A stretch of DNA of 64,000 nt. It comes from Cyclobacteriaceae bacterium. Its GTDB lineage: Bacteria > Bacteroidota > Bacteroidia > Cytophagales > Cyclobacteriaceae. A model generated the notes under the pieces. It ran no database searches. It was not told the DNA's origin and saw only the letters and a program-made list of their open reading frames with translations. Position 1 is the first letter of the stretch, and each line of letters starts with the position of its first letter. A program made the position numbers and the translations under genes. This document shows, piece by piece, positions 1 through 64,000 of the stretch. Where the stretch lies: contig JAEUUJ010000076.1 in assembly GCA_016786495.1 (NCBI GenBank), positions 16,083-80,082 on the forward strand, written 5' to 3'.

Positions 1-95
1 ATGGAAATCAGCTTTTCTGCTGTCTGGCATAGTGGTCTTAAAGAAACCAAACCTGCGTTTCATTTTTTTGAAGGTAGTTAATGCAACAATAAATT

Positions 96-491
96 TCATT
101 TCAACCTGTCGTAAACATGAAGTTTACCAGAAGGGTAGTGCATCAAGCTCATCACGTTTGCAGTAATACCGTTAATCTCGTAGTACAAGGTGTCTTCAGG
201 GCGCTGCAGAATCAGGAAGTCCGCTTTGACCTCTTTGTCCACGAAAAGAGTCAGCGTATCTGAAATTATCATCTGGTATTTGCTGGAATTCTCACTTTCC
301 CCTTCATACAAAAATGTCCATTCTGTGCCGTCAACTGCTACTGTTGCCAAGCTATCCTGTGTGTGAGTCCAACTACCCTGAATGAGTTCGACGATTTCGT
401 TTTGACGGTTTGGACGGGATTCAAGGCTTTTTGTAGTCTGTCCCTTACAGCTAAAAAACAGCGCTACACAGATAAGTGAAATATACTTCAT
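96..491 (-). CDS. Putative lipoprotein of unknown function
   Basis: A 131-residue protein that I do not recognise. The N-terminus is a short hydrophobic stretch ending in FFSC (Cys15), which fits a lipoprotein signal peptide, so the product is probably anchored in the envelope. The remainder is polar with alternating beta-type stretches and no catalytic motif that I can see. It is the leftmost of a series of unrelated minus-strand genes and lies 55 bases downstream of the TlpA-like gene. The ATG at 491 is the only start that gives a signal peptide. The assignment rests on the signal sequence only. Confidence 0.6.
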   Translation of the reverse strand: MKYISLICVALFFSCKGQTTKSLESRPNRQNEIVELIQGSWTHTQDSLATVAVDGTEWTFLYEGESENSSKYQMIISDTLTLFVDKEVKADFLILQRPEDTLYYEINGITANVMSLMHYPSGKLHVYDRLK

Positions 492-546
492 TACTCAATT
501 GTAACAATCATTTAACGCCAGTTAAGAACATAGTATGATTTCATGT

Positions 547-1353
547 CTATAGTAATTTTTCGATTGTTGATTCGAAATATTCTATGCGCTGTTTATCATC
601 GGGAGAGACGACTCCTTCTATCGCTTTGATGTGGCCATTTTTATCGACAAAGATTGTTTCGGGATACGGCTGGGTTCCAATAGCTTTTATGTAATCTTCC
701 GCCTCCGCAATCTGTTGATATGTGAACTCCTTCTTCGACAAGAACTTTTTCACATCGCCCTCACTGTCGAATGTTAAGGCCACAAAATTCACCTTATCGC
801 CATATTTTTTATGCATGGCATTCAATACGGGCATTTCCTGGATGCAGCCTCCACAGCTAACAAACCAAAGGTTGATAACAGTAGGTTTCTCCTGTTTTCC
901 GCCCAATTTAATTTTCTCTCCGGTGACGGTCGTGAACGACTTTACGGGTATCTGCGTCCCGATTTTCTCGTAGGAGTTCTCTCTTACCAGATATTCGCTG
1001 CCAACCCGGATGGTGTACTTGAAAGATAAAATCGTTGAGTCGTTTCGTTTGCCCAACCCTGAAAGGATGGTTTGGTACACCATTTCCCGTTTTAGTGAGT
1101 CGTGTTCTTTGAATGTTGCACTCAACATATCAAGACTGTCGTTGAATTTTTTGTATTCGTGTTTCGTCATTATCTGTCCGGTATACAGGTTTTCGTAATA
1201 GTCCACAACGTCTTTGCCTGCCAGGTAGTCCTCCCATAGCTTCTGTCCGGGTTCCTGACTTTTCAAGTACAGCAGGTGACTGATAAAGCCATATGCGAGG
1301 TATGCAACAATCGGAATAAGGATAATGCCAATGATTTTTACAGCTTTTTTCAT
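547..1353 (-). CDS. TlpA/ResA-like thiol-disulfide oxidoreductase, membrane-anchored
   Basis: A 268-residue protein with one N-terminal membrane segment (about residues 4-26), a charged helical middle part, and a C-terminal thioredoxin fold. The redox motif is SCGGC (Cys167 and Cys170), preceded by the typical NLWFVS strand. A later QPYPETIFVDKNG stretch carries the cis-Pro loop and the strand that follows it. Family members reduce or rearrange disulfides on the outer side of the cytoplasmic membrane, often for cytochrome maturation or stress resistance. No cytochrome genes are nearby, so the substrate is unknown. CGGC differs from the CxPC motif usual in TlpA, which may alter redox potential. 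It stands alone in the cassette-like region. Confidence 0.85.
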   Translation of the reverse strand: MKKAVKIIGIILIPIVAYLAYGFISHLLYLKSQEPGQKLWEDYLAGKDVVDYYENLYTGQIMTKHEYKKFNDSLDMLSATFKEHDSLKREMVYQTILSGLGKRNDSTILSFKYTIRVGSEYLVRENSYEKIGTQIPVKSFTTVTGEKIKLGGKQEKPTVINLWFVSCGGCIQEMPVLNAMHKKYGDKVNFVALTFDSEGDVKKFLSKKEFTYQQIAEAEDYIKAIGTQPYPETIFVDKNGHIKAIEGVVSPDDKQRIEYFESTIEKLL

Positions 1354-1496
1354 GTAGAGGGAGTCATTTTGATAACCTTTACCAAAGTATCAAATTATTT
1401 GAAAAGTGCGCGTCCGTGACTTGCTTTAGTTGCACTGCACGTTATGTTTCGCTAAACCTTGCGGGAGGGTGGGGGTTCCTCGGGCTTCAATGTCAA

Positions 1497-1883
1497 TCAA
1501 GCTACATGACTAAAGTCGTCAATTTGGTAAGTGTCTTTTACCAGATCAACTTTTGGAAGTAATAAATGAACATTAATCTCACTTGTCGAGCCGATATAAC
1601 GTCCAACGTGTTTGTGTCTGACTATAATTTCGTCAAAGTCGTTATTATCATAGTTAATCGGTTCATCGAGTTTGATGAGAAAACTGTCGTTTGTTTTTCC
1701 GATTGTTATTTTTCTTTTAATCAGGCCAGTTCTCGGTAATTGATTTTCAATTTTGGTATTCTGGTCGGCATACTTGATAGCAACTCGTTGTCCAATGGCT
1801 CGTCCGTTTTGAATTTTGCTTTTAAGGTGCAGGTAAACTATCCATGAAGCCAAAAGGACCAATATGGTTACTACGAGTGTCAT
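1497..1883 (-). CDS. Small membrane-anchored protein of unknown function
   Basis: A 128-residue protein. The first 20 residues (TLVVTILVLLASWIVYLHL) form one membrane segment, followed by a basic KSK stop-transfer stretch, so the rest is probably cytoplasmic. The soluble part is mainly beta-type, and I see no known motif. It is minus-strand like its neighbours, with more than 140 bases of noncoding DNA on each side, and appears to be a single-gene unit of the cassette-like array. Upstream, at about 1906-1930, lies one of the recurrent ACAACGT-type junction sequences. Confidence 0.55.
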   Translation of the reverse strand: MTLVVTILVLLASWIVYLHLKSKIQNGRAIGQRVAIKYADQNTKIENQLPRTGLIKRKITIGKTNDSFLIKLDEPINYDNNDFDEIIVRHKHVGRYIGSTSEINVHLLLPKVDLVKDTYQIDDFSHVA

Positions 1884-2027
1884 CTAGCTTGTTTAGCTGC
1901 CATTACCCACAACGTCTGTGTTTATTCAGTGATGGGAGTTTGCATGTCTCTGTCCTCTCGACACCTAACTAAATTAAGAAATTAATTCTAATACCTACCC
2001 CAAATCCCCGCATTACACGAATATTTT

Positions 2028-3254
2028 GTTGGCGGTAGTTTTTATTGATAATACTCAATTGTACGAGTGATAATTTCTGTCGATTTTAATCGATCATGAG
2101 AGTTACCTTCACTTATCTCCATGGTTGTCCAGTTACCCGAGTTGTCGTAAGAGTACTTTTTGCTTATAACTTTTATGGGCGAGCCATCTTGTCTCAAATA
2201 TTCGATCCGTACAACATTTTGATATTTATCATATTTTGTCGTTTCAGTTTGATACTGATCAAATCCTAGACTCCTATTTCCTCCAACGACTTCTACATCC
2301 TTAATTTTATTCCCAAATTGATCATATTCGTATTTAAAATGATACCCTAAAATTGTTCCCTTGTCAGGGTAGATGTAAAACCCTTTTGATTCTACTTCAT
2401 TCCCATTCTCGTCATACTGGTGGTAGGCATCTGTATTATGTGGAGAAAATTTGGCAAGTTGAAATTTCTTAACAAGTTGGTTTTTAGAATTGTATTCATA
2501 GCCAAATAATGGTGTGTAAATACAGTCTTTTTTGTTGAGGTCGGACATACAATAGCCTTCTTCAATTAAATTATTAGCGGTATCGTATTTGTATAGCCTT
2601 GTATCAGTGAACTTTTTCTTTAAGTACTTTTCTGTCTTTGAAATCAAGTTCCCGGCTTCATCGTATGCGTAGTGTTCAATTGTGTAAAGGTAATCTGACT
2701 TATTCTTTTCGGTATGTTCATTGTAATCACTAAATCCCCCATATAAATGCTTTGTCTTCTCTACAATTCTTTTTTGTTCGTCATACTTGAATGAAATTTC
2801 ATCAATCAGTTTATTCATCATGTACATCTTCTCCAGGGTTAAATTCCAATCTTTATCATATTGATAAACGTATCCATCAAGTCCGTTAACTGCCTTATTC
2901 AGTTTTGAAATTGGTCTTCCTTGTTCAAACTTATAATGAATCTCTTCCAATCTAATTTTCCGTTCAATTACGTTAACCCCTTGTCCAATGGTTTTAATGT
3001 CTGTGATTGTTCCATTTTTGTCGAAAGCGTAGAACAGTGAATCAATGGTCTCGTTTTCCAAATCTTGCGACTTTATACTAATATTTTTGACACGTCCCCT
3101 GAGTTTTATATTCAATTGATTGTCCTCTTTTGAAGTAAAGGTTGTGTGCTGATTCAACTGTCCATGACAAAGACTGTTATAAAGTAAGAAAACGAATGTC
3201 AGTTTTGGGATTGATGTTTGAAGCATGTCCTTAGTTTAAACAATTACCGCCAAC
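2028..3254. repeat. Inverted repeat enclosing the YD-repeat gene
   Basis: GTTGGCGGTAGTT at 2028-2040 and AATTACCGCCAAC at 3242-3254 are reverse complements at 12 of 13 positions. They lie immediately outside the stop codon and about 15 bases upstream of the start codon of the gene between them. The same arrangement occurs around two other genes in this region. Confidence 0.6.
2042..3226 (-). CDS. Secreted YD-repeat (RHS-like) protein
   Basis: A 394-residue protein with an N-terminal hydrophobic signal (about residues 6-22). The body has at least seven degenerate repeats of the form YD-x-x-G/K-N followed by a beta strand (for example YDEAGNLISK, YDENGNEVES, YDQFGNKIKD, YDNSGNWTTM). These are the YD repeats of RHS/teneurin shells, though this protein is far too short to be a complete RHS toxin and has no polymorphic toxin end. 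Such short secreted YD proteins are common in Bacteroidota and their function is unknown. The gene is enclosed by a 12-of-13 base inverted repeat (2028-2040 and 3242-3254), one sign that it behaves as a cassette. Confidence 0.75.
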   Translation of the reverse strand: MLQTSIPKLTFVFLLYNSLCHGQLNQHTTFTSKEDNQLNIKLRGRVKNISIKSQDLENETIDSLFYAFDKNGTITDIKTIGQGVNVIERKIRLEEIHYKFEQGRPISKLNKAVNGLDGYVYQYDKDWNLTLEKMYMMNKLIDEISFKYDEQKRIVEKTKHLYGGFSDYNEHTEKNKSDYLYTIEHYAYDEAGNLISKTEKYLKKKFTDTRLYKYDTANNLIEEGYCMSDLNKKDCIYTPLFGYEYNSKNQLVKKFQLAKFSPHNTDAYHQYDENGNEVESKGFYIYPDKGTILGYHFKYEYDQFGNKIKDVEVVGGNRSLGFDQYQTETTKYDKYQNVVRIEYLRQDGSPIKVISKKYSYDNSGNWTTMEISEGNSHDRLKSTEIITRTIEYYQ

Positions 3255-3386
3255 GCTTGTGCACGGACAGTGGTGGGTGTAAGATGTGCGTCACTGCCCT
3301 CGTTGCAAAAACGTATTTTGAAAGATAACACTTTTGCCTTAAGCCAAAACCCGCCCTTGCGCATGCATTTTTATGCCGCGATTAAC

Positions 3387-4040
3387 TTACTCTTTTCTAG
3401 TATAAAGTCCTTCTCCGTTATCCTTGACACTGTCCCTTTTGATAATTGTTCTCTTTCCGTTATCATCAATACTATAGTATTCTCTATAAGTCCACGTGCT
3501 GTCAACTGAGACGTCTATTCCGGAAGTTTGAATCAGAGAATCCCTAACTAGTTTAAAGTCTACGAACGATACTCCTGCATAAAAATATGTCCCCATTACA
3601 ACTTGTCTCAATGTGTCGAATTCCAAGTTCGGAATTTCTGTTGATCCTCTAACATAATATAGTTTTGATGTTGTGTCTTGCATCAGTAAGTGGTATAGAG
3701 TATTTGCTCCACGTGCACCCGAGCCAGATTTTAACTTTAGATCCTTTAGTCCATCTTGATTGAAGTCCTCAAAAATTAATTCAGTATCTCCCCATTGAGA
3801 GTCCAGTGGACCAATTGTCTGAATAATCTTTATTGCGTTGTCGGAATATTGAAGCACATCGATTGTGACCTCATGTTCACGATCAGAGTAAGTGCCAACT
3901 AAAATCTTGCTCTCTGGTCGGTATTTTGTTGAGTCAATGAAATCATACTTTTTTAGGTCGACTTTATCGAATTGTCCTCTTCCTTTGTCACAGGATTGTC
4001 CAAGGAGTACTAGTGTAATATAGATTAGGTACTTTTTCAT
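3387..4040 (-). CDS. Putative lipoprotein with a calcium-loop-like DxNxDG motif
   Basis: A 217-residue protein with an N-terminal hydrophobic segment ending in GQSC (Cys17), consistent with a lipoprotein. Residues 91-102 (FEDFNQDGLKDL) match the DxNxDGxxD calcium-binding loop seen in FG-GAP/VCBS-type surface proteins and in Bacteroidota lipoproteins of unknown role. It does not have enough repeats for a full beta-propeller. It sits alone between noncoding stretches. A divergent copy of the downstream end of the SLC13 transporter gene begins 18 bases upstream of the start codon. Function is unknown. Confidence 0.6.
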   Translation of the reverse strand: MKKYLIYITLVLLGQSCDKGRGQFDKVDLKKYDFIDSTKYRPESKILVGTYSDREHEVTIDVLQYSDNAIKIIQTIGPLDSQWGDTELIFEDFNQDGLKDLKLKSGSGARGANTLYHLLMQDTTSKLYYVRGSTEIPNLEFDTLRQVVMGTYFYAGVSFVDFKLVRDSLIQTSGIDVSVDSTWTYREYYSIDDNGKRTIIKRDSVKDNGEGLYTRKE

Positions 4041-4057
4041 TTGTTAAAATGTGTCGT

Positions 4058-4183
4058 AACGTTTGGCTATAAGCCATATGGCCAATAGCCTTTTATTCTA
4101 TTACTTAATTTACGGATTTTTGCCTTACCCGCTCACCCAAACACCCACTGTACCAGCCTAATCGAAGTCAAACAAATTATGAT
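4058..4183 (-). repeat. Divergent copy 1 of the SLC13 transporter 3' end and its downstream palindrome
   Basis: This stretch resembles 9739-9866 at roughly four of five positions by eye. It includes the palindromic part GGCTATAAGCCATATGGCC and, at 4133-4183, a remnant of the last 16 or so codons of the transporter gene, still ending in LVQWVFG and a stop codon on the minus strand. No open frame connects it to the rest of a transporter gene, so it is a pseudogene tail carried with the intergenic palindrome. Confidence 0.7.
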
Positions 4184-4206
4184 ATGGGTTCTACTATGCG
4201 GTAACT

Positions 4207-5271
4207 TTATTCCGCTTTTTTGCCTTCATAGAATTTACTTTTTCCTTTAAAGTAAAGTCCTGAATAGGTTGAAACGTAAATGCTGTCTTTAAATTCCGAA
4301 ACCGATGTAATTTCATTCGTTTCGAGTCCGTCATTTAGTAGTGGCCTTATTTTATATTGATTGCCATTAAATTTAACACTAAAGATGTCTGAATTTCTTG
4401 TCGCGATTAGACTGTCACCAAGTACAAAGTAGTTTGCAAGAACAAGGTAATCTGGATAATTTTCGTAGAACTCCCATGTTTCTCCATCATTCTTAGAAAT
4501 ATATAATTGATTAAACTGTTTTAGAGCGTAGAGCGTATTACCGTGAAGAAACACGTTAAATATTGAGGTATCAATTATTTTTTTATGTTCACCATTGCTG
4601 TAAATCTTAAATGTTGAATTGTCTAACGAAATGATAAAGTAGTCTTTGATGGCCTTTGAACAATAAACATATTCACTTGGAATGGCGGATGAATTTGGTA
4701 TCGAAACCTTGATTGTGTCCGATACTTCAATTTTCATATCATCTTTTATGGTTGTTTCGAATAGGTAAGCGGTAACATTATTGCCAGGGCTTACTGTATA
4801 AATCGGCACCATACATTGGCCTAACGTATTGATATCAATAGCACCAATTTGATACTTTGATCCAAAGTTTATTCCTTGAAAGGAAGGGTCCAGTGCTTGT
4901 AAATCAATCCACGCGGAATTTTCATCACGAACCGGGTATTTTGAACTGGCAAATCGAAGCCATTTCCCTTCAGCTTCTATAAAATAGTTTTTCGAAATGG
5001 GCAGTCGGAAAAAAGTCGGATAATTTAATCGGGTGAAGGCATGAGAAACCTGGTTTTCTTCGTCGATACTGGAGAAGAATTTGGGCCCATAAACAAACAA
5101 GTGTGCGTCAGTCGCAAGCGTATTTGTTTTAATCTTTGTTAAGTTATCAAACGCAATTTGAGTGCTCCATGATTTTGTGATTTCTATTTCTTTTACCACT
5201 TCAACTTCTTCTACGCAACCCGTCAGGGTAAGCATTAGTATTAGAATAGTAGCTTTAATTGGGTATCTCAT
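4207..5271 (-). CDS. Putative lipoprotein with a beta-propeller/Asp-box motif
   Basis: A 354-residue protein with a lipoprotein signal (LTLTGC, Cys19). The body is beta-rich. One segment, YISKNDGETWEFY, matches the Asp-box (SxDxGxTW) of sialidase and BNR-type propellers, and a further segment (VSEFKDSIYVSTYSGLYF) has the look of a sensor-propeller blade. Only one clear Asp-box is visible, so an enzymatic sialidase is unlikely; a cell-surface propeller of unknown ligand is more plausible. It is a single gene on the minus strand, within the cassette-like region. Confidence 0.6.
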   Translation of the reverse strand: MRYPIKATILILMLTLTGCVEEVEVVKEIEITKSWSTQIAFDNLTKIKTNTLATDAHLFVYGPKFFSSIDEENQVSHAFTRLNYPTFFRLPISKNYFIEAEGKWLRFASSKYPVRDENSAWIDLQALDPSFQGINFGSKYQIGAIDINTLGQCMVPIYTVSPGNNVTAYLFETTIKDDMKIEVSDTIKVSIPNSSAIPSEYVYCSKAIKDYFIISLDNSTFKIYSNGEHKKIIDTSIFNVFLHGNTLYALKQFNQLYISKNDGETWEFYENYPDYLVLANYFVLGDSLIATRNSDIFSVKFNGNQYKIRPLLNDGLETNEITSVSEFKDSIYVSTYSGLYFKGKSKFYEGKKAE

Positions 5272-5311
5272 TTGTTAAATTTATTGTGAACAACGGTTGT
5301 GCGTTCGTTTG

Positions 5312-5938
5312 TTAAAACTCATCGGGTTCTGGATTCAACGAGTCGTAATATGTCTTTGGGTAATTCTCAAATCTGATTCCGTCAACCAAATGAATGTAAT
5401 ATTTTATCATCGCTGCCGGCCTGTCCTCGTCATGGAAACTAACCTTAACATCAAAACGAAATTCATCGTTCTCAAGTCCTTTAAATTTGATGTCTCTGAT
5501 GAAATAGTTGTTTGGTTTCGGTCTCAAGATTGAGTCAGGGAAGGCGTACTTGGTAATAACTCTTTTAATGTAAAGCCCCTCGTGGTCGGTAATTTCCACC
5601 TGGAGTTTGTAGTCCCTGTATTTTATTTTACTTCCTCTGATTTTTGGTGTCTCGTCAGCATAGGATTTGAAGGCTATCACATATTTGTTTCGTACCGGAA
5701 AGATTGTCGTTTTGATTTTATAGTCCGAATACTCAGTCACGGTTACAATGTCACTGCTGTCAGCGGGGAAAACATATGTGCTGTCAACTCTGGGATTGTA
5801 TGTGCCTGTTGTAGTGTCAACCGTGTTATCTAAGTCAAATCGGTCGTGGTAGTCTACCGCGTCTTTATCGGCACGTTGTTGGCAGCCAAAAGGAAGTCCT
5901 AAAGCTAAGATTATTAAGTATCTGTCCACAGTGTCCAT
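5312..5938 (-). CDS. Putative lipoprotein of unknown function
   Basis: I chose the ATG at 5938, giving 208 residues. An upstream in-frame ATG at 6040 would overlap the neighbouring membrane-protein gene by about 60 bases and put a non-hydrophobic stretch in front of the signal. From 5938 the N-terminus is a hydrophobic segment ending in LPFGC (Cys19), a reasonable lipobox. The rest is beta-rich with no motif that I recognise. The flanks share a short TTTGTTA/TAACAAA inverted repeat (about 5307-5314 and 5939-5945), weaker than those of other genes here. Confidence 0.6.
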   Translation of the reverse strand: MDTVDRYLIILALGLPFGCQQRADKDAVDYHDRFDLDNTVDTTTGTYNPRVDSTYVFPADSSDIVTVTEYSDYKIKTTIFPVRNKYVIAFKSYADETPKIRGSKIKYRDYKLQVEITDHEGLYIKRVITKYAFPDSILRPKPNNYFIRDIKFKGLENDEFRFDVKVSFHDEDRPAAMIKYYIHLVDGIRFENYPKTYYDSLNPEPDEF

Positions 5939-5960
5939 TAACAAATGACTTATAGCTTGT

Positions 5961-6456
5961 GTTGTAGCCAATTTTATTTTAGACTGACATGAACATCCCC
6001 CCTGTTCCCTTGCACTCCACGCCCCAGTCATTAGCATCATTGTTCAAGTCGAAATACCAATAATTGCGATCTTCATCAAATCCTTGTCCCAACATTATGT
6101 AACTACCCGCAACATTTAGAGTGGTAAACACGATCAGCACTCCGACTATCCCCCTATAAATGCTGTTAAAAGTTTTGCGGTTTCTTATCACCTGGTTCAG
6201 CTGTAGAATCGCTGCTCTAATGAGCAGTAAGACAACGGTCCAAATAAAAATATTTGCAATTAATCCCGAAATACTATAATAGTATGTCAGCGAGCTGCCC
6301 AATGATTTCTGTTGAAAAATAAATGGACTCCCGGTATATTCACCATACATCTCCGGTCCGTTACAAGAATACTTTATCCCGACAGCTGAAGACAACACGA
6401 GTCCCAAAGCGATATATAATATAATTATGTACTTCATTTATAAAATTGGCTACAAC
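5961..6456. repeat. Perfect 17-bp inverted repeat enclosing the small membrane-protein gene
   Basis: GTTGTAGCCAATTTTAT at 5961-5977 and ATAAAATTGGCTACAAC at 6440-6456 are exact reverse complements over 17 bases. One arm ends one base before the stop codon and the other starts two bases upstream of the start codon, so the gene fits almost exactly between them. This could allow 5' and 3' ends of the transcript, or of a single-stranded cassette, to pair. Confidence 0.8.
5979..6437 (-). CDS. Small membrane protein of unknown function
   Basis: A 152-residue protein with an N-terminal hydrophobic segment (about residues 3-20) and two more membrane segments (about residues 55-80 and 90-112). Between the first two is a polar loop with a Cys, and the C-terminus is an acidic, tryptophan-containing tail. 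I do not recognise the family. The gene is enclosed tightly by a perfect 17-base inverted repeat, so it is the clearest cassette-like unit in this region. The downstream neighbour's start lies only about 40 bases away, but the inverted repeat separates them. Confidence 0.6.
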   Translation of the reverse strand: MKYIIILYIALGLVLSSAVGIKYSCNGPEMYGEYTGSPFIFQQKSLGSSLTYYYSISGLIANIFIWTVVLLLIRAAILQLNQVIRNRKTFNSIYRGIVGVLIVFTTLNVAGSYIMLGQGFDEDRNYWYFDLNNDANDWGVECKGTGGMFMSV

Positions 6457-6583
6457 TTCCTGATATAGGACCCACTGCGTCCAATATTCCCTTATTCCAT
6501 CAATAAATTTACATTTTTTTGGGGTCTGATAAATCATCCAAATACCAGCTGTATCAAAACTATTACCTGTCTGCCGGTAAGAT

Positions 6584-7135
6584 TCATTCCCTCGCCCGGA
6601 TTAGCCGAATGTCGACTTCTCTATCGACAAATTTCCACTCTTCCGTGGTGCGGAGCATCCGAACAAGTTCCTCAAAGGCATCAGCGTCTTTTGGGGCATA
6701 TTCGAACCAGGTTAGAAAGTCAAATGGCTCATTCAGGTCTCTGCAATGATACAATCTCCGGGCGATGGCAGGCAGATATTTTAGTCCCGTTTCAATATGC
6801 TTTGATTGTGCTTCAAATATTTTTCGGCGATCGTCTTGGGCCAGTTTCCACCAATCTTCTGATTTACGAATCGGAATGAGTGCTGCATGGGTTGCTTCGG
6901 GTCGCGCAAGATTGGCCTGAATTGATTGTAGCTTTTCTTGTTCGTTTTTTTCGGTGTACCGAAGATTACTGCGAACACCTTTCAACGTCCAAAGCCCGTG
7001 ATCTGATTTCGTGAGGGAAGCGGAAACAATGTTTAAACAGGGCACATGCACCAGGGGCTCGCCCCGCACGGGCGTAATGCGCGTCACGTTCCATTGGCCG
7101 CTGGCACCTCCAGTAAAATCAAAAATATTGCTCAT
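6584..7135 (-). CDS. cld: Chlorite dismutase family heme protein, short dimeric type
   Basis: A 183-residue protein. It closely resembles the short-subunit (lineage II) chlorite dismutase of Nitrobacter winogradskyi as I recall it, with shared segments such as AALIPIRKS, KYLPAIAR, LYHCRD and EPFDFLTWFE, and a DREVDIRL ending. In that enzyme the proximal heme ligand is His114 and the distal catalytic residue is Arg127. Here the equivalents are His113 (SKHIETG) and Arg126 (PAIAR), thirteen residues apart as expected. A working enzyme would convert chlorite to chloride and dioxygen. There is no signal peptide, so it should be cytoplasmic. No perchlorate or chlorate reductase is nearby, so the physiological role may be detoxification or something else. 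It sits alone in an array of unrelated genes, which suggests acquisition by transfer. Confidence 0.85.
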   Translation of the reverse strand: MSNIFDFTGGASGQWNVTRITPVRGEPLVHVPCLNIVSASLTKSDHGLWTLKGVRSNLRYTEKNEQEKLQSIQANLARPEATHAALIPIRKSEDWWKLAQDDRRKIFEAQSKHIETGLKYLPAIARRLYHCRDLNEPFDFLTWFEYAPKDADAFEELVRMLRTTEEWKFVDREVDIRLIRARE

Positions 7136-7340
7136 TGCGATAGGGTATGGTACAATCGCAAATGTTGTGAATCTTAGCCGTGCCTATTGTCGTGCTACCG
7201 ACGAAAGCTTTAATTACGTTAATGCGATTGTCGCTGCAATCTTGAGCCTGCGGAAAGGGTGAATGCTTCTGCGATTGGGCTTACAAAGCCGCGTTCAGTG
7301 CCAGGAAGCACGTTGTTGCCAATTCGGGCTTCCGGATAAT

Positions 7341-8147
7341 TCATTCCAGGTTGTATTCCTTTTTTATCAATTCAATAAGCTGTTGCGCATCTTTTTTCTT
7401 ATTTGCAGCAACATCGTTGCTCAGTGAGATAGCGCCATAAAAATAGCCAGCACTTGTCAGTAATTGATTAATGGCAATTTTATCTTCGCTAATCATGGCT
7501 TCATCAGGCAGGTTTATTTTCTTCTTTTTCTTAATGATTTCAAGTAAAGCAGCGCCATCAAAAAGCTTTGCCATAGCTTGTGCATAATTGTTTGACCAAA
7601 TGACCCCGACATTATTGTACGTGTCAAGCACGGCCAAAGAGTTGTAATAGGACGAGACCTTTCCGGAAATTTCCTTATTCTGAATCAATCGTAAATGTCC
7701 TGAGCTTTTCATCTCTTCGTATGTCCGGGTCACCAGCGTAATTTGCCGCCATTTGGCGGTCAGTATTCTTGCAGAATAGACAAGTTTGCTTGTATTTCTT
7801 TCACGGGCGGGCTTTTTTATTAGAACTGCAATTGTATCGACCAAATCATAAATAACTGCAGTTCTTGAAAAGTAGTCCGAATAGATTGTGGTGTCAGCTT
7901 GCAAATCATAGAGCATATTTTGCATATATACTCTTTCCGTTTCTTTGTCAATGTTATTTTCTCTGATGTTTTCAGCTACAAAGCCAAGAAACACGGCAAG
8001 GAAAAGCATGATAAATTGCAAAAGATATTCTCCCCATTGTTTTTTAAAAACCCTCGGTTCAGTAGTTGTGGCACTTTCGCTTGAAAGATTTCCGGATGAG
8101 ATGTTTGTCGTACCATCCGGATGTTGTTCGCCTATATTGTCAGTCAT
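7341..8147 (-). CDS. Single-span membrane protein, DUF6090-like architecture
   Basis: A 268-residue protein with a Ser/Thr-rich cytoplasmic N-terminus, one membrane segment (about residues 41-58, YLLQFIMLFLAVFLGFVAE), then an ENIREN...E helix and a long helical domain. The combination of a single span followed immediately by a conserved Asn/Glu-rich helix resembles the DUF6090-type proteins common in Bacteroidota, whose function is unknown. The C-terminal domain has a basic helix (KKKKK near residues 205-212). The gene is isolated, with intergenic palindromes upstream. Confidence 0.6.
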   Translation of the reverse strand: MTDNIGEQHPDGTTNISSGNLSSESATTTEPRVFKKQWGEYLLQFIMLFLAVFLGFVAENIRENNIDKETERVYMQNMLYDLQADTTIYSDYFSRTAVIYDLVDTIAVLIKKPARERNTSKLVYSARILTAKWRQITLVTRTYEEMKSSGHLRLIQNKEISGKVSSYYNSLAVLDTYNNVGVIWSNNYAQAMAKLFDGAALLEIIKKKKKINLPDEAMISEDKIAINQLLTSAGYFYGAISLSNDVAANKKKDAQQLIELIKKEYNLE

Positions 8148-8195
8148 TTATTTAAGGTATCTAAGTAACTATCGAATTTAATTAGCCTGATGCGA

Positions 8196-8289
8196 AATGT
8201 TTGGCGATAAGCCGTGCCTGCAACCAAATTAACAACTGATCAACAAATTTGCCGCCTATGACTTATAGCTTTTGTTGGCGATCATTTAG
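8196..8289. repeat. Cassette-junction palindrome between the TonB-like and DUF6090-like genes
   Basis: The left half (GGCGATAAGCCGTGCC near 8205-8220) and the right half (ending TATGACTTATAGCT near 8257-8270) are imperfect inverted copies around a central AT-rich spacer. The outer ends carry GTTTGGC and GTTGGCG. The shape, two imperfect arms with AAC/GTT at the edges, recalls an integron attC site, but it does not match the canonical RYYYAAC/GTTRRRY boxes. Confidence 0.5.
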
Positions 8290-8758
8290 TCCACTATCAT
8301 CTTAAATTTAACTGGAATTACATATTGAACAGCTACATTCTTTCCATCGCACTGTCCAGGAACCCATGTCGTCAAGTAGTCGACAACTTTTAAAGCCTCG
8401 TTGTCCGCATCGCATGGCTTTCCGATTTTCAGTCCTTTCAGAATTCTTTTGTTTGAGAGTTGTCCATTAGGCTCAATTATACAAGCAACGAAAACTGTCC
8501 CCTCTATGTCACACCGTCCACCCGGCCATTTTAAGTTTTTGTTGATTGTTTTTATTAACTGCTTTGGTCCGCCCTTAAAGGTTGGCATTTTGTCCGCGGT
8601 CGTGTAGTAAGATCTATTCAGTGCACTGTCGTATGTCACTTCACATGAGTCAGGAGTGTGACGGATTGATTGTCCCAAGACCTGAAGTGTGTGTCCTGAA
8701 GCTGATATTAGGATGATTGTAAATATGTGTCTCATTGTCCGACTAAATGACCGCCAAC
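8274..8758. repeat. Inverted repeat enclosing the TonB-C-like gene
   Basis: GTTGGCGATCATTTAG at 8274-8289 and CTAAATGACCGCCAAC at 8743-8758 are reverse complements at 15 of 16 positions. The left arm overlaps the stop codon and the right arm begins eight bases upstream of the start codon. This is the second-best example of the pattern. Confidence 0.75.
8286..8735 (-). CDS. Secreted TonB C-terminal domain-like protein
   Basis: A 149-residue protein with an N-terminal hydrophobic signal (about residues 3-21) and a TonB_C-type fold. Visible features are a PTFKGG stretch and a GTVFVACIIEPNGQLSNKR strand-turn-strand, then a helix and a C-terminal VQYVIPVKFKM strand, all typical of TonB C-terminal domains. 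It lacks the transmembrane anchor plus Pro-rich linker of a true TonB, and the signal looks cleavable. Stand-alone secreted TonB_C proteins are common in Bacteroidota and have no settled role. It is enclosed by a 15-of-16 inverted repeat. Confidence 0.75.
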   Translation of the reverse strand: MRHIFTIILISASGHTLQVLGQSIRHTPDSCEVTYDSALNRSYYTTADKMPTFKGGPKQLIKTINKNLKWPGGRCDIEGTVFVACIIEPNGQLSNKRILKGLKIGKPCDADNEALKVVDYLTTWVPGQCDGKNVAVQYVIPVKFKMIVD

Positions 8759-8849
8759 ATTTCGCAATGATCCATATGGCCGATAGTCTATTATTCTATT
8801 ATTCAATTTAGGGGATTTTTGCTTTACCTGCTCACCCGAACACCCACTG
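8756..8849 (-). repeat. Divergent copy 2 of the SLC13 transporter 3' end and its downstream palindrome
   Basis: This copy resembles 9739-9832, with the same order of palindrome, AT-rich stretch, and coding tail. The tail at 8832-8849 still reads QWVFG then stop on the minus strand. It ends where homology to the transporter stops, next to the 3' side of the SDR gene. It is more diverged from the parent than copy 1. Confidence 0.65.
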
Positions 8850-8872
8850 CATTGCCAGCAGCTGCGTTTTCT

Positions 8873-9709
8873 TTATTTAGTTTCACCATACCAATATTCT
8901 GCTGTCACGCCACCGTCCATAAGGAAGTCGCTACCGGTAATAAATGCTCCGTCTTGTCCCATCAATAAATTTGCAACATTACCAACTTCGTCTGGTGTCC
9001 CTGCACGACCAACTGCAGAAGTGTTAATCATTTTTCTATAGCCATCACCACGAGGTCCGGCCAATTCGTCTTTTGCAAGTGGTGTGATTATAATACCCGG
9101 GCTAATCGTGTTCAATCTTGCACCACGCTTTCCCCAACGCACTGCTTCTGCCATAACACGCAAAGAGTTTCCTCTTTTAGATAATTGATAAGCATGAAGT
9201 GTGTCGGTAACTTTGCTAGGCTGAAGGAAAGGCAAATCAAGAAGTTCGTCAGCAGGAGTTGTCGCCAATGCTTTGTTTTGTTCCACTGTCAATGCAGGTA
9301 AACGGTGTCCTGACTGTGAAGATATAACAACACCTGCTCCGTCTTGAGCAATTACATTTCCAAACTCTTCCAGTATAACAGCAGTGCCGTATAAATCTAC
9401 TTTCAGAATAGTCGCGGGGGATGCTTGTGAAGGAGAAACGCCAGCAGCATGAATAAGTCCTGTAACACTCCCGAGTTTAGTCGCTGTGTCAACAAGTGTG
9501 TGAATAGATTGTCTAGAGGATATGTCAACGATTGTCGTGCTTACTTTAAACCCTGCTTCGCTTAAAGTTTTTGCAGCGGCTTCATTGTTTGCTTGGTTAA
9601 GGTCTGACAGCAAAATATGCTTGCCTGCGCCAACGCGTCTTGCAATTGCTTGTCCGATTGAACCTGCTCCAATAACAACTATGACCTTTTTATTTATCTG
9701 TCTGTCCAT
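8873..9709 (-). CDS. Short-chain dehydrogenase/reductase with an enlarged substrate loop
   Basis: A 278-residue SDR enzyme. The NAD(P)-binding motif is GAGSIG at residues 14-19, the usual Asn-Ala-Ala-Gly is replaced by HAAG (about residues 87-90), and the catalytic pair is Tyr174 and Lys178 (YQLSK), followed by RLNTISPGIIITP. The catalytic Ser (130-133) is about 40 residues before the Tyr rather than the usual 13 or so, so there is an inserted lid segment of the sort seen in 3-alpha-hydroxysteroid dehydrogenase-like enzymes. The reaction is an NAD(P)-dependent alcohol/ketone oxidoreduction; the substrate is not predictable. It lies in the cassette-like region between two copies of the transporter tail. 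Confidence 0.85.
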   Translation of the reverse strand: MDRQINKKVIVVIGAGSIGQAIARRVGAGKHILLSDLNQANNEAAAKTLSEAGFKVSTTIVDISSRQSIHTLVDTATKLGSVTGLIHAAGVSPSQASPATILKVDLYGTAVILEEFGNVIAQDGAGVVISSQSGHRLPALTVEQNKALATTPADELLDLPFLQPSKVTDTLHAYQLSKRGNSLRVMAEAVRWGKRGARLNTISPGIIITPLAKDELAGPRGDGYRKMINTSAVGRAGTPDEVGNVANLLMGQDGAFITGSDFLMDGGVTAEYWYGETK

Positions 9710-9738
9710 GTTTGCGCTGTCTGTTTAAAGTTGCCGCC

Positions 9739-9866
9739 AACGTTTGGCTATAAGCCATATGCCCGATAGCCTTTAATTGTATTACTCAATTTAGGGAATT
9801 TTGCCTTACCCGCTCACCCGAACACCCACTGTACCAGCGTAATCGAAGCCACCCAGATAATGACAA
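9739..9866 (-). repeat. Parent copy of the duplicated transporter tail and palindrome
   Basis: This stretch holds the true end of the SLC13 transporter gene (stop at 9814-9816) and its downstream palindrome GGCTATAAGCCATATGCCCGATAGCC is spread over about 9744-9770. Divergent copies occur at 4058-4183 and 8756-8849. The first bases (AAC/GTTTGGC) coincide with the junction core found between several cassette-like genes. Confidence 0.7.
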
Positions 9867-11283
9867 TCGAAACGATGTTGAGGAGCAGTCCGGCACGGAC
9901 CATGTCTTTCATGCGGATGTAGCCGCTGGAAAACACAATTGCATTCGGGGGCGTGGCAATCGGGAACATAAAGCCAATGCTCGCGGCGAGGGTTACGGGC
10001 AAGGCCAGCAATACCGGGTTCATGTGCAGCCCCTGTGCAATGCCGAATACTACCGGCACGAAGATATTCACCAGCGCCACGTTGCTCATCATCTCCGAAA
10101 GGATCACGCTCACGGCAATCAGCATGAGAATAAACCAAATGCTGAAGTCGGTTTGGGAAACAATCCAGGTGCCTACGGCTTCAATGATTTTTGCCTGCGC
10201 CAACCCTTCGGCCAGGCACAGTCCGCCTCCAAACAATATCAGAATGCCCCAGCCCATATTCTTCGTGTCGTCCCAATGCAAAATATACTTCGATTCTTTC
10301 AGCGATACGGGAACGATGAACATGAGCAGTCCGCCTGCCATGGCGATGTTGGTGTCGTTCAGCAGTTCGGCTTTAAAAACCAGCTCGTTGAAGAGTTGTT
10401 GAAAAATCCAGAAGAAGGAGGTGAGTGAGAAAATCAACAGCACGAGTTTTTCTTCTTTGCGAAGCGGTCCGAGTTCTTTCAGTCGCGTGTTGAGTAATTG
10501 CGCGGACCCCTGAACGCTGGAAAGATTGTTGGGAAATAAAATGCGTGTCACAATGAGGTAGTTGGCCACGATGAGCACGAGGGAAACGGGTACTCCGATG
10601 AGCATCCACTGGCCGAAGGAAATGTGCTGGCCGTTGAATTCATTCAGCAGCCCGATAAACACTACGTTGGGTGGCGTGCCGATGATGGTGGCGAGGCCGC
10701 CCAGTGTGGCTGCGTACCCGACGGCCAGCATGAGACCGAGGGCAAAGTTTTGTTCGCCCGAGAGCTTTTGTCCGGGCAGCATATTTTTTTCGGGGATGAT
10801 GAGCTTCACCACCGAGATGGCAATCGGGAGCATCATCATCGCGGTAGCGGTGTTGCTGATCCACATGCTGATGAATGCGGTGGCGATCATGAACCCGAGA
10901 ATGATTCCGTTACCGGATGTTCCCGTAAGGCGGATGAGATTTAATGCGATGCGTTCGTGCAGCCGGTGTTTCTCGAGTGCAAGGGCAATGAAGAATCCGC
11001 CCATGAACAGGAAGATGATCGGGTTGGCGTACGGTGCAGCAGCCTTGGTTGCCGGCATTACACCCAGCAACGGGAACAGTACAAGCGGCAGGAGGGCGGT
11101 TACCGGAAAAGGCACGGCATCGGTTACCCACCAGGCGATAACCCAGGCGGCTATGGCAAGCACTTTATAGGCCACCGGAGAAATGAATGTTTCGGGTACG
11201 AAAAGGTTGATCAGTAAAAACAGTGTTGGCCCCAGGATGAAGCCTGTGATTTTAGCTGACTGGAATATCTTTTCTCCAAACAT
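9814..11283 (-). CDS. SLC13/DASS-family sodium:anion symporter
   Basis: A 489-residue integral membrane protein with about eleven to twelve hydrophobic segments. It shows the divalent anion:sodium symporter signature: an ITALLPLVLFPLLGVM-like early helix, a SNTATAMMMLPIAI stretch holding the first Ser-Asn-Thr binding motif, and the second inverted-repeat half with SNVALVNIFVPVV and a PIATPPNAIVFSSG stretch. Members carry dicarboxylates, citrate, sulfate or phosphate with sodium; the specific anion cannot be told from sequence reading. It is monocistronic, with a repeat array upstream. Its 3' end has been copied twice into the adjacent cassette-like region. Confidence 0.9.
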   Translation of the reverse strand: MFGEKIFQSAKITGFILGPTLFLLINLFVPETFISPVAYKVLAIAAWVIAWWVTDAVPFPVTALLPLVLFPLLGVMPATKAAAPYANPIIFLFMGGFFIALALEKHRLHERIALNLIRLTGTSGNGIILGFMIATAFISMWISNTATAMMMLPIAISVVKLIIPEKNMLPGQKLSGEQNFALGLMLAVGYAATLGGLATIIGTPPNVVFIGLLNEFNGQHISFGQWMLIGVPVSLVLIVANYLIVTRILFPNNLSSVQGSAQLLNTRLKELGPLRKEEKLVLLIFSLTSFFWIFQQLFNELVFKAELLNDTNIAMAGGLLMFIVPVSLKESKYILHWDDTKNMGWGILILFGGGLCLAEGLAQAKIIEAVGTWIVSQTDFSIWFILMLIAVSVILSEMMSNVALVNIFVPVVFGIAQGLHMNPVLLALPVTLAASIGFMFPIATPPNAIVFSSGYIRMKDMVRAGLLLNIVSIVIIWVASITLVQWVFG

Positions 11284-11320
11284 GGCTGCATATTAGAAAT
11301 AAATGTGGTGATTGGAAATT

Positions 11321-12180
11321 GCGCGGGATGGCGATACCCTGACGAAAGCATCTGCCGAATGATGGCAAACTAAACTTCGTCTGCATCATTTCTTCTATCG
11401 GGGATGCTTCTCCCGACAAGTCGGGATCAGCATGACGGCAAACTAAACCTTGCTTGGCCTCCCTGGCTTCGACTGCGCCTTCCTACCGGTAGGCAAGCTC
11501 AGCCTGACGGGAGGCTGGGATCGATCAAGCATGATGGCAAACTAAACTTCGTCTGCATCATTTTCCTCTATCGGGGGATGCTTCTCCCGACAAGTCGGGA
11601 TCAGCATGACGGCAAACTAAACTTTGCGCGGGATGGTGATACCCTGACGAAAGCATCGGCCGAATGATGGCAAACTAAACTTCGTCTGCATCATTTTCCT
11701 CTATCGGGGATGCTTCTCCCGACAAGTCGGGATCAGCATGACAGCAAACTAAATTTTGCGCGGCCTGCCTGGCTTCGACTGCGCCTTCCTACCGGTAGGC
11801 AAGCTCAGCCTGACGGGAGGCTGGGATTGATCAAGCATGATGGCAAACTAAATTTTGCGCGGGATGGCGACACCCTGACGAAAGCATCTGCCGAATGATG
11901 GCAAACTAAACTTCGTCTGCATCATTTCCTCTATCGGGGATGCTTCTCCCGACAAGTCGGGATCATCATGACGGCAAACTAAATTTTGCGCGGGATAGTG
12001 ACACCCTGACGAAAGCATCTGCCGAATGATGGCAAATTAAACTTCGTCTGCATCATTTCCTCTATCGGGGATGCTTCTCCCGACAAGTCGGGATCAGCAT
12101 GACGGCAAACTAAATTTTGCGCGGGATGGCGATACCCTGACGAAAGCATCTGCCGATGCTTTGTCAGGATTAATCCCGCC
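11321..12180. repeat. Tandem intergenic repeat array
   Basis: The 1008 bases between the transporter and the RRM gene hold no gene. Five copies of a unit starting GCGCGGGATGG begin near 11321, 11627, 11858, 11987 and 12118, the last two intervals being about 130 bases. Units contain small palindromes (TCCCGACAAGTCGGGA) and the repeated phrase CATGACGGCAAACTAAA. Two longer units carry an extra roughly 90-base block with GCCTTCCTACCGGTAGG. Apparent short reading frames inside it are repeats of one another and not genes. Relatives lie at 14720-14813 and 15948-16092. Confidence 0.85.
12136..12168. repeat. Near-perfect hairpin ending the repeat array
   Basis: CCTGACGAAAGCATC and GATGCTTTGTCAGG pair over 14 base pairs with one bulge around a TGCC loop. 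Earlier units carry only the left arm followed by different sequence, so this last unit may be the complete form of the element. Confidence 0.6.
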
Positions 12181-12240
12181 ATTGAAAATGAAACTATAGG
12201 TGTCTTGAACGCTAACCTGCATTTTCAATCGTCGGGATTA
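12171..12240. repeat. Inverted repeat next to the array
   Basis: TAATCCCGCCATTGAAAATG (12171-12190) is inverted as CATTTTCAAT plus GTCGGGATTA (12220-12240), with one extra base, around 29 bases of unrelated sequence. It could be the end of the repeat element or a structured RNA segment; nothing else is visible in it. Confidence 0.5.
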
Positions 12241-12268
12241 AAAAAGCCCTGACTTGGGGGCAGGGCTT
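12240..12268 (-). terminator. Rho-independent terminator of the RRM gene
   Basis: AGCCCTG (12245-12251) and CAGGGCT (12261-12267) form a seven-base-pair GC-rich stem with a nine-base loop. Read on the minus strand it is followed by a run of six T. It lies 24 bases after the RRM stop codon. Confidence 0.85.
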
Positions 12269-12291
12269 CTGTGAAGATGTTCGGGTAACGC

Positions 12292-12537
12292 TTATTGCTT
12301 GGCGTTGCCGGGCTTTACCACAATCGTGCGGCCGTCGAGCTCGCTTTCGTTGAGTGCGGCAATTGCCTTGTTGGCTTCGTCATCGTTTGGCATTTCAACA
12401 AAACCGAAGCCTTTTGAGCGGCCGGTTTCGCGATCGGTGATTACTTTGGCAGAGGCAACCTGGCCGTATTGGCTGAAGGCTTTTTCGAGATCTTCTTTAC
12501 GGGTTTTAAAGTTGAGCTTAGCGACAAAAATGTTCAT
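12292..12537 (-). CDS. RRM-domain RNA-binding protein
   Basis: An 81-residue protein that is a single RNA recognition motif. RNP2 is IFVAKLNF (residues 3-10) and RNP1 is KGFGFVEM (about residues 42-49), both with the aromatic residues that stack on RNA bases. Such single-RRM proteins are common in Bacteroidota and cyanobacteria and bind single-stranded RNA, often with cold-shock-like expression. It stands alone with a promoter element upstream and a clear terminator downstream. Confidence 0.95.
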   Translation of the reverse strand: MNIFVAKLNFKTRKEDLEKAFSQYGQVASAKVITDRETGRSKGFGFVEMPNDDEANKAIAALNESELDGRTIVVKPGNAKQ

Positions 12538-12586
12538 GGCGACTGGGGGAATTAAGTATTTGGTTTAGGGCTTTCGGGAGCTTAAA

Positions 12587-12594
12587 CAAATATA
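12587..12594 (-). promoter_or_regulatory. Candidate Bacteroidota -7 element for the RRM gene
   Basis: On the minus strand this reads TATATTTG, matching the TAnnTTTG element. It would place the transcription start about 40 bases before the start codon at 12537. No clear TTTG at -33 was found. Confidence 0.45.
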
Positions 12595-12622
12595 ATCATT
12601 CACCTGCCTGAAATACAAGTAC

Positions 12623-13450
12623 TTAGTTCGTGGTCTTTTTGTGTCTACGCTTGTCCCAGCGGAAGGCGAGCCAGATGACCAACGCCATCAGGATCAAAAA
12701 CGGCCATACATTTACTAGCCCGATGAGGAAGGAAAGGAAGTATTGCCAGCCTGTGCCAAAAGCGCCTCCGATCTTGGAACCAAAGCCGAAGTCGGTGCCG
12801 ATGGTTTCGTAAAATGATACCGTGAGCGTGCTGTACGCTACCTGGCTGCTGAGATACTTTAGCCGGCCCTCCATCGATTCGATGTCTGACCGAACCTCGG
12901 CAATCTGTCGTTCGATGGTGATAATTTCCTCTACGGTTTTTGCCTGTTTAAGAATTTCGCGATACCGGGTTTCGAGATCTTTTTTTGTTTTTAACCGGGC
13001 CTCTACGTCAATAAACTCTTCGGTTACGTCTTCTGTATTTACATTTTTACCCTCAACCCGGCTTGCTTCTGCTTCAACCTTTTGTATGAGCAAATCGAAC
13101 TTATCGGCTGTTACGCGAATGGTTTGATTGTATTGCAGTCTGGAGGAGTAATTGTTCTGACTTTCGTTTGATATGTACGCGTTCAGTTCTTTACAGATCG
13201 CGTCAATGGTTGTTTTTGTTTTTTTAACGTCTGACGTTTCGAATGACAAGGCGCCATTCCGAATTAGTTTGCGTTCTGCCGCTACGGCATCTCCCGCTGC
13301 CGGTTGTTTGGGCCGCCTCAAAGAAACAGCGGGAGGTTCAGCGTTATCCTCCAACGTAGCACCGCCAACAAAATTAGCTGTCTCTCTTCGATCGCAGCTT
13401 AACAATGCGAGACAGAAGCTGAAAATCAAGAGCAGTTTTTTCATTTTCAT
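12623..13450 (-). CDS. DUF4349-domain lipoprotein
   Basis: A 275-residue protein with a lipoprotein signal (LALLSC, Cys19 or so). A low-complexity stretch follows, then a DUF4349 domain: a beta-strand pair, a KFDLLIQKVE segment, and a long coiled coil (residues roughly 150-200, rich in Glu/Lys heptads) ending in VAYSTLTVSFYE. The C-terminus has one membrane segment (about residues 243-265) and a basic tail. The role of DUF4349 proteins is not established. The gene starts 10 bases after the pgk stop codon, so it is probably cotranscribed with pgk. Confidence 0.85.
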   Translation of the reverse strand: MKMKKLLLIFSFCLALLSCDRRETANFVGGATLEDNAEPPAVSLRRPKQPAAGDAVAAERKLIRNGALSFETSDVKKTKTTIDAICKELNAYISNESQNNYSSRLQYNQTIRVTADKFDLLIQKVEAEASRVEGKNVNTEDVTEEFIDVEARLKTKKDLETRYREILKQAKTVEEIITIERQIAEVRSDIESMEGRLKYLSSQVAYSTLTVSFYETIGTDFGFGSKIGGAFGTGWQYFLSFLIGLVNVWPFLILMALVIWLAFRWDKRRHKKTTN

Positions 13451-13460
13451 ACGCGCGTGT

Positions 13461-14645
13461 TTATTCTAACGCCTTAACGCCCGGCAGAACTTTGCCTTCG
13501 AAATATTCCAGCAGGGCACCACCACCGGTCGATACGTAGCTCACATCGTTATCAAAGCCGAACTTGGCCACGGCTGCCGCGGAGTCGCCGCCACCGATCA
13601 GTGAGAATGCGCCTTTTTTGGTAGCACGTACAACGGCTTCGGCAACAGTCTTCGTTCCTTTCTCGAACTTTTCCATTTCAAATACGCCCATCGGCCCGTT
13701 CCACAAAATAGTCTTTGAGCTTTCGATTACTTTTGAGAACACCTGACTTGCCTGCGGACCGATATCCAATCCCATCCAGCCGTCTTTAATGGCGTTGTTG
13801 TTCGAGATGTCTGTGTTTGCATTGGCATCGAACTTATCGGCAATGATGGAGTCGATCGGTAGATGCAGTTCAACGCCCTTCGACTTTGCTTTCTGGATTA
13901 ATTCTTTTGCGAGGTCAAGCTTGTCGGCTTCCACCAATGAGTTACCGATGTTACCGCCCAACGCTTTGAAGAACGTGTAGGCCATACCACCACCGATGAT
14001 CAGGTTGTCGACTACATCGAGCATTTTTTCAATGATCAGAATCTTATCGGAAATTTTTGCACCGCCCATGATTGCGGTGAACGGCTTCTCGGCATTCTCC
14101 AGGACTTTTTTCGCATTGTCGAGTTCAGCAGCCATCACCAGTCCTGCGCACTTGTCCTGAAAGAACTGCGCAACAATGGTTGTAGAGGCATGGGCGCGGT
14201 GCGCGGTGCCAAACGCATCGTTTACATAAACATGTCCGTGCCGCGCAAGTTTTTGGGCAAAGCCAACATCGCCTTTTTCTTCTTCTTTATAAAAGCGAAG
14301 GTTCTCGAGCAGTAGTACTTCACCGGGCTTGAGGTCGTTCGACATTTTAAATGCTTCCTCGCTGATGCAGTCGCTCGCGAACTTTACGGGTACACCCAAC
14401 AGCTCTTCTGTTTTTTTGATGGTGTGTTTCAACGAATATTTTTCTTCGGGACCGTCTTTCGGTCGACCGAGGTGCGACATCAGCACGCAGCTTCCGCCAT
14501 CTTTCAAGATCTTTTTCAGAGTTGGGATGGTAGCCTGGATGCGGTTGTCATCGGTGACGTTGAAGCTTTTATCGAGTGGTACGTTAAAATCTACGCGGAT
14601 TAATGCACGTCTGGAATTGAAGTTGATATCGTTGATGGTTTTCAT
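13461..14645 (-). CDS. pgk: Phosphoglycerate kinase
   Basis: A 394-residue enzyme of normal length for bacterial phosphoglycerate kinase, which transfers phosphate between 1,3-bisphosphoglycerate and ADP in glycolysis. The N-terminal substrate-binding part has RVDFNVPLD and the basic-patch SHLGRPK; the middle has [11 protein letters not shown] and [14 protein letters not shown]. The C-terminal nucleotide domain has GGAKISDK and GGGDSAAAV, and ends [14 protein letters not shown]. Start ATG at 14645. The pfkA gene lies upstream after a 177-base spacer that contains a dispersed repeat, and a DUF4349 gene follows closely. Confidence 0.97.
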
Positions 14646-14719
14646 GAAGAGAGAGTAATTAAGAAGTCAATTTAGAAATTTTCGGTTGATGGTGTAATGA
14701 GGTGAGTCAGTTTAGTTTC

Positions 14720-14813
14720 TTTACTGGGGATGCTTCTCCCGAGATCATTTCCTCTACGGGGGATGCTTCGCTCCCCTCGACTTCGCTCGGGATTGCTCAG
14801 CATGACGGTTGAA
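14720..14813. repeat. Dispersed copy of the intergenic repeat
   Basis: The spacer between pfkA and pgk contains GGGGATGCTTCTCCCGA and a second GGGGGATGCTTCGCTCCC arm, ending in CAGCATGACGG, phrases shared with the 11321-12180 array. It holds no gene. Confidence 0.65.
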
Positions 14814-14822
14814 AAAAGGGAC

Positions 14823-15908
14823 TTAGTCGCCGAACGTGATGCCCAGACCTTTTGCCGCCTGCACGAGGTAGGAAGATTTTTTAACCACGTTTTGCTGGCG
14901 GGTGGCTTCCTCGAAGGAAACGTATGTAATGGAATTGTTTTTATACGCCACCATTTTGCCGAATTCGCCATTGATGGCAAGTTCCATAGCCTTCACGCCA
15001 AACAAAGAAGCCAGGATTCGGTCAAAAGCCACGGGTGTGCCGCCCCGTTGTACGTGACCCAACACCGTTTCGCGGATTTCCGCCTGGCAGCCCGCATCTT
15101 TCAGTTGTTTTGAAAGCTGGTAGGCCACGCCTCCGAGGCGCACATGTTCTGATCCTTTTTCTCCAGCTGAAGCTGTGACTGTTCCTTCTTTCGGTTTGGC
15201 GCCTTCTGCAATCACGATGTTCACGAAGCCGCGACCTTTTTTGTAACGCGACTCAATTTTCTTCACCAGCTTGTTGATGTCGTACGGGATCTCCGGGATG
15301 AGACAAATCTCGGCACCGCCTGCAATGGCGGTATGCAAGGCAATCCAGCCGGCATCGCGGCCCATCACTTCCATGATCATCACGCGATGATGGCTTTCTG
15401 CGGTGGTGACCAGTTTATCGAACGCATCGGATGCAATCTGCACAGCTGTTTGAAAGCCGAACGTCATATCGGTAGCCGATAAGTCGTTGTCGATTGTTTT
15501 CGGTACCCCGATAATCGGAATACCTTTATCGAATAACACTTTCGAAATTTTTTGAGAACCATCCCCACCGATGTTGATCACGGCGTCAAAGCCTTTCAGT
15601 CTTTTTACGAGCTCGTCTGAACGGTCTTCGAACTTAACGGTACCGTCTTTTTGTGTTACCGGAAATTTTATCGGGTTCGATTTGTTGGTGGTCTTTAAGA
15701 TTGTTCCGCCTTTTACGTGAATGCCTTTGGTGCGGCTGCTGGTGAGGCGAACGATTTCCTGCGGTTCGTTCAACACACCGTTGAACGCTTCGATGCTGCC
15801 GTAGATTTCCCAGTTCTTTTCTTTACGGGCACGTTTGGCCACTGCGCGGATCACCGCATTTAACCCGGGGCAATCGCCACCACCGGTAAGCACAAGTACT
15901 TTTTTCAT
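14823..15908 (-). CDS. pfkA: ATP-dependent 6-phosphofructokinase, group III type
   Basis: A 361-residue phosphofructokinase that phosphorylates fructose 6-phosphate in glycolysis. The first glycines GGGDCPG bind the phosphates, GGDGS (114-118) holds the position that distinguishes donors (Gly, as in ATP enzymes, rather than the Asp of pyrophosphate enzymes), PKTIDND (136-142) has the Lys that replaces Gly in classical PfkA, and MGRDAGW (182-188) binds the sugar phosphate. The Gly plus Lys combination is known from group III enzymes that use ATP. Start ATG at 15908. It is separated from pgk by a repeat-containing spacer; both point the same way. Confidence 0.95.
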   Translation of the reverse strand: MKKVLVLTGGGDCPGLNAVIRAVAKRARKEKNWEIYGSIEAFNGVLNEPQEIVRLTSSRTKGIHVKGGTILKTTNKSNPIKFPVTQKDGTVKFEDRSDELVKRLKGFDAVINIGGDGSQKISKVLFDKGIPIIGVPKTIDNDLSATDMTFGFQTAVQIASDAFDKLVTTAESHHRVMIMEVMGRDAGWIALHTAIAGGAEICLIPEIPYDINKLVKKIESRYKKGRGFVNIVIAEGAKPKEGTVTASAGEKGSEHVRLGGVAYQLSKQLKDAGCQAEIRETVLGHVQRGGTPVAFDRILASLFGVKAMELAINGEFGKMVAYKNNSITYVSFEEATRQQNVVKKSSYLVQAAKGLGITFGD

Positions 15909-15947
15909 ACTACTAGTTTTTTATTCATCAAGCCTGACTGGCATCAT

Positions 15948-16092
15948 TTCCTCTATTGTGGATGCTTCTCCCGACAAGTCGGGATCAGCATGACGGCAAA
16001 CTAAGCTGCGCTTCCCTCGTCTTTGCTCGGCATCATTTTCTCTACGGGGGATGCTTCGCTCCCTTCGTCTTCACTCAGGATCGCTCAGCACC
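15948..16092. repeat. Dispersed copy of the intergenic repeat
   Basis: Between pfkA and tsaC lies a sequence with the phrases TCTCCCGACAAGTCGGGA, CAGCATGACGGCAAACTAA and GGGGGATGCTTCGCTCCC in the same order as in the array at 11321-12180. It contains no gene. Confidence 0.75.
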
Positions 16093-16101
16093 TAAATATA
16101 C

Positions 16102-17043
16102 TCAAACTGCGGCTGCTCTTCGCAGGCGGTCGTTGATGGCGCGGCCAAGACCCTGATCCGGAACCAGTTCGGTGAGGATTACAGAAACATTCATTTTGTC
16201 GAACGCCCGTAACGACTCAAACAGGTGTTGTGCAGCTTCTTCCGGTTTCCCGGAAGGGGAGAGAATGATTTGATTTTTCACACCATAGTCTTTGCTGAAC
16301 GATAACACGCCTGCCTCGGGATGTTTGGAAAGCAATTCCTCAATGGAGCCGAGCAGTACTTTTTTGCCGGGCGCATAATGGCTTTTCAGTTGTCCGGGTG
16401 CTTTCGGGTTGGAGGTTGAATGCGTCATCAGCTTGACGGTACCGATGGTTTCTTCAATTGCTTCAAGACTTAATCCGCCCATGCGATACACAACAGGAAC
16501 ATTGTCTTCAAAACCCACGATGGTTGATTCGATGCCGATCGGGCAGGTGCCACCATCCAGGATATACTGGATTTTCGCACCGAGCTGTTCATTCACATGC
16601 TCAGGTTTTGTAGGACTCACATACCCGAATGGATTTGCACTGGGTGCTGCCAGCGGAAAGGGTAACGCTTGTAATAGCTGGCGCGTTAATGTATGATCGG
16701 GGCAACGAATGCCCACGGTATCGAGGCCGGCTGTTACCAGGTCGGGGATGATGCTTTTCTTTTTCAACAACAGCGTTAATGGCCCCGGCCAGAATTTGGC
16801 TGCAAGCTTCTTCGCCTGCTCCGGAATTTCGGTAACGTAGTCGTTGGCTTTTTCAAGATTCGGAACGTGAACGATCAGCGGGTCGAACTGTGGGCGGTTC
16901 TTGACTGAAAATATTTTCGTGACGGCCACCCGGCTCAATGCGTTACCTGCCAGGCCATAAACGGTTTCGGTGGGAATGGCAACCAGTTCATCGTGTGTGA
17001 GCAACTCAACTGCTTTTGCAATATCGGCACCGGTTTCGGCCAT
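16102..17043 (-). CDS. tsaC: L-threonylcarbamoyladenylate synthase (Sua5/TsaC)
   Basis: A 313-residue protein of the longer Sua5 type. The N-terminal YrdC fold has VAIPTETVYGLAGNAL near residue 20-35, then KIFSVKNRPQFDPLIVHV and PGPLTLLL, typical of threonylcarbamoyl-AMP binding. The C-terminal Sua5 domain follows APGQLKSHYAPG. It makes threonylcarbamoyl-AMP from threonine, bicarbonate and ATP, for the t6A modification of tRNAs that read ANN codons. It is divergent from the small membrane-protein gene. Confidence 0.95.
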   Translation of the reverse strand: MAETGADIAKAVELLTHDELVAIPTETVYGLAGNALSRVAVTKIFSVKNRPQFDPLIVHVPNLEKANDYVTEIPEQAKKLAAKFWPGPLTLLLKKKSIIPDLVTAGLDTVGIRCPDHTLTRQLLQALPFPLAAPSANPFGYVSPTKPEHVNEQLGAKIQYILDGGTCPIGIESTIVGFEDNVPVVYRMGGLSLEAIEETIGTVKLMTHSTSNPKAPGQLKSHYAPGKKVLLGSIEELLSKHPEAGVLSFSKDYGVKNQIILSPSGKPEEAAQHLFESLRAFDKMNVSVILTELVPDQGLGRAINDRLRRAAAV

Positions 17044-17064
17044 TGAATTGTTTTGTCTGCGGAT

Positions 17065-17072
17065 TATATTTG
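17065..17072 (+). promoter_or_regulatory. Candidate -7 element for the 53-residue membrane protein gene
   Basis: TATATTTG matches the Bacteroidota TAnnTTTG element. It lies 20 bases before the ATG at 17092, giving a short leader. A TTTG at 17052-17055 is nearer than the usual spacing. Confidence 0.4.
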
Positions 17073-17091
17073 AGTCGTAAATGTACTCACT

Positions 17092-17253
17092 ATGAATAAC
17101 AAAATGCGCTCAGCGCTCCGCATTATTGCCGTATTGCTTGTATTGCTGGCCGTGCTGATGCAGCTTGAAATCGTGATCATCCCGGCACTGATTGGTATTA
17201 AATTCTGGATGGTGGTGATTGCGTTTTGCCTGATGGTGGTGAGCTCTAAATAG
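17092..17253 (+). CDS. Small two-span membrane protein
   Basis: A 53-residue reading frame running ATG at 17092 to TAG at 17251-17253. It encodes two hydrophobic stretches (about residues 9-29 and 31-50, LRIIAVLLVLLAVLMQL and GIKFWMVVIAFCLMVV) joined by a short loop, with a basic start and a SSK end. Its last bases overlap the end of the convergent Nudix gene. The reading frame is open with a promoter-like element upstream. Such short Bacteroidota proteins are often missed. Function is unknown. Confidence 0.55.
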   Translation: MNNKMRSALRIIAVLLVLLAVLMQLEIVIIPALIGIKFWMVVIAFCLMVVSSK

Positions 17254-17788
17254 CTTTTGTTTTGGCAATCATCCGCAGAATGGATGAATTGTTTCCGCAA
17301 CGCTCCGGCACTTCCTCCAACGGAATCCATTGTACATCGTGCGACTCTTCGCTGACCTCCAGATTGGTTTCATCATCGCTAGCTACGAGTGCATACCGCA
17401 CATCGTAATGTAAGTGCTCCGGAAAATCTGCACGGGCCGGAATGGTGTGAATATCAAGATCGAAAATTCCGGGTACGAGTTCTTTGAAGTGAACCAGTCC
17501 TGTTTCTTCATTCACTTCGCGCATAGCAACGCTCAATACATTTTCTTCGCCATCGGCATGGCCGCCGGGCTGCAGCCATTTGTTAAGCTTGGCATGATGG
17601 ACGAGCAGTACGTGGGTTCGGTTTTTATTCAGAATCCAGGCTGATCCGGTGATGTGGCCGGGCAGGTGATCGCGGTGAAAGCAACGTTCGGAGCCCAGCA
17701 GTTCACCGAACCTGGCCAGGAAAGGTTGTTCGTCTTCGTAGACAGTTACGTAAACGCCCAACCCTTCAATTCTGTCACTCGCAGGCAT
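17246..17788 (-). CDS. Nudix hydrolase
   Basis: A 180-residue protein with a full Nudix box: GHADGEE, seven residues, then REVNEETGL, fitting GX5EX7REUXEEXGU. Members cleave nucleoside diphosphates linked to another moiety; the length and context do not identify the substrate. Upstream strands (SAWILNKNRTHVLLVHHAKLN) are typical of the fold. It starts three bases after the upstream gene's stop codon, so it is probably translated from the same transcript as the small secreted protein and GH20 enzyme. Confidence 0.92.
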   Translation of the reverse strand: MPASDRIEGLGVYVTVYEDEQPFLARFGELLGSERCFHRDHLPGHITGSAWILNKNRTHVLLVHHAKLNKWLQPGGHADGEENVLSVAMREVNEETGLVHFKELVPGIFDLDIHTIPARADFPEHLHYDVRYALVASDDETNLEVSEESHDVQWIPLEEVPERCGNNSSILRMIAKTKAI

Positions 17789-17791
17789 GCG

Positions 17792-18142
17792 CTATTGAAT
17801 GATCACGGTAACTTTGTTGATGCGGCCTTCTTCGAGTTTGCCGGTTTGTTCGCCACCGCCAAAATTATCTTTGTCGTCTTTGCGGGCAAGCAGGAAATAG
17901 GTGATGGCTTTTAAGTCTTTAAACCGGACCACACCTTTCTTATCGGTAACACCTTCGAACGCCACATTCTTCTCGGCTTTATAGTCCTCTTCGTTTTCGT
18001 AGAGCTGCACCTTAACGCCTTCTTCGGTGTTGCCGAGTTCGTTGCGTACCGTGATAACGATTTGAGTCTTGATCAGCAGTTGAGCGCTCATGAGCAGGAG
18101 CAGGCATATCGAAACAACTGAAATTCGGGTGATCGTTTTCAT
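17792..18142 (-). CDS. Small secreted beta-sandwich protein
   Basis: I chose the ATG at 18142 (116 residues); an in-frame ATG at 18184 would overlap the upstream gene. The N-terminus is a basic-then-hydrophobic signal (TRISVVSICLLLLMSAQLL). The mature part starts with TVRNELGNTEEGVKVQLY and includes GVTDKKGVVRFKDL, a pattern of CarboxypepD_reg-like or SpaA-like beta-sandwich proteins. Function is unknown. It is between the GH20 enzyme (eight-base gap) and the Nudix gene, apparently in one operon. Confidence 0.65.
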   Translation of the reverse strand: MKTITRISVVSICLLLLMSAQLLIKTQIVITVRNELGNTEEGVKVQLYENEEDYKAEKNVAFEGVTDKKGVVRFKDLKAITYFLLARKDDKDNFGGGEQTGKLEEGRINKVTVIIQ

Positions 18143-18149
18143 AGTGTGA

Positions 18150-19766
18150 TTATTTTTTTGTCTGTGGATTTTTAAGGTATTCAATTTCTTTCACAAGATG
18201 TTGTGCGCAATTCACGTTCCACTTTTTCAGTCGCTGAAGATGCGGTTCCATTCGCTGAAGGAAATTGATGTAGTCTTTTCCTTCTTTCGGACTCCACACC
18301 ACTTCTGCGAGTGCGCATGCCCTTGGATATGCCATGTATTCGGCATGTTCCGGGGTTCCGATGTATTCCGTCCACAGGTTGGCCTGTGCGCCCAGGATGT
18401 ACTTGCTTTCGTCAGCAGTCAGTTGGGGTGGCAATGGCTCGTAGGCATACACTTCACGCACCGGGGTTAAACCACCGATCGCGAGCGGTTCGGTTTTGCT
18501 GGTATCCTGATAGTGATCGAAGTAACACCAGTTGCCGGGCGTCATAATCACGGTATGCTTTTGTTTGGCTGCCGCGATGCCGCCTTCCTCTCCGCGCCAG
18601 CTCATCACCGTTGCATTGGGCGCGAGGCCGCCTTCCAGAATTTCATCCCAGCCGATGATCTGCCGGCCTTTGCTGTTCACATATTTCTCAATGCGGTTAA
18701 TGAAGTAGCTCTGCAGTTCATGCTCATCTTTTAATGACTCGGCTTTTATTCGCTTCTGGCAATTCGCACAGGCTTTCCAACTGGTCTTCGGACATTCATC
18801 GCCACCGATGTGAATGTACTTTCCCGGAAAGAGGGCGATCACCTCATCCAGAACACTCTCGAGAAATATAAATGTCTCTTCTTTACCGGCGCAGAATACC
18901 GGATCGAACACACCCCACTTGGTTGCTGCATCGTAAGGTCCGCCTGCGCAACCCAGTTCAGGGTATGCCGACAGTGCTGCGAGCGCATGACCCGGCATTT
19001 CAATTTCCGGAACGATTGTTACGTAGCGTGCTGCTGCGTAGGCAATCACGTCTTTAACTTCATCCTGTGTGTAGTAGCCACCGTACCGTTTTCCATCGAA
19101 GCGCTCAGGGTTTTCACCGGCATGACCAATCAGGGTTTCATTTCGATAAGCGGCCCGGGTCTGCAACTGTGGATAGTTCTTTATTTCAATGCGCCAGCCC
19201 TGGTCTTCGGTCAGATGCCAGTGAAAGCGATTGAACTTATGTTTTGCCATCAGGTCGATGTACTTTTTAATGAACTCCACCGGGAACATGTGCCGGCCTA
19301 CATCAAGATGAAGTCCGCGATAAGCAAAGCGGGGATAGTCGGTAATCTCCACGAACGGAATTTTTGTTCCGTTTACGGGTGTTAACTGGATCAATGTTTG
19401 AATGCCGTAGAATAATCCCGCTTCGGCATTTGCCTGGATGGCAATTCCTTTTTTGGAGACTGAAAGCGTGTAACCCTCATCTCCGAGATCATCCAGCCTG
19501 GCAATAGAAAGTTTTACCGGGTAACCTTTGGCTTTTGGATCACGACCGGCTTCCACGTCTTTCGACTTTAAAAATTTATCCAGGAATACCGACAGCGAGG
19601 CATCTGCACCGGTCAGTTCAATGGCCGCCGCCCGTTTGGATAAATCGAGTGAACCTTTTGAGGTGGTGAGTTTAACGGGCCGCGGTATAATGTTGATGTC
19701 GGATTGCGCAACCGCTGAAACCGCGGTGAAAACCGCTAAAAAGAAAAGAACAATTGATTTTTGCAT
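18150..19766 (-). CDS. Beta-N-acetylhexosaminidase (GH20), secreted
   Basis: I chose the ATG at 19766, which gives a 538-residue protein starting directly with a signal peptide (MQKSIVLFFLAVFTAVSAVAQ); the longer reading begins upstream without one. After a small N-terminal beta domain comes the GH20 barrel: YRGLHLDVGRHMFPVEFIK, FHWHLTEDQGWRIEIK, IVPEIEMPGHALAALS and HIGGDECPK. The Asp-Glu in GGDEC (about residues 322-323) is the catalytic pair of this family, which uses the substrate's own acetamido group. It removes terminal N-acetylhexosamine from chitin fragments or glycans in the periplasm or at the surface. Likely first gene of an operon with two downstream genes. Confidence 0.95.
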   Translation of the reverse strand: MQKSIVLFFLAVFTAVSAVAQSDINIIPRPVKLTTSKGSLDLSKRAAAIELTGADASLSVFLDKFLKSKDVEAGRDPKAKGYPVKLSIARLDDLGDEGYTLSVSKKGIAIQANAEAGLFYGIQTLIQLTPVNGTKIPFVEITDYPRFAYRGLHLDVGRHMFPVEFIKKYIDLMAKHKFNRFHWHLTEDQGWRIEIKNYPQLQTRAAYRNETLIGHAGENPERFDGKRYGGYYTQDEVKDVIAYAAARYVTIVPEIEMPGHALAALSAYPELGCAGGPYDAATKWGVFDPVFCAGKEETFIFLESVLDEVIALFPGKYIHIGGDECPKTSWKACANCQKRIKAESLKDEHELQSYFINRIEKYVNSKGRQIIGWDEILEGGLAPNATVMSWRGEEGGIAAAKQKHTVIMTPGNWCYFDHYQDTSKTEPLAIGGLTPVREVYAYEPLPPQLTADESKYILGAQANLWTEYIGTPEHAEYMAYPRACALAEVVWSPKEGKDYINFLQRMEPHLQRLKKWNVNCAQHLVKEIEYLKNPQTKK

Positions 19767-19829
19767 AAACCTGAGTAAGCACCCAAGTAACGAAATCAAT
19801 TGTTCTTCAACAATGAGAATTATGGCAAA

Positions 19830-22800
19830 TTATCGCAACAGCATAACGCTGCCGCGGAGTTCCTGCTCGCCTTCTGTTGTGAGGTCACCGAAAAACTTCA
19901 TCACGTATGTGTAAGTGCCTCCCGGCAAAAGCGTTCCGTTTCCTTTATACGTGCCGTTCCACTTGAAGTCGCGGTCGGTCGATTGAAACACCATTTCACC
20001 CCAACGATTGTAAATAAACACGTTGAACCCTTTGTCGGAAACAAAGGTCGGGAATATGGAGAACGTCTTGTTGATCTCGACACCGCTTCCGGGGCGGAAC
20101 GCATTGGGCACGTCAATCAACGGTGCGCATTGCTCAATCACGAGTGTTTCATCGCGTGTTAAGCACTCAAATGAGTTGATGATCTCTACTGCGTACAAGC
20201 CCGGTGCAGTGACCGTGAGGGTTTGACCGGTTTCCGTTGGCAGCGTAACTCCGTCTTTAAACCATTGCCATGAGATACCATCACCTGCTGTCAACTGAAA
20301 TACGCACGAATTCGGTTCCGGATTGGAGCAATCACGGTTGCCCGGACGGTTACAGATAAATCTTCTGGCAGGCAGATTTCCATCGGGACTGTCTACAAAG
20401 CGAATCTCTCCGAAAACTTCTTCACTCGGACAACCCTCGGCTGTGGTGGCAATCACACTGTATGTTCCTTCTTCGGTTTGACCGGTAAGCGTGGCACCTG
20501 TTTGCCCGGCAATCACGTCACCGTCAAGAAACCATTGATACGTTACTCCGGTTAGTCCGGTGGGCTGAATCAATGCCTGAATATTGAACACATCTCCAGC
20601 GCACGGTGAAATCGGATCGATTACTACGGAAATCGTTCCGAATACATTCACGGTTTTGGTAGCGGAAGTGAATATGCAACCCGAAAGGGTGTTCACCACT
20701 TCAACGCGATAGTCGATGCCGTTATCTGCCAGTGTTGCCTGAATGGTTTGCCCACCTCCGCCAACGATGGCCACTCCGTTTCGATACCAGCGATAGGTAT
20801 AACTTCCCGGAGGAGCGGTTGTAGCCGTAAGTGTTACGTTGTCTGCGCAGGCTTCACTTTGGGTGAAGTCAACCGTAACGTTATTGTTGACATTTACATC
20901 GATGCTTTGCGTTGTCGGGCAAAGACCGGCACTGGTAACGGTAACGCTGAAGGTTTGCATGCCTTGCGGGGCATTGGCCGTTGTACTTGCGCTGTTCACA
21001 TTAACGATGCCCGGGCCGCTCCATGAATAGGTAGATCCCGGAGGTGCAGTTGTTTCCGTCAGGGTAATGGGATTAACACATGGATTTGCCGTGAGCGTAA
21101 CGGTAACCTGCGGATCGGAAACGACTGAAATTGGGGCGGTACTGACGCAAGCTCCCTGGCGAATTTCCACGATGTAATTTCCCGGCACGGGTACAGGCGG
21201 TGTGATGACATGCGTACTGGCAAACGCAGTAACCGGCACGACTACCACGCCCGTGGTGGAGTTGATCACACGATATGTTCCGGAAGCCACCGAAGCATCA
21301 AACTCGAGTGCAACCGGATCGCACGTTGGTGTTTGTGCAACAAGATTGGTGATCGTCAGCGAGGTGGCGTTTATGCCTACGCTGCTGGTTGTAGCACAAC
21401 CGGATATCTGGTCGGAAACCTGAATAACATACGTATCTACTACCAGGCCGGTGATCGGTGACGGAACAACCGGTCCTGTGGTTTGATCAATATTCGACCG
21501 GCTAATGCCGGATGTTAATCCGTTAACCGAATACGTAAAGGTTCCGGTTGCGGGCCCCGTGATGGTTAACTGAATTTGTCCGGTTGAGGTGCCGCAAACA
21601 ATGGTATTGGGAACGGCTGTAAAGGAAGGTGATGCATTAATCGTAAACACCACGGAATCTTTCACCGTACAGGTTGTAACCGGATCGGTCACCTGAACAC
21701 GGTATTCAAATATTCCCGTTGCGGCCGTACTTACAGATTGGGTCTGTGTTGTTCCGGATGGAACTTCGTTGATCGCCCATGCATAGTTACTTCCCGGATT
21801 TTGTGCGTTCAGCGGAGATACCGGTGTATTCTGACAAATGTTTTGATTTGGCCCGAGCTCTACGATCGGGCGGTTATCTGCAATTAATAAATCCCGGTTC
21901 GAAGTACACCCCGCTGCATTTGTAATGGTTAGTGAAACAATTTGCGGACGGTTTACATTGATGGTGAACGTAGTTTCACCGGTCGACCACAGGTATGTTA
22001 GCGTTGGATCATTTGCCGGTAATGCCTGAAGTGTTAACGGACCGTTACAAACAACAGGCTGCTGCCCGGGTGGCAAGAATGTCGGGTTAGGAGGCGGCCC
22101 TGAAATAGTGATGGTTTGCGTCAGGAGTGTATCCAGTCCGCATCGGTTGGTGATGCGCAGGGTTACGTTATAGTCCTGGGTGGTTCCCGGAGGTGGTACC
22201 GGGTAGGTATGTTCAACGTTTGCCGAGTCGGCTGTAAAGCCATCACCGAATGTCCAGAGGAATTGATCGATCTGATCTGTTCCAACGCCTTGAAAAATGG
22301 TTGGCGTTCCTCCGCAGAAAGCAGTGATGGTCATGGAAGGCTCGGGTGTTCCGTTGAAGATTTGTTGAATAAAGTTTGGAAGACCTAACCGGCTTTGCGT
22401 TCCGCCTGCGAGCGGGAAAGCACCTAACGTGATGCTCGATAACTGTAACGTATCGGAATTGAAGTTAATCGTGGCGAGTGAGGAACTTACATTGACGGCT
22501 ACGTAGATTGTTCCATCCGGTCCGCGCTGAATCGCGCCAAGCTCACCGGCAATCGGTCCGGATGCCGGACCCGGAGGAATAAGCACCGGATTATTCTGGA
22601 AATCGATGTACGCTTCACGCAGGAACGAGTTGGGAGTTCCTTTTATCGTTGTAATGATTTTGTTGCCTGCGAACTCCACGCCATACACCTGCCCGGAAGT
22701 AGTGTTGAGGTTGAGGCTTCGGAAATTTGTTACCACACCGGTTGTGTCAACGAAGTCAAAGATCTCGAGCGAATTATTGGAAGGCGAGGTAGACAGGGCA

Positions 22801-25112
22801 ACGGCCAACAAGTTGCCGGTAAGTTCCATGTAACCCTGACCATTCAGTTCCTCGGTCAGCAAGTGATCGGAACCCAGGCTTGAAATAACCGGATTGCCAA
22901 TACCGGTTGTGGAGATCGGATACGCGCGGAATGAATTGTTTCCGTATTCATGGGCAATCACCCATTGTCCGTTACCGGTGATCCGTTCCGTGCTCCGGCT
23001 GAATAATAACTGGTTATACTCAACAAGCCCTCCGTTACCGCCATTCAGTTTCAGATCGTATAGTGAATAGCGCAGCTGATAGGTGTTAGAGCCGTGTACT
23101 TGTTGGGTTGTAAAAATGTAGAAGATTGTTTCGTCACCCTGAACCGGCATGATCAATGCCGATTGCGTTGAACCTTGTTCTCCGCCAATACCCGGAGGGA
23201 TTGGAATGGGCGTAGGTACTCCACCGACAAGGGATGTTGTGATCTCCACATCGTTTTTATCATACACGCGAACACCGTCAGTTGAAAAAATCACTTCACC
23301 GTTTCGATCGCAAATTACCGAACAGCCTTCGGGTGTGTTCAGCGGTCCGCTGATTGGCACGGGTGGTTGTTCATTAAAGTCTATCCCGGCATTTTGTCCG
23401 AAGTACCAAATGTTGGCCCTTTGATCGACCGCATCGTATTCGCGAACATTCACTCCCGCATACGTTGAGCAGCCGGTAGCATCGGTAACAACCACATAAT
23501 AGTAACCTGCCGAATCGGGCGTAAGCGTTGCGCCCGTGTCTCCGTTCGACCAGGTAAACGTGAGGGGAGCAGTGCCGCCCTGAGTCCGGACCCGAACGCT
23601 GAACGGCCCTCCGTTACATGACTGGCCAACCGGTGGCGGGAATTCGCAGCGACACGCGGTGGTGTCTTGCGGAAGCGTGAGCTGAAGCGTGAAGTTGGTA
23701 AGGTTAACTACGCCATTGCCGATCGCGGACTGGCCGTTCAGGAACGCGGTGACCGAGACGTTGAACGTTCCTCCATTATTATACGTGTGAACCGGGCTCC
23801 ATTCGCTGGATGAATTGCCATCGCCAAAATCCCAAACCAGGCTGTCGGCTGCAGGCGTAACGGTCGGGAAAAATGATATCGGTGAATTGGAACATGTACC
23901 ACGTGATACAAAGCTCACCGCAAGATTGTTGTTCGATCGTGGCAGGAATTCCGGAAACTGACGTCCTGTAAAATTGATGGCACCTCCGAAAGCATCGGGT
24001 GTGTGGGTAACGGCAACGCCCACAGAGTCGAGGTCGGTTAACCGTCCTAATAGAAATGAACCGCCTGTCGTTGTTTGATACAGGTGATAAATCGATGTAT
24101 CGGGAGCAATCATCAGTCCATAGCTTTGTGCTACCGGAATGTCAAGAACCGAAACTAATGATGTTCCCGCGGGAGCGGTCATATCAAATTGCAAAACATT
24201 GGCGGTAATCCCTGGTTCTCCATGAACGGAGATATACAGGAATCTTCCGGTAGGGCTCCATTCGGTATCGTAGACAGCTTGCTGTGTAGTACTGTTAACA
24301 CCGGAGTTGAGCACCAGCCGGTCGAGTGTGATGACACCGGTTGAATTGTTGAAGTTCAGGATTGCCACGTTGCGATTGTCCGTTTGAGGCGATACTGCCA
24401 GTTTACCGGTTGCTTCGTGGTATGAAAAGTTAGCGGCCGACATTGGGAAGCCGGTGACGTTTGGAGAGAGCGTTGAGGTTGCAAATGAACCTGATGCATC
24501 AATCAGCGTTGCTGTAAAGTTATCCTGTCCGTTCTCGTGGGTGATCAGCCAATAGTCAACACCATTTGCATGCGGCACCGTAATCATTGCTTCCGACCGG
24601 CCTGTTAAACCGGTGAGTTGGTTTTTGGTGGTGACATTTCCGATGGGGGGCTCGGGAAAAATCTCGTTACCGGATGCCGCCATGTTAACAGTGGTAACCC
24701 GAATTGTTCCTCCGGTGGTAAACGAGGCGGTGTTGGTAAAGATATAATATTGATTGGGTGAACCGGGCCTTCCGCTGATGGCAACCGGTTGGTTGGCATT
24801 TGCCTGAACCGTGAGGCCGCCACCGTTGGGCATCTGCGTATGGGTGATATCGAACACGCGCGATCCGTCTGTATAAAAAAGAAGATCGCCATTGATCGGG
24901 TTAGTGGCAACTGCGCTGCCGCCTGTTCCGAACGGGAACGCTTTGTTGGTAACTAACGAAGGCTGGGCGGTGGACCGGCTGAAACGAATACCCCGGTTTG
25001 TGTTGCCGAAATACCAGTTGTAACGCGCGTAGTTTTGCTGCGAAAAGCCATCGGCTCCGGCAAGCAGGCAAAGAAACAACACTACCCAACGCAACATCGA
25101 AGAATTACTCAT
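19830..25112 (-). CDS. T9SS type B cargo: giant secreted protein with PKD domains
   Basis: A 1760-residue protein with a signal peptide (MLRWVVLFLCLLAGADG). The N-terminal half has two propeller-like regions (YNWYFGNTNRGIRFS and NIWYFGQNAGIDFN, each followed by strand-rich sequence), then PKD domains with WDFGDGNSSS and LWTFGDGFTAD, then repeated Ig-like strands, some around Cys pairs. The last 90 residues (VPNAFRPGSG ... FNVFIYNRWGEMVF ... GTYTYVMKFFGD) are the gliding-motility-type C-terminal sorting domain, class B. Class B cargo is exported by the type IX secretion system and usually needs a partner of the PorP/SprF family, which is encoded divergently 164 bases away. Likely surface adhesin-like; the ligand is unknown. 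Confidence 0.9.
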   Translation of the reverse strand: MSNSSMLRWVVLFLCLLAGADGFSQQNYARYNWYFGNTNRGIRFSRSTAQPSLVTNKAFPFGTGGSAVATNPINGDLLFYTDGSRVFDITHTQMPNGGGLTVQANANQPVAISGRPGSPNQYYIFTNTASFTTGGTIRVTTVNMAASGNEIFPEPPIGNVTTKNQLTGLTGRSEAMITVPHANGVDYWLITHENGQDNFTATLIDASGSFATSTLSPNVTGFPMSAANFSYHEATGKLAVSPQTDNRNVAILNFNNSTGVITLDRLVLNSGVNSTTQQAVYDTEWSPTGRFLYISVHGEPGITANVLQFDMTAPAGTSLVSVLDIPVAQSYGLMIAPDTSIYHLYQTTTGGSFLLGRLTDLDSVGVAVTHTPDAFGGAINFTGRQFPEFLPRSNNNLAVSFVSRGTCSNSPISFFPTVTPAADSLVWDFGDGNSSSEWSPVHTYNNGGTFNVSVTAFLNGQSAIGNGVVNLTNFTLQLTLPQDTTACRCEFPPPVGQSCNGGPFSVRVRTQGGTAPLTFTWSNGDTGATLTPDSAGYYYVVVTDATGCSTYAGVNVREYDAVDQRANIWYFGQNAGIDFNEQPPVPISGPLNTPEGCSVICDRNGEVIFSTDGVRVYDKNDVEITTSLVGGVPTPIPIPPGIGGEQGSTQSALIMPVQGDETIFYIFTTQQVHGSNTYQLRYSLYDLKLNGGNGGLVEYNQLLFSRSTERITGNGQWVIAHEYGNNSFRAYPISTTGIGNPVISSLGSDHLLTEELNGQGYMELTGNLLAVALSTSPSNNSLEIFDFVDTTGVVTNFRSLNLNTTSGQVYGVEFAGNKIITTIKGTPNSFLREAYIDFQNNPVLIPPGPASGPIAGELGAIQRGPDGTIYVAVNVSSSLATINFNSDTLQLSSITLGAFPLAGGTQSRLGLPNFIQQIFNGTPEPSMTITAFCGGTPTIFQGVGTDQIDQFLWTFGDGFTADSANVEHTYPVPPPGTTQDYNVTLRITNRCGLDTLLTQTITISGPPPNPTFLPPGQQPVVCNGPLTLQALPANDPTLTYLWSTGETTFTINVNRPQIVSLTITNAAGCTSNRDLLIADNRPIVELGPNQNICQNTPVSPLNAQNPGSNYAWAINEVPSGTTQTQSVSTAATGIFEYRVQVTDPVTTCTVKDSVVFTINASPSFTAVPNTIVCGTSTGQIQLTITGPATGTFTYSVNGLTSGISRSNIDQTTGPVVPSPITGLVVDTYVIQVSDQISGCATTSSVGINATSLTITNLVAQTPTCDPVALEFDASVASGTYRVINSTTGVVVVPVTAFASTHVITPPVPVPGNYIVEIRQGACVSTAPISVVSDPQVTVTLTANPCVNPITLTETTAPPGSTYSWSGPGIVNVNSASTTANAPQGMQTFSVTVTSAGLCPTTQSIDVNVNNNVTVDFTQSEACADNVTLTATTAPPGSYTYRWYRNGVAIVGGGGQTIQATLADNGIDYRVEVVNTLSGCIFTSATKTVNVFGTISVVIDPISPCAGDVFNIQALIQPTGLTGVTYQWFLDGDVIAGQTGATLTGQTEEGTYSVIATTAEGCPSEEVFGEIRFVDSPDGNLPARRFICNRPGNRDCSNPEPNSCVFQLTAGDGISWQWFKDGVTLPTETGQTLTVTAPGLYAVEIINSFECLTRDETLVIEQCAPLIDVPNAFRPGSGVEINKTFSIFPTFVSDKGFNVFIYNRWGEMVFQSTDRDFKWNGTYKGNGTLLPGGTYTYVMKFFGDLTTEGEQELRGSVMLLR

Positions 25113-25190
25113 GCCTGTGAACTTAGCTCAACAACAATAAAAAAGACTCGTAATAAAACGCCCGACCATCACGAAAGTATACAATTTGGC

Positions 25191-25198
25191 CAAAAATA
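25191..25198 (-). promoter_or_regulatory. Candidate -7 element for the T9SS cargo gene
   Basis: On the minus strand this reads TATTTTTG, which fits TAnnTTTG. It would start transcription about 70 bases before the ATG at 25112. The 164-base divergent spacer must also hold the promoter of the PorP/SprF gene. Confidence 0.4.
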
Positions 25199-25276
25199 TC
25201 GTTAAGATTCGGGAAGCCACGGCTTAAAAACGGGCCGTGTTTTTATAAATTTCACGAATAGCTTTACTTTGCTTTA

Positions 25277-26344
25277 ATGGCGCTAAGAAAATACCCCGGT
25301 TTGATGTACGGACGAGTGTGGTTTACCGGCTTATTAATGCTGTTACTGCACGGTGCGGTAACTGCCCAGGATCCGCAATTCTCGCAGTTTTACGCTGCCC
25401 CGCTCTATTTGAATCCGGCCTTTGCAGGCTCGACTAATCAAACCCGCGTGGGACTAAACTATCGCAATCAATGGCCTTCGATTGACGGAAACTTTACCAC
25501 CATGTCGGTATATGCCGATCATTACATGGAGGATATCAACAGTGCCATCGGACTCATTATTAATCGGGATGTTGAAGGCCTTGCCGGGCTTCAGTCGGTG
25601 AACATAGGACTTCAATATGCGTATGAGATGTACATCACCGAGAACCTCGGTTTCAGGCCGGGTGGTCAGGTTTCGTTGTACAGGCGAAGCATGAATTTCG
25701 ACAAGCTTACGTTCGGGTCGCAATACGATCCGACTACCGGTTTCTTTACAAATCCTTCCGGAGAAACTTTTAACTCGAACTTCAGCAAAACCTTCGTTGA
25801 CCTTTCGCTTGGCGGATTATTTTTTACCAAGGTTGCCTATCTCGGTATAGCTGCGTTTCATTTGAATCAACCGAATCAGTCGGTGATTGATGAAGACAGT
25901 CCGCTGCCGATGAAACTTTCCATTCATGGTGGATTTAAATATTTTATGAAACCCGGAGCAGTGGGTAGCGGTATTTATGCGCGTGAAGCGGAGCGCAGCA
26001 TTGGCCCGGCTTTCCAGTATCGTCATCAGGGACAGTTCGATCAGATGGATCTCGGTCTATATTACACGGCTGAGCCCCTCGTACTCGGGTTGTGGTATCG
26101 CGGAGTGCCATTCAAAAAAGTAAATGACTTTGTCAACAACGAATCGATTGTACTGCTGCTTGGCTTTACCCGCATCGGACAGAAGCAGGCGTTGAGCATT
26201 GGTTACAGTTTTGACTACACCATTTCCAAGTTAACGGCTAAGAGCGGAGGCGCACACGAGTTCAGTCTCAGCTACACCTGGCCAACGCGCAATCCGCGCA
26301 AGCCACCGAAATCAAAGATGGTGATTCCGTGTCCGGATTTTTAA
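25277..26344 (+). CDS. PorP/SprF-family type IX secretion membrane protein
   Basis: A 355-residue outer-membrane protein. The signal peptide ends near VTAQ, then comes the family hallmark DPQFSQFYAAPLYLNPAF and later the alternating beta-strands of a porin-like barrel (for example VGLNYRNQWPS and ALSIGYSFDYTISKL). In Flavobacterium, SprF is needed to deliver the class B cargo SprB; this gene's divergent neighbour is a class B cargo, so the two probably form a secretion pair. The C-terminal extension (NPRKPPKSK) is basic. Confidence 0.92.
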   Translation: MALRKYPGLMYGRVWFTGLLMLLLHGAVTAQDPQFSQFYAAPLYLNPAFAGSTNQTRVGLNYRNQWPSIDGNFTTMSVYADHYMEDINSAIGLIINRDVEGLAGLQSVNIGLQYAYEMYITENLGFRPGGQVSLYRRSMNFDKLTFGSQYDPTTGFFTNPSGETFNSNFSKTFVDLSLGGLFFTKVAYLGIAAFHLNQPNQSVIDEDSPLPMKLSIHGGFKYFMKPGAVGSGIYAREAERSIGPAFQYRHQGQFDQMDLGLYYTAEPLVLGLWYRGVPFKKVNDFVNNESIVLLLGFTRIGQKQALSIGYSFDYTISKLTAKSGGAHEFSLSYTWPTRNPRKPPKSKMVIPCPDF

Positions 26345-26468
26345 GGAAAATTCTTCGGGTCGCCTTTTTCTGCCGGCCTTGCGCAAAAGTGTGCCTGACG
26401 CACCGACAGCACGGCACCGAAGCCCGCTCACTCATATTATTACTGTATCTTTCCTGAAATTTCCTGTC

Positions 26469-27086
26469 GTGCAGCTTCAGTATTTCTTTGAGCTTTTCGG
26501 AACGTTCTTCTTTGCCATCTCAGGTGCGATGGCGATTCACGACCGTGACCACGACTGGTTCGGAGCTGGCTTCACCGGATTTCTCACGGCCATCGGAGGC
26601 GGAAGTCTGCGCGACATCACCCTCGGCAGCTATCCGCTGGTGTGGATTGGCGACATCAACTTTCTCTACGCCATCCTGGCCGGAATCCTGATTGCGCTGG
26701 TGTTTTTCTCCAAACTGGTTCGGCTGAAGCGAACATTTTTTCTCTTCGACACGCTCGGCATTGCCTTCTTCACCATCCTGGGTGTGGAGAAAGCGCTCAG
26801 TCTGGGTGTCCGTCCGGAGATCGCTGCGATCATGGGAATGTTCACTGCGGTGATGGGCGGAGTGATCCGCGACACGCTCGCGAACGAAACGCCTGTCATC
26901 TTCCGGAAAGAAATTTATGCCACTGCATGCCTCGCAGGGGCAGTTTTTTACCTCTTGCTCAACTTTCAGTTTGGTGTTGATCGCAACATTAACCTGGTTG
27001 TGTCGAGCTTGTTGATCATCATCATCCGTGTGCTTGCCGTGAAGTACAAACTCGCGTTACCCGGGTTTAAGAAACCTTCGCACTAA
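26469..27086 (+). CDS. TRIC-type (UPF0126) membrane channel protein
   Basis: About 205 residues from the GTG at 26469, which starts at VQLQYFFELFG, the normal N-terminus of this family. An earlier in-frame ATG at 26379 would add 30 residues that look random. There are about seven membrane segments in two repeats, with the glycine-rich GGGSLRDI and GGVIRDTL motifs at the end of the second helix of each repeat. Bacterial relatives of trimeric intracellular cation channels are thought to conduct potassium or glycine-related solutes; the substrate here is uncertain. It follows the PorP/SprF gene at a 125-base distance. Confidence 0.85.
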   Translation: MQLQYFFELFGTFFFAISGAMAIHDRDHDWFGAGFTGFLTAIGGGSLRDITLGSYPLVWIGDINFLYAILAGILIALVFFSKLVRLKRTFFLFDTLGIAFFTILGVEKALSLGVRPEIAAIMGMFTAVMGGVIRDTLANETPVIFRKEIYATACLAGAVFYLLLNFQFGVDRNINLVVSSLLIIIIRVLAVKYKLALPGFKKPSH

Positions 27087-27161
27087 CTTTCGTTAGCCGA
27101 GGCAACAAAAAATTTTTAAAATCTTAGCCTCAAACATTATCATTTCCCGAACTTTATCGTT

Positions 27162-27169
27162 TAATTTTG
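27162..27169 (+). promoter_or_regulatory. Candidate -7 element of the arginine operon
   Basis: TAATTTTG fits TAnnTTTG. It is about 310 bases upstream of the first structural gene and about 70 bases upstream of the arginine-rich leader reading frame, so transcription would cover the whole leader. A clear TTTG at -33 was not seen. Confidence 0.45.
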
Positions 27170-27239
27170 CATATTAAGTTAAACCAAACAGGAGACTGAA
27201 TGCCATTTATCTGACTTCACTTAACCACTAAGACAGAAA

Positions 27240-27368
27240 TTGAAAACTTCAATCACCACTACACGAACAGCCAAGGCTGTTAACCACTCCAAAAGAACAA
27301 ACCTGTTCTACCTTCACGCCTGCGAGGTGATTAGGCGCAACCGACCGACACGCTTCGCGCGGATCTGA
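27240..27368 (+). CDS. Candidate arginine-rich leader peptide of the arg operon
   Basis: A 42-codon frame from TTG at 27240 to TGA at 27366-27368. It contains seven Arg codons, five of them in the last eleven sense codons, reading RRNRPTRFARI, with a mixture of AGG, CGC, CGA and CGG. No other frame here looks coding, and there is no ATG alternative. A ribosome slowed at the Arg cluster when charged Arg-tRNA is scarce would sit about three to thirty bases before the first downstream hairpin. The position at the head of an arginine operon makes a leader-peptide role likely, but the start codon is non-ATG and I have no comparative proof. Confidence 0.5.
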   Translation: MKTSITTTRTAKAVNHSKRTNLFYLHACEVIRRNRPTRFARI

Positions 27369-27371
27369 TAC

Positions 27372-27443
27372 CAACGCCCAAGATCGTTGAATGAGACATA
27401 ACATCGGAGATGTTATGGCTTTTGTGCTTTAGCACTGTTTTTG
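27372..27443 (+). promoter_or_regulatory. Candidate attenuator hairpins of the arg operon
   Basis: Three possible stems follow the leader frame. The first pairs CAACG (27372-27376) with CGTTG (27385-27389), the second is CATAACATC-GGA-GATGTTATG (27397-27417), nine perfect pairs with a three-base loop and followed by GCTTTTG, and the third pairs GTGC with GCAC (27424-27435) before a TGTTTTT run. The second, or the third with its T-run, could be the terminator, and the first a competing structure near the leader stop codon. The first structural gene begins 34 bases later. Confidence 0.45.
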
Positions 27444-27476
27444 ATCATTCATTTTTGATTAATACCAGACATTACA

Positions 27477-28241
27477 TTGGATAATAATAAATTGATCGTC
27501 CGGCTGGCAACACCAGCCGACAAACACTATGCTGACACCATCACTACCGAGATGGAAGAATCAGCGAAAGCGCGCGGAACCGGCATCGCCAAGCGCTCAC
27601 CAGCCTACATCGAACAAAAAATGGAGGAAGGAAAGGCTGTTATTGCCACCACCCAGGAAGGCACATGGGTTGGGTTTTGCTACATCGAGGCGTGGGAGCA
27701 CGACAAGTATGTGGCTAACTCAGGCCTCATCGTGTCGCCTCAATTCCGCAAAACAGGAGTGGCTACGGAAATTAAACGCAAAATCTTCTCGCTGTCGCGT
27801 GAAAAATATCCGCATGCAAAAATATTCGGACTCACCACCGGTTTGGCCGTGATGAAGATCAACTCCGACCTCGGGTACGAGCCGGTGACGTATTCCGAAC
27901 TTACCACCGATGAAGAGTTCTGGAAGGGCTGCCGCAGTTGTGTGAACTACGAAATCCTGATGAGCAAAGACCGTAAGAACTGCATGTGTACAGCGATGCT
28001 GTTCGATCCGGTGGAGGTTGCGGAAAAGCAAAAGCAACTGGCACAGACGGTGGTTACACCCGAGGGCAAGCTTGAGCAGCAAACCGAAAGGCGCCAGTTC
28101 AAGGGCAATCTCAAGTTGTTCGAACGCTGGGTACGCTTCAAGCAGTTTGTATTGCTGCGCTCCTTCCGTAAAAAGGAGGGTGGTTCAGACGGTCCTTCCG
28201 AATCACGGAAGTCGCTTTTAAGCATGTTATTTTTCTGGTAA
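27477..28241 (+). CDS. GNAT acetyltransferase, probable N-acetylglutamate synthase role
   Basis: A 254-residue protein that starts at TTG (27477); there is no ATG in the short interval upstream. The GNAT fold is visible: VGFCYIEAW strand, NSGLIVSPQFRKTGVATEI with the acetyl-CoA loop RKTGVA (91-96), and IFGLTTGLAVM. A C-terminal extension has four close cysteines (152, 155, 169, 171), which might bind metal, then a basic helical tail. It heads the arginine operon, which otherwise lacks an enzyme for the first acylation of glutamate, so it may be the acetyl- or succinyl-glutamate synthase. That role is inferred from position. There are only ten bases between its stop and argG. Confidence 0.7.
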   Translation: MDNNKLIVRLATPADKHYADTITTEMEESAKARGTGIAKRSPAYIEQKMEEGKAVIATTQEGTWVGFCYIEAWEHDKYVANSGLIVSPQFRKTGVATEIKRKIFSLSREKYPHAKIFGLTTGLAVMKINSDLGYEPVTYSELTTDEEFWKGCRSCVNYEILMSKDRKNCMCTAMLFDPVEVAEKQKQLAQTVVTPEGKLEQQTERRQFKGNLKLFERWVRFKQFVLLRSFRKKEGGSDGPSESRKSLLSMLFFW

Positions 28242-28251
28242 TCTATAATTA

Positions 28252-29454
28252 ATGAAGAAGAAAGTTGTTTTGGCCTTTAGCGGGGGATTGGACACCTCTT
28301 ACTGTGTTAAGTACCTCAGCGAAGAAAAGGGCTATGAAGTTCATACCATCACCATCAACACGGGTGGCTTCGATGCAGCCGAAGTGAAGGCGATCGAAGA
28401 GCGCGCGAAAAACCTGGGCGTGGCTTCGCACATCACGGTTGATGAAACGAAGAATTACTACGACACCGTGATCCGTTTTTTGATCTACGGAAACGTATTG
28501 AAGAATAACACCTATCCGTTAAGCGTAAGTGCCGAACGGATGTCGCAGGCGTTGGCTACCGCAAACTATGCGAAAAAGCTCAAGGCTGATGCAGTAGCGC
28601 ACGGAAGCACCGGTGCCGGTAACGACCAGGTTCGGTTCGACATGATATTGAACATTCTCGTTCCGGGAATCGAGATCATAACGCCCATCCGCGACATGAA
28701 GCTGTCACGCGAACAGGAGATTGAGTACCTCAAATCGAAAGGGGTTGTATATGATTTCAGGAAGGCGATGTACTCTGTTAATAAAGGAATCTGGGGAACA
28801 TCAGTAGGAGGTAAGGAAACCCTGAAGTCGCTGGGAACGCTGCCGGAAGAAGCGTGGCCTACGCAGGTTACAAAAACCGGGAGCGAAACCGTAAAGCTCT
28901 CTTTCGACAAAGGCGAACTGAAAAAAGTAAATGATAAGGCTTTTAACCACCCGACTGAAGCAATTCAGTATTTACAGGCTATCGCAGGTGGGTATGGCGT
29001 TGGCCGCGACATTCACGTGGGCGACACCATTATCGGTATCAAGGGCCGCGTGGGATTTGAAGCCGCTGCACCGGTGGTAATCATCAAAGCACATCACGCA
29101 CTTGAAAAGCACGTGCTTACGAAGTGGCAGTTGAGCTGGAAAGATCAGCTGGCGCAGTTTTACGGCAACTGGCTGCACGAGGGCCAATACCTGGATCCGG
29201 TGATGCGGGACATTGAAGCATATCTTTCAAACTCGCAGCAGCAGGTAACGGGCGATGTTACCGTTGAACTCCATCCATACCGCTTCCACGTGGTGGGTAT
29301 CGAATCGAAGTATGATCTGATGTCATCGAAGTTCGGCAAGTATGGCGAAGAGAATCTCGGCTGGTCGGGCAACGATGTGAAAGGTTTTACAAAAATCTTT
29401 GGCAACCAGACTGCGATCTTCCATCAGGTAAAAACAGACGCAGATGGCAACTAA
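28252..29454 (+). CDS. argG: Argininosuccinate synthase
   Basis: A 400-residue enzyme that joins citrulline and aspartate using ATP, the penultimate step of arginine synthesis. The ATP-pyrophosphatase loop AFSGGLDTSYC is at the N-terminus. Later segments HGSTGAGNDQVRF and GRVGFEAAAPVVIIKAHH are typical of the family. Start ATG at 28252. The stop codon overlaps the argC start by eleven bases, so translation is likely coupled. In this operon it receives citrulline made by ArgE from an N-acyl precursor. Confidence 0.97.
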   Translation: MKKKVVLAFSGGLDTSYCVKYLSEEKGYEVHTITINTGGFDAAEVKAIEERAKNLGVASHITVDETKNYYDTVIRFLIYGNVLKNNTYPLSVSAERMSQALATANYAKKLKADAVAHGSTGAGNDQVRFDMILNILVPGIEIITPIRDMKLSREQEIEYLKSKGVVYDFRKAMYSVNKGIWGTSVGGKETLKSLGTLPEEAWPTQVTKTGSETVKLSFDKGELKKVNDKAFNHPTEAIQYLQAIAGGYGVGRDIHVGDTIIGIKGRVGFEAAAPVVIIKAHHALEKHVLTKWQLSWKDQLAQFYGNWLHEGQYLDPVMRDIEAYLSNSQQQVTGDVTVELHPYRFHVVGIESKYDLMSSKFGKYGEENLGWSGNDVKGFTKIFGNQTAIFHQVKTDADGN

Positions 29455-30418
29455 CATAACGGTCGGGATCGTTGGGGGAGCGGGATACACCGGAGGTGAA
29501 GCAATTCGCCTGCTCATCAATCATCCGAACGTTGACCTGAAATTCGTTCACAGTCGCAGCAATGCAGGTAATTTACTGTCGGATGTTCATGCTGACCTGA
29601 CGGGAGATACCGAACTGAAATTCACGGACGCGTTACAGTATGCTGACGTAGTGTTCCTTTGCCTTGGGCATGGTGAAAGCAAAAAGTTTTTGCAGGAGAA
29701 TATTCTGGATGACTCCGTAAAGGTTATTGACCTCAGTCAGGATTTTCGTCTGGGCGACTCGGCAGGCAACCGGAAGTTCGTGTACGGCTTGCCGGAATTG
29801 AATAAAGATTCAATAAAAAAAGCATCGAACATTGCCAACCCCGGCTGTTTTGCAACGGCAATTGAACTTGGATTGCTTCCCCTGGCCAAGCTTGGGTTGT
29901 TGAAAGAGGTTTACACCACGGGTATTACGGGCTCGACAGGCGCAGGTCAGAAACTACAGGATACCACACACTTTACCTGGCGCGCGAACAACATTTCGGC
30001 CTATAAAACACTCACGCATCAACATCTGAAAGAGATCACGCAATCGGTAAGACAATTGCAGCCTGCGTTTTCCGGTGCGATTAACTTTGTTCCGTGGCGC
30101 GGAGACTTTACGCGCGGGATTTTTGTGAGCTCTGTGATCACGACCGACAAAAGTCTTGATGAACTTGGTTCGATCTATCGGGATTTTTACAACGGTCATC
30201 CGTTTACCGTTGTTTCCGGCCAGACGCTTGATCTGAAACAGGTTGTGAATACCAATAAGTGTGCAATCAACCTCGAGAAAGAAGGCGACAAACTTGTGGT
30301 GCATTCCGCCATCGATAATCTTTTAAAAGGCGCGAGCGGACAGGCCGTGCAGAACATGAACATCATGTTTGGCCTGGAGGAAACTGCAGGGCTCAAGCTT
30401 AAGTCTGGTGTATTTTAA
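29444..30418 (+). CDS. argC: N-acetyl-gamma-glutamyl-phosphate reductase
   Basis: A 324-residue NADPH enzyme that reduces N-acylglutamyl phosphate to the semialdehyde. The dinucleotide loop GIVGGAGYTGGEAIRLL is near the N-terminus and the catalytic Cys sits in NPGCFATAIELGL (about Cys136). HHF-type elements TGSTGAGQK and FVPWRGDFTRGI follow. It overlaps argG by eleven bases and is followed by proC after nine bases. Confidence 0.97.
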   Translation: MATNITVGIVGGAGYTGGEAIRLLINHPNVDLKFVHSRSNAGNLLSDVHADLTGDTELKFTDALQYADVVFLCLGHGESKKFLQENILDDSVKVIDLSQDFRLGDSAGNRKFVYGLPELNKDSIKKASNIANPGCFATAIELGLLPLAKLGLLKEVYTTGITGSTGAGQKLQDTTHFTWRANNISAYKTLTHQHLKEITQSVRQLQPAFSGAINFVPWRGDFTRGIFVSSVITTDKSLDELGSIYRDFYNGHPFTVVSGQTLDLKQVVNTNKCAINLEKEGDKLVVHSAIDNLLKGASGQAVQNMNIMFGLEETAGLKLKSGVF

Positions 30419-30427
30419 TAATCCTTT

Positions 30428-31234
30428 ATGGCAACAAAAAAAATAGCCATTCTGGGTGGCGGTAATTTAGGAGTGGCAATTGCGAAAGGAATCGTAAACT
30501 CCGGTCAGGCACAAGCGTCAGACATCATTATCACGCGCAGAAACCTCTCTAAGATTGCTTCACTGAAGCGCGAAAAGTTTGTCTTGACTTCCGATAATGT
30601 CGCGGCTGTTAACGCATCGGCTGTGGTGATGCTGTGCGTACAACCGAAGCAGCTTGCAGGCTTGCTGGAAGAAGTTTCTGCCGCGTTGAGCGAAAAGAAA
30701 CATATTCTTGTTTCCACTATTACAGGGATTACCACGGAGGAAATATCCGGACACCTGAATAAACAAGTTCCGATTGTGCGGGCAATGCCGAACACGGCCA
30801 TTGCGATTGGCGCTTCCATGACATGCATCTGCTCAAAAGACACGTCTGACAAGCAACTGCGTGAAATCGAAAATCTTTTCAAGTCGCTCGGACAAACCTT
30901 GATTATTGAAGAACACCTCATGAAGGCTGCTACCGTGCTGGCGGCAAGCGGCATCGCTTTTTTCATGCGCTACCTCCGGGCAGCAACGCAGGGTGGAATC
31001 CAACTGGGCTTTGATGCGGAAGAGTCGCAGATGATTGCTGCGCAAACGGCAAAAGGGGCAGCTCTGTTGTTGGCCGCCAATCACTCCCATCCCGAACTCG
31101 AGATCGACAAGGTTACCACTCCGCAAGGGTGTACCATTGCCGGACTGAATGAGATGGAACATCAGGGGCTGAGCTCCGCACTTATTAAAGGCATCGTTGC
31201 CTCATTTGAAAAGATTAACAGCATTAAAAAGTAG
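30428..31234 (+). CDS. proC: Pyrroline-5-carboxylate reductase
   Basis: A 268-residue enzyme that makes proline from pyrroline-5-carboxylate with NAD(P)H. The Rossmann motif is GGGNLGVAIAKGI (about residues 9-21), with AMPNTAIAIGASMT later in the sequence and the C-terminal helical domain TTPQGCTIAGLNEME at the end. Its presence inside an arginine operon is a recurring Bacteroidota arrangement, and both pathways draw on glutamate semialdehydes. There is no apparent terminator or promoter around it. Confidence 0.96.
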   Translation: MATKKIAILGGGNLGVAIAKGIVNSGQAQASDIIITRRNLSKIASLKREKFVLTSDNVAAVNASAVVMLCVQPKQLAGLLEEVSAALSEKKHILVSTITGITTEEISGHLNKQVPIVRAMPNTAIAIGASMTCICSKDTSDKQLREIENLFKSLGQTLIIEEHLMKAATVLAASGIAFFMRYLRAATQGGIQLGFDAEESQMIAAQTAKGAALLLAANHSHPELEIDKVTTPQGCTIAGLNEMEHQGLSSALIKGIVASFEKINSIKK

Positions 31235-31243
31235 GTTAGGGAA

Positions 31244-32365
31244 ATGAAGTTATTTGACGTTTATCCTTTGTTCGACATCACACCCGTAAAAGCCGAAGGC
31301 TCATGGTTGTGGGACGACAAGGGGGAAAAGTATCTCGATTTATATGGAGGCCATGCGGTGATTTCGATTGGTCATTCGCATCCACACTATGTCAAAACGC
31401 TGGGCGACCAGTTGAGTAAGATTTCATTTTATTCCAACAGTGTTCAGAATCCGCAGCAGCAACAACTTGCCGAACGGCTCGGTAAAATTTCCGGTTACCC
31501 GGATTATCAATTGTTCTTATGTAACTCAGGGGCGGAAGCCAATGAGAATGCGCTCAAACTTGCTTCGTTTGTTACAGGCCGGAAAAAGATCATAGCATTT
31601 AAGAATGCATTTCATGGCCGCACTTCGGGTGCTGTTGCAGCGACTGATAATCCGAAGATTGTTGCACCGTTCAATGCCGGGCACGATATCGTGTTTGTTC
31701 CGCTGAACGATGAAACTGCGCTCACCGCAGCACTGGATAAAGAAGTGGCGGCTGTTATTATTGAAGGCATTCAGGGTGTTGGCGGAATTCAATTGCCGGA
31801 TGATTCTTTTCTCACCTTCCTGAAAAAGAAATGTGATGAGAATGGTTCGCTTTTAATTCTGGATGAAATTCAATCCGGGTACGGACGAAGTGGAAAATTT
31901 TTCTCACATCAGTTCTCGGGTGTGAAGCCGCAGATTATTACAACAGCCAAAGGAATGGGCAACGGGTTCCCGGTAGGGGGTGTACTGATTCATCCCGATA
32001 TTAAACCGTGGAGCGGAATGCTTGGAACAACCTTTGGGGGAAATTACTTATCGAGTGTGGCGAGCCTTGCCGTGCTCGATGTACTGGAGAAAGAAAATCT
32101 GATGGACAACGCAGCTAAACTGGGCGACTATGTGATGGGTGAGCTCAGGAAGATGCCGGTGTTGAACCGTGTTCGCGGCCGTGGCCTGATGATCGGCTTT
32201 GATTTGCCCGAAGATCGTAAGTCGGTGCGGTTGGATTTATTGAAGAAACATAAAATCTTCACAGGCGAAGCCAAGCCGAATGTGATCCGTCTGCTGCCCT
32301 CCCTTGCTGTAACGAAGGCTGAACTGGATATTTTTCTTACCGCATTGAAACAGGAATTACAATGA
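31244..32365 (+). CDS. argD: Acylornithine aminotransferase
   Basis: A 373-residue class III PLP-dependent aminotransferase. It converts N-acylglutamate semialdehyde to N-acylornithine with glutamate. NSGAEANENALKLA, AFHGRTSGA, LDEIQSGYGRSGKF and TTAKGMGNGFPVG are visible; the Lys in TTAKGMG (about Lys235) should hold PLP. The stop overlaps the argF' start by four bases (the stop-start motif reads ATGA), suggesting coupled translation. Confidence 0.96.
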   Translation: MKLFDVYPLFDITPVKAEGSWLWDDKGEKYLDLYGGHAVISIGHSHPHYVKTLGDQLSKISFYSNSVQNPQQQQLAERLGKISGYPDYQLFLCNSGAEANENALKLASFVTGRKKIIAFKNAFHGRTSGAVAATDNPKIVAPFNAGHDIVFVPLNDETALTAALDKEVAAVIIEGIQGVGGIQLPDDSFLTFLKKKCDENGSLLILDEIQSGYGRSGKFFSHQFSGVKPQIITTAKGMGNGFPVGGVLIHPDIKPWSGMLGTTFGGNYLSSVASLAVLDVLEKENLMDNAAKLGDYVMGELRKMPVLNRVRGRGLMIGFDLPEDRKSVRLDLLKKHKIFTGEAKPNVIRLLPSLAVTKAELDIFLTALKQELQ

Positions 32366-33312
32366 AGAATTTCTTATCTGTAGACGATATTTCGAATATC
32401 AACGAGCTGGTGCAGAAGGCGCTTGCGTTTAAAACCGATCCGCTGAGCGACAAAGGACAGGGCAGCGGCAAGCGCATCGGGTTGTTGTTTTTAAATCCGA
32501 GCATGCGCACACGCCTCAGTACCCAAATCGCGGCATCCAATCTCGGGATGGAAAGCATTGTGTTCAATGTAGGCCAGGATGGCTGGTCGCTGGAGTTTGA
32601 CGATGAGGCGATCATGAGCGGTACCACCGTAGAACACGTGAAAGAAGCTGCGCCTATTCTCGGGAAGTACTTTGATGTGCTGGGGGTGAGAACATTTCCT
32701 GGATTAAAAGACCGGGAGGCTGATTACAGCGAGTTTTTTATCAAACAATTCGTGAAGTATTCCGGCATCCCGATCATAAGCCTTGAGAGTGCAACACTTC
32801 ATCCGCTTCAAAGTCTGACGGACATTATCACAATCACAGAAACCTTTCAGGAAAAGCGCAGGCCGAAAATTGTGTTAACCTGGGCTCCGCACGTAAAAGC
32901 ACTTCCGCAATGTGTGGCCAACAGTTTTGCGCAGTGGGTAAATGCATGGGGCGAGGCTGATTTTGTGATCACGCATCCGGAAGGATATGAGCTGGACAAG
33001 AAATTTACCGGTAATGCAGCGATTTCGTACGATCAGGACTATGCGTTGAAAGAAGCTGATTTCGTGTATGTGAAAAACTGGAGTTCGTATACAAATTATG
33101 GTACGGTACTTAGTACGGATACGCGTTGGATGCTGAACAACGAAAAACTGGCAACTACGAATAATGCGAAAGTAATGCACTGTTTACCGGTGCGGAGAAA
33201 TGTGGAGTTGAGTGGTGAGATTCTGGACGGTGCGAATAGTATTGTTACACAACAGGCGGGCAATCGCGTTTGGGCTGCGCAGGCTGTGTTATCAGAGATA
33301 CTGAACGGATAA
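32362..33312 (+). CDS. argF': N-acylornithine carbamoyltransferase (Bacteroidota type)
   Basis: A 316-residue transcarbamylase that carbamoylates N-acylornithine rather than ornithine. NPSMRTRLST (45-54) binds carbamoyl phosphate, HPLQSLTDIITI and VMHCLPVRRN are typical. The residue that fixes the acyl group precedes EH in the sequence: Pro90 in the Bacteroides succinyl enzyme and Glu92 in the Xanthomonas acetyl enzyme, as I recall them. Here the equivalent is Val90 (TTVEHV), which matches neither, so the substrate acyl group is uncertain. It is coupled to argD by four bases of overlap. Confidence 0.93.
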   Translation: MKNFLSVDDISNINELVQKALAFKTDPLSDKGQGSGKRIGLLFLNPSMRTRLSTQIAASNLGMESIVFNVGQDGWSLEFDDEAIMSGTTVEHVKEAAPILGKYFDVLGVRTFPGLKDREADYSEFFIKQFVKYSGIPIISLESATLHPLQSLTDIITITETFQEKRRPKIVLTWAPHVKALPQCVANSFAQWVNAWGEADFVITHPEGYELDKKFTGNAAISYDQDYALKEADFVYVKNWSSYTNYGTVLSTDTRWMLNNEKLATTNNAKVMHCLPVRRNVELSGEILDGANSIVTQQAGNRVWAAQAVLSEILNG

Positions 33313-33316
33313 GTGT

Positions 33317-34105
33317 ATGAATAAACTGTTCATCATCAAGATCGGAGGCAATGTACTGGATGACCCGCGTCAGCTGGATCTGTTTCTGAAAGACTTTGCG
33401 TCTATCAAGGAGCCGCGTATTCTGATTCATGGCGGAGGAAAGATCGCCACCAAGATTGGCAATCAGCTTGGCATTGAGTCGAACTATATCAACGGCCGCA
33501 GAATAACCGATGCGGAAACGCTTGACCTCGTGACCATGGTGTATGGAGGTTTGGTGAACAAGCAGTTGGTGGCTACGCTTCAACACCTGGGATGCAATGC
33601 GATCGGGGTGACGGGTGCAGATGCGAACCTCATTACTGCAACGAAGCGCCCGGTGAAAGACATTGATTACGGATTTGTAGGCGATATCAAACCCTCCGGT
33701 GTCAATACCGCACTTCTGTATGAGTTGCTGAAGCAAAATACGGTTCCGGTTTTTGCACCGCTCACCCATGCGAACGGAAGCATGCTGAATACAAATGCCG
33801 ATACGATTGCCTCGGTTTTGGCGGTTGCGCTCAGCAAACATTTTGACGTGCGCCTGATTTTCTGCTTTGAAAAGAAGGGTGTTCTTCGCAATGTGAACGA
33901 TAATCAGTCGGTAATCACACACCTGCCAAAAAAATTATACGATGAATACGTTGAACAGGGTATCTTCGCAGATGGTATTTTGCCAAAACTGGAAAATGCC
34001 TACGCAGCGATTGAGGCGGGAGTGAAGGAAGTACTCATTGGCGAGTCTACCGATCTCATCAAAAATACCGGTCAGGAAACCGATGGAACGCTGATCACGA
34101 AATAA
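33317..34105 (+). CDS. argB: Acetylglutamate kinase
   Basis: A 262-residue amino acid kinase that phosphorylates N-acylglutamate. The N-terminal KIGGNVLDD binds the substrate phosphate, HGGGKIATKIGNQ follows, and NTNADTIASVLA and the C-terminal helix complete the fold. It is slightly short and lacks the N-terminal extension associated with arginine inhibition, though that alone does not prove it is feedback-insensitive. It starts four bases after argF'. Confidence 0.95.
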   Translation: MNKLFIIKIGGNVLDDPRQLDLFLKDFASIKEPRILIHGGGKIATKIGNQLGIESNYINGRRITDAETLDLVTMVYGGLVNKQLVATLQHLGCNAIGVTGADANLITATKRPVKDIDYGFVGDIKPSGVNTALLYELLKQNTVPVFAPLTHANGSMLNTNADTIASVLAVALSKHFDVRLIFCFEKKGVLRNVNDNQSVITHLPKKLYDEYVEQGIFADGILPKLENAYAAIEAGVKEVLIGESTDLIKNTGQETDGTLITK

Positions 34106-34108
34106 CCC

Positions 34109-35173
34109 ATGACGGACACCATCAAGACACTTAAACAGGAAGCTATTGAGTTACTTCAACAGCTGATCAGCATTCCGTCATTCAGTCGCGAAGAAGATAA
34201 AACGGCCAGCCTCATTGCCGATTTTCTTTCTGCAAAAGGCATCCCGGTAAACCGGTCGGGCAACAACGTTTGGGCCGTTAACAAACACTTTGACAACAAC
34301 AAACCTTCGCTGTTACTCAATTCCCATCACGACACCGTTAAGCCCAATCCCGGATACACCCGCGATCCATTCAACGCTCAGATCATTGACGGAAAATTGT
34401 ATGGCCTCGGAAGCAACGATGCAGGCGGGCCGCTGGTAGCGCTGCTGGCGGTATTTGTTTATTTCTATGACGTGCCCGGATTGCCGTACAACATCGTGAT
34501 GGCGGCTACGGCCGAAGAGGAGGTATCCGGAACTGGCGGTATTGAAAGTATCTGGGCGAGTCTGCCCACAATCAATTGTGCGGTGGTGGGCGAGCCTACC
34601 TTGATGGACGTGGCGATTGCTGAAAAAGGTCTAATGGTGCTCGATTGTGTGGCGAAAGGGAAGGCAGGGCACGCTGCGCGTGAAGAAGGTGTGAATGCGA
34701 TCTATCAGGCATTTGATGATATTGACTGGTTCCGCACGTATGAGTTCCAAAAGATCTCGCAGACGCTGGGAAAAATTAAAATGTCGGTAACGGTGATTAA
34801 TGCCGGGCAGGCTCACAACCAGGTTCCGGCCGAGTGCAGGTTCACAGTAGATATTCGGGTGACCGATGCCTACACGCTTGAGGAGGTGCTGGAAGTAGTC
34901 AGGCGCAATGTGATTTGTGAAGTAACACCACGTTCGCTTCGGTTGCGTCCGTCAGGAATTGATAAAAAACATCCCCTGATGAACGCGGTTGGCCTGCTGA
35001 AAGTAAAACAATATGGTTCGCCGACAACGTCCGATCAGGCGCTTATTCCGGCTCCGTCTATCAAGATGGGACCGGGCGACTCAGCACGTTCGCACAGTGC
35101 GGATGAGTTTATTTATGTCGATGAAATCAGAAAAGGCATAGATTTGTACATTCAACTGATCCGAAATCTATAA
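34109..35173 (+). CDS. argE: M20-family N-acyl-citrulline/ornithine deacylase
   Basis: A 354-residue metallopeptidase-type enzyme. Metal ligands are seen in LLNSHHDTVKPN, GSNDAGGPLVAL and the EE of ATAEEEVSGTGG. In this operon the acylated intermediate reaching it should be N-acylcitrulline, so it removes the acyl group before ArgG works; this is an inference from the carbamoyltransferase type. The C-terminal SARSHSADEFIYVDE has the final metal His. It begins three bases after argB. Confidence 0.92.
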   Translation: MTDTIKTLKQEAIELLQQLISIPSFSREEDKTASLIADFLSAKGIPVNRSGNNVWAVNKHFDNNKPSLLLNSHHDTVKPNPGYTRDPFNAQIIDGKLYGLGSNDAGGPLVALLAVFVYFYDVPGLPYNIVMAATAEEEVSGTGGIESIWASLPTINCAVVGEPTLMDVAIAEKGLMVLDCVAKGKAGHAAREEGVNAIYQAFDDIDWFRTYEFQKISQTLGKIKMSVTVINAGQAHNQVPAECRFTVDIRVTDAYTLEEVLEVVRRNVICEVTPRSLRLRPSGIDKKHPLMNAVGLLKVKQYGSPTTSDQALIPAPSIKMGPGDSARSHSADEFIYVDEIRKGIDLYIQLIRNL

Positions 35174-35180
35174 ACCGACT

Positions 35181-36512
35181 ATGAAACTCTGGCAAAAGGA
35201 TAAAGCTTCGCTGAAAGAAGTTGAACGATTTACGGTCGGCCAGGATCAGGTGATGGATATGTACCTCGCAAAGCTCGACGTGCTGGGATCGCTTGCGCAT
35301 ATCCGGATGCTGCAATCAATCGGTTTGCTTACGGAAGGAGAATTGAAATCACTTTCAGCAGAACTGAAAGACATCTACGCGCGGATCGAATCGGGTGAAT
35401 TTAAGGTTGAGTCTGGAGTAGAAGATATTCATTCCCAGGTTGAGCTTGAGCTGACGAAAAAACTTGGCGAAACGGGTAAGAAAATTCATAGTGGCCGTTC
35501 GCGAAACGATCAGGTATTGGTGGATATCAAATTGTATCTCCGCTATGAAATCGCTCAGGTTGTTGAAACCGTAAAACCTCTCTTTGCTCTTTTGCTTGAG
35601 CAAAGCGAAAAATACAAAGGTCAACTGCTTCCAGGCTACACGCATTTTCAACTCGCGATGCCCTCTTCGTTTGGATTGTGGTTTGGGGCGTACGCGGAGA
35701 GCCTGGTAGACGACCTCATCACACTCGAAGCTGCTTACCGGGTGGTAAACAAAAACCCGTTGGGTTCTGCTGCGGGTTACGGTTCCTCGTTTCCGTTGAA
35801 TCGTACCTTGACTACTAATCTTTTGGGGTTTGATGATTTGAACTACAACGTAGTGTACGCGCAGATGGGCCGGGGCAAAACGGAGCGGATTGTTGCCAGC
35901 GCATTGTCCAACATTGCCGCAACGATTGGTAAACTGGCGATGGATGCTGTACTGTTCATGAATCAAAACTTCGGGTTTATCAGCTTCCCGGATGAGCTGA
36001 CAACAGGCTCTAGCATCATGCCGCATAAAAAAAACCCCGATGTATTTGAACTGATCAGGGCGCGAGCCAGTCAGTTGATGGCCTTACCGAACGACATTGC
36101 GCTGCTGACCAACAATCTGCCGTCAGGGTACCACCGCGACATGCAGTTGCTGAAAGAGAAGCTTTTTCCGGCCATCCAGGATTTGAAAGATTGTTTGAAC
36201 ATGATGCACCTCATGCTGGCTAATGTGAAGGTAAAGGAGAATATTCTGAGCGATGATCAGTATAAATTTCTGTTCAGCGTGGAGGAAGTGAACAAATTGG
36301 TTTTATCCGGGATGCCGTTCCGCGATGCTTATAAGAAAATCGGGATAGACATTGAGCAGGGTAATTACAATCCTCAGAAAGCAGTAAACCACACCCACGA
36401 AGGAAGTATCGGAAATCTGAACAACGATCAGCTAGAGCGAATGATGAATGATGCGATCAATAAGTTTGACTTCGGAAAGGTCGATGCCGCCATTCAACAA
36501 TTGCTTAAGTAA
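35181..36512 (+). CDS. argH: Argininosuccinate lyase
   Basis: A 443-residue fumarase/aspartase superfamily enzyme that splits argininosuccinate into arginine and fumarate, the last step of the pathway. The superfamily signature GSSIMPHKKNPD (about residues 273-284) includes the catalytic Ser. Other segments are HSGRSRNDQV and PGYTHFQLAMP. It is the last gene of the operon and its stop codon abuts the end of the convergent DUF2721 gene, with no terminator between them that I can see. Confidence 0.97.
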   Translation: MKLWQKDKASLKEVERFTVGQDQVMDMYLAKLDVLGSLAHIRMLQSIGLLTEGELKSLSAELKDIYARIESGEFKVESGVEDIHSQVELELTKKLGETGKKIHSGRSRNDQVLVDIKLYLRYEIAQVVETVKPLFALLLEQSEKYKGQLLPGYTHFQLAMPSSFGLWFGAYAESLVDDLITLEAAYRVVNKNPLGSAAGYGSSFPLNRTLTTNLLGFDDLNYNVVYAQMGRGKTERIVASALSNIAATIGKLAMDAVLFMNQNFGFISFPDELTTGSSIMPHKKNPDVFELIRARASQLMALPNDIALLTNNLPSGYHRDMQLLKEKLFPAIQDLKDCLNMMHLMLANVKVKENILSDDQYKFLFSVEEVNKLVLSGMPFRDAYKKIGIDIEQGNYNPQKAVNHTHEGSIGNLNNDQLERMMNDAINKFDFGKVDAAIQQLLK

Positions 36513-36920
36513 TTAATCGCCCTCCATGTCTTTTAACTCAATCTCCAGCGCCCGGGTGCTGATGAAGATTTCGTTCAGCGACAGCACCAACGACCAGAGC
36601 AGAAATAACAGGCTTGCACCAAAGGTCACGTATGCCCACGACTGCTGTTCGAGGTAGATGAACAGCATGCACAACACGCAAAAGAAAAAACTTGTAATAC
36701 CGGATGCCTGCATGCGCTTGATGAGCAAGAGCCTGCGTTTCAGGTTTTTGATCTGTTCGCGGATAATGTCACGTTTCTCACCCACCTGCTTGTACTGACT
36801 GTTGAGGTTACGGATTAGCGTAGCGAGTCCGAGAAAACGGTTGGTATAGGCCAACATGAGCAGCGTGATGGCCGGGAACAGGAGGGCAGGGGTGTTGATT
36901 GAAATTTCGATGAGGTGCAT
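36513..36920 (-). CDS. DUF2721-domain membrane protein
   Basis: A 135-residue membrane protein with three hydrophobic segments (about residues 11-27, 73-91 and 95-116) and an intervening basic helical stretch (REQIKNLKRRLLLIKRM). The pattern and the LLMLAYTNRFLGLATLIR stretch fit DUF2721. The function is not known. It ends next to argH and is divergent from the M48 protease gene, whose start lies 45 bases away. Confidence 0.85.
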   Translation of the reverse strand: MHLIEISINTPALLFPAITLLMLAYTNRFLGLATLIRNLNSQYKQVGEKRDIIREQIKNLKRRLLLIKRMQASGITSFFFCVLCMLFIYLEQQSWAYVTFGASLLFLLWSLVLSLNEIFISTRALEIELKDMEGD

Positions 36921-36964
36921 TTGAATACGAAAGGTATTGTTATTTTCGGGCCAAAATTACAACT

Positions 36965-38209
36965 ATGGTGTTTACGCCTCAAACAATCCTGACGATCATT
37001 CTGTTTCTTGTGATTGCAGGATTTGTGTTTGATACATTTTTATCGTGGCTGAATCTCAGGTCGCAGCCGGATGACATCCCGGATTCGGTGGCTGCCTTCT
37101 ACGATCGTGAGAAATACCGCAAATCGCTCGCGTATCACCGGCATCGCACCAATTTTTCGTTCGGCACATCCACGTTCAGTTTTCTGCTTTCCGTGGCGAT
37201 GTTGTATTTCGGGGGATTTGGATGGCTGGATACGTGGTTGCGGCCGGTTATCCATCATGAGATTCTGCTTGCGCTTTCCTTTTTTGGTGTGCTTGCGTTG
37301 GCGTCCGACATCCTCACCTTGCCTTTTCAATTGTATAGCACCTTCGTGATTGAGGAAAAATATGGATTTAATAAAACCACGACCAAAACCTTTATTGGTG
37401 ATAAGTTGAAGGGATATGCCGTGGGGGCAATCCTGGGCGGTGGATTGATTAGTTTACTTATCTACCTCATTCAATGGATCGGTCCTGATTTCTGGATCTT
37501 GTTTTCGTTGATTGCTGCGATCTTGATTTTGCTCATTAATATGTTTTATACGACCATCTTCCTTCCGTTGTTCAACACGTTAACTCCGCTGGAAGACGGT
37601 GAACTGAAAACCAGGATTGAATCATTTTCAAAAACGGTCGGGTTCCCGCTCGACAATATATTCGTTATGGATGGTTCGAAGCGTTCAAACAAGGCAAACG
37701 CGTTTTTCTCCGGCATCGGCAGGAAAAAGAAAATTGTGCTGTACGATACACTGATTGCGAATCATAACACGGATGAACTGGTGGCTGTGCTGGCGCACGA
37801 AGTAGGCCATTATAAAAAGAAGCACATTATTTTTGGATACATACTTTCCGTCATCCAGGTTGTATTCACGTTGTTTATCCTGTCGCGTATGGTGCAAAGC
37901 GAAAATGTTTCCCTGGCGCTGGGCGGAACACAATCGGCCATACACCTGAATTTGCTTGCGTTCGGAATTTTGTTTTCACCGATATCAGGACTCACCGGCT
38001 TGTTCATGAGCATGTACAGCCGCAAAAATGAATTTGAAGCCGATGCATATGCAAAAGAGACATTCAGCGGACCAGCATTGGCCAGTGCATTAAAAAAGCT
38101 CTCGGTTGATAACCTGAGCGATTTATATCCGCATCCGCTGTACGTTTTCTTTCATTACTCGCATCCGCCTTTGTTAACGCGATTGGCAGCGATCGAGCGA
38201 ACTGAGTGA
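36965..38209 (+). CDS. M48-family metalloprotease, Ste24-like
   Basis: A 414-residue membrane protease. The zinc motif is HEVGHYKKKH (about residues 278-287), with the third ligand glutamate in EFEADAYA. The N-terminal half has five to six membrane segments, the C-terminal half the catalytic domain and one or two more. This arrangement is that of Ste24/CAAX protease 1 relatives, which in bacteria act in membrane-protein quality control; no CAAX substrate is expected. It is monocistronic, convergent with an FtsX-type permease gene. Confidence 0.93.
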   Translation: MVFTPQTILTIILFLVIAGFVFDTFLSWLNLRSQPDDIPDSVAAFYDREKYRKSLAYHRHRTNFSFGTSTFSFLLSVAMLYFGGFGWLDTWLRPVIHHEILLALSFFGVLALASDILTLPFQLYSTFVIEEKYGFNKTTTKTFIGDKLKGYAVGAILGGGLISLLIYLIQWIGPDFWILFSLIAAILILLINMFYTTIFLPLFNTLTPLEDGELKTRIESFSKTVGFPLDNIFVMDGSKRSNKANAFFSGIGRKKKIVLYDTLIANHNTDELVAVLAHEVGHYKKKHIIFGYILSVIQVVFTLFILSRMVQSENVSLALGGTQSAIHLNLLAFGILFSPISGLTGLFMSMYSRKNEFEADAYAKETFSGPALASALKKLSVDNLSDLYPHPLYVFFHYSHPPLLTRLAAIERTE

Positions 38210-38262
38210 TTCGATAGCAATCAAAGGTAAACCAGGATTAATTGCGGTATATGTTTAATAAT

Positions 38263-40674
38263 TTATTCGTTCCGCAGTGCGTCAACCGGGTTGTTGCGCG
38301 CTGCCTTTAGCGATTGGTATCCCACGGTAAGCAGCGTAATCAATGCAACCGAAAGTACGGCAGCGAGCGGCAGGATCCACGAGATTTGAATCCGGTAGGA
38401 GAAATTTTGCAACCATTGATCGATTGCCCAATAGCCTGCCGGAATTGCCAGGATCACCGCGAAGAGCAGCAGTCTGATAAAGCGCCTCGAAAGTAAAGCC
38501 GTAAGCTGGAACGTGGTTGCGCCGAGAATTTTGCGAATACCGAGTTCTTTTGTTCGCTGCTCAATCATCAACAACGTAATACCAAAAAGACCCAGGCAGG
38601 TGAGCATGATTGAAACCCCTGAGAATGCAATGAAGAGTTGTCCGAGCCGCGCGTCATCTTCATAGAATCGCTGAATTTTTGAATCCAGAAATTCGAGATC
38701 AAATGGGTGCACCGGCTCCACGGCTTTCCAGTCGCGTTCAAGGGCTGAGACAAGGGAAGTTACGTTGCTGCCGGATATTTTTAGGGAAAGGGTGGTTATG
38801 GATGAGGCGAACCGGGATACCTCTGCCGGATCCTTTAGCCGGATGATGAGTGGTTCGATTTTCGAGTGGAACGACTGGTAATGGAAATCACCGACTACTC
38901 CGATTACCGTTGCGTCAATAAAACTGCGTGAGGCCGGATCGTGATACTGAATTATTTTTCCCAGAGGTGAGCCGGTCATGTCCCAGCCATACTCGTTTAC
39001 AAAAGCTTCGTTTACAATAAGCGTGAAGCGGCTGTCGGCAGCTGTATTTCGCGCATCGAAATTTCTTCCTTCCACCAACCTGATGTTCATTAAATCAAGG
39101 TATTGATCGTCAACAAAAAGCGTGGTTGTGCCCAATCCCATGTTTTCGCGTGTCGGGCTGACGGCAGCCGGCAGTTGATACGGCCATCCCGGAAATGCTT
39201 CACCCGGCACCGCACTGCCAGCAGCTACTTTCTTAACTTCTGCGTGGCTGCTAAACTTTTGTGCGAGTACCTGATATCGTTGCTGTGCCTCGGTATTTTT
39301 CAAATGAACCACCAGCACGGCATCTTTTTCGAAGCCAAGGTTTTTTGTTTGCACGTAGTTAAGCTGCTGCCAGATGGTTAGGGTCACGATAAGCAGAAGA
39401 ATGGCAACGCTGAACTGGCCGGTGAGCAGTACGTTTCTCAGCCGGGTACCTTGCAGGAATTTTAACGATGTCGAATCTTTCAAGATGGTTGCGGGTACGA
39501 TACCGGACAAAAGCAACGCAGGATAGGCGCTTGCCATCAGGCCCGAGAGCAGGATGACGGCTGCCAGAATCGGGAGGTATGCCTGAACATGAAGTTCGAT
39601 ATTTTTTTGCGTGAAGGTGTTGAAAACAGGAAGCAGCAGTTGCGTAGCGGCAAAAGCAATGATCGTTGAAAAGGTTAGAATAGTTGACGATTCCAGCAGA
39701 AACTGGCGTAACACCTGACTCCGGTATGCACCCAACACCTTTCGGATGCCAACTTCCTTTGCCCGCCTGGTGCTGCGCGCCAGGGATATGTTGATGTAGT
39801 TAATGAGCGCGACAAGCAGAATGAGAAACGCAGCAGCCGTGAGGATATATACGATTTGCCGGTTGCCGTTTGCATGTAACTCTTCCGCGTAGTGCGAATC
39901 AAGATGAATCGAAGTAATGGGTTGCAGCGTGATGGTTTGCGTGGCATCCGTCCGCCACGCCTCGTGATGAATGGCGTTGAGTTCTTTGAATTTTTGTTCT
40001 ACCGCGTTCGGTGACGCATCCGCTTGTAGCTGCAGGTATGTGTATACACCCGCATTATCTTCGAATGCCATGCCTTCCCGATAGGGCATGAGGAAGTCAA
40101 ACCGCAGATGGCTGTTTGCCTGCCGCGTGTCGAGCACCGCTTGTACGATGTAATTCCGCGCCACGGTATCGCGTGATTGTAAAAAACGGATTGATTTCCC
40201 TACAGCATCCTGACTGCCGAAATACCGGGCAGCGGCCTGTGCGCTGATGATTACAGCATGATCATTCGCAAACGAGAAACTTCCGTGTGTTATAGCATGC
40301 GGAAACAATTTGAGAAAGGCCGGGTCAGCAAAGTATACATCTTCTTCTTCAAAACTGTTTTGCTGCACGGTTACCAGACCTTTAACCGCAAGCAGTCGGG
40401 CTGCACGTTCTATTTCCGGAATTTCACTCGTCATTTGCACCGTCATCTGCGGCATGTCCCTTAACCAAGGTTCATTTTCCGGAGCTTCGTTCACAACCCT
40501 GTAAAGGGTGGTTGCATTCGGGTTGGCCGTGTCGTATGATACTTCATCGGATACAAACAACATGATGAGCGTAAAGCTTGTGATCCCCACTACCAGACCA
40601 CCAGCGTTAATGGCCGTGTAGATCTTGCTTTTCGAAAGCACGCGGAGCGCTATGGTGATGTAGTTCTGCAGCAT
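38263..40674 (-). CDS. FtsX/MacB-type ABC transporter permease
   Basis: An 803-residue protein with the MacB core architecture twice: an N-terminal membrane segment (about residues 21-41), a long periplasmic domain, three membrane segments, then a second span, periplasmic domain and three more segments ending in AARNNPVDALRNE. KEVGIRKVLGAYRSQVLRQF and KELGIRKILGATTFQLTALL mark the two FtsX domains. Such Bacteroidota proteins are long duplicated permeases, often without a partner ATPase next to them; here none is adjacent. Substrate unknown. A second member is at 55029-57398. Confidence 0.93.
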   Translation of the reverse strand: MLQNYITIALRVLSKSKIYTAINAGGLVVGITSFTLIMLFVSDEVSYDTANPNATTLYRVVNEAPENEPWLRDMPQMTVQMTSEIPEIERAARLLAVKGLVTVQQNSFEEEDVYFADPAFLKLFPHAITHGSFSFANDHAVIISAQAAARYFGSQDAVGKSIRFLQSRDTVARNYIVQAVLDTRQANSHLRFDFLMPYREGMAFEDNAGVYTYLQLQADASPNAVEQKFKELNAIHHEAWRTDATQTITLQPITSIHLDSHYAEELHANGNRQIVYILTAAAFLILLVALINYINISLARSTRRAKEVGIRKVLGAYRSQVLRQFLLESSTILTFSTIIAFAATQLLLPVFNTFTQKNIELHVQAYLPILAAVILLSGLMASAYPALLLSGIVPATILKDSTSLKFLQGTRLRNVLLTGQFSVAILLLIVTLTIWQQLNYVQTKNLGFEKDAVLVVHLKNTEAQQRYQVLAQKFSSHAEVKKVAAGSAVPGEAFPGWPYQLPAAVSPTRENMGLGTTTLFVDDQYLDLMNIRLVEGRNFDARNTAADSRFTLIVNEAFVNEYGWDMTGSPLGKIIQYHDPASRSFIDATVIGVVGDFHYQSFHSKIEPLIIRLKDPAEVSRFASSITTLSLKISGSNVTSLVSALERDWKAVEPVHPFDLEFLDSKIQRFYEDDARLGQLFIAFSGVSIMLTCLGLFGITLLMIEQRTKELGIRKILGATTFQLTALLSRRFIRLLLFAVILAIPAGYWAIDQWLQNFSYRIQISWILPLAAVLSVALITLLTVGYQSLKAARNNPVDALRNE

Positions 40675-40902
40675 GTCGGTGAGGTGGATTCAATCTGTAT
40701 GCCCAACTGCAGAAACCCGGTTTCTGAGTCAGAACACCATAAAAAGATACAGAAAATGTTCGAAAAAGAACAATACTGTACGAAATCAGCCAGTATTACA
40801 GCGTTCCGGACACTATATTTAAATCGTATTCTAACCGTTCAAAACGTTCCGGTTTATTCCCGTGCCTGCCTTATCTTACTTAGTGACTTTAAACCTCATC
40901 CC

Positions 40903-43900
40903 ATGAAACGATTTTTCTTCCTGCTGCTGGTTGGCCTGTCATTTTCTGCGTTGGCGCAGAATGATTTACTGATCCGCTATCCTGCTGTCAACTCGAATGG
41001 TACGCTCATTGGCTTCTCGTACCAGGGCGACATCTGGACTGTTCCCGCCACAGGTGGAAAAGCAACGCGGCTTACCGTGCATGAAGGATACGAAGGCCAT
41101 CCGGTTTTCAGTCCGGACGGAGGCAGCATTGCCTTTTCAGGAGCGCGGTATGGCAACAACGATATTTTTGTTATCCCTGCGGAAGGCGGATCACCGAAAC
41201 GATTAACCTATCATTCCGGCAACGATATGATCTCGAGTTGGGCCGCCAATGGAAATATCTTGTTTTCTGCTACGCGCGAATTCCAGCAAATTGAACGTCC
41301 GTCAGAAGTATATACCCTATCCGCCAAAGGCGGAACAGAATCACGGTTACTGGATGCCGTAGGGTATGATCCGATTCAATCACCCGATGGACGATTCATC
41401 GCGATTACCCGCGGAGATATCAATCCGATTCAGCGCGAAGAATACCGGGGCGCCTCCAACCGCGACATTTGGTTATTCGACACCAAAGCAAAAACGTATA
41501 CAAAGATTACTTCTTTTGAAACCAACGATATGCTGCCTCGCTGGGGTGACAATCGCACGCTGTATTTTCTGAGCACCAACAGTGGAAGAAACAACCTCTA
41601 CCGGTTAAAGATTGATGAATCCGGCAAGCCAACCGGAGCACCTGAGCAGCTAACCGATTACAAAGACCATTCCATCCGGTACTTCTCCATTTCAGGAGAC
41701 GGAAAAACCATTGTGTTTGAGCGCGGTAGCGATATCACGTTGATGAAGACCGACAGTAAGTCGACGCAAAAAGTGAACATTCAGATCAGCACTGATCTGC
41801 GTTTCGATCCGGAATTGAATAAATCCGTAAGCGGAGATGCAAGTGAGTATTTGGTGTCGCCTAACGGAAAATTACTGGCGCTGGTGATTCGCGGGGAGGT
41901 TTATGTAAAGGAAATCAATAAGGATAAGAACAGCACGAATAATGTTTCAGATCATGCTTACCGCGATATGAATGTAGCGTGGGCAAGCGATTCGATTCTT
42001 TTATTCACTTCCGACCGCGAAGACGAGAACTTCGATATCTATATGGTGAAGTCGACCGATAAAAAGGAACTGAATATTTTTAAGTCTCTCAAACATCAGG
42101 TTACCCGGATCACGAAAACGGCTGAAGATGAATCTGGGTTAAAGGTTTCACCCGATGGAAAAAAACTTGCCTTTGTTCGCGGCCGGGGAACACTCGTGGT
42201 TGCAGAGCTCACTCCGGAAGGAAAGCTGACCAATGAGAAATTATTGCTCAACGGCTGGGCAACACCAACCGACATCGAATGGAGTCCTGACAGCAAATGG
42301 CTGGCATATTCGCTAAGCGATTTATATTTCAACGAAGAAGTATTCATTCACGCGGCCGACAATTCATCAAAGCCTGTTAACGTAAGCATGCACCCGCGTG
42401 ATGACGGCCAGCCGTACTGGAGCGCAGATGGTTCGAAACTTGGATTTATATCCGCCCGCAACAATCGCAGCAATGATGTTTGGTTTGTGTGGTTGAAGAA
42501 GGAAGACTGGGAGAAATCGCGCCAGGACTGGGATGACGCTGCAGGCGATGAGAAACCGGAAAAGCCTGCCGATAAAGACAAAGATAAAAAGGACGATAAG
42601 GCTAAGCCGGTGAAGATCGACTTCGAGAACATTCATCAGCGGGTCGTGCAGGTAACAAGCTTCCCGGGCGATGAGTCGAACCTGCTGATTTCAAAAGACG
42701 GAGAAACATTTTTCTACACGGCCACAACCAGTACAGCAAAAGGTCGCGATTTGTACAGCATCAAATGGAATGGTAAGGATTTGAAAGAACTTACCAAAAG
42801 CGGTTCCAATCCGAACAGCATTTCGATGGATAAAGACGGCAAGTATCTCTACTTTCTGAAATCGGGCGGCAGCATGAGCCGGCTTGACATCAAAGGCGAC
42901 AAAACCGAATCGTTACCTTATACTGCCAAACAGCATATCGACTATACGGCCGAACGGACACAGGTGTTTGAAGAAGCATGGCGTGCCATCCGTGACGGAT
43001 TTTATGATCCCCAGTTTCACGGCAAAGACTGGAACAAGTTGCGCGACAAATACCGCGAGCTTTGCATCACGGCCAGTACCAATGAAGACTTCCGGGATAT
43101 GTTCAATTACATGCTGGGTGAATTGAACTCATCACACATGGGCTTTACTGCTCCGCAACAGGCGGAAACGCAGCGTGACGCCACGGGAATGTTAGGGGCG
43201 GAACTCGTGCCGGTGAAGGACGGCATGAAGGTAACGCATGTGATTCCGGACTCTCCCGCGGATAAAGCCGCCAGCAAGTTGAATGTGAACGATGTGATCA
43301 CAGCCGTGGACGGCAAGCCGTATAGCGAGTCTGAGAACTTTTATGAGTTGTTAAACATCCGCGTGGACGAGCGTACCTTGCTGAATGTTCGCGGAGCCGA
43401 TGGCAAAATTCGCGAAGTCGTTATCCGGCCGGTAAACAGTGTACGTCAGTTGGCGTATGAAGAATGGGTGAAAGGCCGCAAGAGCCTGGTGGATAAGTTT
43501 TCAAACGGTCGTCTGGGTTATATTCATATCCAGGCGATGAGTCAGCCAAGCTTTGAAGTTTTTGAGCGTGAGCTGCAGGCCGCGGGTTATGGCAAAGAGG
43601 GATTAGTGATCGATGTTCGCTACAATGGCGGGGGTTCAACCACGGATTACCTCATGGCGGTGCTCAATTACAAGCAGCATGCCTATACCATTCCACGCGG
43701 TGCGAGTGATAATCTCGAACGTGACAAGCTCAAGTTTCGCGAGTATTATCCGACCGGTGAACGTCTGGTGTTCTCTGCGTGGATGAAGCCTTCTATTGCA
43801 TTGTGTAATGAAGGGAGTTATTCGAACGCAGAAATCTTTTCGCATGCCTACAAAACACTGGGCATAGGCAAACTGGTGGGTGTGCCGACAAACGGCTCGG

Positions 43901-44115
43901 TGATTTCGACAGGAGGAAAGGGATTGATGGATGGATCGTTTGTTCGATTGCCATTCCGGGGCTGGTATACGAAAGCAACCGACAAGAATCAGGAGCTTGG
44001 AGCGGTGGTGCCGGATATCATCGTGTACAACTCACCCGATTGGATTGCCAAAGGTACCGATGATCAGCTCAAGGCAGCCGTGGATGAATTGATGAAGGGG
44101 CTTCCGAAGAAGTAA
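40903..44115 (+). CDS. Tricorn-like S41 protease, periplasmic
   Basis: I chose the ATG at 40903, which starts a signal peptide (RFFFLLLVGLSFSALA); the longer frame from 40684 would add 73 unrelated residues. The 1070-residue protein has two beta-propellers, an acidic-basic linker (about residues 548-570, EKPADKDKDKKDD), a C1-like helical domain, a PDZ domain (about 764-807) and an S41 core with the nucleophile Ser974 in GSYSNAE. Tricorn family members degrade oligopeptides; bacterial relatives are in the periplasm. Transcribed divergently from the permease gene. Confidence 0.93.
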   Translation: MKRFFFLLLVGLSFSALAQNDLLIRYPAVNSNGTLIGFSYQGDIWTVPATGGKATRLTVHEGYEGHPVFSPDGGSIAFSGARYGNNDIFVIPAEGGSPKRLTYHSGNDMISSWAANGNILFSATREFQQIERPSEVYTLSAKGGTESRLLDAVGYDPIQSPDGRFIAITRGDINPIQREEYRGASNRDIWLFDTKAKTYTKITSFETNDMLPRWGDNRTLYFLSTNSGRNNLYRLKIDESGKPTGAPEQLTDYKDHSIRYFSISGDGKTIVFERGSDITLMKTDSKSTQKVNIQISTDLRFDPELNKSVSGDASEYLVSPNGKLLALVIRGEVYVKEINKDKNSTNNVSDHAYRDMNVAWASDSILLFTSDREDENFDIYMVKSTDKKELNIFKSLKHQVTRITKTAEDESGLKVSPDGKKLAFVRGRGTLVVAELTPEGKLTNEKLLLNGWATPTDIEWSPDSKWLAYSLSDLYFNEEVFIHAADNSSKPVNVSMHPRDDGQPYWSADGSKLGFISARNNRSNDVWFVWLKKEDWEKSRQDWDDAAGDEKPEKPADKDKDKKDDKAKPVKIDFENIHQRVVQVTSFPGDESNLLISKDGETFFYTATTSTAKGRDLYSIKWNGKDLKELTKSGSNPNSISMDKDGKYLYFLKSGGSMSRLDIKGDKTESLPYTAKQHIDYTAERTQVFEEAWRAIRDGFYDPQFHGKDWNKLRDKYRELCITASTNEDFRDMFNYMLGELNSSHMGFTAPQQAETQRDATGMLGAELVPVKDGMKVTHVIPDSPADKAASKLNVNDVITAVDGKPYSESENFYELLNIRVDERTLLNVRGADGKIREVVIRPVNSVRQLAYEEWVKGRKSLVDKFSNGRLGYIHIQAMSQPSFEVFERELQAAGYGKEGLVIDVRYNGGGSTTDYLMAVLNYKQHAYTIPRGASDNLERDKLKFREYYPTGERLVFSAWMKPSIALCNEGSYSNAEIFSHAYKTLGIGKLVGVPTNGSVISTGGKGLMDGSFVRLPFRGWYTKATDKNQELGAVVPDIIVYNSPDWIAKGTDDQLKAAVDELMKGLPKK

Positions 44116-44158
44116 TATTTCAGAATTTGGAGGTGCGAATGTTGTGATCAATGATATA

Positions 44159-44976
44159 CGACCCCTTCGGGGTCGTAGAGATTATCGAATTCATTTCTAT
44201 AAACATGCGAATCCTTCGGATTCGGTTTTGGCGAGCGCCAGTTGTCAATGCAGCTTGAAGGTGCACTAATGACACATAGGATCTGGATTATTATTGACGC
44301 TGGTAAGGTTATCCCGAATGGATGAAATGTTTGTAGAAAGGCAGCTGATTAGCGTGTTCGACCCCTTCGGGGTCGTGGAAATTATCGAATCCATTTCTAT
44401 AAACGTGCGAATCCTGCGGATTCGCTGTTGGCAAGCGACAGGTTGTTAATGCAGCTTTATAGTGGCTAAATGACTATTGGGTGTCCATGTATTATTGAAT
44501 TGCAAGGTCATCCCGAAGGGATGAAATGTTTTTAGAAAAACAGCTGATTAGCGTGTTCGACCCCTTCGGGGTCGTAGAGATTATCGAATTCATTTCTATA
44601 AACGTGCGAATCCTTCGGATTCAGTTTTGGCAAGCGACAGTTATTAATGCGGCTTGACAGTGGTGGAAATAGTATATAGAATCTGTCTGTAATCATTGGC
44701 GCTGGCGAGGTCATCCCGAAGGGATGAAATGTTTGTAGAAAGGCAGCTGATTAGCGTGTTCGACCCCTTCGGGGTCATGGAAATTATCAAATCCATTTCT
44801 ATAAACGTGCGAATCCTGCGGATTCGATGTTGGCAAGCGACAGGTTGTTAATACAGCTTTATAGTGGCTAAATGACTATTGGGTGTCCATGTATTATTGA
44901 ATTGCAAGGTCATCCCGAAGGGATGAAATGTTTGTAGAAAAACGGCAGATTAACGTGTTCGACCCTGAAGGGGTCA
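44159..44976. repeat. Tandem ~200-bp palindromic repeat array beside a Y1 transposase (REP-like)
   Basis: The first palindrome CGACCCCTTCGGGGTCG starts at 44159, 44359, 44558, 44761 and (diverged) 44960, giving four full units and a part. Each unit holds two more palindromes, GCGAATCC-TTCG/TGCG-GGATTCG and CATCCCGAAGGGATG. Units 1 and 3 resemble each other, as do 2 and 4, so it looks like a roughly 400-base dimer copied once. All three stems close with C(UNCG)G tetraloops on one strand. No gene lies here. The array begins about 45 bases after the tricorn-like gene and ends 38 bases before the transposase gene. Confidence 0.9.
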
Positions 44977-45013
44977 TACCACAATTGAATTGATGAGCTT
45001 TAATGTTCTAATT

Positions 45014-45481
45014 TTAATCTTCCTTACGCCAATCGAATACGTATTTGTGGTCAAATTCAACCTCAAATTTTGCTAATAAGCTCAGGTACTCTTCACGAAA
45101 GGTCAGCTTTCTATGATGGTGTTTTTGATTCATGATGTATTTCACAACAGAATCTATTTGTGAATAACCATAGGAGAATGCGCCATACCCTTCCTGCCAG
45201 CTAAATTTAGTTGAGGTGAAATTTTTCGATCTGATAAATTCTGTGGATGCTTTTTTGACTTCTCTGACCAGATCCGACAGGCAGCAGGACGGCTTCATGT
45301 TTATGAATATGTGGATGTGATCAGGCATTCCATTAATTGCCAGGACTTTCTGTTCTTTATTTCTGATGATTCCGGAAATGTACTTATAGAGGTCATCTTC
45401 CCAGGATGCGTGAATAGTACACGCACGATTCTGTACCGCAAAAACTACCTGGATGTATAGTTGAGAAAATGTTCCTGCCAT
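45014..45481 (-). CDS. IS200-type Y1 transposase (RAYT/TnpA-like)
   Basis: A 155-residue HUH endonuclease. The HUH motif is HIH at residues 55-57 (PDHIHIFI), and the catalytic Tyr115 lies in YIMNQ (Y-x-x-x-Q as in TnpA of IS608), followed by HHH. Single-domain Y1 transposases cut single-stranded DNA at hairpins. It sits directly beside the palindromic array, so it is likely the enzyme of this element, as RAYT proteins are for REP sequences in Proteobacteria. I see no insertion-sequence terminal pair or TnpB gene. Start ATG at 45481. Confidence 0.9.
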   Translation of the reverse strand: MAGTFSQLYIQVVFAVQNRACTIHASWEDDLYKYISGIIRNKEQKVLAINGMPDHIHIFINMKPSCCLSDLVREVKKASTEFIRSKNFTSTKFSWQEGYGAFSYGYSQIDSVVKYIMNQKHHHRKLTFREEYLSLLAKFEVEFDHKYVFDWRKED

Positions 45482-45554
45482 AGTGGGAAAGGGTAAATTA
45501 AGATTTCAGAGATTGTTATTCAATCTTCTATCTTTGATTTCTCGTTACTCCGAT

Positions 45555-47069
45555 ATGAGATTACTACTTATTACACTGGTTTTCATCCTCGCCTGCTCAT
45601 CTCCCAAAAATGAAATCCCGGTTGCGGAGAAGGATTTTTGCTCCAGCATTCACCGGAACGACTCATTAAGCCTGACCGGTGCGCTGACGCCTGTATCAGA
45701 CTCCATGAAAACAAAGAGTGGAGTGTATGTGCTTGAAGACGGAGGTGGATCGCTTGTAGCACGCGCCTGGCTCGCGGAGTATGCCGAAAAGACCATCGAC
45801 ATTCAATACTTTATCTTTTCCCCCGACAACGTGGGCTTGATTGCATGCGATTATCTGGTTCGGGCGGCAGACCGGGGCGTGAAGGTGCGGCTGCTCGTAG
45901 ACGATGTGATGGTGGACGCAGGTATCCATGAAATTCTGACGCTCGATTCGCACAAGAACATCGATATTAAAATCTATAATCCAGGCGTTAATCTGGGTAA
46001 GAATATTTTGTCGAAGGTAAAGAAGTTTTCTTCCGACTTTAAGGGCGCCAACCAGCGCATGCATAACAAAACGTTTATTGTTGACGGGAAGGTATGCATC
46101 ACGGGCGGTCGCAATATTGCCGATGAATATTTTGATTATGATCATGCGTACAATTTTCGCGACCGGGATGTCATGCTCCTGGGTAACGTAAATGCCGATA
46201 TCGCGAAGTCGTTTGAGGACTTCTGGACCAGCAAATTAAGCGTTCCGGTTACAGAATTGGTTTCAGAAGAGGAAGCGAATTATGCCGACACTGCACGGTT
46301 CGACCGGTTACATCAATACGCATGCAATCCGGAAAACTTCTGGCCGCAGGTTCGCGAGCGCATTCAAAATCTGCACAAGGGATTTGAGGGACTTCAGGCC
46401 CATTTGGTTTGGCTTGACGATGTACACTTTGTTTCGGATGCTCCGGGGAAAAATGATGATGCCGGCTTGGGTGGCGGTGGCGTGAGCACGGATACACTCA
46501 TCCAACTGATCAAAAAAGCAAAGCGCTCGGTGGATATTCAGTCGCCCTACCTGATCACATCCGACCTTGGAAAGAAACTCCTGAAAGAGGCGGTTGACCG
46601 GGGTGTGAAGATTCGCATTCTCACCAACAGCATGGCCTCAACCGACAACATGGAAGCATTTAGCGGGTACAAGCGCGACCGCGAGAAGTTATTGGCGACT
46701 GGTGTCCGGATTTTCGAGTTCCGCCCGGATGCAAAAGAACGGTACGAGGTTATGACCGGAGCGCTCCAGGAGAAACTCAACTACACACCCATCTTCGGTT
46801 TGCACGCCAAGTCGATGGTGATTGATGGCGAGATCGTGGTGATCGGAACATTTAATCTCGATCCGCGCAGTGCAAACCTGAATACCGAGTGTGTTACGAT
46901 TATCCGATCCGCGAAGGTTGCCGCGGGTGTGCTCGAGGGAATGGAAACGGAGTTTACGCCTGACAATTCCTGGGAGACGACTACAACATTCAATCCAGAT
47001 TCGGTTGCATCACGCAACAAGCGCCTGAAAACCTGGTCGGTCCGGATGATTCCGAAAGACATATTGTAG
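45555..47069 (+). CDS. Phospholipase D-type lipoprotein, cardiolipin synthase-like
   Basis: I chose the ATG at 45555, which starts a lipoprotein signal (LLLITLVFILAC); the earlier frame at 45483 adds 24 unrelated residues. The 504-residue protein has two HxK(x4)D motifs: HNKTFIVDGKVCITGG and HAKSMVIDGEIVVIGT, each followed by the usual N and S residues. Family members make cardiolipin or cleave phosphodiesters, and the lipid anchor puts it in the periplasm. A small gene encoding the isolated PLDc_N-like membrane segment follows 86 bases downstream. Confidence 0.9.
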   Translation: MRLLLITLVFILACSSPKNEIPVAEKDFCSSIHRNDSLSLTGALTPVSDSMKTKSGVYVLEDGGGSLVARAWLAEYAEKTIDIQYFIFSPDNVGLIACDYLVRAADRGVKVRLLVDDVMVDAGIHEILTLDSHKNIDIKIYNPGVNLGKNILSKVKKFSSDFKGANQRMHNKTFIVDGKVCITGGRNIADEYFDYDHAYNFRDRDVMLLGNVNADIAKSFEDFWTSKLSVPVTELVSEEEANYADTARFDRLHQYACNPENFWPQVRERIQNLHKGFEGLQAHLVWLDDVHFVSDAPGKNDDAGLGGGGVSTDTLIQLIKKAKRSVDIQSPYLITSDLGKKLLKEAVDRGVKIRILTNSMASTDNMEAFSGYKRDREKLLATGVRIFEFRPDAKERYEVMTGALQEKLNYTPIFGLHAKSMVIDGEIVVIGTFNLDPRSANLNTECVTIIRSAKVAAGVLEGMETEFTPDNSWETTTTFNPDSVASRNKRLKTWSVRMIPKDIL

Positions 47070-47155
47070 TGTTTCTCGTCAGTGTCCGTTATAATACGCT
47101 ATTTGTATAATCAGCAGGACAAACTTTTGAAATAAACCTGCATATTTGCAGGTTA

Positions 47156-47362
47156 ATGGCAGTACTTCTCGTTTCTATTTTTTTATTGGCAGTTCATCTT
47201 GTTTTGGCCGGCAACCGCCTGACAGACTTATTCACCAAAAGCCGGAGGAACAACAAGTTCCAATGGATGATGATTATCCTCCTCGTGCCCTTTATTGGTG
47301 TAGTGGCGTATAACCTGACCATGCGGAGGCAGAAGGCTTCCCGGAAGACACTGTTATTCTAA
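47156..47362 (+). CDS. Small PLDc_N-like membrane protein
   Basis: A 68-residue protein with two membrane segments (about residues 2-18 and 36-55) and a basic loop between (TKSRRNNKFQW). The QWMMIILLVPFIGVVAYNLT stretch resembles PLDc_N, the N-terminal membrane domain of cardiolipin synthases, which here is a separate protein. A CCTGCATATTTGCAGG hairpin (47139-47154) lies directly before the ATG. It may be cotranscribed with the preceding phospholipase D gene. Function is inferred only from this resemblance. Confidence 0.65.
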   Translation: MAVLLVSIFLLAVHLVLAGNRLTDLFTKSRRNNKFQWMMIILLVPFIGVVAYNLTMRRQKASRKTLLF

Positions 47363-47374
47363 CCGGTAGTCCGC

Positions 47375-47836
47375 TCAGTTAAAATGGTATAGGAACACCA
47401 GAATCGCGTTGAACGCGGGCTTGGCGTTGTCTTTAATCTCCAGCGTAACATCAACCTCAAATTTCGTAACGCCCCGTAAGTTTACAATGGAGTGAAGCTT
47501 GGCGCGCATGCGTACTTCGCTGTTCACGAGTACAGGTTGATTGAACTTCAGACTGGATATTCCGTAATTGATCATCATTTTCACATTGCGGAATTCGGCA
47601 ATCTGATCCCACAAATGCGGAACGAGCGACAGCGTGAGGTACCCATGTGCGATGGTGCTCTTAAATGCAGTCTCCGTTTCCGCGCGCTTCGGATCGGTAT
47701 GAATCCATTGATGATCCAGTGTTGCATCGGCAAACATATTGATCTGCTCCTGGCTGATTTTCAGGTAGCCGGATACGCCAAGTTCTTTACCTTTGTATGT
47801 TTCAAATTCTTCGTAGCTGCTGATCAGGAGGGGCAT
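47375..47836 (-). CDS. MaoC-like (R)-specific enoyl-CoA hydratase
   Basis: I chose the ATG at 47836, giving 153 residues; the upstream ATG at 47899 would overlap the neighbouring gene and add a non-family start. The hydratase-2 motif DATLDHQWIHTDP (about residues 36-48) includes the catalytic Asp and His, followed by STIAHGYLTLSL. Such single-domain hydratases act on trans-2-enoyl-CoA or related substrates; there is no lipid gene next to it. It is divergent from the YdeI-like gene. Confidence 0.9.
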   Translation of the reverse strand: MPLLISSYEEFETYKGKELGVSGYLKISQEQINMFADATLDHQWIHTDPKRAETETAFKSTIAHGYLTLSLVPHLWDQIAEFRNVKMMINYGISSLKFNQPVLVNSEVRMRAKLHSIVNLRGVTKFEVDVTLEIKDNAKPAFNAILVFLYHFN

Positions 47837-47892
47837 GGGGTTCTGGGTTTGCACTAAAATAGTGAAATTTGAATTGGATAGGTTTACCGGCA

Positions 47893-48378
47893 ATGGCAAA
47901 AAAACAAAGCTTTACATTCGAATCCCGCCTGACGGAATACAAGGAGATGCTTGTTTCTACGGTGGTGGAAATACCGGCAGAAGTAGTAAAAAAGCTCCCG
48001 GCCGGAAGAGTACGGGTAGAGGGAAAGTTCAACAGCGTTTCATTCAATCTGGCCATCCAGTCGAAAAAGAACGGCCCCAAATACCTGAGCGTCAGTCAGG
48101 CCATGCGCAGGGCAGCCGGGGTAAAACCAAACGACAAGGTGAAAGTAAGTTTCACGATCGTTGATCCCGATAAGCTTGATCTGCCCGAAGAGATGGAGGC
48201 GGTACTGGCCCAGGATGATGAAGGGGCAAAGAAATGGAACAAACTTACGGTGGGCCTGCAACGCAGCCTGGTGCACTATATCAACAGTTCCAAAAATGTT
48301 GATGTCCGGATCGAGCGGGCTCTGTTCCTGATCAACAAGGTAAAATCCGGTGCGTACGACAAGCGGATGAAGGACTGA
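47893..48378 (+). CDS. YdeI/DUF1905-type protein
   Basis: I chose the ATG at 47893, giving 161 residues; a frame beginning at 47869 adds eight residues. Strand-rich sequence fits DUF1905, with VEGKFNSVSFNLAIQ and the C-terminal helical segment WNKLTVGLQRSLVHYI of the YdeI-like repeat that follows it in other family members. This family's molecular role is not settled, although E. coli YdeI is linked to envelope stress. The stop codon TGA overlaps the next gene's ATG by one base, so translation is coupled. Confidence 0.8.
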   Translation: MAKKQSFTFESRLTEYKEMLVSTVVEIPAEVVKKLPAGRVRVEGKFNSVSFNLAIQSKKNGPKYLSVSQAMRRAAGVKPNDKVKVSFTIVDPDKLDLPEEMEAVLAQDDEGAKKWNKLTVGLQRSLVHYINSSKNVDVRIERALFLINKVKSGAYDKRMKD

Positions 48379-48782
48379 TGGGTACCATTACAAAAGACAT
48401 ACCGGCCATTAAACCTGAGGTAGATGCAGACGTGCTGGCGTCAATCGATCCGAATGCCCTTACCGATTCGTATGTGTATGTACATTGTCACTATCACAAC
48501 CTATACGATGAAATGTTTATCCGCATTTGGCGATCCACGTTTTTGATCGATCGTGTTTCCGGTTCGCGTGCCAAACTTGTTCATGCCGAGAACATTTCCT
48601 ATGCACCGGTTTGGACGTACATCCCCGGCAAGCAACTGTACACCTTCTTGCTGATATTCTCGGCATTACCGAAGGATTGCAAAGTTTTTGATCTGATGGA
48701 GGATATTCCCCAGGCCGGAGGATTTTTCGTTTCGGGTATCAGCCGCAACGAGCAGGACGTCTATCATGTTACCATTGAGTAA
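48378..48782 (+). CDS. Conserved protein of unknown function
   Basis: A 134-residue protein whose start overlaps the YdeI-like stop by one base (TGATG). It contains the pattern VYVHCHYHNLYDEMFIRIW and a second strand-rich segment, suggesting a compact alpha-beta fold, but I do not recognise the family. A signal peptide and membrane segments are absent, so it is probably cytoplasmic. The hrpB gene follows after 36 bases, and the three appear to form an operon. Confidence 0.65.
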   Translation: MGTITKDIPAIKPEVDADVLASIDPNALTDSYVYVHCHYHNLYDEMFIRIWRSTFLIDRVSGSRAKLVHAENISYAPVWTYIPGKQLYTFLLIFSALPKDCKVFDLMEDIPQAGGFFVSGISRNEQDVYHVTIE

Positions 48783-48818
48783 TCCTGACAAACCGTATCT
48801 TTCAACCCTGAACCTGTT

Positions 48819-51284
48819 TTGACTTACCCTGTTCTCGATATTGTTCCTGCCCTGAAGGAAAAACTGTTAACACACCCAACGGTAGTTCTTCAGGCTCCGC
48901 CCGGAGCGGGAAAGAGTACTATTCTTCCGCTGGAACTTTTGAATGAGCCATGGCTCGAAGGCAGGAAGATTGTCATGCTTGAGCCCCGCAGGCTTGCTGC
49001 CCGTTCGGTTGCCATGCGCATGGCGAGTTTGCGGGAAGAAGATGCCGGGCAAACAATCGGCTATCGCGTCCGGTTCGAAAACAAAGTCAGCGCAAAAACA
49101 CAAATCGAAGTCGTGACGGAAGGTATTCTCACACGCATGATTCAGTCCGACAATGCACTGGAAGGTGTGGGCATGGTGATCTTCGATGAATTTCATGAAC
49201 GCAGTCTGCAGGCCGACCTCGCGCTTGCGCTGGCTCTTCAGGTTCAGAGTGTGCTCAGGACTGACCTTCGGATATTGATCATGTCGGCAACATTGGAAAG
49301 TGAATTGCTGTCAGAAAAATTAACTGCTCCGGTACTGACCAGTTCCGGCCGCCAGTACCCGGTAACCCTTGTTCATGCTCCTGCAGATAAGGATGTCCAA
49401 CTGGCCCAGGCGGTGAGCGGAACGATTATCAAAGCCTTGCGTGAGCAGCGTGGCGACATCCTTGTGTTTCTTCCCGGAGCGGGCGAGATTAACCGGGTTG
49501 AGCAAAATCTTGCCGAAGCTAGTGTTTCAGCAGTGGTTACACCGTTGTATGGCGATCTGCCTTTTAAGCAACAACAGGAAGCAATCCTTCCTGATAAAAA
49601 TGGCGCGCGGAAAATTGTACTGGCTACGTCCATTGCCGAAACCTCATTAACCATTGAGGGAATTACTACTGTAATTGATAGTGGCTATGCACGTGTTCCG
49701 CGCTTTGATCCGCGCAGCGGACTTACCCGACTTGAGACGATTCGCGTGACGAAAGATGCTGCTGACCAGCGTGCAGGTCGCGCGGGCCGTTTAGGCCCCG
49801 GAGTCTGTTATCGGTTGTGGTCACTAGCCGAGGAACGCCACCTTCAGCCCGCGCGTAAACCGGAAATCCTCGAAGCTGATTTAACAACGCTCGTACTTGA
49901 GCTTGCGCAGTGGGGTATTGATGATCCCGAACAACTGGATTGGATCACGAAACCACCGGGTGGTGCGATCAGTCAGGCGAAAGAACTTTTGCATGCGCTG
50001 GATGCGCTCAACGATAACAGAATAACGACCCGCGGAAAAGAAATGTTACGACTGCCCACGCATCCGCGGATTGCGCACATGCTGCTGGCAACGGATGATA
50101 AAGCACTTGCTGCGGATGTTGCTTCACTTCTCGAAGAACGGGATCCGCTTCCGCGCGAAAGCGGAAGTGATTTGAGTTTGCGCGTAGAAGTGCTGCGCAA
50201 GTGGCGGACAGGTGAGCGGGTGAATGCCGAACGATCGGTACTCGAACGAATTGAACGCCTCGCATCCGCATGGAGAAAACTGTTCCAGGTTCAGGTTAAC
50301 AATTCAGCTCCTGTTGACGAAGAGATCGGGCGACTGATTACAGAAGCTTACCCCGAACGGGTTGCGTGGCAACAGGAGAAACAGGGATTGCGTTACAAGC
50401 TTGCCAACGGACGGACTGCGTTGTTGCCGCAACACGATCCTTTGATGCGTGAAGAATGGCTGGCAATTGCAGATCTTGATGCCGGAACAAAAGAAGGGAA
50501 GATTTTTCTGGCTGCACCAGTCGACAAGAATTATTTGTTGAAGCAGGCCAGTGAGCAGGAAGTGGTACGATGGGATTCCGAACGCGGTGTGATTGTGGCG
50601 CAAATGGAGAGTCGTATCGGCAATGTCGTGCTGGCTACAAAACCGTTGCAGAAAATTTCCGATGAGTTACGGATAAAAATTCTTTGTGAGGCCCTTCGGC
50701 AGGAGGGTTTGAGGTTGCTCAACTGGTCAGAGGCGAATTCACAATGGCAGTCGCGCGTACTCAGTCTTAAAATATGGCGTGAGAACGAATCATGGCCGGA
50801 TGTGCATGACGACATGTTGCTGAACACGGCTGAGACATGGCTTGCGCCTTTTCTAGGTACAGCCACCAAACGTTCGGATCTTCAGCGCCTGGATGTTCAG
50901 CCCATGCTTGATGCTATTTTGTCGTGGGATCAACAACATATACTAACCAAACTTGCGCCAATCAAATTGCAGGTGCCAAGCGGCTCGCAAATTACCGTTC
51001 AATATTTTAGCGATGGCGCACCACCGGTGATGGAAGTACGCCTTCAGGAGATGTTCGGATTGCCGGAGACACCTGTGGTCAACGAAGGACGGACGAAGGT
51101 TTTATTGCATTTGCTGTCGCCCGGATATAAACCGGTTCAGGTAACACAGGATTTAAGCAGTTTCTGGCATACAACGTATCACGAAGTTCGCAAAGAGCTA
51201 CGCATGCGCTATCCGAAACACCATTGGCCGGAAGACCCGTGGACGGCTGAAGCCGTGCGGGGTGCGAAACGCAGAAGCCAGTAA
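48819..51284 (+). CDS. hrpB: ATP-dependent helicase HrpB
   Basis: An 821-residue DExH-box helicase starting at TTG (48819); the first methionine codon is later and would remove the conserved beginning. Walker A APPGAGKST (26-34), DEFH (123-126), motif III SATLES, and motif VI DQRAGRAGRLG are clear. The C-terminal part has the HrpB-specific domains, ending PKHHWPEDPWTAE. HrpB relatives remodel RNA or ribonucleoproteins; its role in Bacteroidota has not been established. It is third in an apparent operon. Confidence 0.93.
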   Translation: MTYPVLDIVPALKEKLLTHPTVVLQAPPGAGKSTILPLELLNEPWLEGRKIVMLEPRRLAARSVAMRMASLREEDAGQTIGYRVRFENKVSAKTQIEVVTEGILTRMIQSDNALEGVGMVIFDEFHERSLQADLALALALQVQSVLRTDLRILIMSATLESELLSEKLTAPVLTSSGRQYPVTLVHAPADKDVQLAQAVSGTIIKALREQRGDILVFLPGAGEINRVEQNLAEASVSAVVTPLYGDLPFKQQQEAILPDKNGARKIVLATSIAETSLTIEGITTVIDSGYARVPRFDPRSGLTRLETIRVTKDAADQRAGRAGRLGPGVCYRLWSLAEERHLQPARKPEILEADLTTLVLELAQWGIDDPEQLDWITKPPGGAISQAKELLHALDALNDNRITTRGKEMLRLPTHPRIAHMLLATDDKALAADVASLLEERDPLPRESGSDLSLRVEVLRKWRTGERVNAERSVLERIERLASAWRKLFQVQVNNSAPVDEEIGRLITEAYPERVAWQQEKQGLRYKLANGRTALLPQHDPLMREEWLAIADLDAGTKEGKIFLAAPVDKNYLLKQASEQEVVRWDSERGVIVAQMESRIGNVVLATKPLQKISDELRIKILCEALRQEGLRLLNWSEANSQWQSRVLSLKIWRENESWPDVHDDMLLNTAETWLAPFLGTATKRSDLQRLDVQPMLDAILSWDQQHILTKLAPIKLQVPSGSQITVQYFSDGAPPVMEVRLQEMFGLPETPVVNEGRTKVLLHLLSPGYKPVQVTQDLSSFWHTTYHEVRKELRMRYPKHHWPEDPWTAEAVRGAKRRSQ

Positions 51285-51438
51285 TGGCGATGGGCTGGCA
51301 ATTTTTGCGTATCTTTAATTACATTTTCCAAGAGGATTTAGACGACCAGACAGTTCAAATTCATTCCTGCGAGAATTTACAACATGGCCCTTTCCGTGTT
51401 GGGCTATTGTTTCATCTGTCTGAGGTAAATCCACATTC

Positions 51439-52503
51439 ATGCGTTCTGTTATTATTGGAACCGGCAGTTGCATCCCGGAGGTCAGGGTACCTAACAGCTC
51501 ATTCAGCGATCACGTATTCTTCGAAAAGGACGGAGAGAAAATTTTCAAAAACATGGCAAGTGTGATTGAAAAATTTCAAACCATAACGGGCATTGCCGAG
51601 AGGCGCTATGCAAAGCCTGACCAGCAGGCATCCGATCTGGGAGCGCTCGCTGCGGAACAGGCAATCGCGAACGCGGGCATCGACCGCGAGACACTCGATT
51701 ATATCATTGTTGCTCACAATTTTGGGGATGTGACGGTCGACTCTAACCGTTCAAGTCTGGTGCCGGCACTGGCCTCGCGCATAAAGGCGATGCTTAAAAT
51801 TTCCAATCCCGATTGTGTGGCGTATGATATTCCGTTTGGATGTCCCGGCTGGCTGGAAGGATTGATTCAGGCCAACTTGTTTATCCGAAGCGGGGAAGCA
51901 AAGCGTTGTTTGGTGATCGGAGCGGAAACGTTGTCGCGTGTAATTGATCCGCACGATAAAGATTCGATGATTTATAGCGATGGCAGCGGTGCCGTGGTGG
52001 TGGAGGGCAGGGACGTTGCTTCGGGCATGATTGCCTGGAAAACACAAACCCATGCGTATGGGTTAACCGAACTTCTGCACATGGGCTCATCGTCATCACC
52101 GTTTATAAAAAATAAAGCCGACTTATACCTGAAAATGAACGGTCGCAGGGTGTATGAGTTTGCGTTGAATCATGTTCCACTGGTGGTAAAAAGTGTATTA
52201 GACAAAGCTGGTACCGGGGTTACGGAGATCAAGCGGATTTTAATTCATCAGGCTAATCATAAAATGGATACGGCTATTGTTGAACGGTTGTTCAAGTTGT
52301 GTGGTGCAGGCAGTATTCCGGAACATATCATGCCGATGACGATCCAATGGCTGGGAAACAGTTCAGTGGCTACGTTGCCAACGTTGCTTGATTTAATTGC
52401 GAAAGGAAAAATGCCGGGCTACGAAGTAGCACCGGGCGATAAGATCATTTTCGCTTCTGTGGGTGCGGGGATGAATATTAACGCGGTTTTATACCAGTTT
52501 TAG
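51439..52503 (+). CDS. 3-oxoacyl-ACP synthase III (KAS III) family protein
   Basis: A 354-residue thiolase-fold enzyme. The catalytic Cys135 is in FGCPGWLEG, His in IHQANHKM and Asn in WLGNSSVATLPTLLD. KAS III starts fatty acid synthesis with acetyl-CoA and malonyl-ACP. This gene is not beside a fab operon, so it may be a specialised paralogue for branched or secondary lipids. It follows hrpB after 154 bases that contain no recognisable element. Confidence 0.92.
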   Translation: MRSVIIGTGSCIPEVRVPNSSFSDHVFFEKDGEKIFKNMASVIEKFQTITGIAERRYAKPDQQASDLGALAAEQAIANAGIDRETLDYIIVAHNFGDVTVDSNRSSLVPALASRIKAMLKISNPDCVAYDIPFGCPGWLEGLIQANLFIRSGEAKRCLVIGAETLSRVIDPHDKDSMIYSDGSGAVVVEGRDVASGMIAWKTQTHAYGLTELLHMGSSSSPFIKNKADLYLKMNGRRVYEFALNHVPLVVKSVLDKAGTGVTEIKRILIHQANHKMDTAIVERLFKLCGAGSIPEHIMPMTIQWLGNSSVATLPTLLDLIAKGKMPGYEVAPGDKIIFASVGAGMNINAVLYQF

Positions 52504-52559
52504 CAACACATTATTCGGAAGATATTGATCAAAAGTCATAACCACATCTTGTTATTGAT

Positions 52560-52567
52560 TATCTTTG
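52560..52567 (+). promoter_or_regulatory. Candidate -7 element for the cold-shock domain gene
   Basis: TATCTTTG fits TAnnTTTG and lies 73 bases before the ATG at 52641, giving a leader of about 65 bases. A matching -33 TTTG at proper spacing was not seen. Confidence 0.4.
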
Positions 52568-52640
52568 CGCACCTTCTGTCTGAACCGGGTTCTGCAGCCT
52601 TTTCCATTCACCAGGTTATAATTTCACGAAACACAAACTA

Positions 52641-53090
52641 ATGGCCAGACCTCAGGAAACGTTCAACAAGAAAGAATTGGAGAAAAAACGTGCTCAAAAG
52701 AAGAAAGAAAAAGAGCAACGCAAGCAAGATCGTAAAGCGAGCGCAAAATCCGGACAAAGTCTGGACGACATGCTGGCCTATGTTGACGAAAACGGTAATC
52801 TGTCGGCTACGCCGCCCGATCCCCTGAAAAAGAAGAATATTAGTGTTAGTGAAATTGTTACCGGTTCACGCAACGAAGGCGGAGCGGTTATTACGGTACA
52901 TAAAGGAAGAGTGTCCTTTTTTGATACTTCTAAAGGTTTTGGCTTTATCATCGACTCCGATAGCGGAGAACGCGTTTTTGTTCACGTAAACGGACTCAAA
53001 ACGGTGATTAAGGAAAATGATATTGTTTCGTTTGAAACAGAACGTGGCCCGAAAGGACTTCAGGCGAGAGACGTAAAGATCATTAAATAA
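52641..53090 (+). CDS. Cold-shock domain protein with a Lys-rich N-terminus
   Basis: A 149-residue protein. The first 45 residues are very basic and likely helical (KKELEKKRAQKKKEKEQRK), an RNA- or DNA-binding tail. A linker follows and then a cold-shock domain with GRVSFFDTSKGFGFIID and ERVFVHVNGL, the two nucleic-acid-binding motifs. It differs from the free-standing 63-residue cold-shock protein next to it. Likely an RNA chaperone. A shared hairpin separates the two convergent genes. Confidence 0.93.
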   Translation: MARPQETFNKKELEKKRAQKKKEKEQRKQDRKASAKSGQSLDDMLAYVDENGNLSATPPDPLKKKNISVSEIVTGSRNEGGAVITVHKGRVSFFDTSKGFGFIIDSDSGERVFVHVNGLKTVIKENDIVSFETERGPKGLQARDVKIIK

Positions 53091-53118
53091 AAAATCCTGA
53101 CGTTTCTCTGTCAGGATT
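53085..53118 (-). terminator. Terminator between the two convergent cold-shock genes
   Basis: AATCCTGAC (53093-53101) and GTCAGGATT (53110-53118) form a nine-base-pair stem with an eight-base loop. On the minus strand it is followed by six T, a strong terminator for the 63-residue gene. On the plus strand the tail is weaker (CTCTT), so it may also stop the other transcript. Confidence 0.8.
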
Positions 53119-53144
53119 CTCTTCAACTATCATTCGGTAATAAA

Positions 53145-53336
53145 TTAGTCTACTAATTTAACGCGAACTGCGTTCATGCCCTTTTTGCCGCGCTCAACTT
53201 CGTATTCAACCTGATCGTTCTCACGGATATCATCGATAAGACCGGATACGTGTACGAATACTTCTTCACCTGAGTCAACTGACTTAATGAATCCAAAACC
53301 TTTGGCTTCATTGAAAAATTTTACTGTTCCTTGCAT
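53145..53336 (-). CDS. Cold-shock protein, CspA family
   Basis: A 63-residue single-domain cold-shock protein. The RNP1-like KGFGFIKS (13-20) and RNP2-like VFVHVSGL (26-33) are intact. It binds single-stranded RNA or DNA and helps translation at low temperature. About 200 bases upstream have no gene and could be the long 5' leader usual for such genes. Confidence 0.97.
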   Translation of the reverse strand: MQGTVKFFNEAKGFGFIKSVDSGEEVFVHVSGLIDDIRENDQVEYEVERGKKGMNAVRVKLVD

Positions 53337-53539
53337 TGTGTTATTTGTTAATAAATTATAATGATTCGCAATGTTGCGTTCAGCAAATCCGGCAGATCAT
53401 GAAATTCTATTCGATTTGGTTCCGGTTGGAACGAGGCGTATGGAATGATGAAAAATGCGGCAGAAACCGCTACGAATTTTTTGAAAACTAATTACGGATG
53501 TAAAAGTACACTTAATAGTGCCGGGTTCCTATTAAACAC

Positions 53540-53878
53540 TCATAAAGTTTCAACAATTGAAACAGAAAGTGTGAAATCACGGTCTAATACGAATTCATAC
53601 GTATGTTGTTGCATCAACTCAGTTGCTTTGTTTGACGTGCCCAGTGCGTGAAACAAGTCGCTTGCGATCACGGAATCCTTGGGTGTAACAATGGATTTAT
53701 TGTTTTGTGTGCGCAAGGTGAACTTCGAACTCCGGCTTTTAGGATCCAGTGCTTTCACTTCGTGCGCGAACAATTTATACGATTGTGGTGCTTGATGCGC
53801 TTCAATCATCATTTTTACAACGGCAGGCCGATACTTGTTCCAAAGCGGTAAATAGGGTGATGTGAATGTTTTATCCAT
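53540..53878 (-). CDS. Protein of unknown function, downstream of the sigma factor gene
   Basis: A 112-residue protein that starts 18 bases downstream of the rpoD stop codon on the same strand. It begins MDKTFTSPYLPLWNKYRP and includes YKLFAHEVKALDPKSRSS and VIASDLFHALGTS, with no motif I can name and no signal peptide. The close spacing suggests cotranscription with the sigma factor. Length and composition look like a genuine protein. Confidence 0.6.
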   Translation of the reverse strand: MDKTFTSPYLPLWNKYRPAVVKMMIEAHQAPQSYKLFAHEVKALDPKSRSSKFTLRTQNNKSIVTPKDSVIASDLFHALGTSNKATELMQQHTYEFVLDRDFTLSVSIVETL

Positions 53879-53896
53879 GGGTACTGTTGGTTTTTG

Positions 53897-54760
53897 TTAT
53901 CCGAGAAATGACCGGAGTGCGTTACTCCGGAATTGCTTCCGGAGCTGACCGGTTGCCTTTTCTTTAATCTGGCGAACGCGTTCGCGCGTAAGATCATGCT
54001 TTAACCCGATTTCTTCCAGCGTGAGAGCCTGCTTGCCCCTTAATCCGTAGTAATCAGACAGAATATCCGCTTCGCGATGGCTGAGCGTATCCAATACACG
54101 CGACACCTCCTGCTGCAAGGAATCGTGCATTAACCCTGAATCGGGCGTTTCTTCCGATACATTTTGCAGAACATCCAACAGTCCGTTGTCGTCATCTGCC
54201 GAGAAGGGCGCATCAATCGAAACGGCCCGGCCGGTATGTTGCATGGTAATCTGCATTTCCCGTAACGGGATATCCATCACATCGGCAAGTTCTGCTTCGG
54301 TGGGCTCGCGTTGATACTGTTGCTCCAGATCAGAGAATGTTTTCAGCATTTTGTTTACCGAACCGATCCGGTTCAGGGGCAACCGCACAATGCGCGACTG
54401 TTCGGCCAGGGCCTGCATAATCGACTGGCGAATCCACCACACGGCATAGGAAATGAACTTAAAACCACGGGTTTCATCGAAACGCATGGCGGCTTTAATC
54501 AGCCCCACATTGCCCTCGTTAATCAGATCGCCCAGCGAAAGATTATTGCTTTTGAATTGCTTGGCCACCGAAACCACAAACCGAAGATTTGCTTTGGTGA
54601 GTTTTTCGAGTGCCGCGGTATCGCCCTGGCGGATACGTTTGGCCAGATCAACTTCCATGTCAGCCGAGATCAGCGATACTTTTCCAATTTCCTGCAGGTA
54701 TTTATCGAGCGACTGGGATTCGCGGTTGGTAATTTGTTTAACAATCTTTAATTGCCTCAT
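53897..54760 (-). CDS. rpoD: RNA polymerase sigma factor, RpoD/SigA family
   Basis: A 287-residue sigma-70 of the short Bacteroidota type, lacking the large non-conserved region. Regions 1.2 ([12 protein letters not shown]), 2 ([44 protein letters not shown]), 3 and 4 ([27 protein letters not shown]) are clear. It recognises -7/-33 type promoters. Several positions differ from the primary sigma of other Bacteroidota that I remember (for example [13 protein letters not shown] and the FLG end instead of YLG), so it could be either the housekeeping factor or a close paralogue. Confidence 0.88.
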
Positions 54761-54932
54761 GCTGCTGAATTAACCAGGCATTTAGCCTGAAATGAAATCC
54801 GTACCCGCTGTTAAGCCGGGCAGGCACTGTTCAATTGGTAAAGACTGATAGGAGGAATGATCTTACGTAAGAAGATGCCTTCAGCAGGATTCAGAAATTG
54901 AAACTGCAAGGTACGAATTTTCTTTGATTATA

Positions 54933-54960
54933 GGTGCGTGCTTTTACCGGTTAACGCACC
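54933..54960. repeat. Hairpin upstream of the sigma factor gene
   Basis: GGTGCGT (54933-54939) and ACGCACC (54954-54960) form a seven-base-pair stem with a 14-base loop in the 268-base region between the sigma gene start and the permease end. It could be an operator or a structured leader; nothing else is visible in this spacer apart from the next terminator. Confidence 0.35.
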
Positions 54961-54980
54961 GGATTACCCTCAAATGGATG

Positions 54981-55004
54981 AAAACGGGCGCTCTCCGGGC
55001 GCCC
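54981..55004 (-). terminator. Rho-independent terminator of the second FtsX-type permease gene
   Basis: GGGCGC (54986-54991) pairs with GCGCCC (54999-55004) around a seven-base loop, and on the minus strand the stem is followed by GTTTT. It lies 25 bases after the permease stop codon. Confidence 0.75.
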
Positions 55005-55028
55005 GCGGTTTGAGAATATACCACCTCT

Positions 55029-57398
55029 TTAATCGTTGTTGCGCAGCGAATTTACAGGATTGGCACGCGCAGCACGCAAGGCTTGTGAACTAACGATCAG
55101 CACGGCAAAAATCAGCGCGATAATTCCGGTAAGCGGAAAAATCCACCACATGATTTCCACCCGGTACGGATAGCGCTCGATAAAACGATGAAGAATCCAC
55201 CAGGCAAACGGTGCGGAGAACACAAACGCAATAATCACCAGACGCGAGAAATCCTTTGAAATCATCGCTACAAGCCCGGTTACCGATGCGCCCATTACCT
55301 TGCGGATACCCAGTTCTTTCGTTCGCTGTTCCGCAGTAAATGCGGCCAGTCCGAATAACCCCAGCCCGGTAATGATGATCGCGAGGATGGCAAACACATT
55401 GGCAAGTGTGCCGATCATATTGATCGATGAAAACTTTTTGCCGAACTCAACATCTGCGAAACTGTATTCGAACGGATAGGCGGGATTGTATTTTTTCATG
55501 ATCGACTCAATTTTCTTAAGTGATCCGGGCAGGTCGTTTGTTTTTTCAAGACGAACCGTCATGGCGCTTACCCACGTGGGATCCATCACGATAAACATCG
55601 GTCGGATCGGTTGAAAAGGGGATCCCATCAGAACGTTGTCGACAATGCCAATCAGTTCGCGTTTACCGCCCCATAAATCCAGTTTAGTTCCAATTGGATC
55701 CTTCAACTGCATGATGTCGAGCGCAGCTTTGTTCACGATAATGGCCGCCGTGTCGCTTTTGAATGAATCGGAGAAGTCGCGCCCTTCCAGAACTTTTATT
55801 CCCATGGTTTGCAGGTAGTCGTACTCCGTGGCGATGGTGATAAACAATACACGCTGGTCCTCCGGCTTTCCCGGCCAGTCTAAAAAGTTATTCGACCAGA
55901 TGTCGGTAATCGGACTGTTGGATTGCGTAACCGATTTTACAACACCGGATTGCAAAAGTTCCTGTTTGATCGTCCGGTAGTTTCTTCCAATCTCATCGGT
56001 GTAATCAATCGTAATCAGGTTCTCCTGATCGTACCCCAGGTCACGGCTTTTGCCCAGTTGAATTTGCTGATACATAACGATGGTGCCAATGATGAGTACG
56101 ATGGAAAAGAAAAACTGGAGTGTTACCAGAACCTTTCGCGGGATGCTGGCGCTCTTTCCCACCTGGATTTTCCCTTTCAATACCCTCGCTGCTTCAAACG
56201 AAGAGAGATACAAGGCCGGATAACTTCCTGAAACCAGTCCGGTGACCAGAATCAGGCTGATGCCAAACAACCAGAACTCTTTTTCGCTGTACCGGATCAG
56301 CAGCTGTTTATCCACCAGGTTGTTGTAGGCAGGTAATAACAGTTCAGCCAGCAATACGCCAATTGTAAATGCCACAAAGGATATGAACAACGCTTCGCCT
56401 AAAAATTGCAGGACGAGTTCATGTTTTCGGGAGCCGATGCTTTTACGGATGCCGACCTCTTTTGCTCTGCGCTCGGATCGTGCTGTGGCGAGGTTCATGA
56501 AGTTGATGCACGCAATCACGAGGATGAAAACGGCAATAACCGAGAACATTTGAACGTAATCGATCATTCCACCGTTTTCTTTGCCTTCTTCGAAACTCGA
56601 ATACAACCTCCAGCGCAGCAGCGGATGGAGAAAGAACTCCCGCTTTGTATCGGTTTGGCCTTTCTTTTCGAGCATATCAACGATTGAAGCTTCTACAGCG
56701 GCTTCATTTTTTGAATCGTTTAATTCCACATATACCTGGAATGAATAGTTGCCCCAATTGTCTTTATTGTTTCGAACCCATTGTTCCGTTTGTTCTTTCA
56801 GTTTCCAGGGCATCAACAAGTCGAATTGAAAAGAGGAGTTACCCGGTACATCTTTTAAAATCCCCGTTACTTTTACATCGGTTGCGTTATTGACACGGAT
56901 AAGTTGATTGATGGGGTCCTGATCTTTGAAAAGTGTTTTGGCGAGCGACTCACTGATAACAATTGAGTTGGGTTCTTTAAATACGGTAGCCACATTGCCC
57001 TTCATCAGGGGAAACTCAAACATGTGCAGGAACTCTTCGCCAACGAAATAGCCGCGTTTGCGAATGCGTGTTTCTCCTACGGTAACCAGGTGATCTCCGC
57101 CCCAGTCGGCAACGGTTGCGTTGGTGATGCCCGGGTTTGCCGTTTTCATGGCTTCGTACGTAGGCAGCGGTACCGAAGTCCACGAATTCACCTTTCCGTC
57201 ATATGTGGCGTTAATCCATACCTGATAAAGCTGGTCGGCTTTTGGGATGAATTTATCGTAGCCGAGTTCATCGAAAACCCAAAGGAGAATTAAAATACTG
57301 GTGGTGATGCCGATGGCAAGGCCGGAAATATTGATGATCGAATAAGCACTGTTTTTTAACAGGTTGCGAAGGGTGATGAGGGCGTAATTTTTGAACAT
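55029..57398 (-). CDS. FtsX/MacB-type ABC transporter permease
   Basis: A 789-residue paralogue of the protein at 38263-40674, with the same two MacB periplasmic domains and FtsX segments. KEVGIRKSIGSRKHELVLQF and KELGIRKVMGASVTGLVAMI are the two intracellular loops, and it ends RAARANPVNSLRNND. No ABC ATPase gene is close, so it may use an ATPase elsewhere or none. The gene runs alone with a terminator downstream. Substrate unknown. Confidence 0.93.
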   Translation of the reverse strand: MFKNYALITLRNLLKNSAYSIINISGLAIGITTSILILLWVFDELGYDKFIPKADQLYQVWINATYDGKVNSWTSVPLPTYEAMKTANPGITNATVADWGGDHLVTVGETRIRKRGYFVGEEFLHMFEFPLMKGNVATVFKEPNSIVISESLAKTLFKDQDPINQLIRVNNATDVKVTGILKDVPGNSSFQFDLLMPWKLKEQTEQWVRNNKDNWGNYSFQVYVELNDSKNEAAVEASIVDMLEKKGQTDTKREFFLHPLLRWRLYSSFEEGKENGGMIDYVQMFSVIAVFILVIACINFMNLATARSERRAKEVGIRKSIGSRKHELVLQFLGEALFISFVAFTIGVLLAELLLPAYNNLVDKQLLIRYSEKEFWLFGISLILVTGLVSGSYPALYLSSFEAARVLKGKIQVGKSASIPRKVLVTLQFFFSIVLIIGTIVMYQQIQLGKSRDLGYDQENLITIDYTDEIGRNYRTIKQELLQSGVVKSVTQSNSPITDIWSNNFLDWPGKPEDQRVLFITIATEYDYLQTMGIKVLEGRDFSDSFKSDTAAIIVNKAALDIMQLKDPIGTKLDLWGGKRELIGIVDNVLMGSPFQPIRPMFIVMDPTWVSAMTVRLEKTNDLPGSLKKIESIMKKYNPAYPFEYSFADVEFGKKFSSINMIGTLANVFAILAIIITGLGLFGLAAFTAEQRTKELGIRKVMGASVTGLVAMISKDFSRLVIIAFVFSAPFAWWILHRFIERYPYRVEIMWWIFPLTGIIALIFAVLIVSSQALRAARANPVNSLRNND

Positions 57399-57576
57399 AC
57401 GTGCGGCTTATTAACTATACTCTTATATCACAGAAAGGTATCAGTCACGGGTAAAATATTTCGATACAGGAAGGACTGGCCCGGTACGGAAAAGTTGCTT
57501 GCATCGAAGATATTTTCGGTCGAAAAGTTTGGCCAACGCGTGTGTGACGGCAGCCTGTGTAGTTTTGAAACGTATT

Positions 57577-58053
57577 TCAGGGGTTAAGCCTGAGCTCAAA
57601 ATACCGGGCGTGGTCGTGCGGGTTGAACCGGTAAGCGTCAATTTCAACAAATCCCTGATCGGTATAGAGTTTAATAGCGGCGGTCATGAAAGCGGCTGTA
57701 TCGAGCTTGATGGTTTGATAACCAAGCTTCCGCGCGGTTTCAACGCATGTGCGGAGAAGTTGTTTGCCAATACCCATGCCTTTGGCCGAATCTTTTACAA
57801 ACATTCGCTTGACTTCAGCTTCTGTTTCGCTGAATCTGCGCAAGCCTGCAATGCCCACGGGTGCGTGATTCAGGTAGGCCAGAAACAGACCGCCATCCGC
57901 TTTGTTATACATTTTTGGCAAGTCGGCCATTTCGGCATCGAAGTTCTGAAACGACAGATCGAAGCCGAGCCAGGTAACATATTCCTGAATCAACGCTTTT
58001 GCATGTAAAAATTCTGTGGGTGTCGAGGCGGTCTTGATTTCGATCTTCAGCAT
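57577..58053 (-). CDS. GNAT-family N-acetyltransferase
   Basis: I chose the ATG at 58053 (159 codons including the stop), which starts MLKIEIKTASTPTEF; an earlier in-frame ATG would overlap the upstream membrane-protein gene. VKRMFVKDSAKGMGIGKQLL holds the acetyl-CoA pyrophosphate loop (KGMGIGKQLL) and YQTIKLDTAAFMTAAIKLY the following strand and helix. The acceptor is not predictable. It starts one base after the upstream gene, last in a four-gene operon. Confidence 0.9.
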   Translation of the reverse strand: MLKIEIKTASTPTEFLHAKALIQEYVTWLGFDLSFQNFDAEMADLPKMYNKADGGLFLAYLNHAPVGIAGLRRFSETEAEVKRMFVKDSAKGMGIGKQLLRTCVETARKLGYQTIKLDTAAFMTAAIKLYTDQGFVEIDAYRFNPHDHARYFELRLNP

Positions 58054-58054
58054 G

Positions 58055-58693
58055 TCATGCAAAAATGAGATAGAATACCAACGCGTGCAAACCAAATGCG
58101 CAGCTTGCAAATAGGTAAGGCTTATAATTGCGTTTGCCTGTTTGATCGTACACAATTAGTGAAATCAAGATGAGAAAAATAATTGCGTATTGAAGGGTTT
58201 GCGTAACGATCATGTCGAGTTCGAAAACAACCGGGCCGATTCGGCCGATGGTAGGACCCAGCAGCACCAGGGTTGCGGCAATCATAAACCGCATGTGCCG
58301 GGGTGAATGACGTCTGAAGAAAATGGCCAGCGAATAAAATGTCACTAATAGTATGCAATCGCCAAGCGAAAAGAACAGGTTTTCATATACCCCTGAGTTG
58401 ATGATCTTGATCCACGCAGGCACGAACGATACTACCAGCAGCGGAAATACTACGTACGACAGTTTCCCGATCGACCGGTGAAGGGAGATTTTTTTATTGG
58501 CGATCAGAAACGGTTGACTGATCGTCATGGCCACCCAAAGCGTGGCCAGTATCGCATGCACGTGGATGAACGGATCAAACCCCGGCTCAAAGTCGGGGAA
58601 CTTTGAACCGTACGACTGATGGAATGCCAGCGCAATCACCGGAAGCAACAAAAGCAGGAAATACCCGAGGTAGCGGTAGGAACGTTCCATCAT
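58055..58693 (-). CDS. Membrane protein with conserved histidines
   Basis: A 212-residue protein with about six membrane segments. HVHAILATLWVAMT and SLHRSIGKLSYVVF contain histidines near the membrane, a feature of DUF2306-like and similar Bacteroidota proteins that might bind heme or metal; this is not proven. It lies between the VOC gene (14 bases upstream) and the GNAT gene, in an operon. Confidence 0.75.
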   Translation of the reverse strand: MMERSYRYLGYFLLLLLPVIALAFHQSYGSKFPDFEPGFDPFIHVHAILATLWVAMTISQPFLIANKKISLHRSIGKLSYVVFPLLVVSFVPAWIKIINSGVYENLFFSLGDCILLVTFYSLAIFFRRHSPRHMRFMIAATLVLLGPTIGRIGPVVFELDMIVTQTLQYAIIFLILISLIVYDQTGKRNYKPYLFASCAFGLHALVFYLIFA

Positions 58694-58707
58694 AAAAATT
58701 TGAAACG

Positions 58708-59160
58708 TTACTGCGCTGCATTGTTGATCTCAATCCAGTATCCATCCGGATCCTGAAAATAAATCTGTTTGATGCCATCGGCCCGGGTGGTAACGGCATT
58801 CGGTGTGCCGCCCCAATCGCCATACGGAATTTTTAATTCGGTGAGATGTTTCTGAAAGCCTTCCAAGTCGGAAGCAGATAACGCCAGATGAACTGTTTTT
58901 GGAACAGTTACGGGTTCCGTGTTGGTAATGAGATGCAACTCTTTTCCGCCATTTAAGGATATCCACCGGATGGCCGGGTTGGCGGTTCGGTTTGTAATCT
59001 CCTGTAACTTCAATGCGGTTGTGTAAAATTCTACGGAGCGCTTCAAATCTTTCACAGCCAGTGCCACATGATTGAAGTTTAATCCGAACGAGTTATTGGT
59101 TTGTGCCATCGCGGAAGCAATAATAACAGATGCGAGTGTAAGTGTGAAAAGCCTTTTCAT
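58708..59160 (-). CDS. Secreted VOC/glyoxalase-fold protein
   Basis: I chose the ATG at 59160, which starts a signal peptide (MKRLFTLTLASVIIASAMA); the 59187 start would overlap the upstream gene end. The 150-residue protein has the VOC pattern FNHVALAVKDLKRSVEFYTT, with His and Glu-type ligand positions, and ends FQDPDGYWIEI. Such proteins bind metals and act on small molecules, but the substrate is unknown. Export is unusual for this family. It begins four bases after the iminopeptidase-like gene. Confidence 0.88.
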   Translation of the reverse strand: MKRLFTLTLASVIIASAMAQTNNSFGLNFNHVALAVKDLKRSVEFYTTALKLQEITNRTANPAIRWISLNGGKELHLITNTEPVTVPKTVHLALSASDLEGFQKHLTELKIPYGDWGGTPNAVTTRADGIKQIYFQDPDGYWIEINNAAQ

Positions 59161-59164
59161 GGTA

Positions 59165-60193
59165 TTAGAATTTTCCGGAGTTAACATCGTTGATAAAGCT
59201 GATTACACCATTCATGAACACCTGCTGGTCATCCCACATGGCAAGATGACTCCCATTCGGGCAGTACAAATATCTTCCGTGCTGTACCATTTTACTTTGT
59301 TCTTCCATGGCTTTCGGATCCATGGTGTCGTGTTTCGCACCAATCATCAGCGTAGGAACGGAAATTTCTTTTAACCGGTCTTTGATATCCCATTTCGCGA
59401 GCCGGCCGCTGATACCGAATTCACTCGGACCTTGCATCATCGTGTACACCGTTCCGTTGGCATGCTTGAGTGAGCGGTTGAGGGCATCGGGCCATTCTTT
59501 CAGCCGGCAGATATGTTCGTGATAAAAATTCGGCAGCAACAACTCCATGTAGCGCGGATTGCTGAAGTCTTTTTTAGCTTCAATGGCCCGGATTTCCGTC
59601 AGCACTTCCGGTTTCATCTGCGCTGCCAATACTTCCTCGGCATACTTGCCGTATTCGGGTGCGCTGGCAACCATGTTCGCGATCAAAAGGCCTTTGATGT
59701 TTTGCTGGTACTTCAGTGCGTACTCCATGGCGAGAATTCCGCCCCAGGAGTTTCCGAGGACATAAAAATTGGTACTGTCGGCCCCGATGGCCTGCCGTAC
59801 CTGCTCAACTTCTTCTACAAACCGTTCCGTAGTCCAGAGTGAGCTATCGGTGGGTTGATCGCTGTAGTACGAACCGAGTTGATCGTATTCATAAAATTCA
59901 AATCCTTCGCGCTGAAAGAAGGTTTCAAAACACTCCATGTATTCGTGTGTCATGGCCGGGCCACCGTGCAGCAGCAGCACCTTTATTTTTGGATTGTTAC
60001 CAAAGCGTTTCGTCCAGACTTTAAAATCGCCCACGGGTGTTTTAATGTTGATGAGTTTCACACCTCCGGCTTCCGGTGTTTCGCCATAGGTAAAGTAAGT
60101 ATTGGAAGTTGTTGCCGGAGTTTCTTTCTGACAGGCTGTGAACAGCACGGCAAATAACGTAAGGATGAAAACGAGTTGCGTTAGCCTTTTCAT
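59165..60193 (-). CDS. Proline iminopeptidase-like alpha/beta hydrolase, lipoprotein
   Basis: A 342-residue S33-type hydrolase. The N-terminus is a lipoprotein signal (LFTAC). The substrate N-terminus clamp region has LLLHGGPAMTHEYMECF, similar to HGGPG, and the nucleophile is Ser in GNSWGGILA; a later Asp/His pair (KHDTMD, GSHLAMWDD) completes the triad. It may release N-terminal proline or hydrolyse esters; only the fold is certain. First gene of a four-gene operon whose next genes are VOC, membrane protein and GNAT. Confidence 0.9.
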   Translation of the reverse strand: MKRLTQLVFILTLFAVLFTACQKETPATTSNTYFTYGETPEAGGVKLINIKTPVGDFKVWTKRFGNNPKIKVLLLHGGPAMTHEYMECFETFFQREGFEFYEYDQLGSYYSDQPTDSSLWTTERFVEEVEQVRQAIGADSTNFYVLGNSWGGILAMEYALKYQQNIKGLLIANMVASAPEYGKYAEEVLAAQMKPEVLTEIRAIEAKKDFSNPRYMELLLPNFYHEHICRLKEWPDALNRSLKHANGTVYTMMQGPSEFGISGRLAKWDIKDRLKEISVPTLMIGAKHDTMDPKAMEEQSKMVQHGRYLYCPNGSHLAMWDDQQVFMNGVISFINDVNSGKF

Positions 60194-60355
60194 AGGGGAT
60201 TGGTTTAGGTTGGAACGGCAAACTGTATGCTGGCCGAATATCGTGATAGAAAACGACTATGAAAAACGATGCATGAAGAAATCAGTAAGCCGCGCATACG
60301 GAAATCCCGGGTACCGGAAACAGCTACCGCGGCCCGGGTGAAAAAGAAGTGATCG

Positions 60356-61243
60356 CTACTTCAGTTTCTGCCGGAAGAATTCGATCGTCCGGCTCCATGC
60401 AAGTTCTGCTGCCGCCTTATCGTACCGCGGAGTGGTGTCGTTGTGAAATCCGTGATTCACATTTTCATACCTGTACGCGGTGTATGCCTTGTTGTTTTCT
60501 TTCAGGGCGGCTTCATAGGCAGGCCAGCCTTCGTTTACGCGCGTATCGAGTGAGGCATAGTGTAGCAGGAGCGGAGCCTGAATGTTGGGAACATCTTCTT
60601 TTGCCGGCTGACCGCCATAGAACGGAACAGCTGCTTTAAGGCCGGGAATCCGAACGGCCATCATGTTGCTGATCCATCCGCCAAAGCAAAATCCCACCAC
60701 ACCCACATTACCGTTGCAATCCGGATGTGCTTTTAAATAGTCATAAGCCGCAATAAAGTCTTCGAGCATTTGATTACGATCGCGCTTCGATTGCATTTCA
60801 CGGCCCGCATCATCTGTTCCGGGATAACCACCCAGCGGAGTGAGCATGTCGGGTGCCAGTGAGATAAATCCGGGGAGCGCAGCCCTGCGGCCCACATCTT
60901 CAATGTGCGGATTCAATCCCCGATTTTCATGAACCACTACAATTCCTCCAAGCTTGCCTTTTGCGTCAACCGGTTTCGATAACAAGCCTTTAATCGTTCC
61001 GGCACCGTTGGGTGAAGGATAGTTGATGTACTCCGATGTTAATCGTGGATCATCTTGAGCAATTTGGATCTGACCCTTATAGTCGGGCATCAAAAAACTC
61101 GATAACGCAGCCACTGTGATACCACCTACAGCATAGGTTGATAATTGCTGCATGAAGTTACGCCTGTCGATGCGGTTGTGTGCGTAGTCGTCATACAAAT
61201 CAAATACTTCCTGTTTGATATCTTCTTTGCGGAGCTGGCTCAT
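60356..61243 (-). CDS. Dienelactone hydrolase family protein, possible Tat substrate
   Basis: A 295-residue protein. [16 protein letters not shown] (residues 26-41) resembles a twin-arginine signal but lies after a 25-residue charged stretch, an unusual arrangement. The hydrolase domain has the Cys nucleophile in GFCFGGWIS, Glu in VVVHENRGL, and HGFHND with the His. The true substrate is not known; lactones or small esters are plausible. It is separated by 160 bases from the next operon. Confidence 0.88.
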
Positions 61244-61339
61244 ACTGATAGCTGTTTAGCGAGAAATGTAAAGTCGAATCTACTAAAAAAACCACGCAAC
61301 CGTGACACCGTTTACCGTACGATTAGTAATCGGAACTGG

Positions 61340-63382
61340 TTACAACAACCCCTTGTCCTCGAGCGTCACTTTTAGCTTTTCATGATTCGCCCAGAATTTC
61401 GCTTCGATTTCATCCATCAGTTTGTTGCATTCGGGAACCTTGCGGAGATTCGAGGGCATGGCCGGGTGCCGCATGAAAAGAATAACCCAGTATTGAATAT
61501 TGTCCTGCTTTGAAAATTTTCTGAGGTAGTCCAGCGCTTTACCCGTATCGCCCATGTAGTCGTAGTACGCACTCCAGCCCAAATCTTGATACGCAGTTTG
61601 ATCCGTTTCCAGATACTGACGATAATCCTCCATAAAGACTTTCGCTTGTTCGGTTTCTCCAGCTTTCTCGTACGCCAGCGCGATCATCATGTTTTCATGC
61701 CGGTACACATTCAGTTTCAGTGCCTCGCGTAATCGCACAAACCGTTGGTAATACACATAGGAAGAGTCATACGCTTCCAGGTAGTAGCATACCTTCCCAA
61801 TGTCCTGCAAAACATCAAACCGCGTGGTGTCTTTACGAAATTCACGGACCAGTGACTGTTTAACCCTTGCCAAATTTTTATCCTTTGCGTAAACCACAAA
61901 GGCGCGAAGATGAGGGGTGAAGGGATTCTTGGGATTGTAGGCAATCGATTTATCGAGGTAAATCAGTGACTGATCAATGAATCCGGACTGAGCGAGCGCA
62001 TTACCCAGTCTTAGATAGGTGTAGCTTCTGGAAACAGAATCGCCTGAAGCATCAAGTCGCAATCCTTTCAACGCATATTCCAGGTACTTGCCGGTGTTCG
62101 GCAGGTACATAAAATAGAAGTCGGTAAGCAGGTTAAGAACGAGGGTAGAGTTTGGACTGTATTTCAAACCTTTTTCCAAGTAAGGAAGCGCCTCCTGGTA
62201 TTCTTTCTTTAACAGGAAATACATAGCCTTCACCGTCAGACTTTCCGCAAGCTTGGGGTCGTACAATAATGCTCTGTCGGCATAGTTGTTCAATGCATCA
62301 ATGTGTTTTAAATCTGCCTTAAAGTAATCGAGCCAATAACATGCGATTCCCGCACACGCATACGCCAGTGCAAACGAACTGTCTTGCTGAATAGCCTTGT
62401 TGAACTGAAGGAGTGAAGCCTCCAGATTAGTGTCGCCACCTTTGTTGAGCAAATCAATTCCTTTCAGAAAGGAATCATACGCCTGAAGGTTTTCGGTTGG
62501 TATTTTTTCGATGCGCTGTTTTTCATCCGGACTAATCGCTACTTCAATTTCATCCGCAACATCCCGCGCAATTTCCTGTTGCAGGGCGAATATATCCCGC
62601 GCCTCTCTGCGGTATTGTTTCGACCAGATGTGTTTGTCGTTCGGACCTTCTATTAATTGAATGGTTAGTAAAATCTGGTTACCGATTTTTTGGCCGCTGC
62701 CCTCGATGAAGTACCGTGCATCGAGTTCCCGGGCCATCTCGGGTATCGACTTGGTGGTACTGCGGTATTTCTCGGATGAAGTCCGGCTGAGTACCCGCAG
62801 GTTTTCAATTTTTTGAAGGTTGTTCAGCGTTGATTCCATCAGGCCGTTGATGAAATACAGATTCGTGGAATCATTGCTTTCGTTTTTGAAAGGAAGTACC
62901 ACAATGGAGCGGTCTTCGGGTGCTGCAGGCTTTCGCTTGATGTATTGAAAGATGAATGTCGCCAGCAGTGCGGCCATTCCGATCCAGATCATTTTTTTAA
63001 CACTCAGCGACCGGGCAGGTTTGGCAACGACCGGTTCAGCTGCATTCCGTTTGCCGGCTTCACCCGGCGGGTAGCCGTAATATTCGCGAAAGCACTTGAT
63101 AAAATAAGAGGTGCTGTTAAAGCCCACCTGGTGTGATACCTCCGAAACGTTCGAGGCTGAATTTTGCAGCAACTCCATCGCACGTTTCAAACGCGCCTCC
63201 CGGATCAACTGATTGACCGGAAGATTGGTGAGCTTCTTCACTTTCCGCAGCAGGTTCGAGCGGCTCATGCTCATCGCTTCGGCCAGCTCGGTCACGCCAA
63301 ACTGCTCGTTCGCCATATTTTTGGCAATCGCCTCGTTGAGCTGGTGGAGGAACTGAGTGTCGGCCGGTGAAAAATCTGACAT
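61340..63382 (-). CDS. Transmembrane AraC-type regulator with TolB-like and TPR domains
   Basis: A 680-residue protein: an AraC/XylS DNA-binding domain at residues 8-107 (LAEAMSMSRSNLLRKVKKL, VSHQVGFNSTSYFIKCFREY), one membrane segment at 131-148, a TolB-N/FlgO-like domain at about 158-280 (SIVVLPFKNESND), then eight or so TPR repeats to the end. The N-terminal domain is cytoplasmic and the rest would be outside, so it may sense an envelope signal and regulate genes directly. It is divergent from the ankyrin lipoprotein gene, an obvious candidate target. Confidence 0.9.
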   Translation of the reverse strand: MSDFSPADTQFLHQLNEAIAKNMANEQFGVTELAEAMSMSRSNLLRKVKKLTNLPVNQLIREARLKRAMELLQNSASNVSEVSHQVGFNSTSYFIKCFREYYGYPPGEAGKRNAAEPVVAKPARSLSVKKMIWIGMAALLATFIFQYIKRKPAAPEDRSIVVLPFKNESNDSTNLYFINGLMESTLNNLQKIENLRVLSRTSSEKYRSTTKSIPEMARELDARYFIEGSGQKIGNQILLTIQLIEGPNDKHIWSKQYRREARDIFALQQEIARDVADEIEVAISPDEKQRIEKIPTENLQAYDSFLKGIDLLNKGGDTNLEASLLQFNKAIQQDSSFALAYACAGIACYWLDYFKADLKHIDALNNYADRALLYDPKLAESLTVKAMYFLLKKEYQEALPYLEKGLKYSPNSTLVLNLLTDFYFMYLPNTGKYLEYALKGLRLDASGDSVSRSYTYLRLGNALAQSGFIDQSLIYLDKSIAYNPKNPFTPHLRAFVVYAKDKNLARVKQSLVREFRKDTTRFDVLQDIGKVCYYLEAYDSSYVYYQRFVRLREALKLNVYRHENMMIALAYEKAGETEQAKVFMEDYRQYLETDQTAYQDLGWSAYYDYMGDTGKALDYLRKFSKQDNIQYWVILFMRHPAMPSNLRKVPECNKLMDEIEAKFWANHEKLKVTLEDKGLL

Positions 63383-63629
63383 AGCGCTAAAGAATCGAAC
63401 GCGATTTTAGCGAAAAGTACGCATACTAACCCGCTCCGCCTCGTGGATGCAAAACCCTGTTTTTTGCGCGGAAATGAAGGTGATGCAACAAAATTTATAT
63501 CGCTGCGCCACAGTTTACAGCCGTTAGCGCAAAGTTTATGGTTTTCGCTTCAGCGTTGTTCAGTCGTCCCGCCCGCACAGCTCGTTCTTTACGGCATCAA
63601 AAAAACAATAAACCCAATTGATAAAAGCC

Positions 63630-64000
63630 ATGAAAAAGAACATGATTCGTACCACACTCTTTTTGATCTCAGTTGCGATACTCGCCTCCTGTGGCACCAA
63701 CGACAGCTCAGCCCAGACAAAGAAATCCGGAAAGGAAGCTCCGGCGGTAGACATCCACACTGCGGTAGTCACCGATAACCGCGATGCCGTTAAGCAGCAC
63801 ATTGCAGCCGGCTCTAATATTAATGAGAAAGACCCATACGGAGGCTCAAGCCCGTTGATCTCAGCGGCAGTGTTCGGTAAGACCGAGATCGCCAAATTGC
63901 TGATTGATGCCGGTGCGGATGTCAACTTCCAGAACAATGAAGGATCAACAGCGTTGCACACAGCAGCTTTTTTCTGCCGGCCGGAGATTGTAAAAATGTT
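63630..64000 (+). CDS. Ankyrin-repeat lipoprotein, 3' end beyond the window
   Basis: A frame starting ATG at 63630 and still open at the window edge (123 full codons). Its signal is lipoprotein-type (LISVAILASC), followed by a short linker and the start of ankyrin repeats (DPYGGSSPLISAAVFGKTEI and NNEGSTALHTAAFFCRPEI). The product is likely a periplasmic protein-binding scaffold. The AraC-TPR gene is divergent across a 247-base spacer. Confidence 0.9.
   Translation, partial: MKKNMIRTTLFLISVAILASCGTNDSSAQTKKSGKEAPAVDIHTAVVTDNRDAVKQHIAAGSNINEKDPYGGSSPLISAAVFGKTEIAKLLIDAGADVNFQNNEGSTALHTAAFFCRPEIVKM

Follow-up and report, generated by a model that had tools for sequence, protein, structure and literature searches.

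We propose that the arginine (arg) operon of this Cyclobacteriaceae bacterium is gated by a ribosome-mediated arginine sensor acting in cis, a short leader open reading frame (ORF) with clustered arginine codons; from the comparison of sequences, we put the probability of this reading at roughly 0.82. The elements concerned, numbered along the window (the whole stretch of 64,000 nucleotides that was analysed), are the following:

27162..27169, + strand: promoter-like -7 element TAATTTTG, also present in relatives
27200..27214, + strand: four-codon mini-ORF ATG CCA TTT ATC TGA, 25 nt before the leader start, kept in the clade
27240..27368, + strand: arginine leader ORF of 42 codons, opened by TTG and closed by TGA, from sequence and conservation in relatives
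27318..27336, + strand: hairpin GCCTG..TAGGC inside the arginine block, paired in 96% of cells (15 type A1 sequences)
27333..27362, + strand: arginine codon block AGG, CGC, CGA, CGC, CGG, with synonymous changes in relatives
27372..27389, + strand: five-pair hairpin just past the stop codon, from the minimum free energy (MFE) fold
27397..27417, + strand: nine-pair hairpin, terminator-like with a weak U-tail, from fold and covariation
27424..27442, + strand: four-pair hairpin GTGC TTTA GCAC (27424-27435) followed by TGTTTTT, T-run at 27438-27442, 93.2% of cells paired
27477..28241, + strand: GNAT acetyltransferase heading the arg operon, with a TTG start
28252..36512, + strand: argG, argC, proC, argD-like, N-acetylornithine-carbamoyltransferase-like, argB, argE-like and argH, in this order, from profile search

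The earlier note on this DNA had described a 42-codon frame with five arginine codons among its last eleven, and our reading of the sequence confirmed it. Forty-two sense codons run from the TTG at 27240 to the TGA at 27366-27368, and the arginine codons start at 27333, 27336, 27342, 27351 and 27360. Taken at a single locus, this density is modest evidence, since suitably placed ORFs with at least five arginine codons among their last 12 occurred in 14 of 850 pieces of the window (260 nt, both strands) and, when the relatives' leaders were dinucleotide-shuffled, in 0.2% of the shuffles. It is the conservation in relatives that settles the reality of the arginine leader ORF.

We refer as type A to 31 aligned loci chosen by the resemblance of their leader ORF, a set that includes near-duplicates (e.g. 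L011/L035, L013/L042 and L014/L041); the closest titled contigs carry the label Cyclobacteriaceae, and one that of Chryseosolibacter histidini. All 31 leaders start with TTG(A/G)AAA and stop with TGA, and their lengths range from 37 to 44 codons, mostly 42 in the subgroup nearest the window. On inspection by eye, we dismissed a GTG at 27331 as the start codon, since it is lost in several type A loci while the TTG is kept in 31/31. In the arginine block, 42.5% of the codon differences among 14 type A1 sequences were synonymous, compared with 10% and 20% in the other frames. Over the first 26 codons of the same sequences the share was 18.2%, compared with 17.6% and 13.5%, which gives no clear coding signature; this first part of the ORF is therefore conserved in length rather than in sequence. 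The C-terminal peptide, approximately TRRPRPxRFxRI, is strongly conserved within type A1. Furthermore, the arginine codons of the type A leaders are biased to AGG and CGA (84/145, one wrongly picked ORF included), as compared with 70 of 464 arginine codons when the GNAT gene and part of argG are counted in 18 type A loci. A short leader ORF in front of its cognate operon is conserved, with codons for the end product clustered near its end, two of the marks of a ribosome-mediated attenuator. The proposal of the earlier note to look among relatives' leaders for a broken frame or lost arginine codons was thus followed and the reading survived, as both are kept where the leader is. A leader ORF resembling type A was also seen in a genome of another family (L116, f24), outside the 31 loci and without the ATG mini-ORF.

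On a wider scale, we collected upstream pieces from 30 family loci (the window's own included), 80 titled contigs and 25 loci of a phylum sample (296 genomes, 125 with the GNAT gene). To these were added 120 upstream stretches (66 from the phylum sample and 54 from the family) covering a subset of the genomes with a GNAT match. Of the resulting 255 pieces, 254 were long enough for scoring, and dropping 26 redundant ones left 228 non-redundant loci. An ORF ending 40-165 nt before the gene and carrying at least four arginine codons among its last 12 was found in 112 of these (49.1%), against 2.0% of dinucleotide shuffles (50 per leader). Arginine was the sole enriched residue of the 20 in the last 12 codons of upstream ORFs across the 228 loci. 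Its abundance is common to the lineages and the peptide sequence is not.

Extending the search to ORFs 30-260 nt before the gene raises the background, and the following counts come without a shuffle control. At least four arginine codons were found in f1 (56/87), f23 (13/13), f8 (4/5), f4 (4/7), f5 (4/9), f7 (8/20), f24 (2/7), f29 (1/2), f39 (1/1), f47 (1/2) and the titled contigs (41/79), and in 0/22 loci of f2, f3, f6, f11, f22, f25, f27, f37, f41 and f44. A chance reading of coding sequence seems to account for some of the single matches in small families. The loci of f2 (2), f3 (2), f6 (4), f22 (1), f25 (1) and f27 (2) showed no ORF with three or more arginine codons, and such an ORF is present in only 10 of the 20 f7 loci. 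Within f7, three loci (L163, L189 and L193) have two arginine-rich short ORFs in tandem, about 70 and 215 nt before the GNAT gene, possibly a double leader. Six others, from genus g92 (L162, L166, L169, L181, L187 and L188), share a recurrent short ORF about 211-236 nt before the GNAT gene that ends near TSPEVRML and has few arginine codons.

The association with arginine genes extends to the relatives: of 134 loci scored, 131 are followed by a homologue of a window arg gene, 115 of these with an ORF of at least three arginine codons and 16 without. In the window itself, argG, argC, proC, argB and argH exceed their profile cut-offs, and the argD-like, carbamoyltransferase-like and argE-like genes fall below them. 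The GNAT protein has a single NCBIfam match, far below cut-off (21.1 of 154 bits). Since the carbamoyltransferase (32362-33312) is nearest to the N-acetylornithine type (283.8 bits, cut-off 288), the arginine pathway may run through acetylated intermediates.

A profile search for the arginine repressor ArgR (PF01316) gave no match in the source genome (G000). None of 60 family genomes exceeded the cut-off, with one match below it (G024), compared with eight of 14 control genomes. Among the 296 genomes of the phylum sample, PF01316 matched in 110 and GNAT in 125, and only four carried both, two of them through weak or repetitive matches. We judged the PF01316 matches in G024 (below cut-off), G177 (five identical short ones) and G199 (26.9 bits) not to be real ArgR. 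The two clear carriers of both genes, in family f11 (L196 and L199), have a complete-looking argR immediately before the GNAT gene, in the place of the leader; the f11 loci show no ORF with at least four arginine codons, and their pieces end before the gene that follows GNAT. With so few genomes carrying both, and with the f11 argR standing where no arginine ORF is seen, leader and ArgR tend not to occur together. This is a pattern in the sequences and not proof, as diverged GNAT genes in genomes with ArgR may be missed.

Upstream of the leader ORF, TAATTTTG at 27162..27169 fits the Bacteroidota-type -7 consensus, TAnnTTTG, and the 30/30 type A loci scored have a TAnnTTT[GA] element at a distance of 12-37 nt from the mini-ORF that follows it. 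The mini-ORF itself, an ATG with three sense codons and a stop, is present in 31/31 type A loci (30 by script and L005 by eye). In the 30 scripted loci it lies 17-29 nt before the leader TTG and ends with TAA (19), TGA (8) or TAG (3); the stop in L005 is TAA. Codons 2 and 4 are the most variable. Since the length is constant while all three stop codons occur, we argue that the mini-ORF is translated, and it probably loads ribosomes that reinitiate at the weak TTG 25 nt downstream. Outside the clade, the pattern precedes a TTG in two of 23 loci, once overlapping the promoter-like element, a rough contrast in which some rows are anchored on a TTG other than the leader start.

The RNA of the leader is also structured. 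Its fold beats 200/200 dinucleotide shuffles (z -3.9), and the whole type A1 structure (22 pairs in four helices) exceeds 500/500 shuffles in all five measures. The nine-pair hairpin, compared among 15 type A1 sequences, has both sides changed at 9/9 pairs, with 91.9% of cells paired; the GCCTG..TAGGC hairpin is mostly invariant, and no pair has changes on both sides. The hairpins that the earlier note had placed within three bases of the end of the frame were recovered: in the predicted fold, the five-pair hairpin at 27372-27389 follows three unpaired bases, and the nine-pair stem and the T-run lie at 27397-27417 and 27438-27442. Small hairpins were seen by eye at the same post-stop position in other type A loci. 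Scanned under strict filters, the 148 family genomes gave 18 matches to a type A1 covariance model, at most one per genome and each immediately before the GNAT gene; 13 are loci on which the model was trained, and the other five belong to type A2.

We searched for conserved helices of at least five pairs present in 80% of sequences. In type A1 this gave the nine-pair hairpin, GCCTG/CAGGC and one five-pair helix of GTTCT with AGGAC, which would compete with the nine-pair hairpin; it neither covaries nor, as judged by eye, forms in the window. No covarying antiterminator competing with the nine-pair hairpin was found by this search in type A1, and it returned no helix in the A2 and B sets. In the CF set it gave a stem at the stop codon, paired in 33/33 sequences and obtained without motif preselection. 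Likewise, the stop-codon stem of Chitinophaga is 92.7% paired, with two covarying pairs in 17 sequences (of 18 references, L056 being omitted as a near-duplicate), two of the five measures being matched by many shuffles. Other Chitinophagaceae-like loci have the stop stem 100% paired with one strongly compensatory pair in 24 sequences, and their inner helix adds two more compensatory pairs, again with two of five measures matched by many shuffles; seven of the 31 loci were omitted there (L080, L086, L093, L094, L102, L107 and L110) as near-duplicates, L110 for a misplaced match. Both groups were selected by a motif in the 5' arm of the stem, so that independent evidence comes from the 3' arm alone. 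A Chitinophaga helix set of 20, in which two type A loci (L046 and L047) were wrongly included, gave seven helices, among them a nine-pair helix that competes with the stop stem and does not covary.

Another hairpin, its loop near CCTA(C/T)G, is found repeatedly in the wider family (48 of 255 loci by a simple pattern), and five more of the 255 fit a flavobacterial pattern, both counts coming without a shuffle control. Nine f7 loci (L163, L168, L177, L186, L189, L190, L191, L193 and L195) have a recurrent hairpin about 45-100 nt before the GNAT gene, with AGGTG(A/T)GTCC in the loop region. Folds computed with a ribosome masking the arginine stall (mostly the second arginine codon) or the stop gave no single consistent switch among the rows listed. 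No T-box or other Rfam leader was found, with zero Rfam matches in the whole window at gathering scores, and zero at E up to 1 in 27080-27500 and in 20 diverse loci.

The same genome offers two leaders for comparison:

L257 (G000:C88, reverse), bases ~403-535: his leader peptide MRTTTNIHLHHHHVLHTMRGRFMF, GC-rich hairpin and T6, before hisG
L258 (G000:C12), bases ~296-465: branched-chain (ilv) leader peptide MLNKSTLTERLLTLTTGIGSTVLSVIIILLDKPGAIV and strong terminator, ahead of an ilvE-like gene and ilvD

Both read as textbook-like leader peptides with terminators, of -21.8 kcal/mol (his) and -20.5 kcal/mol (ilv). The best terminator-like candidate of the arg leader in the window has -7.8 kcal/mol. 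Its nine-pair stem is AT-rich and its U-tail weak; the stretch 27397-27417 is one of two terminator-like matches in a 701-base region where 0.8 would be expected. Across the 228 leaders, terminator-like hairpins of -8 kcal/mol or lower occur in 8.3%, against 0.7% of shuffles that move two-base blocks, a cruder control. Eight of the 27 type A loci listed have no terminator candidate, the window and some other type A loci have weak ones, most other lineages show no clear one, and many of the lineages have no clear U-tract.

It is very improbable that the frame arose by chance or encodes a small protein of its own, with the leader under another factor: the density of arginine codons at this one locus is not rare enough to speak against such a reading, but the arginine-specific enrichment across the sample and the conserved frame do. 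We also consider improbable, if less so, an arginine-dependent arrest by the nascent peptide, instead of stalling for lack of charged tRNA. Fungal arginine attenuator peptides work by such an arrest, and the conserved C-terminal peptide of type A1 would suit it; however, the lineages share arginine content and not a peptide, AGG and CGA codons are preferred, and the first 26 codons drift. Ribosome-mediated arginine sensing is, on these sequence comparisons, well supported.

How the sensor would act on transcription is where the alternatives weigh most. In classical transcription attenuation, a stalled ribosome would favour an antiterminator over a terminator formed by the nine-pair and/or the GTGC hairpin with the T-run. 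This is a narrower form of the arginine-sensor reading, with odds that overlap, and we regard it as a serious possibility somewhat short of even odds. The terminator-like match, the covariation at all nine pairs, the genome's own his and ilv leaders, which are of this type, and the excess of terminator-like hairpins over shuffles speak for it, whereas the weak, AT-rich stem with its poor U-tail, the lineages lacking a clear U-tract and the want of a convincing competitor (the sole competing conserved helix in A1 has five pairs, does not covary and appears by eye absent in the window) speak against it. Of the ribosome-mediated attenuation that the earlier note proposed as possible, the arginine leader peptide before the arg operon, its frame and arginine codons kept in relatives, stands, and the classical mechanism is not established. 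Alternatively, the position of the ribosome might gate Rho, an RNase or a start site, by analogy with orf34/speF of Salmonella (PMC6386406), a precedent that together with the rarity of strong terminators speaks for such control, which we rate only slightly below classical attenuation. Of the 112 leaders with four or more arginine codons, 100 have an excess of C over G in the RNA that follows the stop, a loose criterion applied without a control set; such a bias would be compatible with Rho but is no proof of it. The conserved hairpins, on the other hand, suggest a structural role, and the stretch before the GNAT start appears by eye AT-rich and open, both of which count against this alternative. 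Since the arg leaders are weak in terminators and the excess of C proves nothing for Rho, we favour premature termination as the most likely output, intrinsic or of another kind.

Considering all the above results, a ribosome stalled for lack of arginine most likely switches the arg genes on. The mini-ORF would probably load ribosomes for reinitiation at the leader TTG, and translation of the 42-codon ORF is supported by the conserved frame and codons. At low levels of charged tRNA-Arg, the ribosome would stall within the arginine block, at a distance of two to eleven codons from the stop; with arginine present, it would reach the UGA and cover the RNA just beyond. These two positions would allow different folding of the post-stop RNA. 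In two lineages the conserved stop-codon stem could form only if the ribosome stalls upstream, the stem being conserved and the switch our inference. A stall would let RNA polymerase continue into the operon. Completed translation would lead to premature loss of the transcript, most likely by termination in the leader, the least certain step; in this genus, termination could occur at the two weak sites of hairpin and U-rich tract in 27397-27443, with or without Rho.

Consistent with the earlier note, which was not aware of one, we found no described arginine-operon leader peptide in Bacteroidota in the open-access literature, covered mostly at the level of titles and abstracts; a comparative survey of attenuation from 2010 (PubMed 20198868) may contain related predictions. 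Classical leader-peptide attenuators of amino-acid operons are known for his, trp, leu and ilv. Like these and the genome's own his and ilv leaders, the arg leader has a short ORF with codons for the end product, then a hairpin region and the cognate operon; unlike them, it would sense arginine, has no strong intrinsic terminator and starts with TTG after a four-codon mini-ORF.

Several known systems come close. Arginine codons in the leader ORF of Salmonella orf34-speF sense arginine by ribosome pausing, with outputs that include Rho-dependent termination and RNase G decay (PMC6386406); that leader controls an ornithine decarboxylase in another phylum, whereas a GNAT-arg operon with no ornithine decarboxylase gene lies downstream here. 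The Pseudomonas carA leader peptide also precedes an arginine-pathway gene and attenuation has been proposed, but it is reportedly tied to pyrimidines and concerns another gene and phylum (PMC4997734). Actinobacterial cys and leuA leaders likewise have no clear terminator, Rho being suggested for cys, but they serve other amino acids, and no conserved RNA structures were reported upstream of arginine operons in Actinobacteria (PMC1262725). Within the same phylum, Flavobacterium psychrophilum gives clues for leader-peptide attenuation before amino-acid operons, and the 5' elements named in the main-text section include pheA and hisG, not arg (PMC9723704). Bacteroidota ribosomes, according to another source, do not use Shine-Dalgarno pairing (PMC9976891).

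Altogether, we tentatively suggest that a Bacteroidota-wide family of arginine leaders replaces ArgR and works without a canonical terminator, and that one Cyclobacteriaceae clade has made of it a two-ORF device in which the conserved four-codon mini-ORF feeds the TTG sensor by reinitiation. The finding raises the questions of how a leader functions without a strong terminator in bacteria that do not use Shine-Dalgarno pairing, and what task the four-codon ORF ahead of it performs. If the reading is true, a ribosome-mediated attenuator of the arg operon would be conserved across much of a phylum, apparently in place of ArgR, and would explain the repressor-free control of arginine synthesis in many Bacteroidota.
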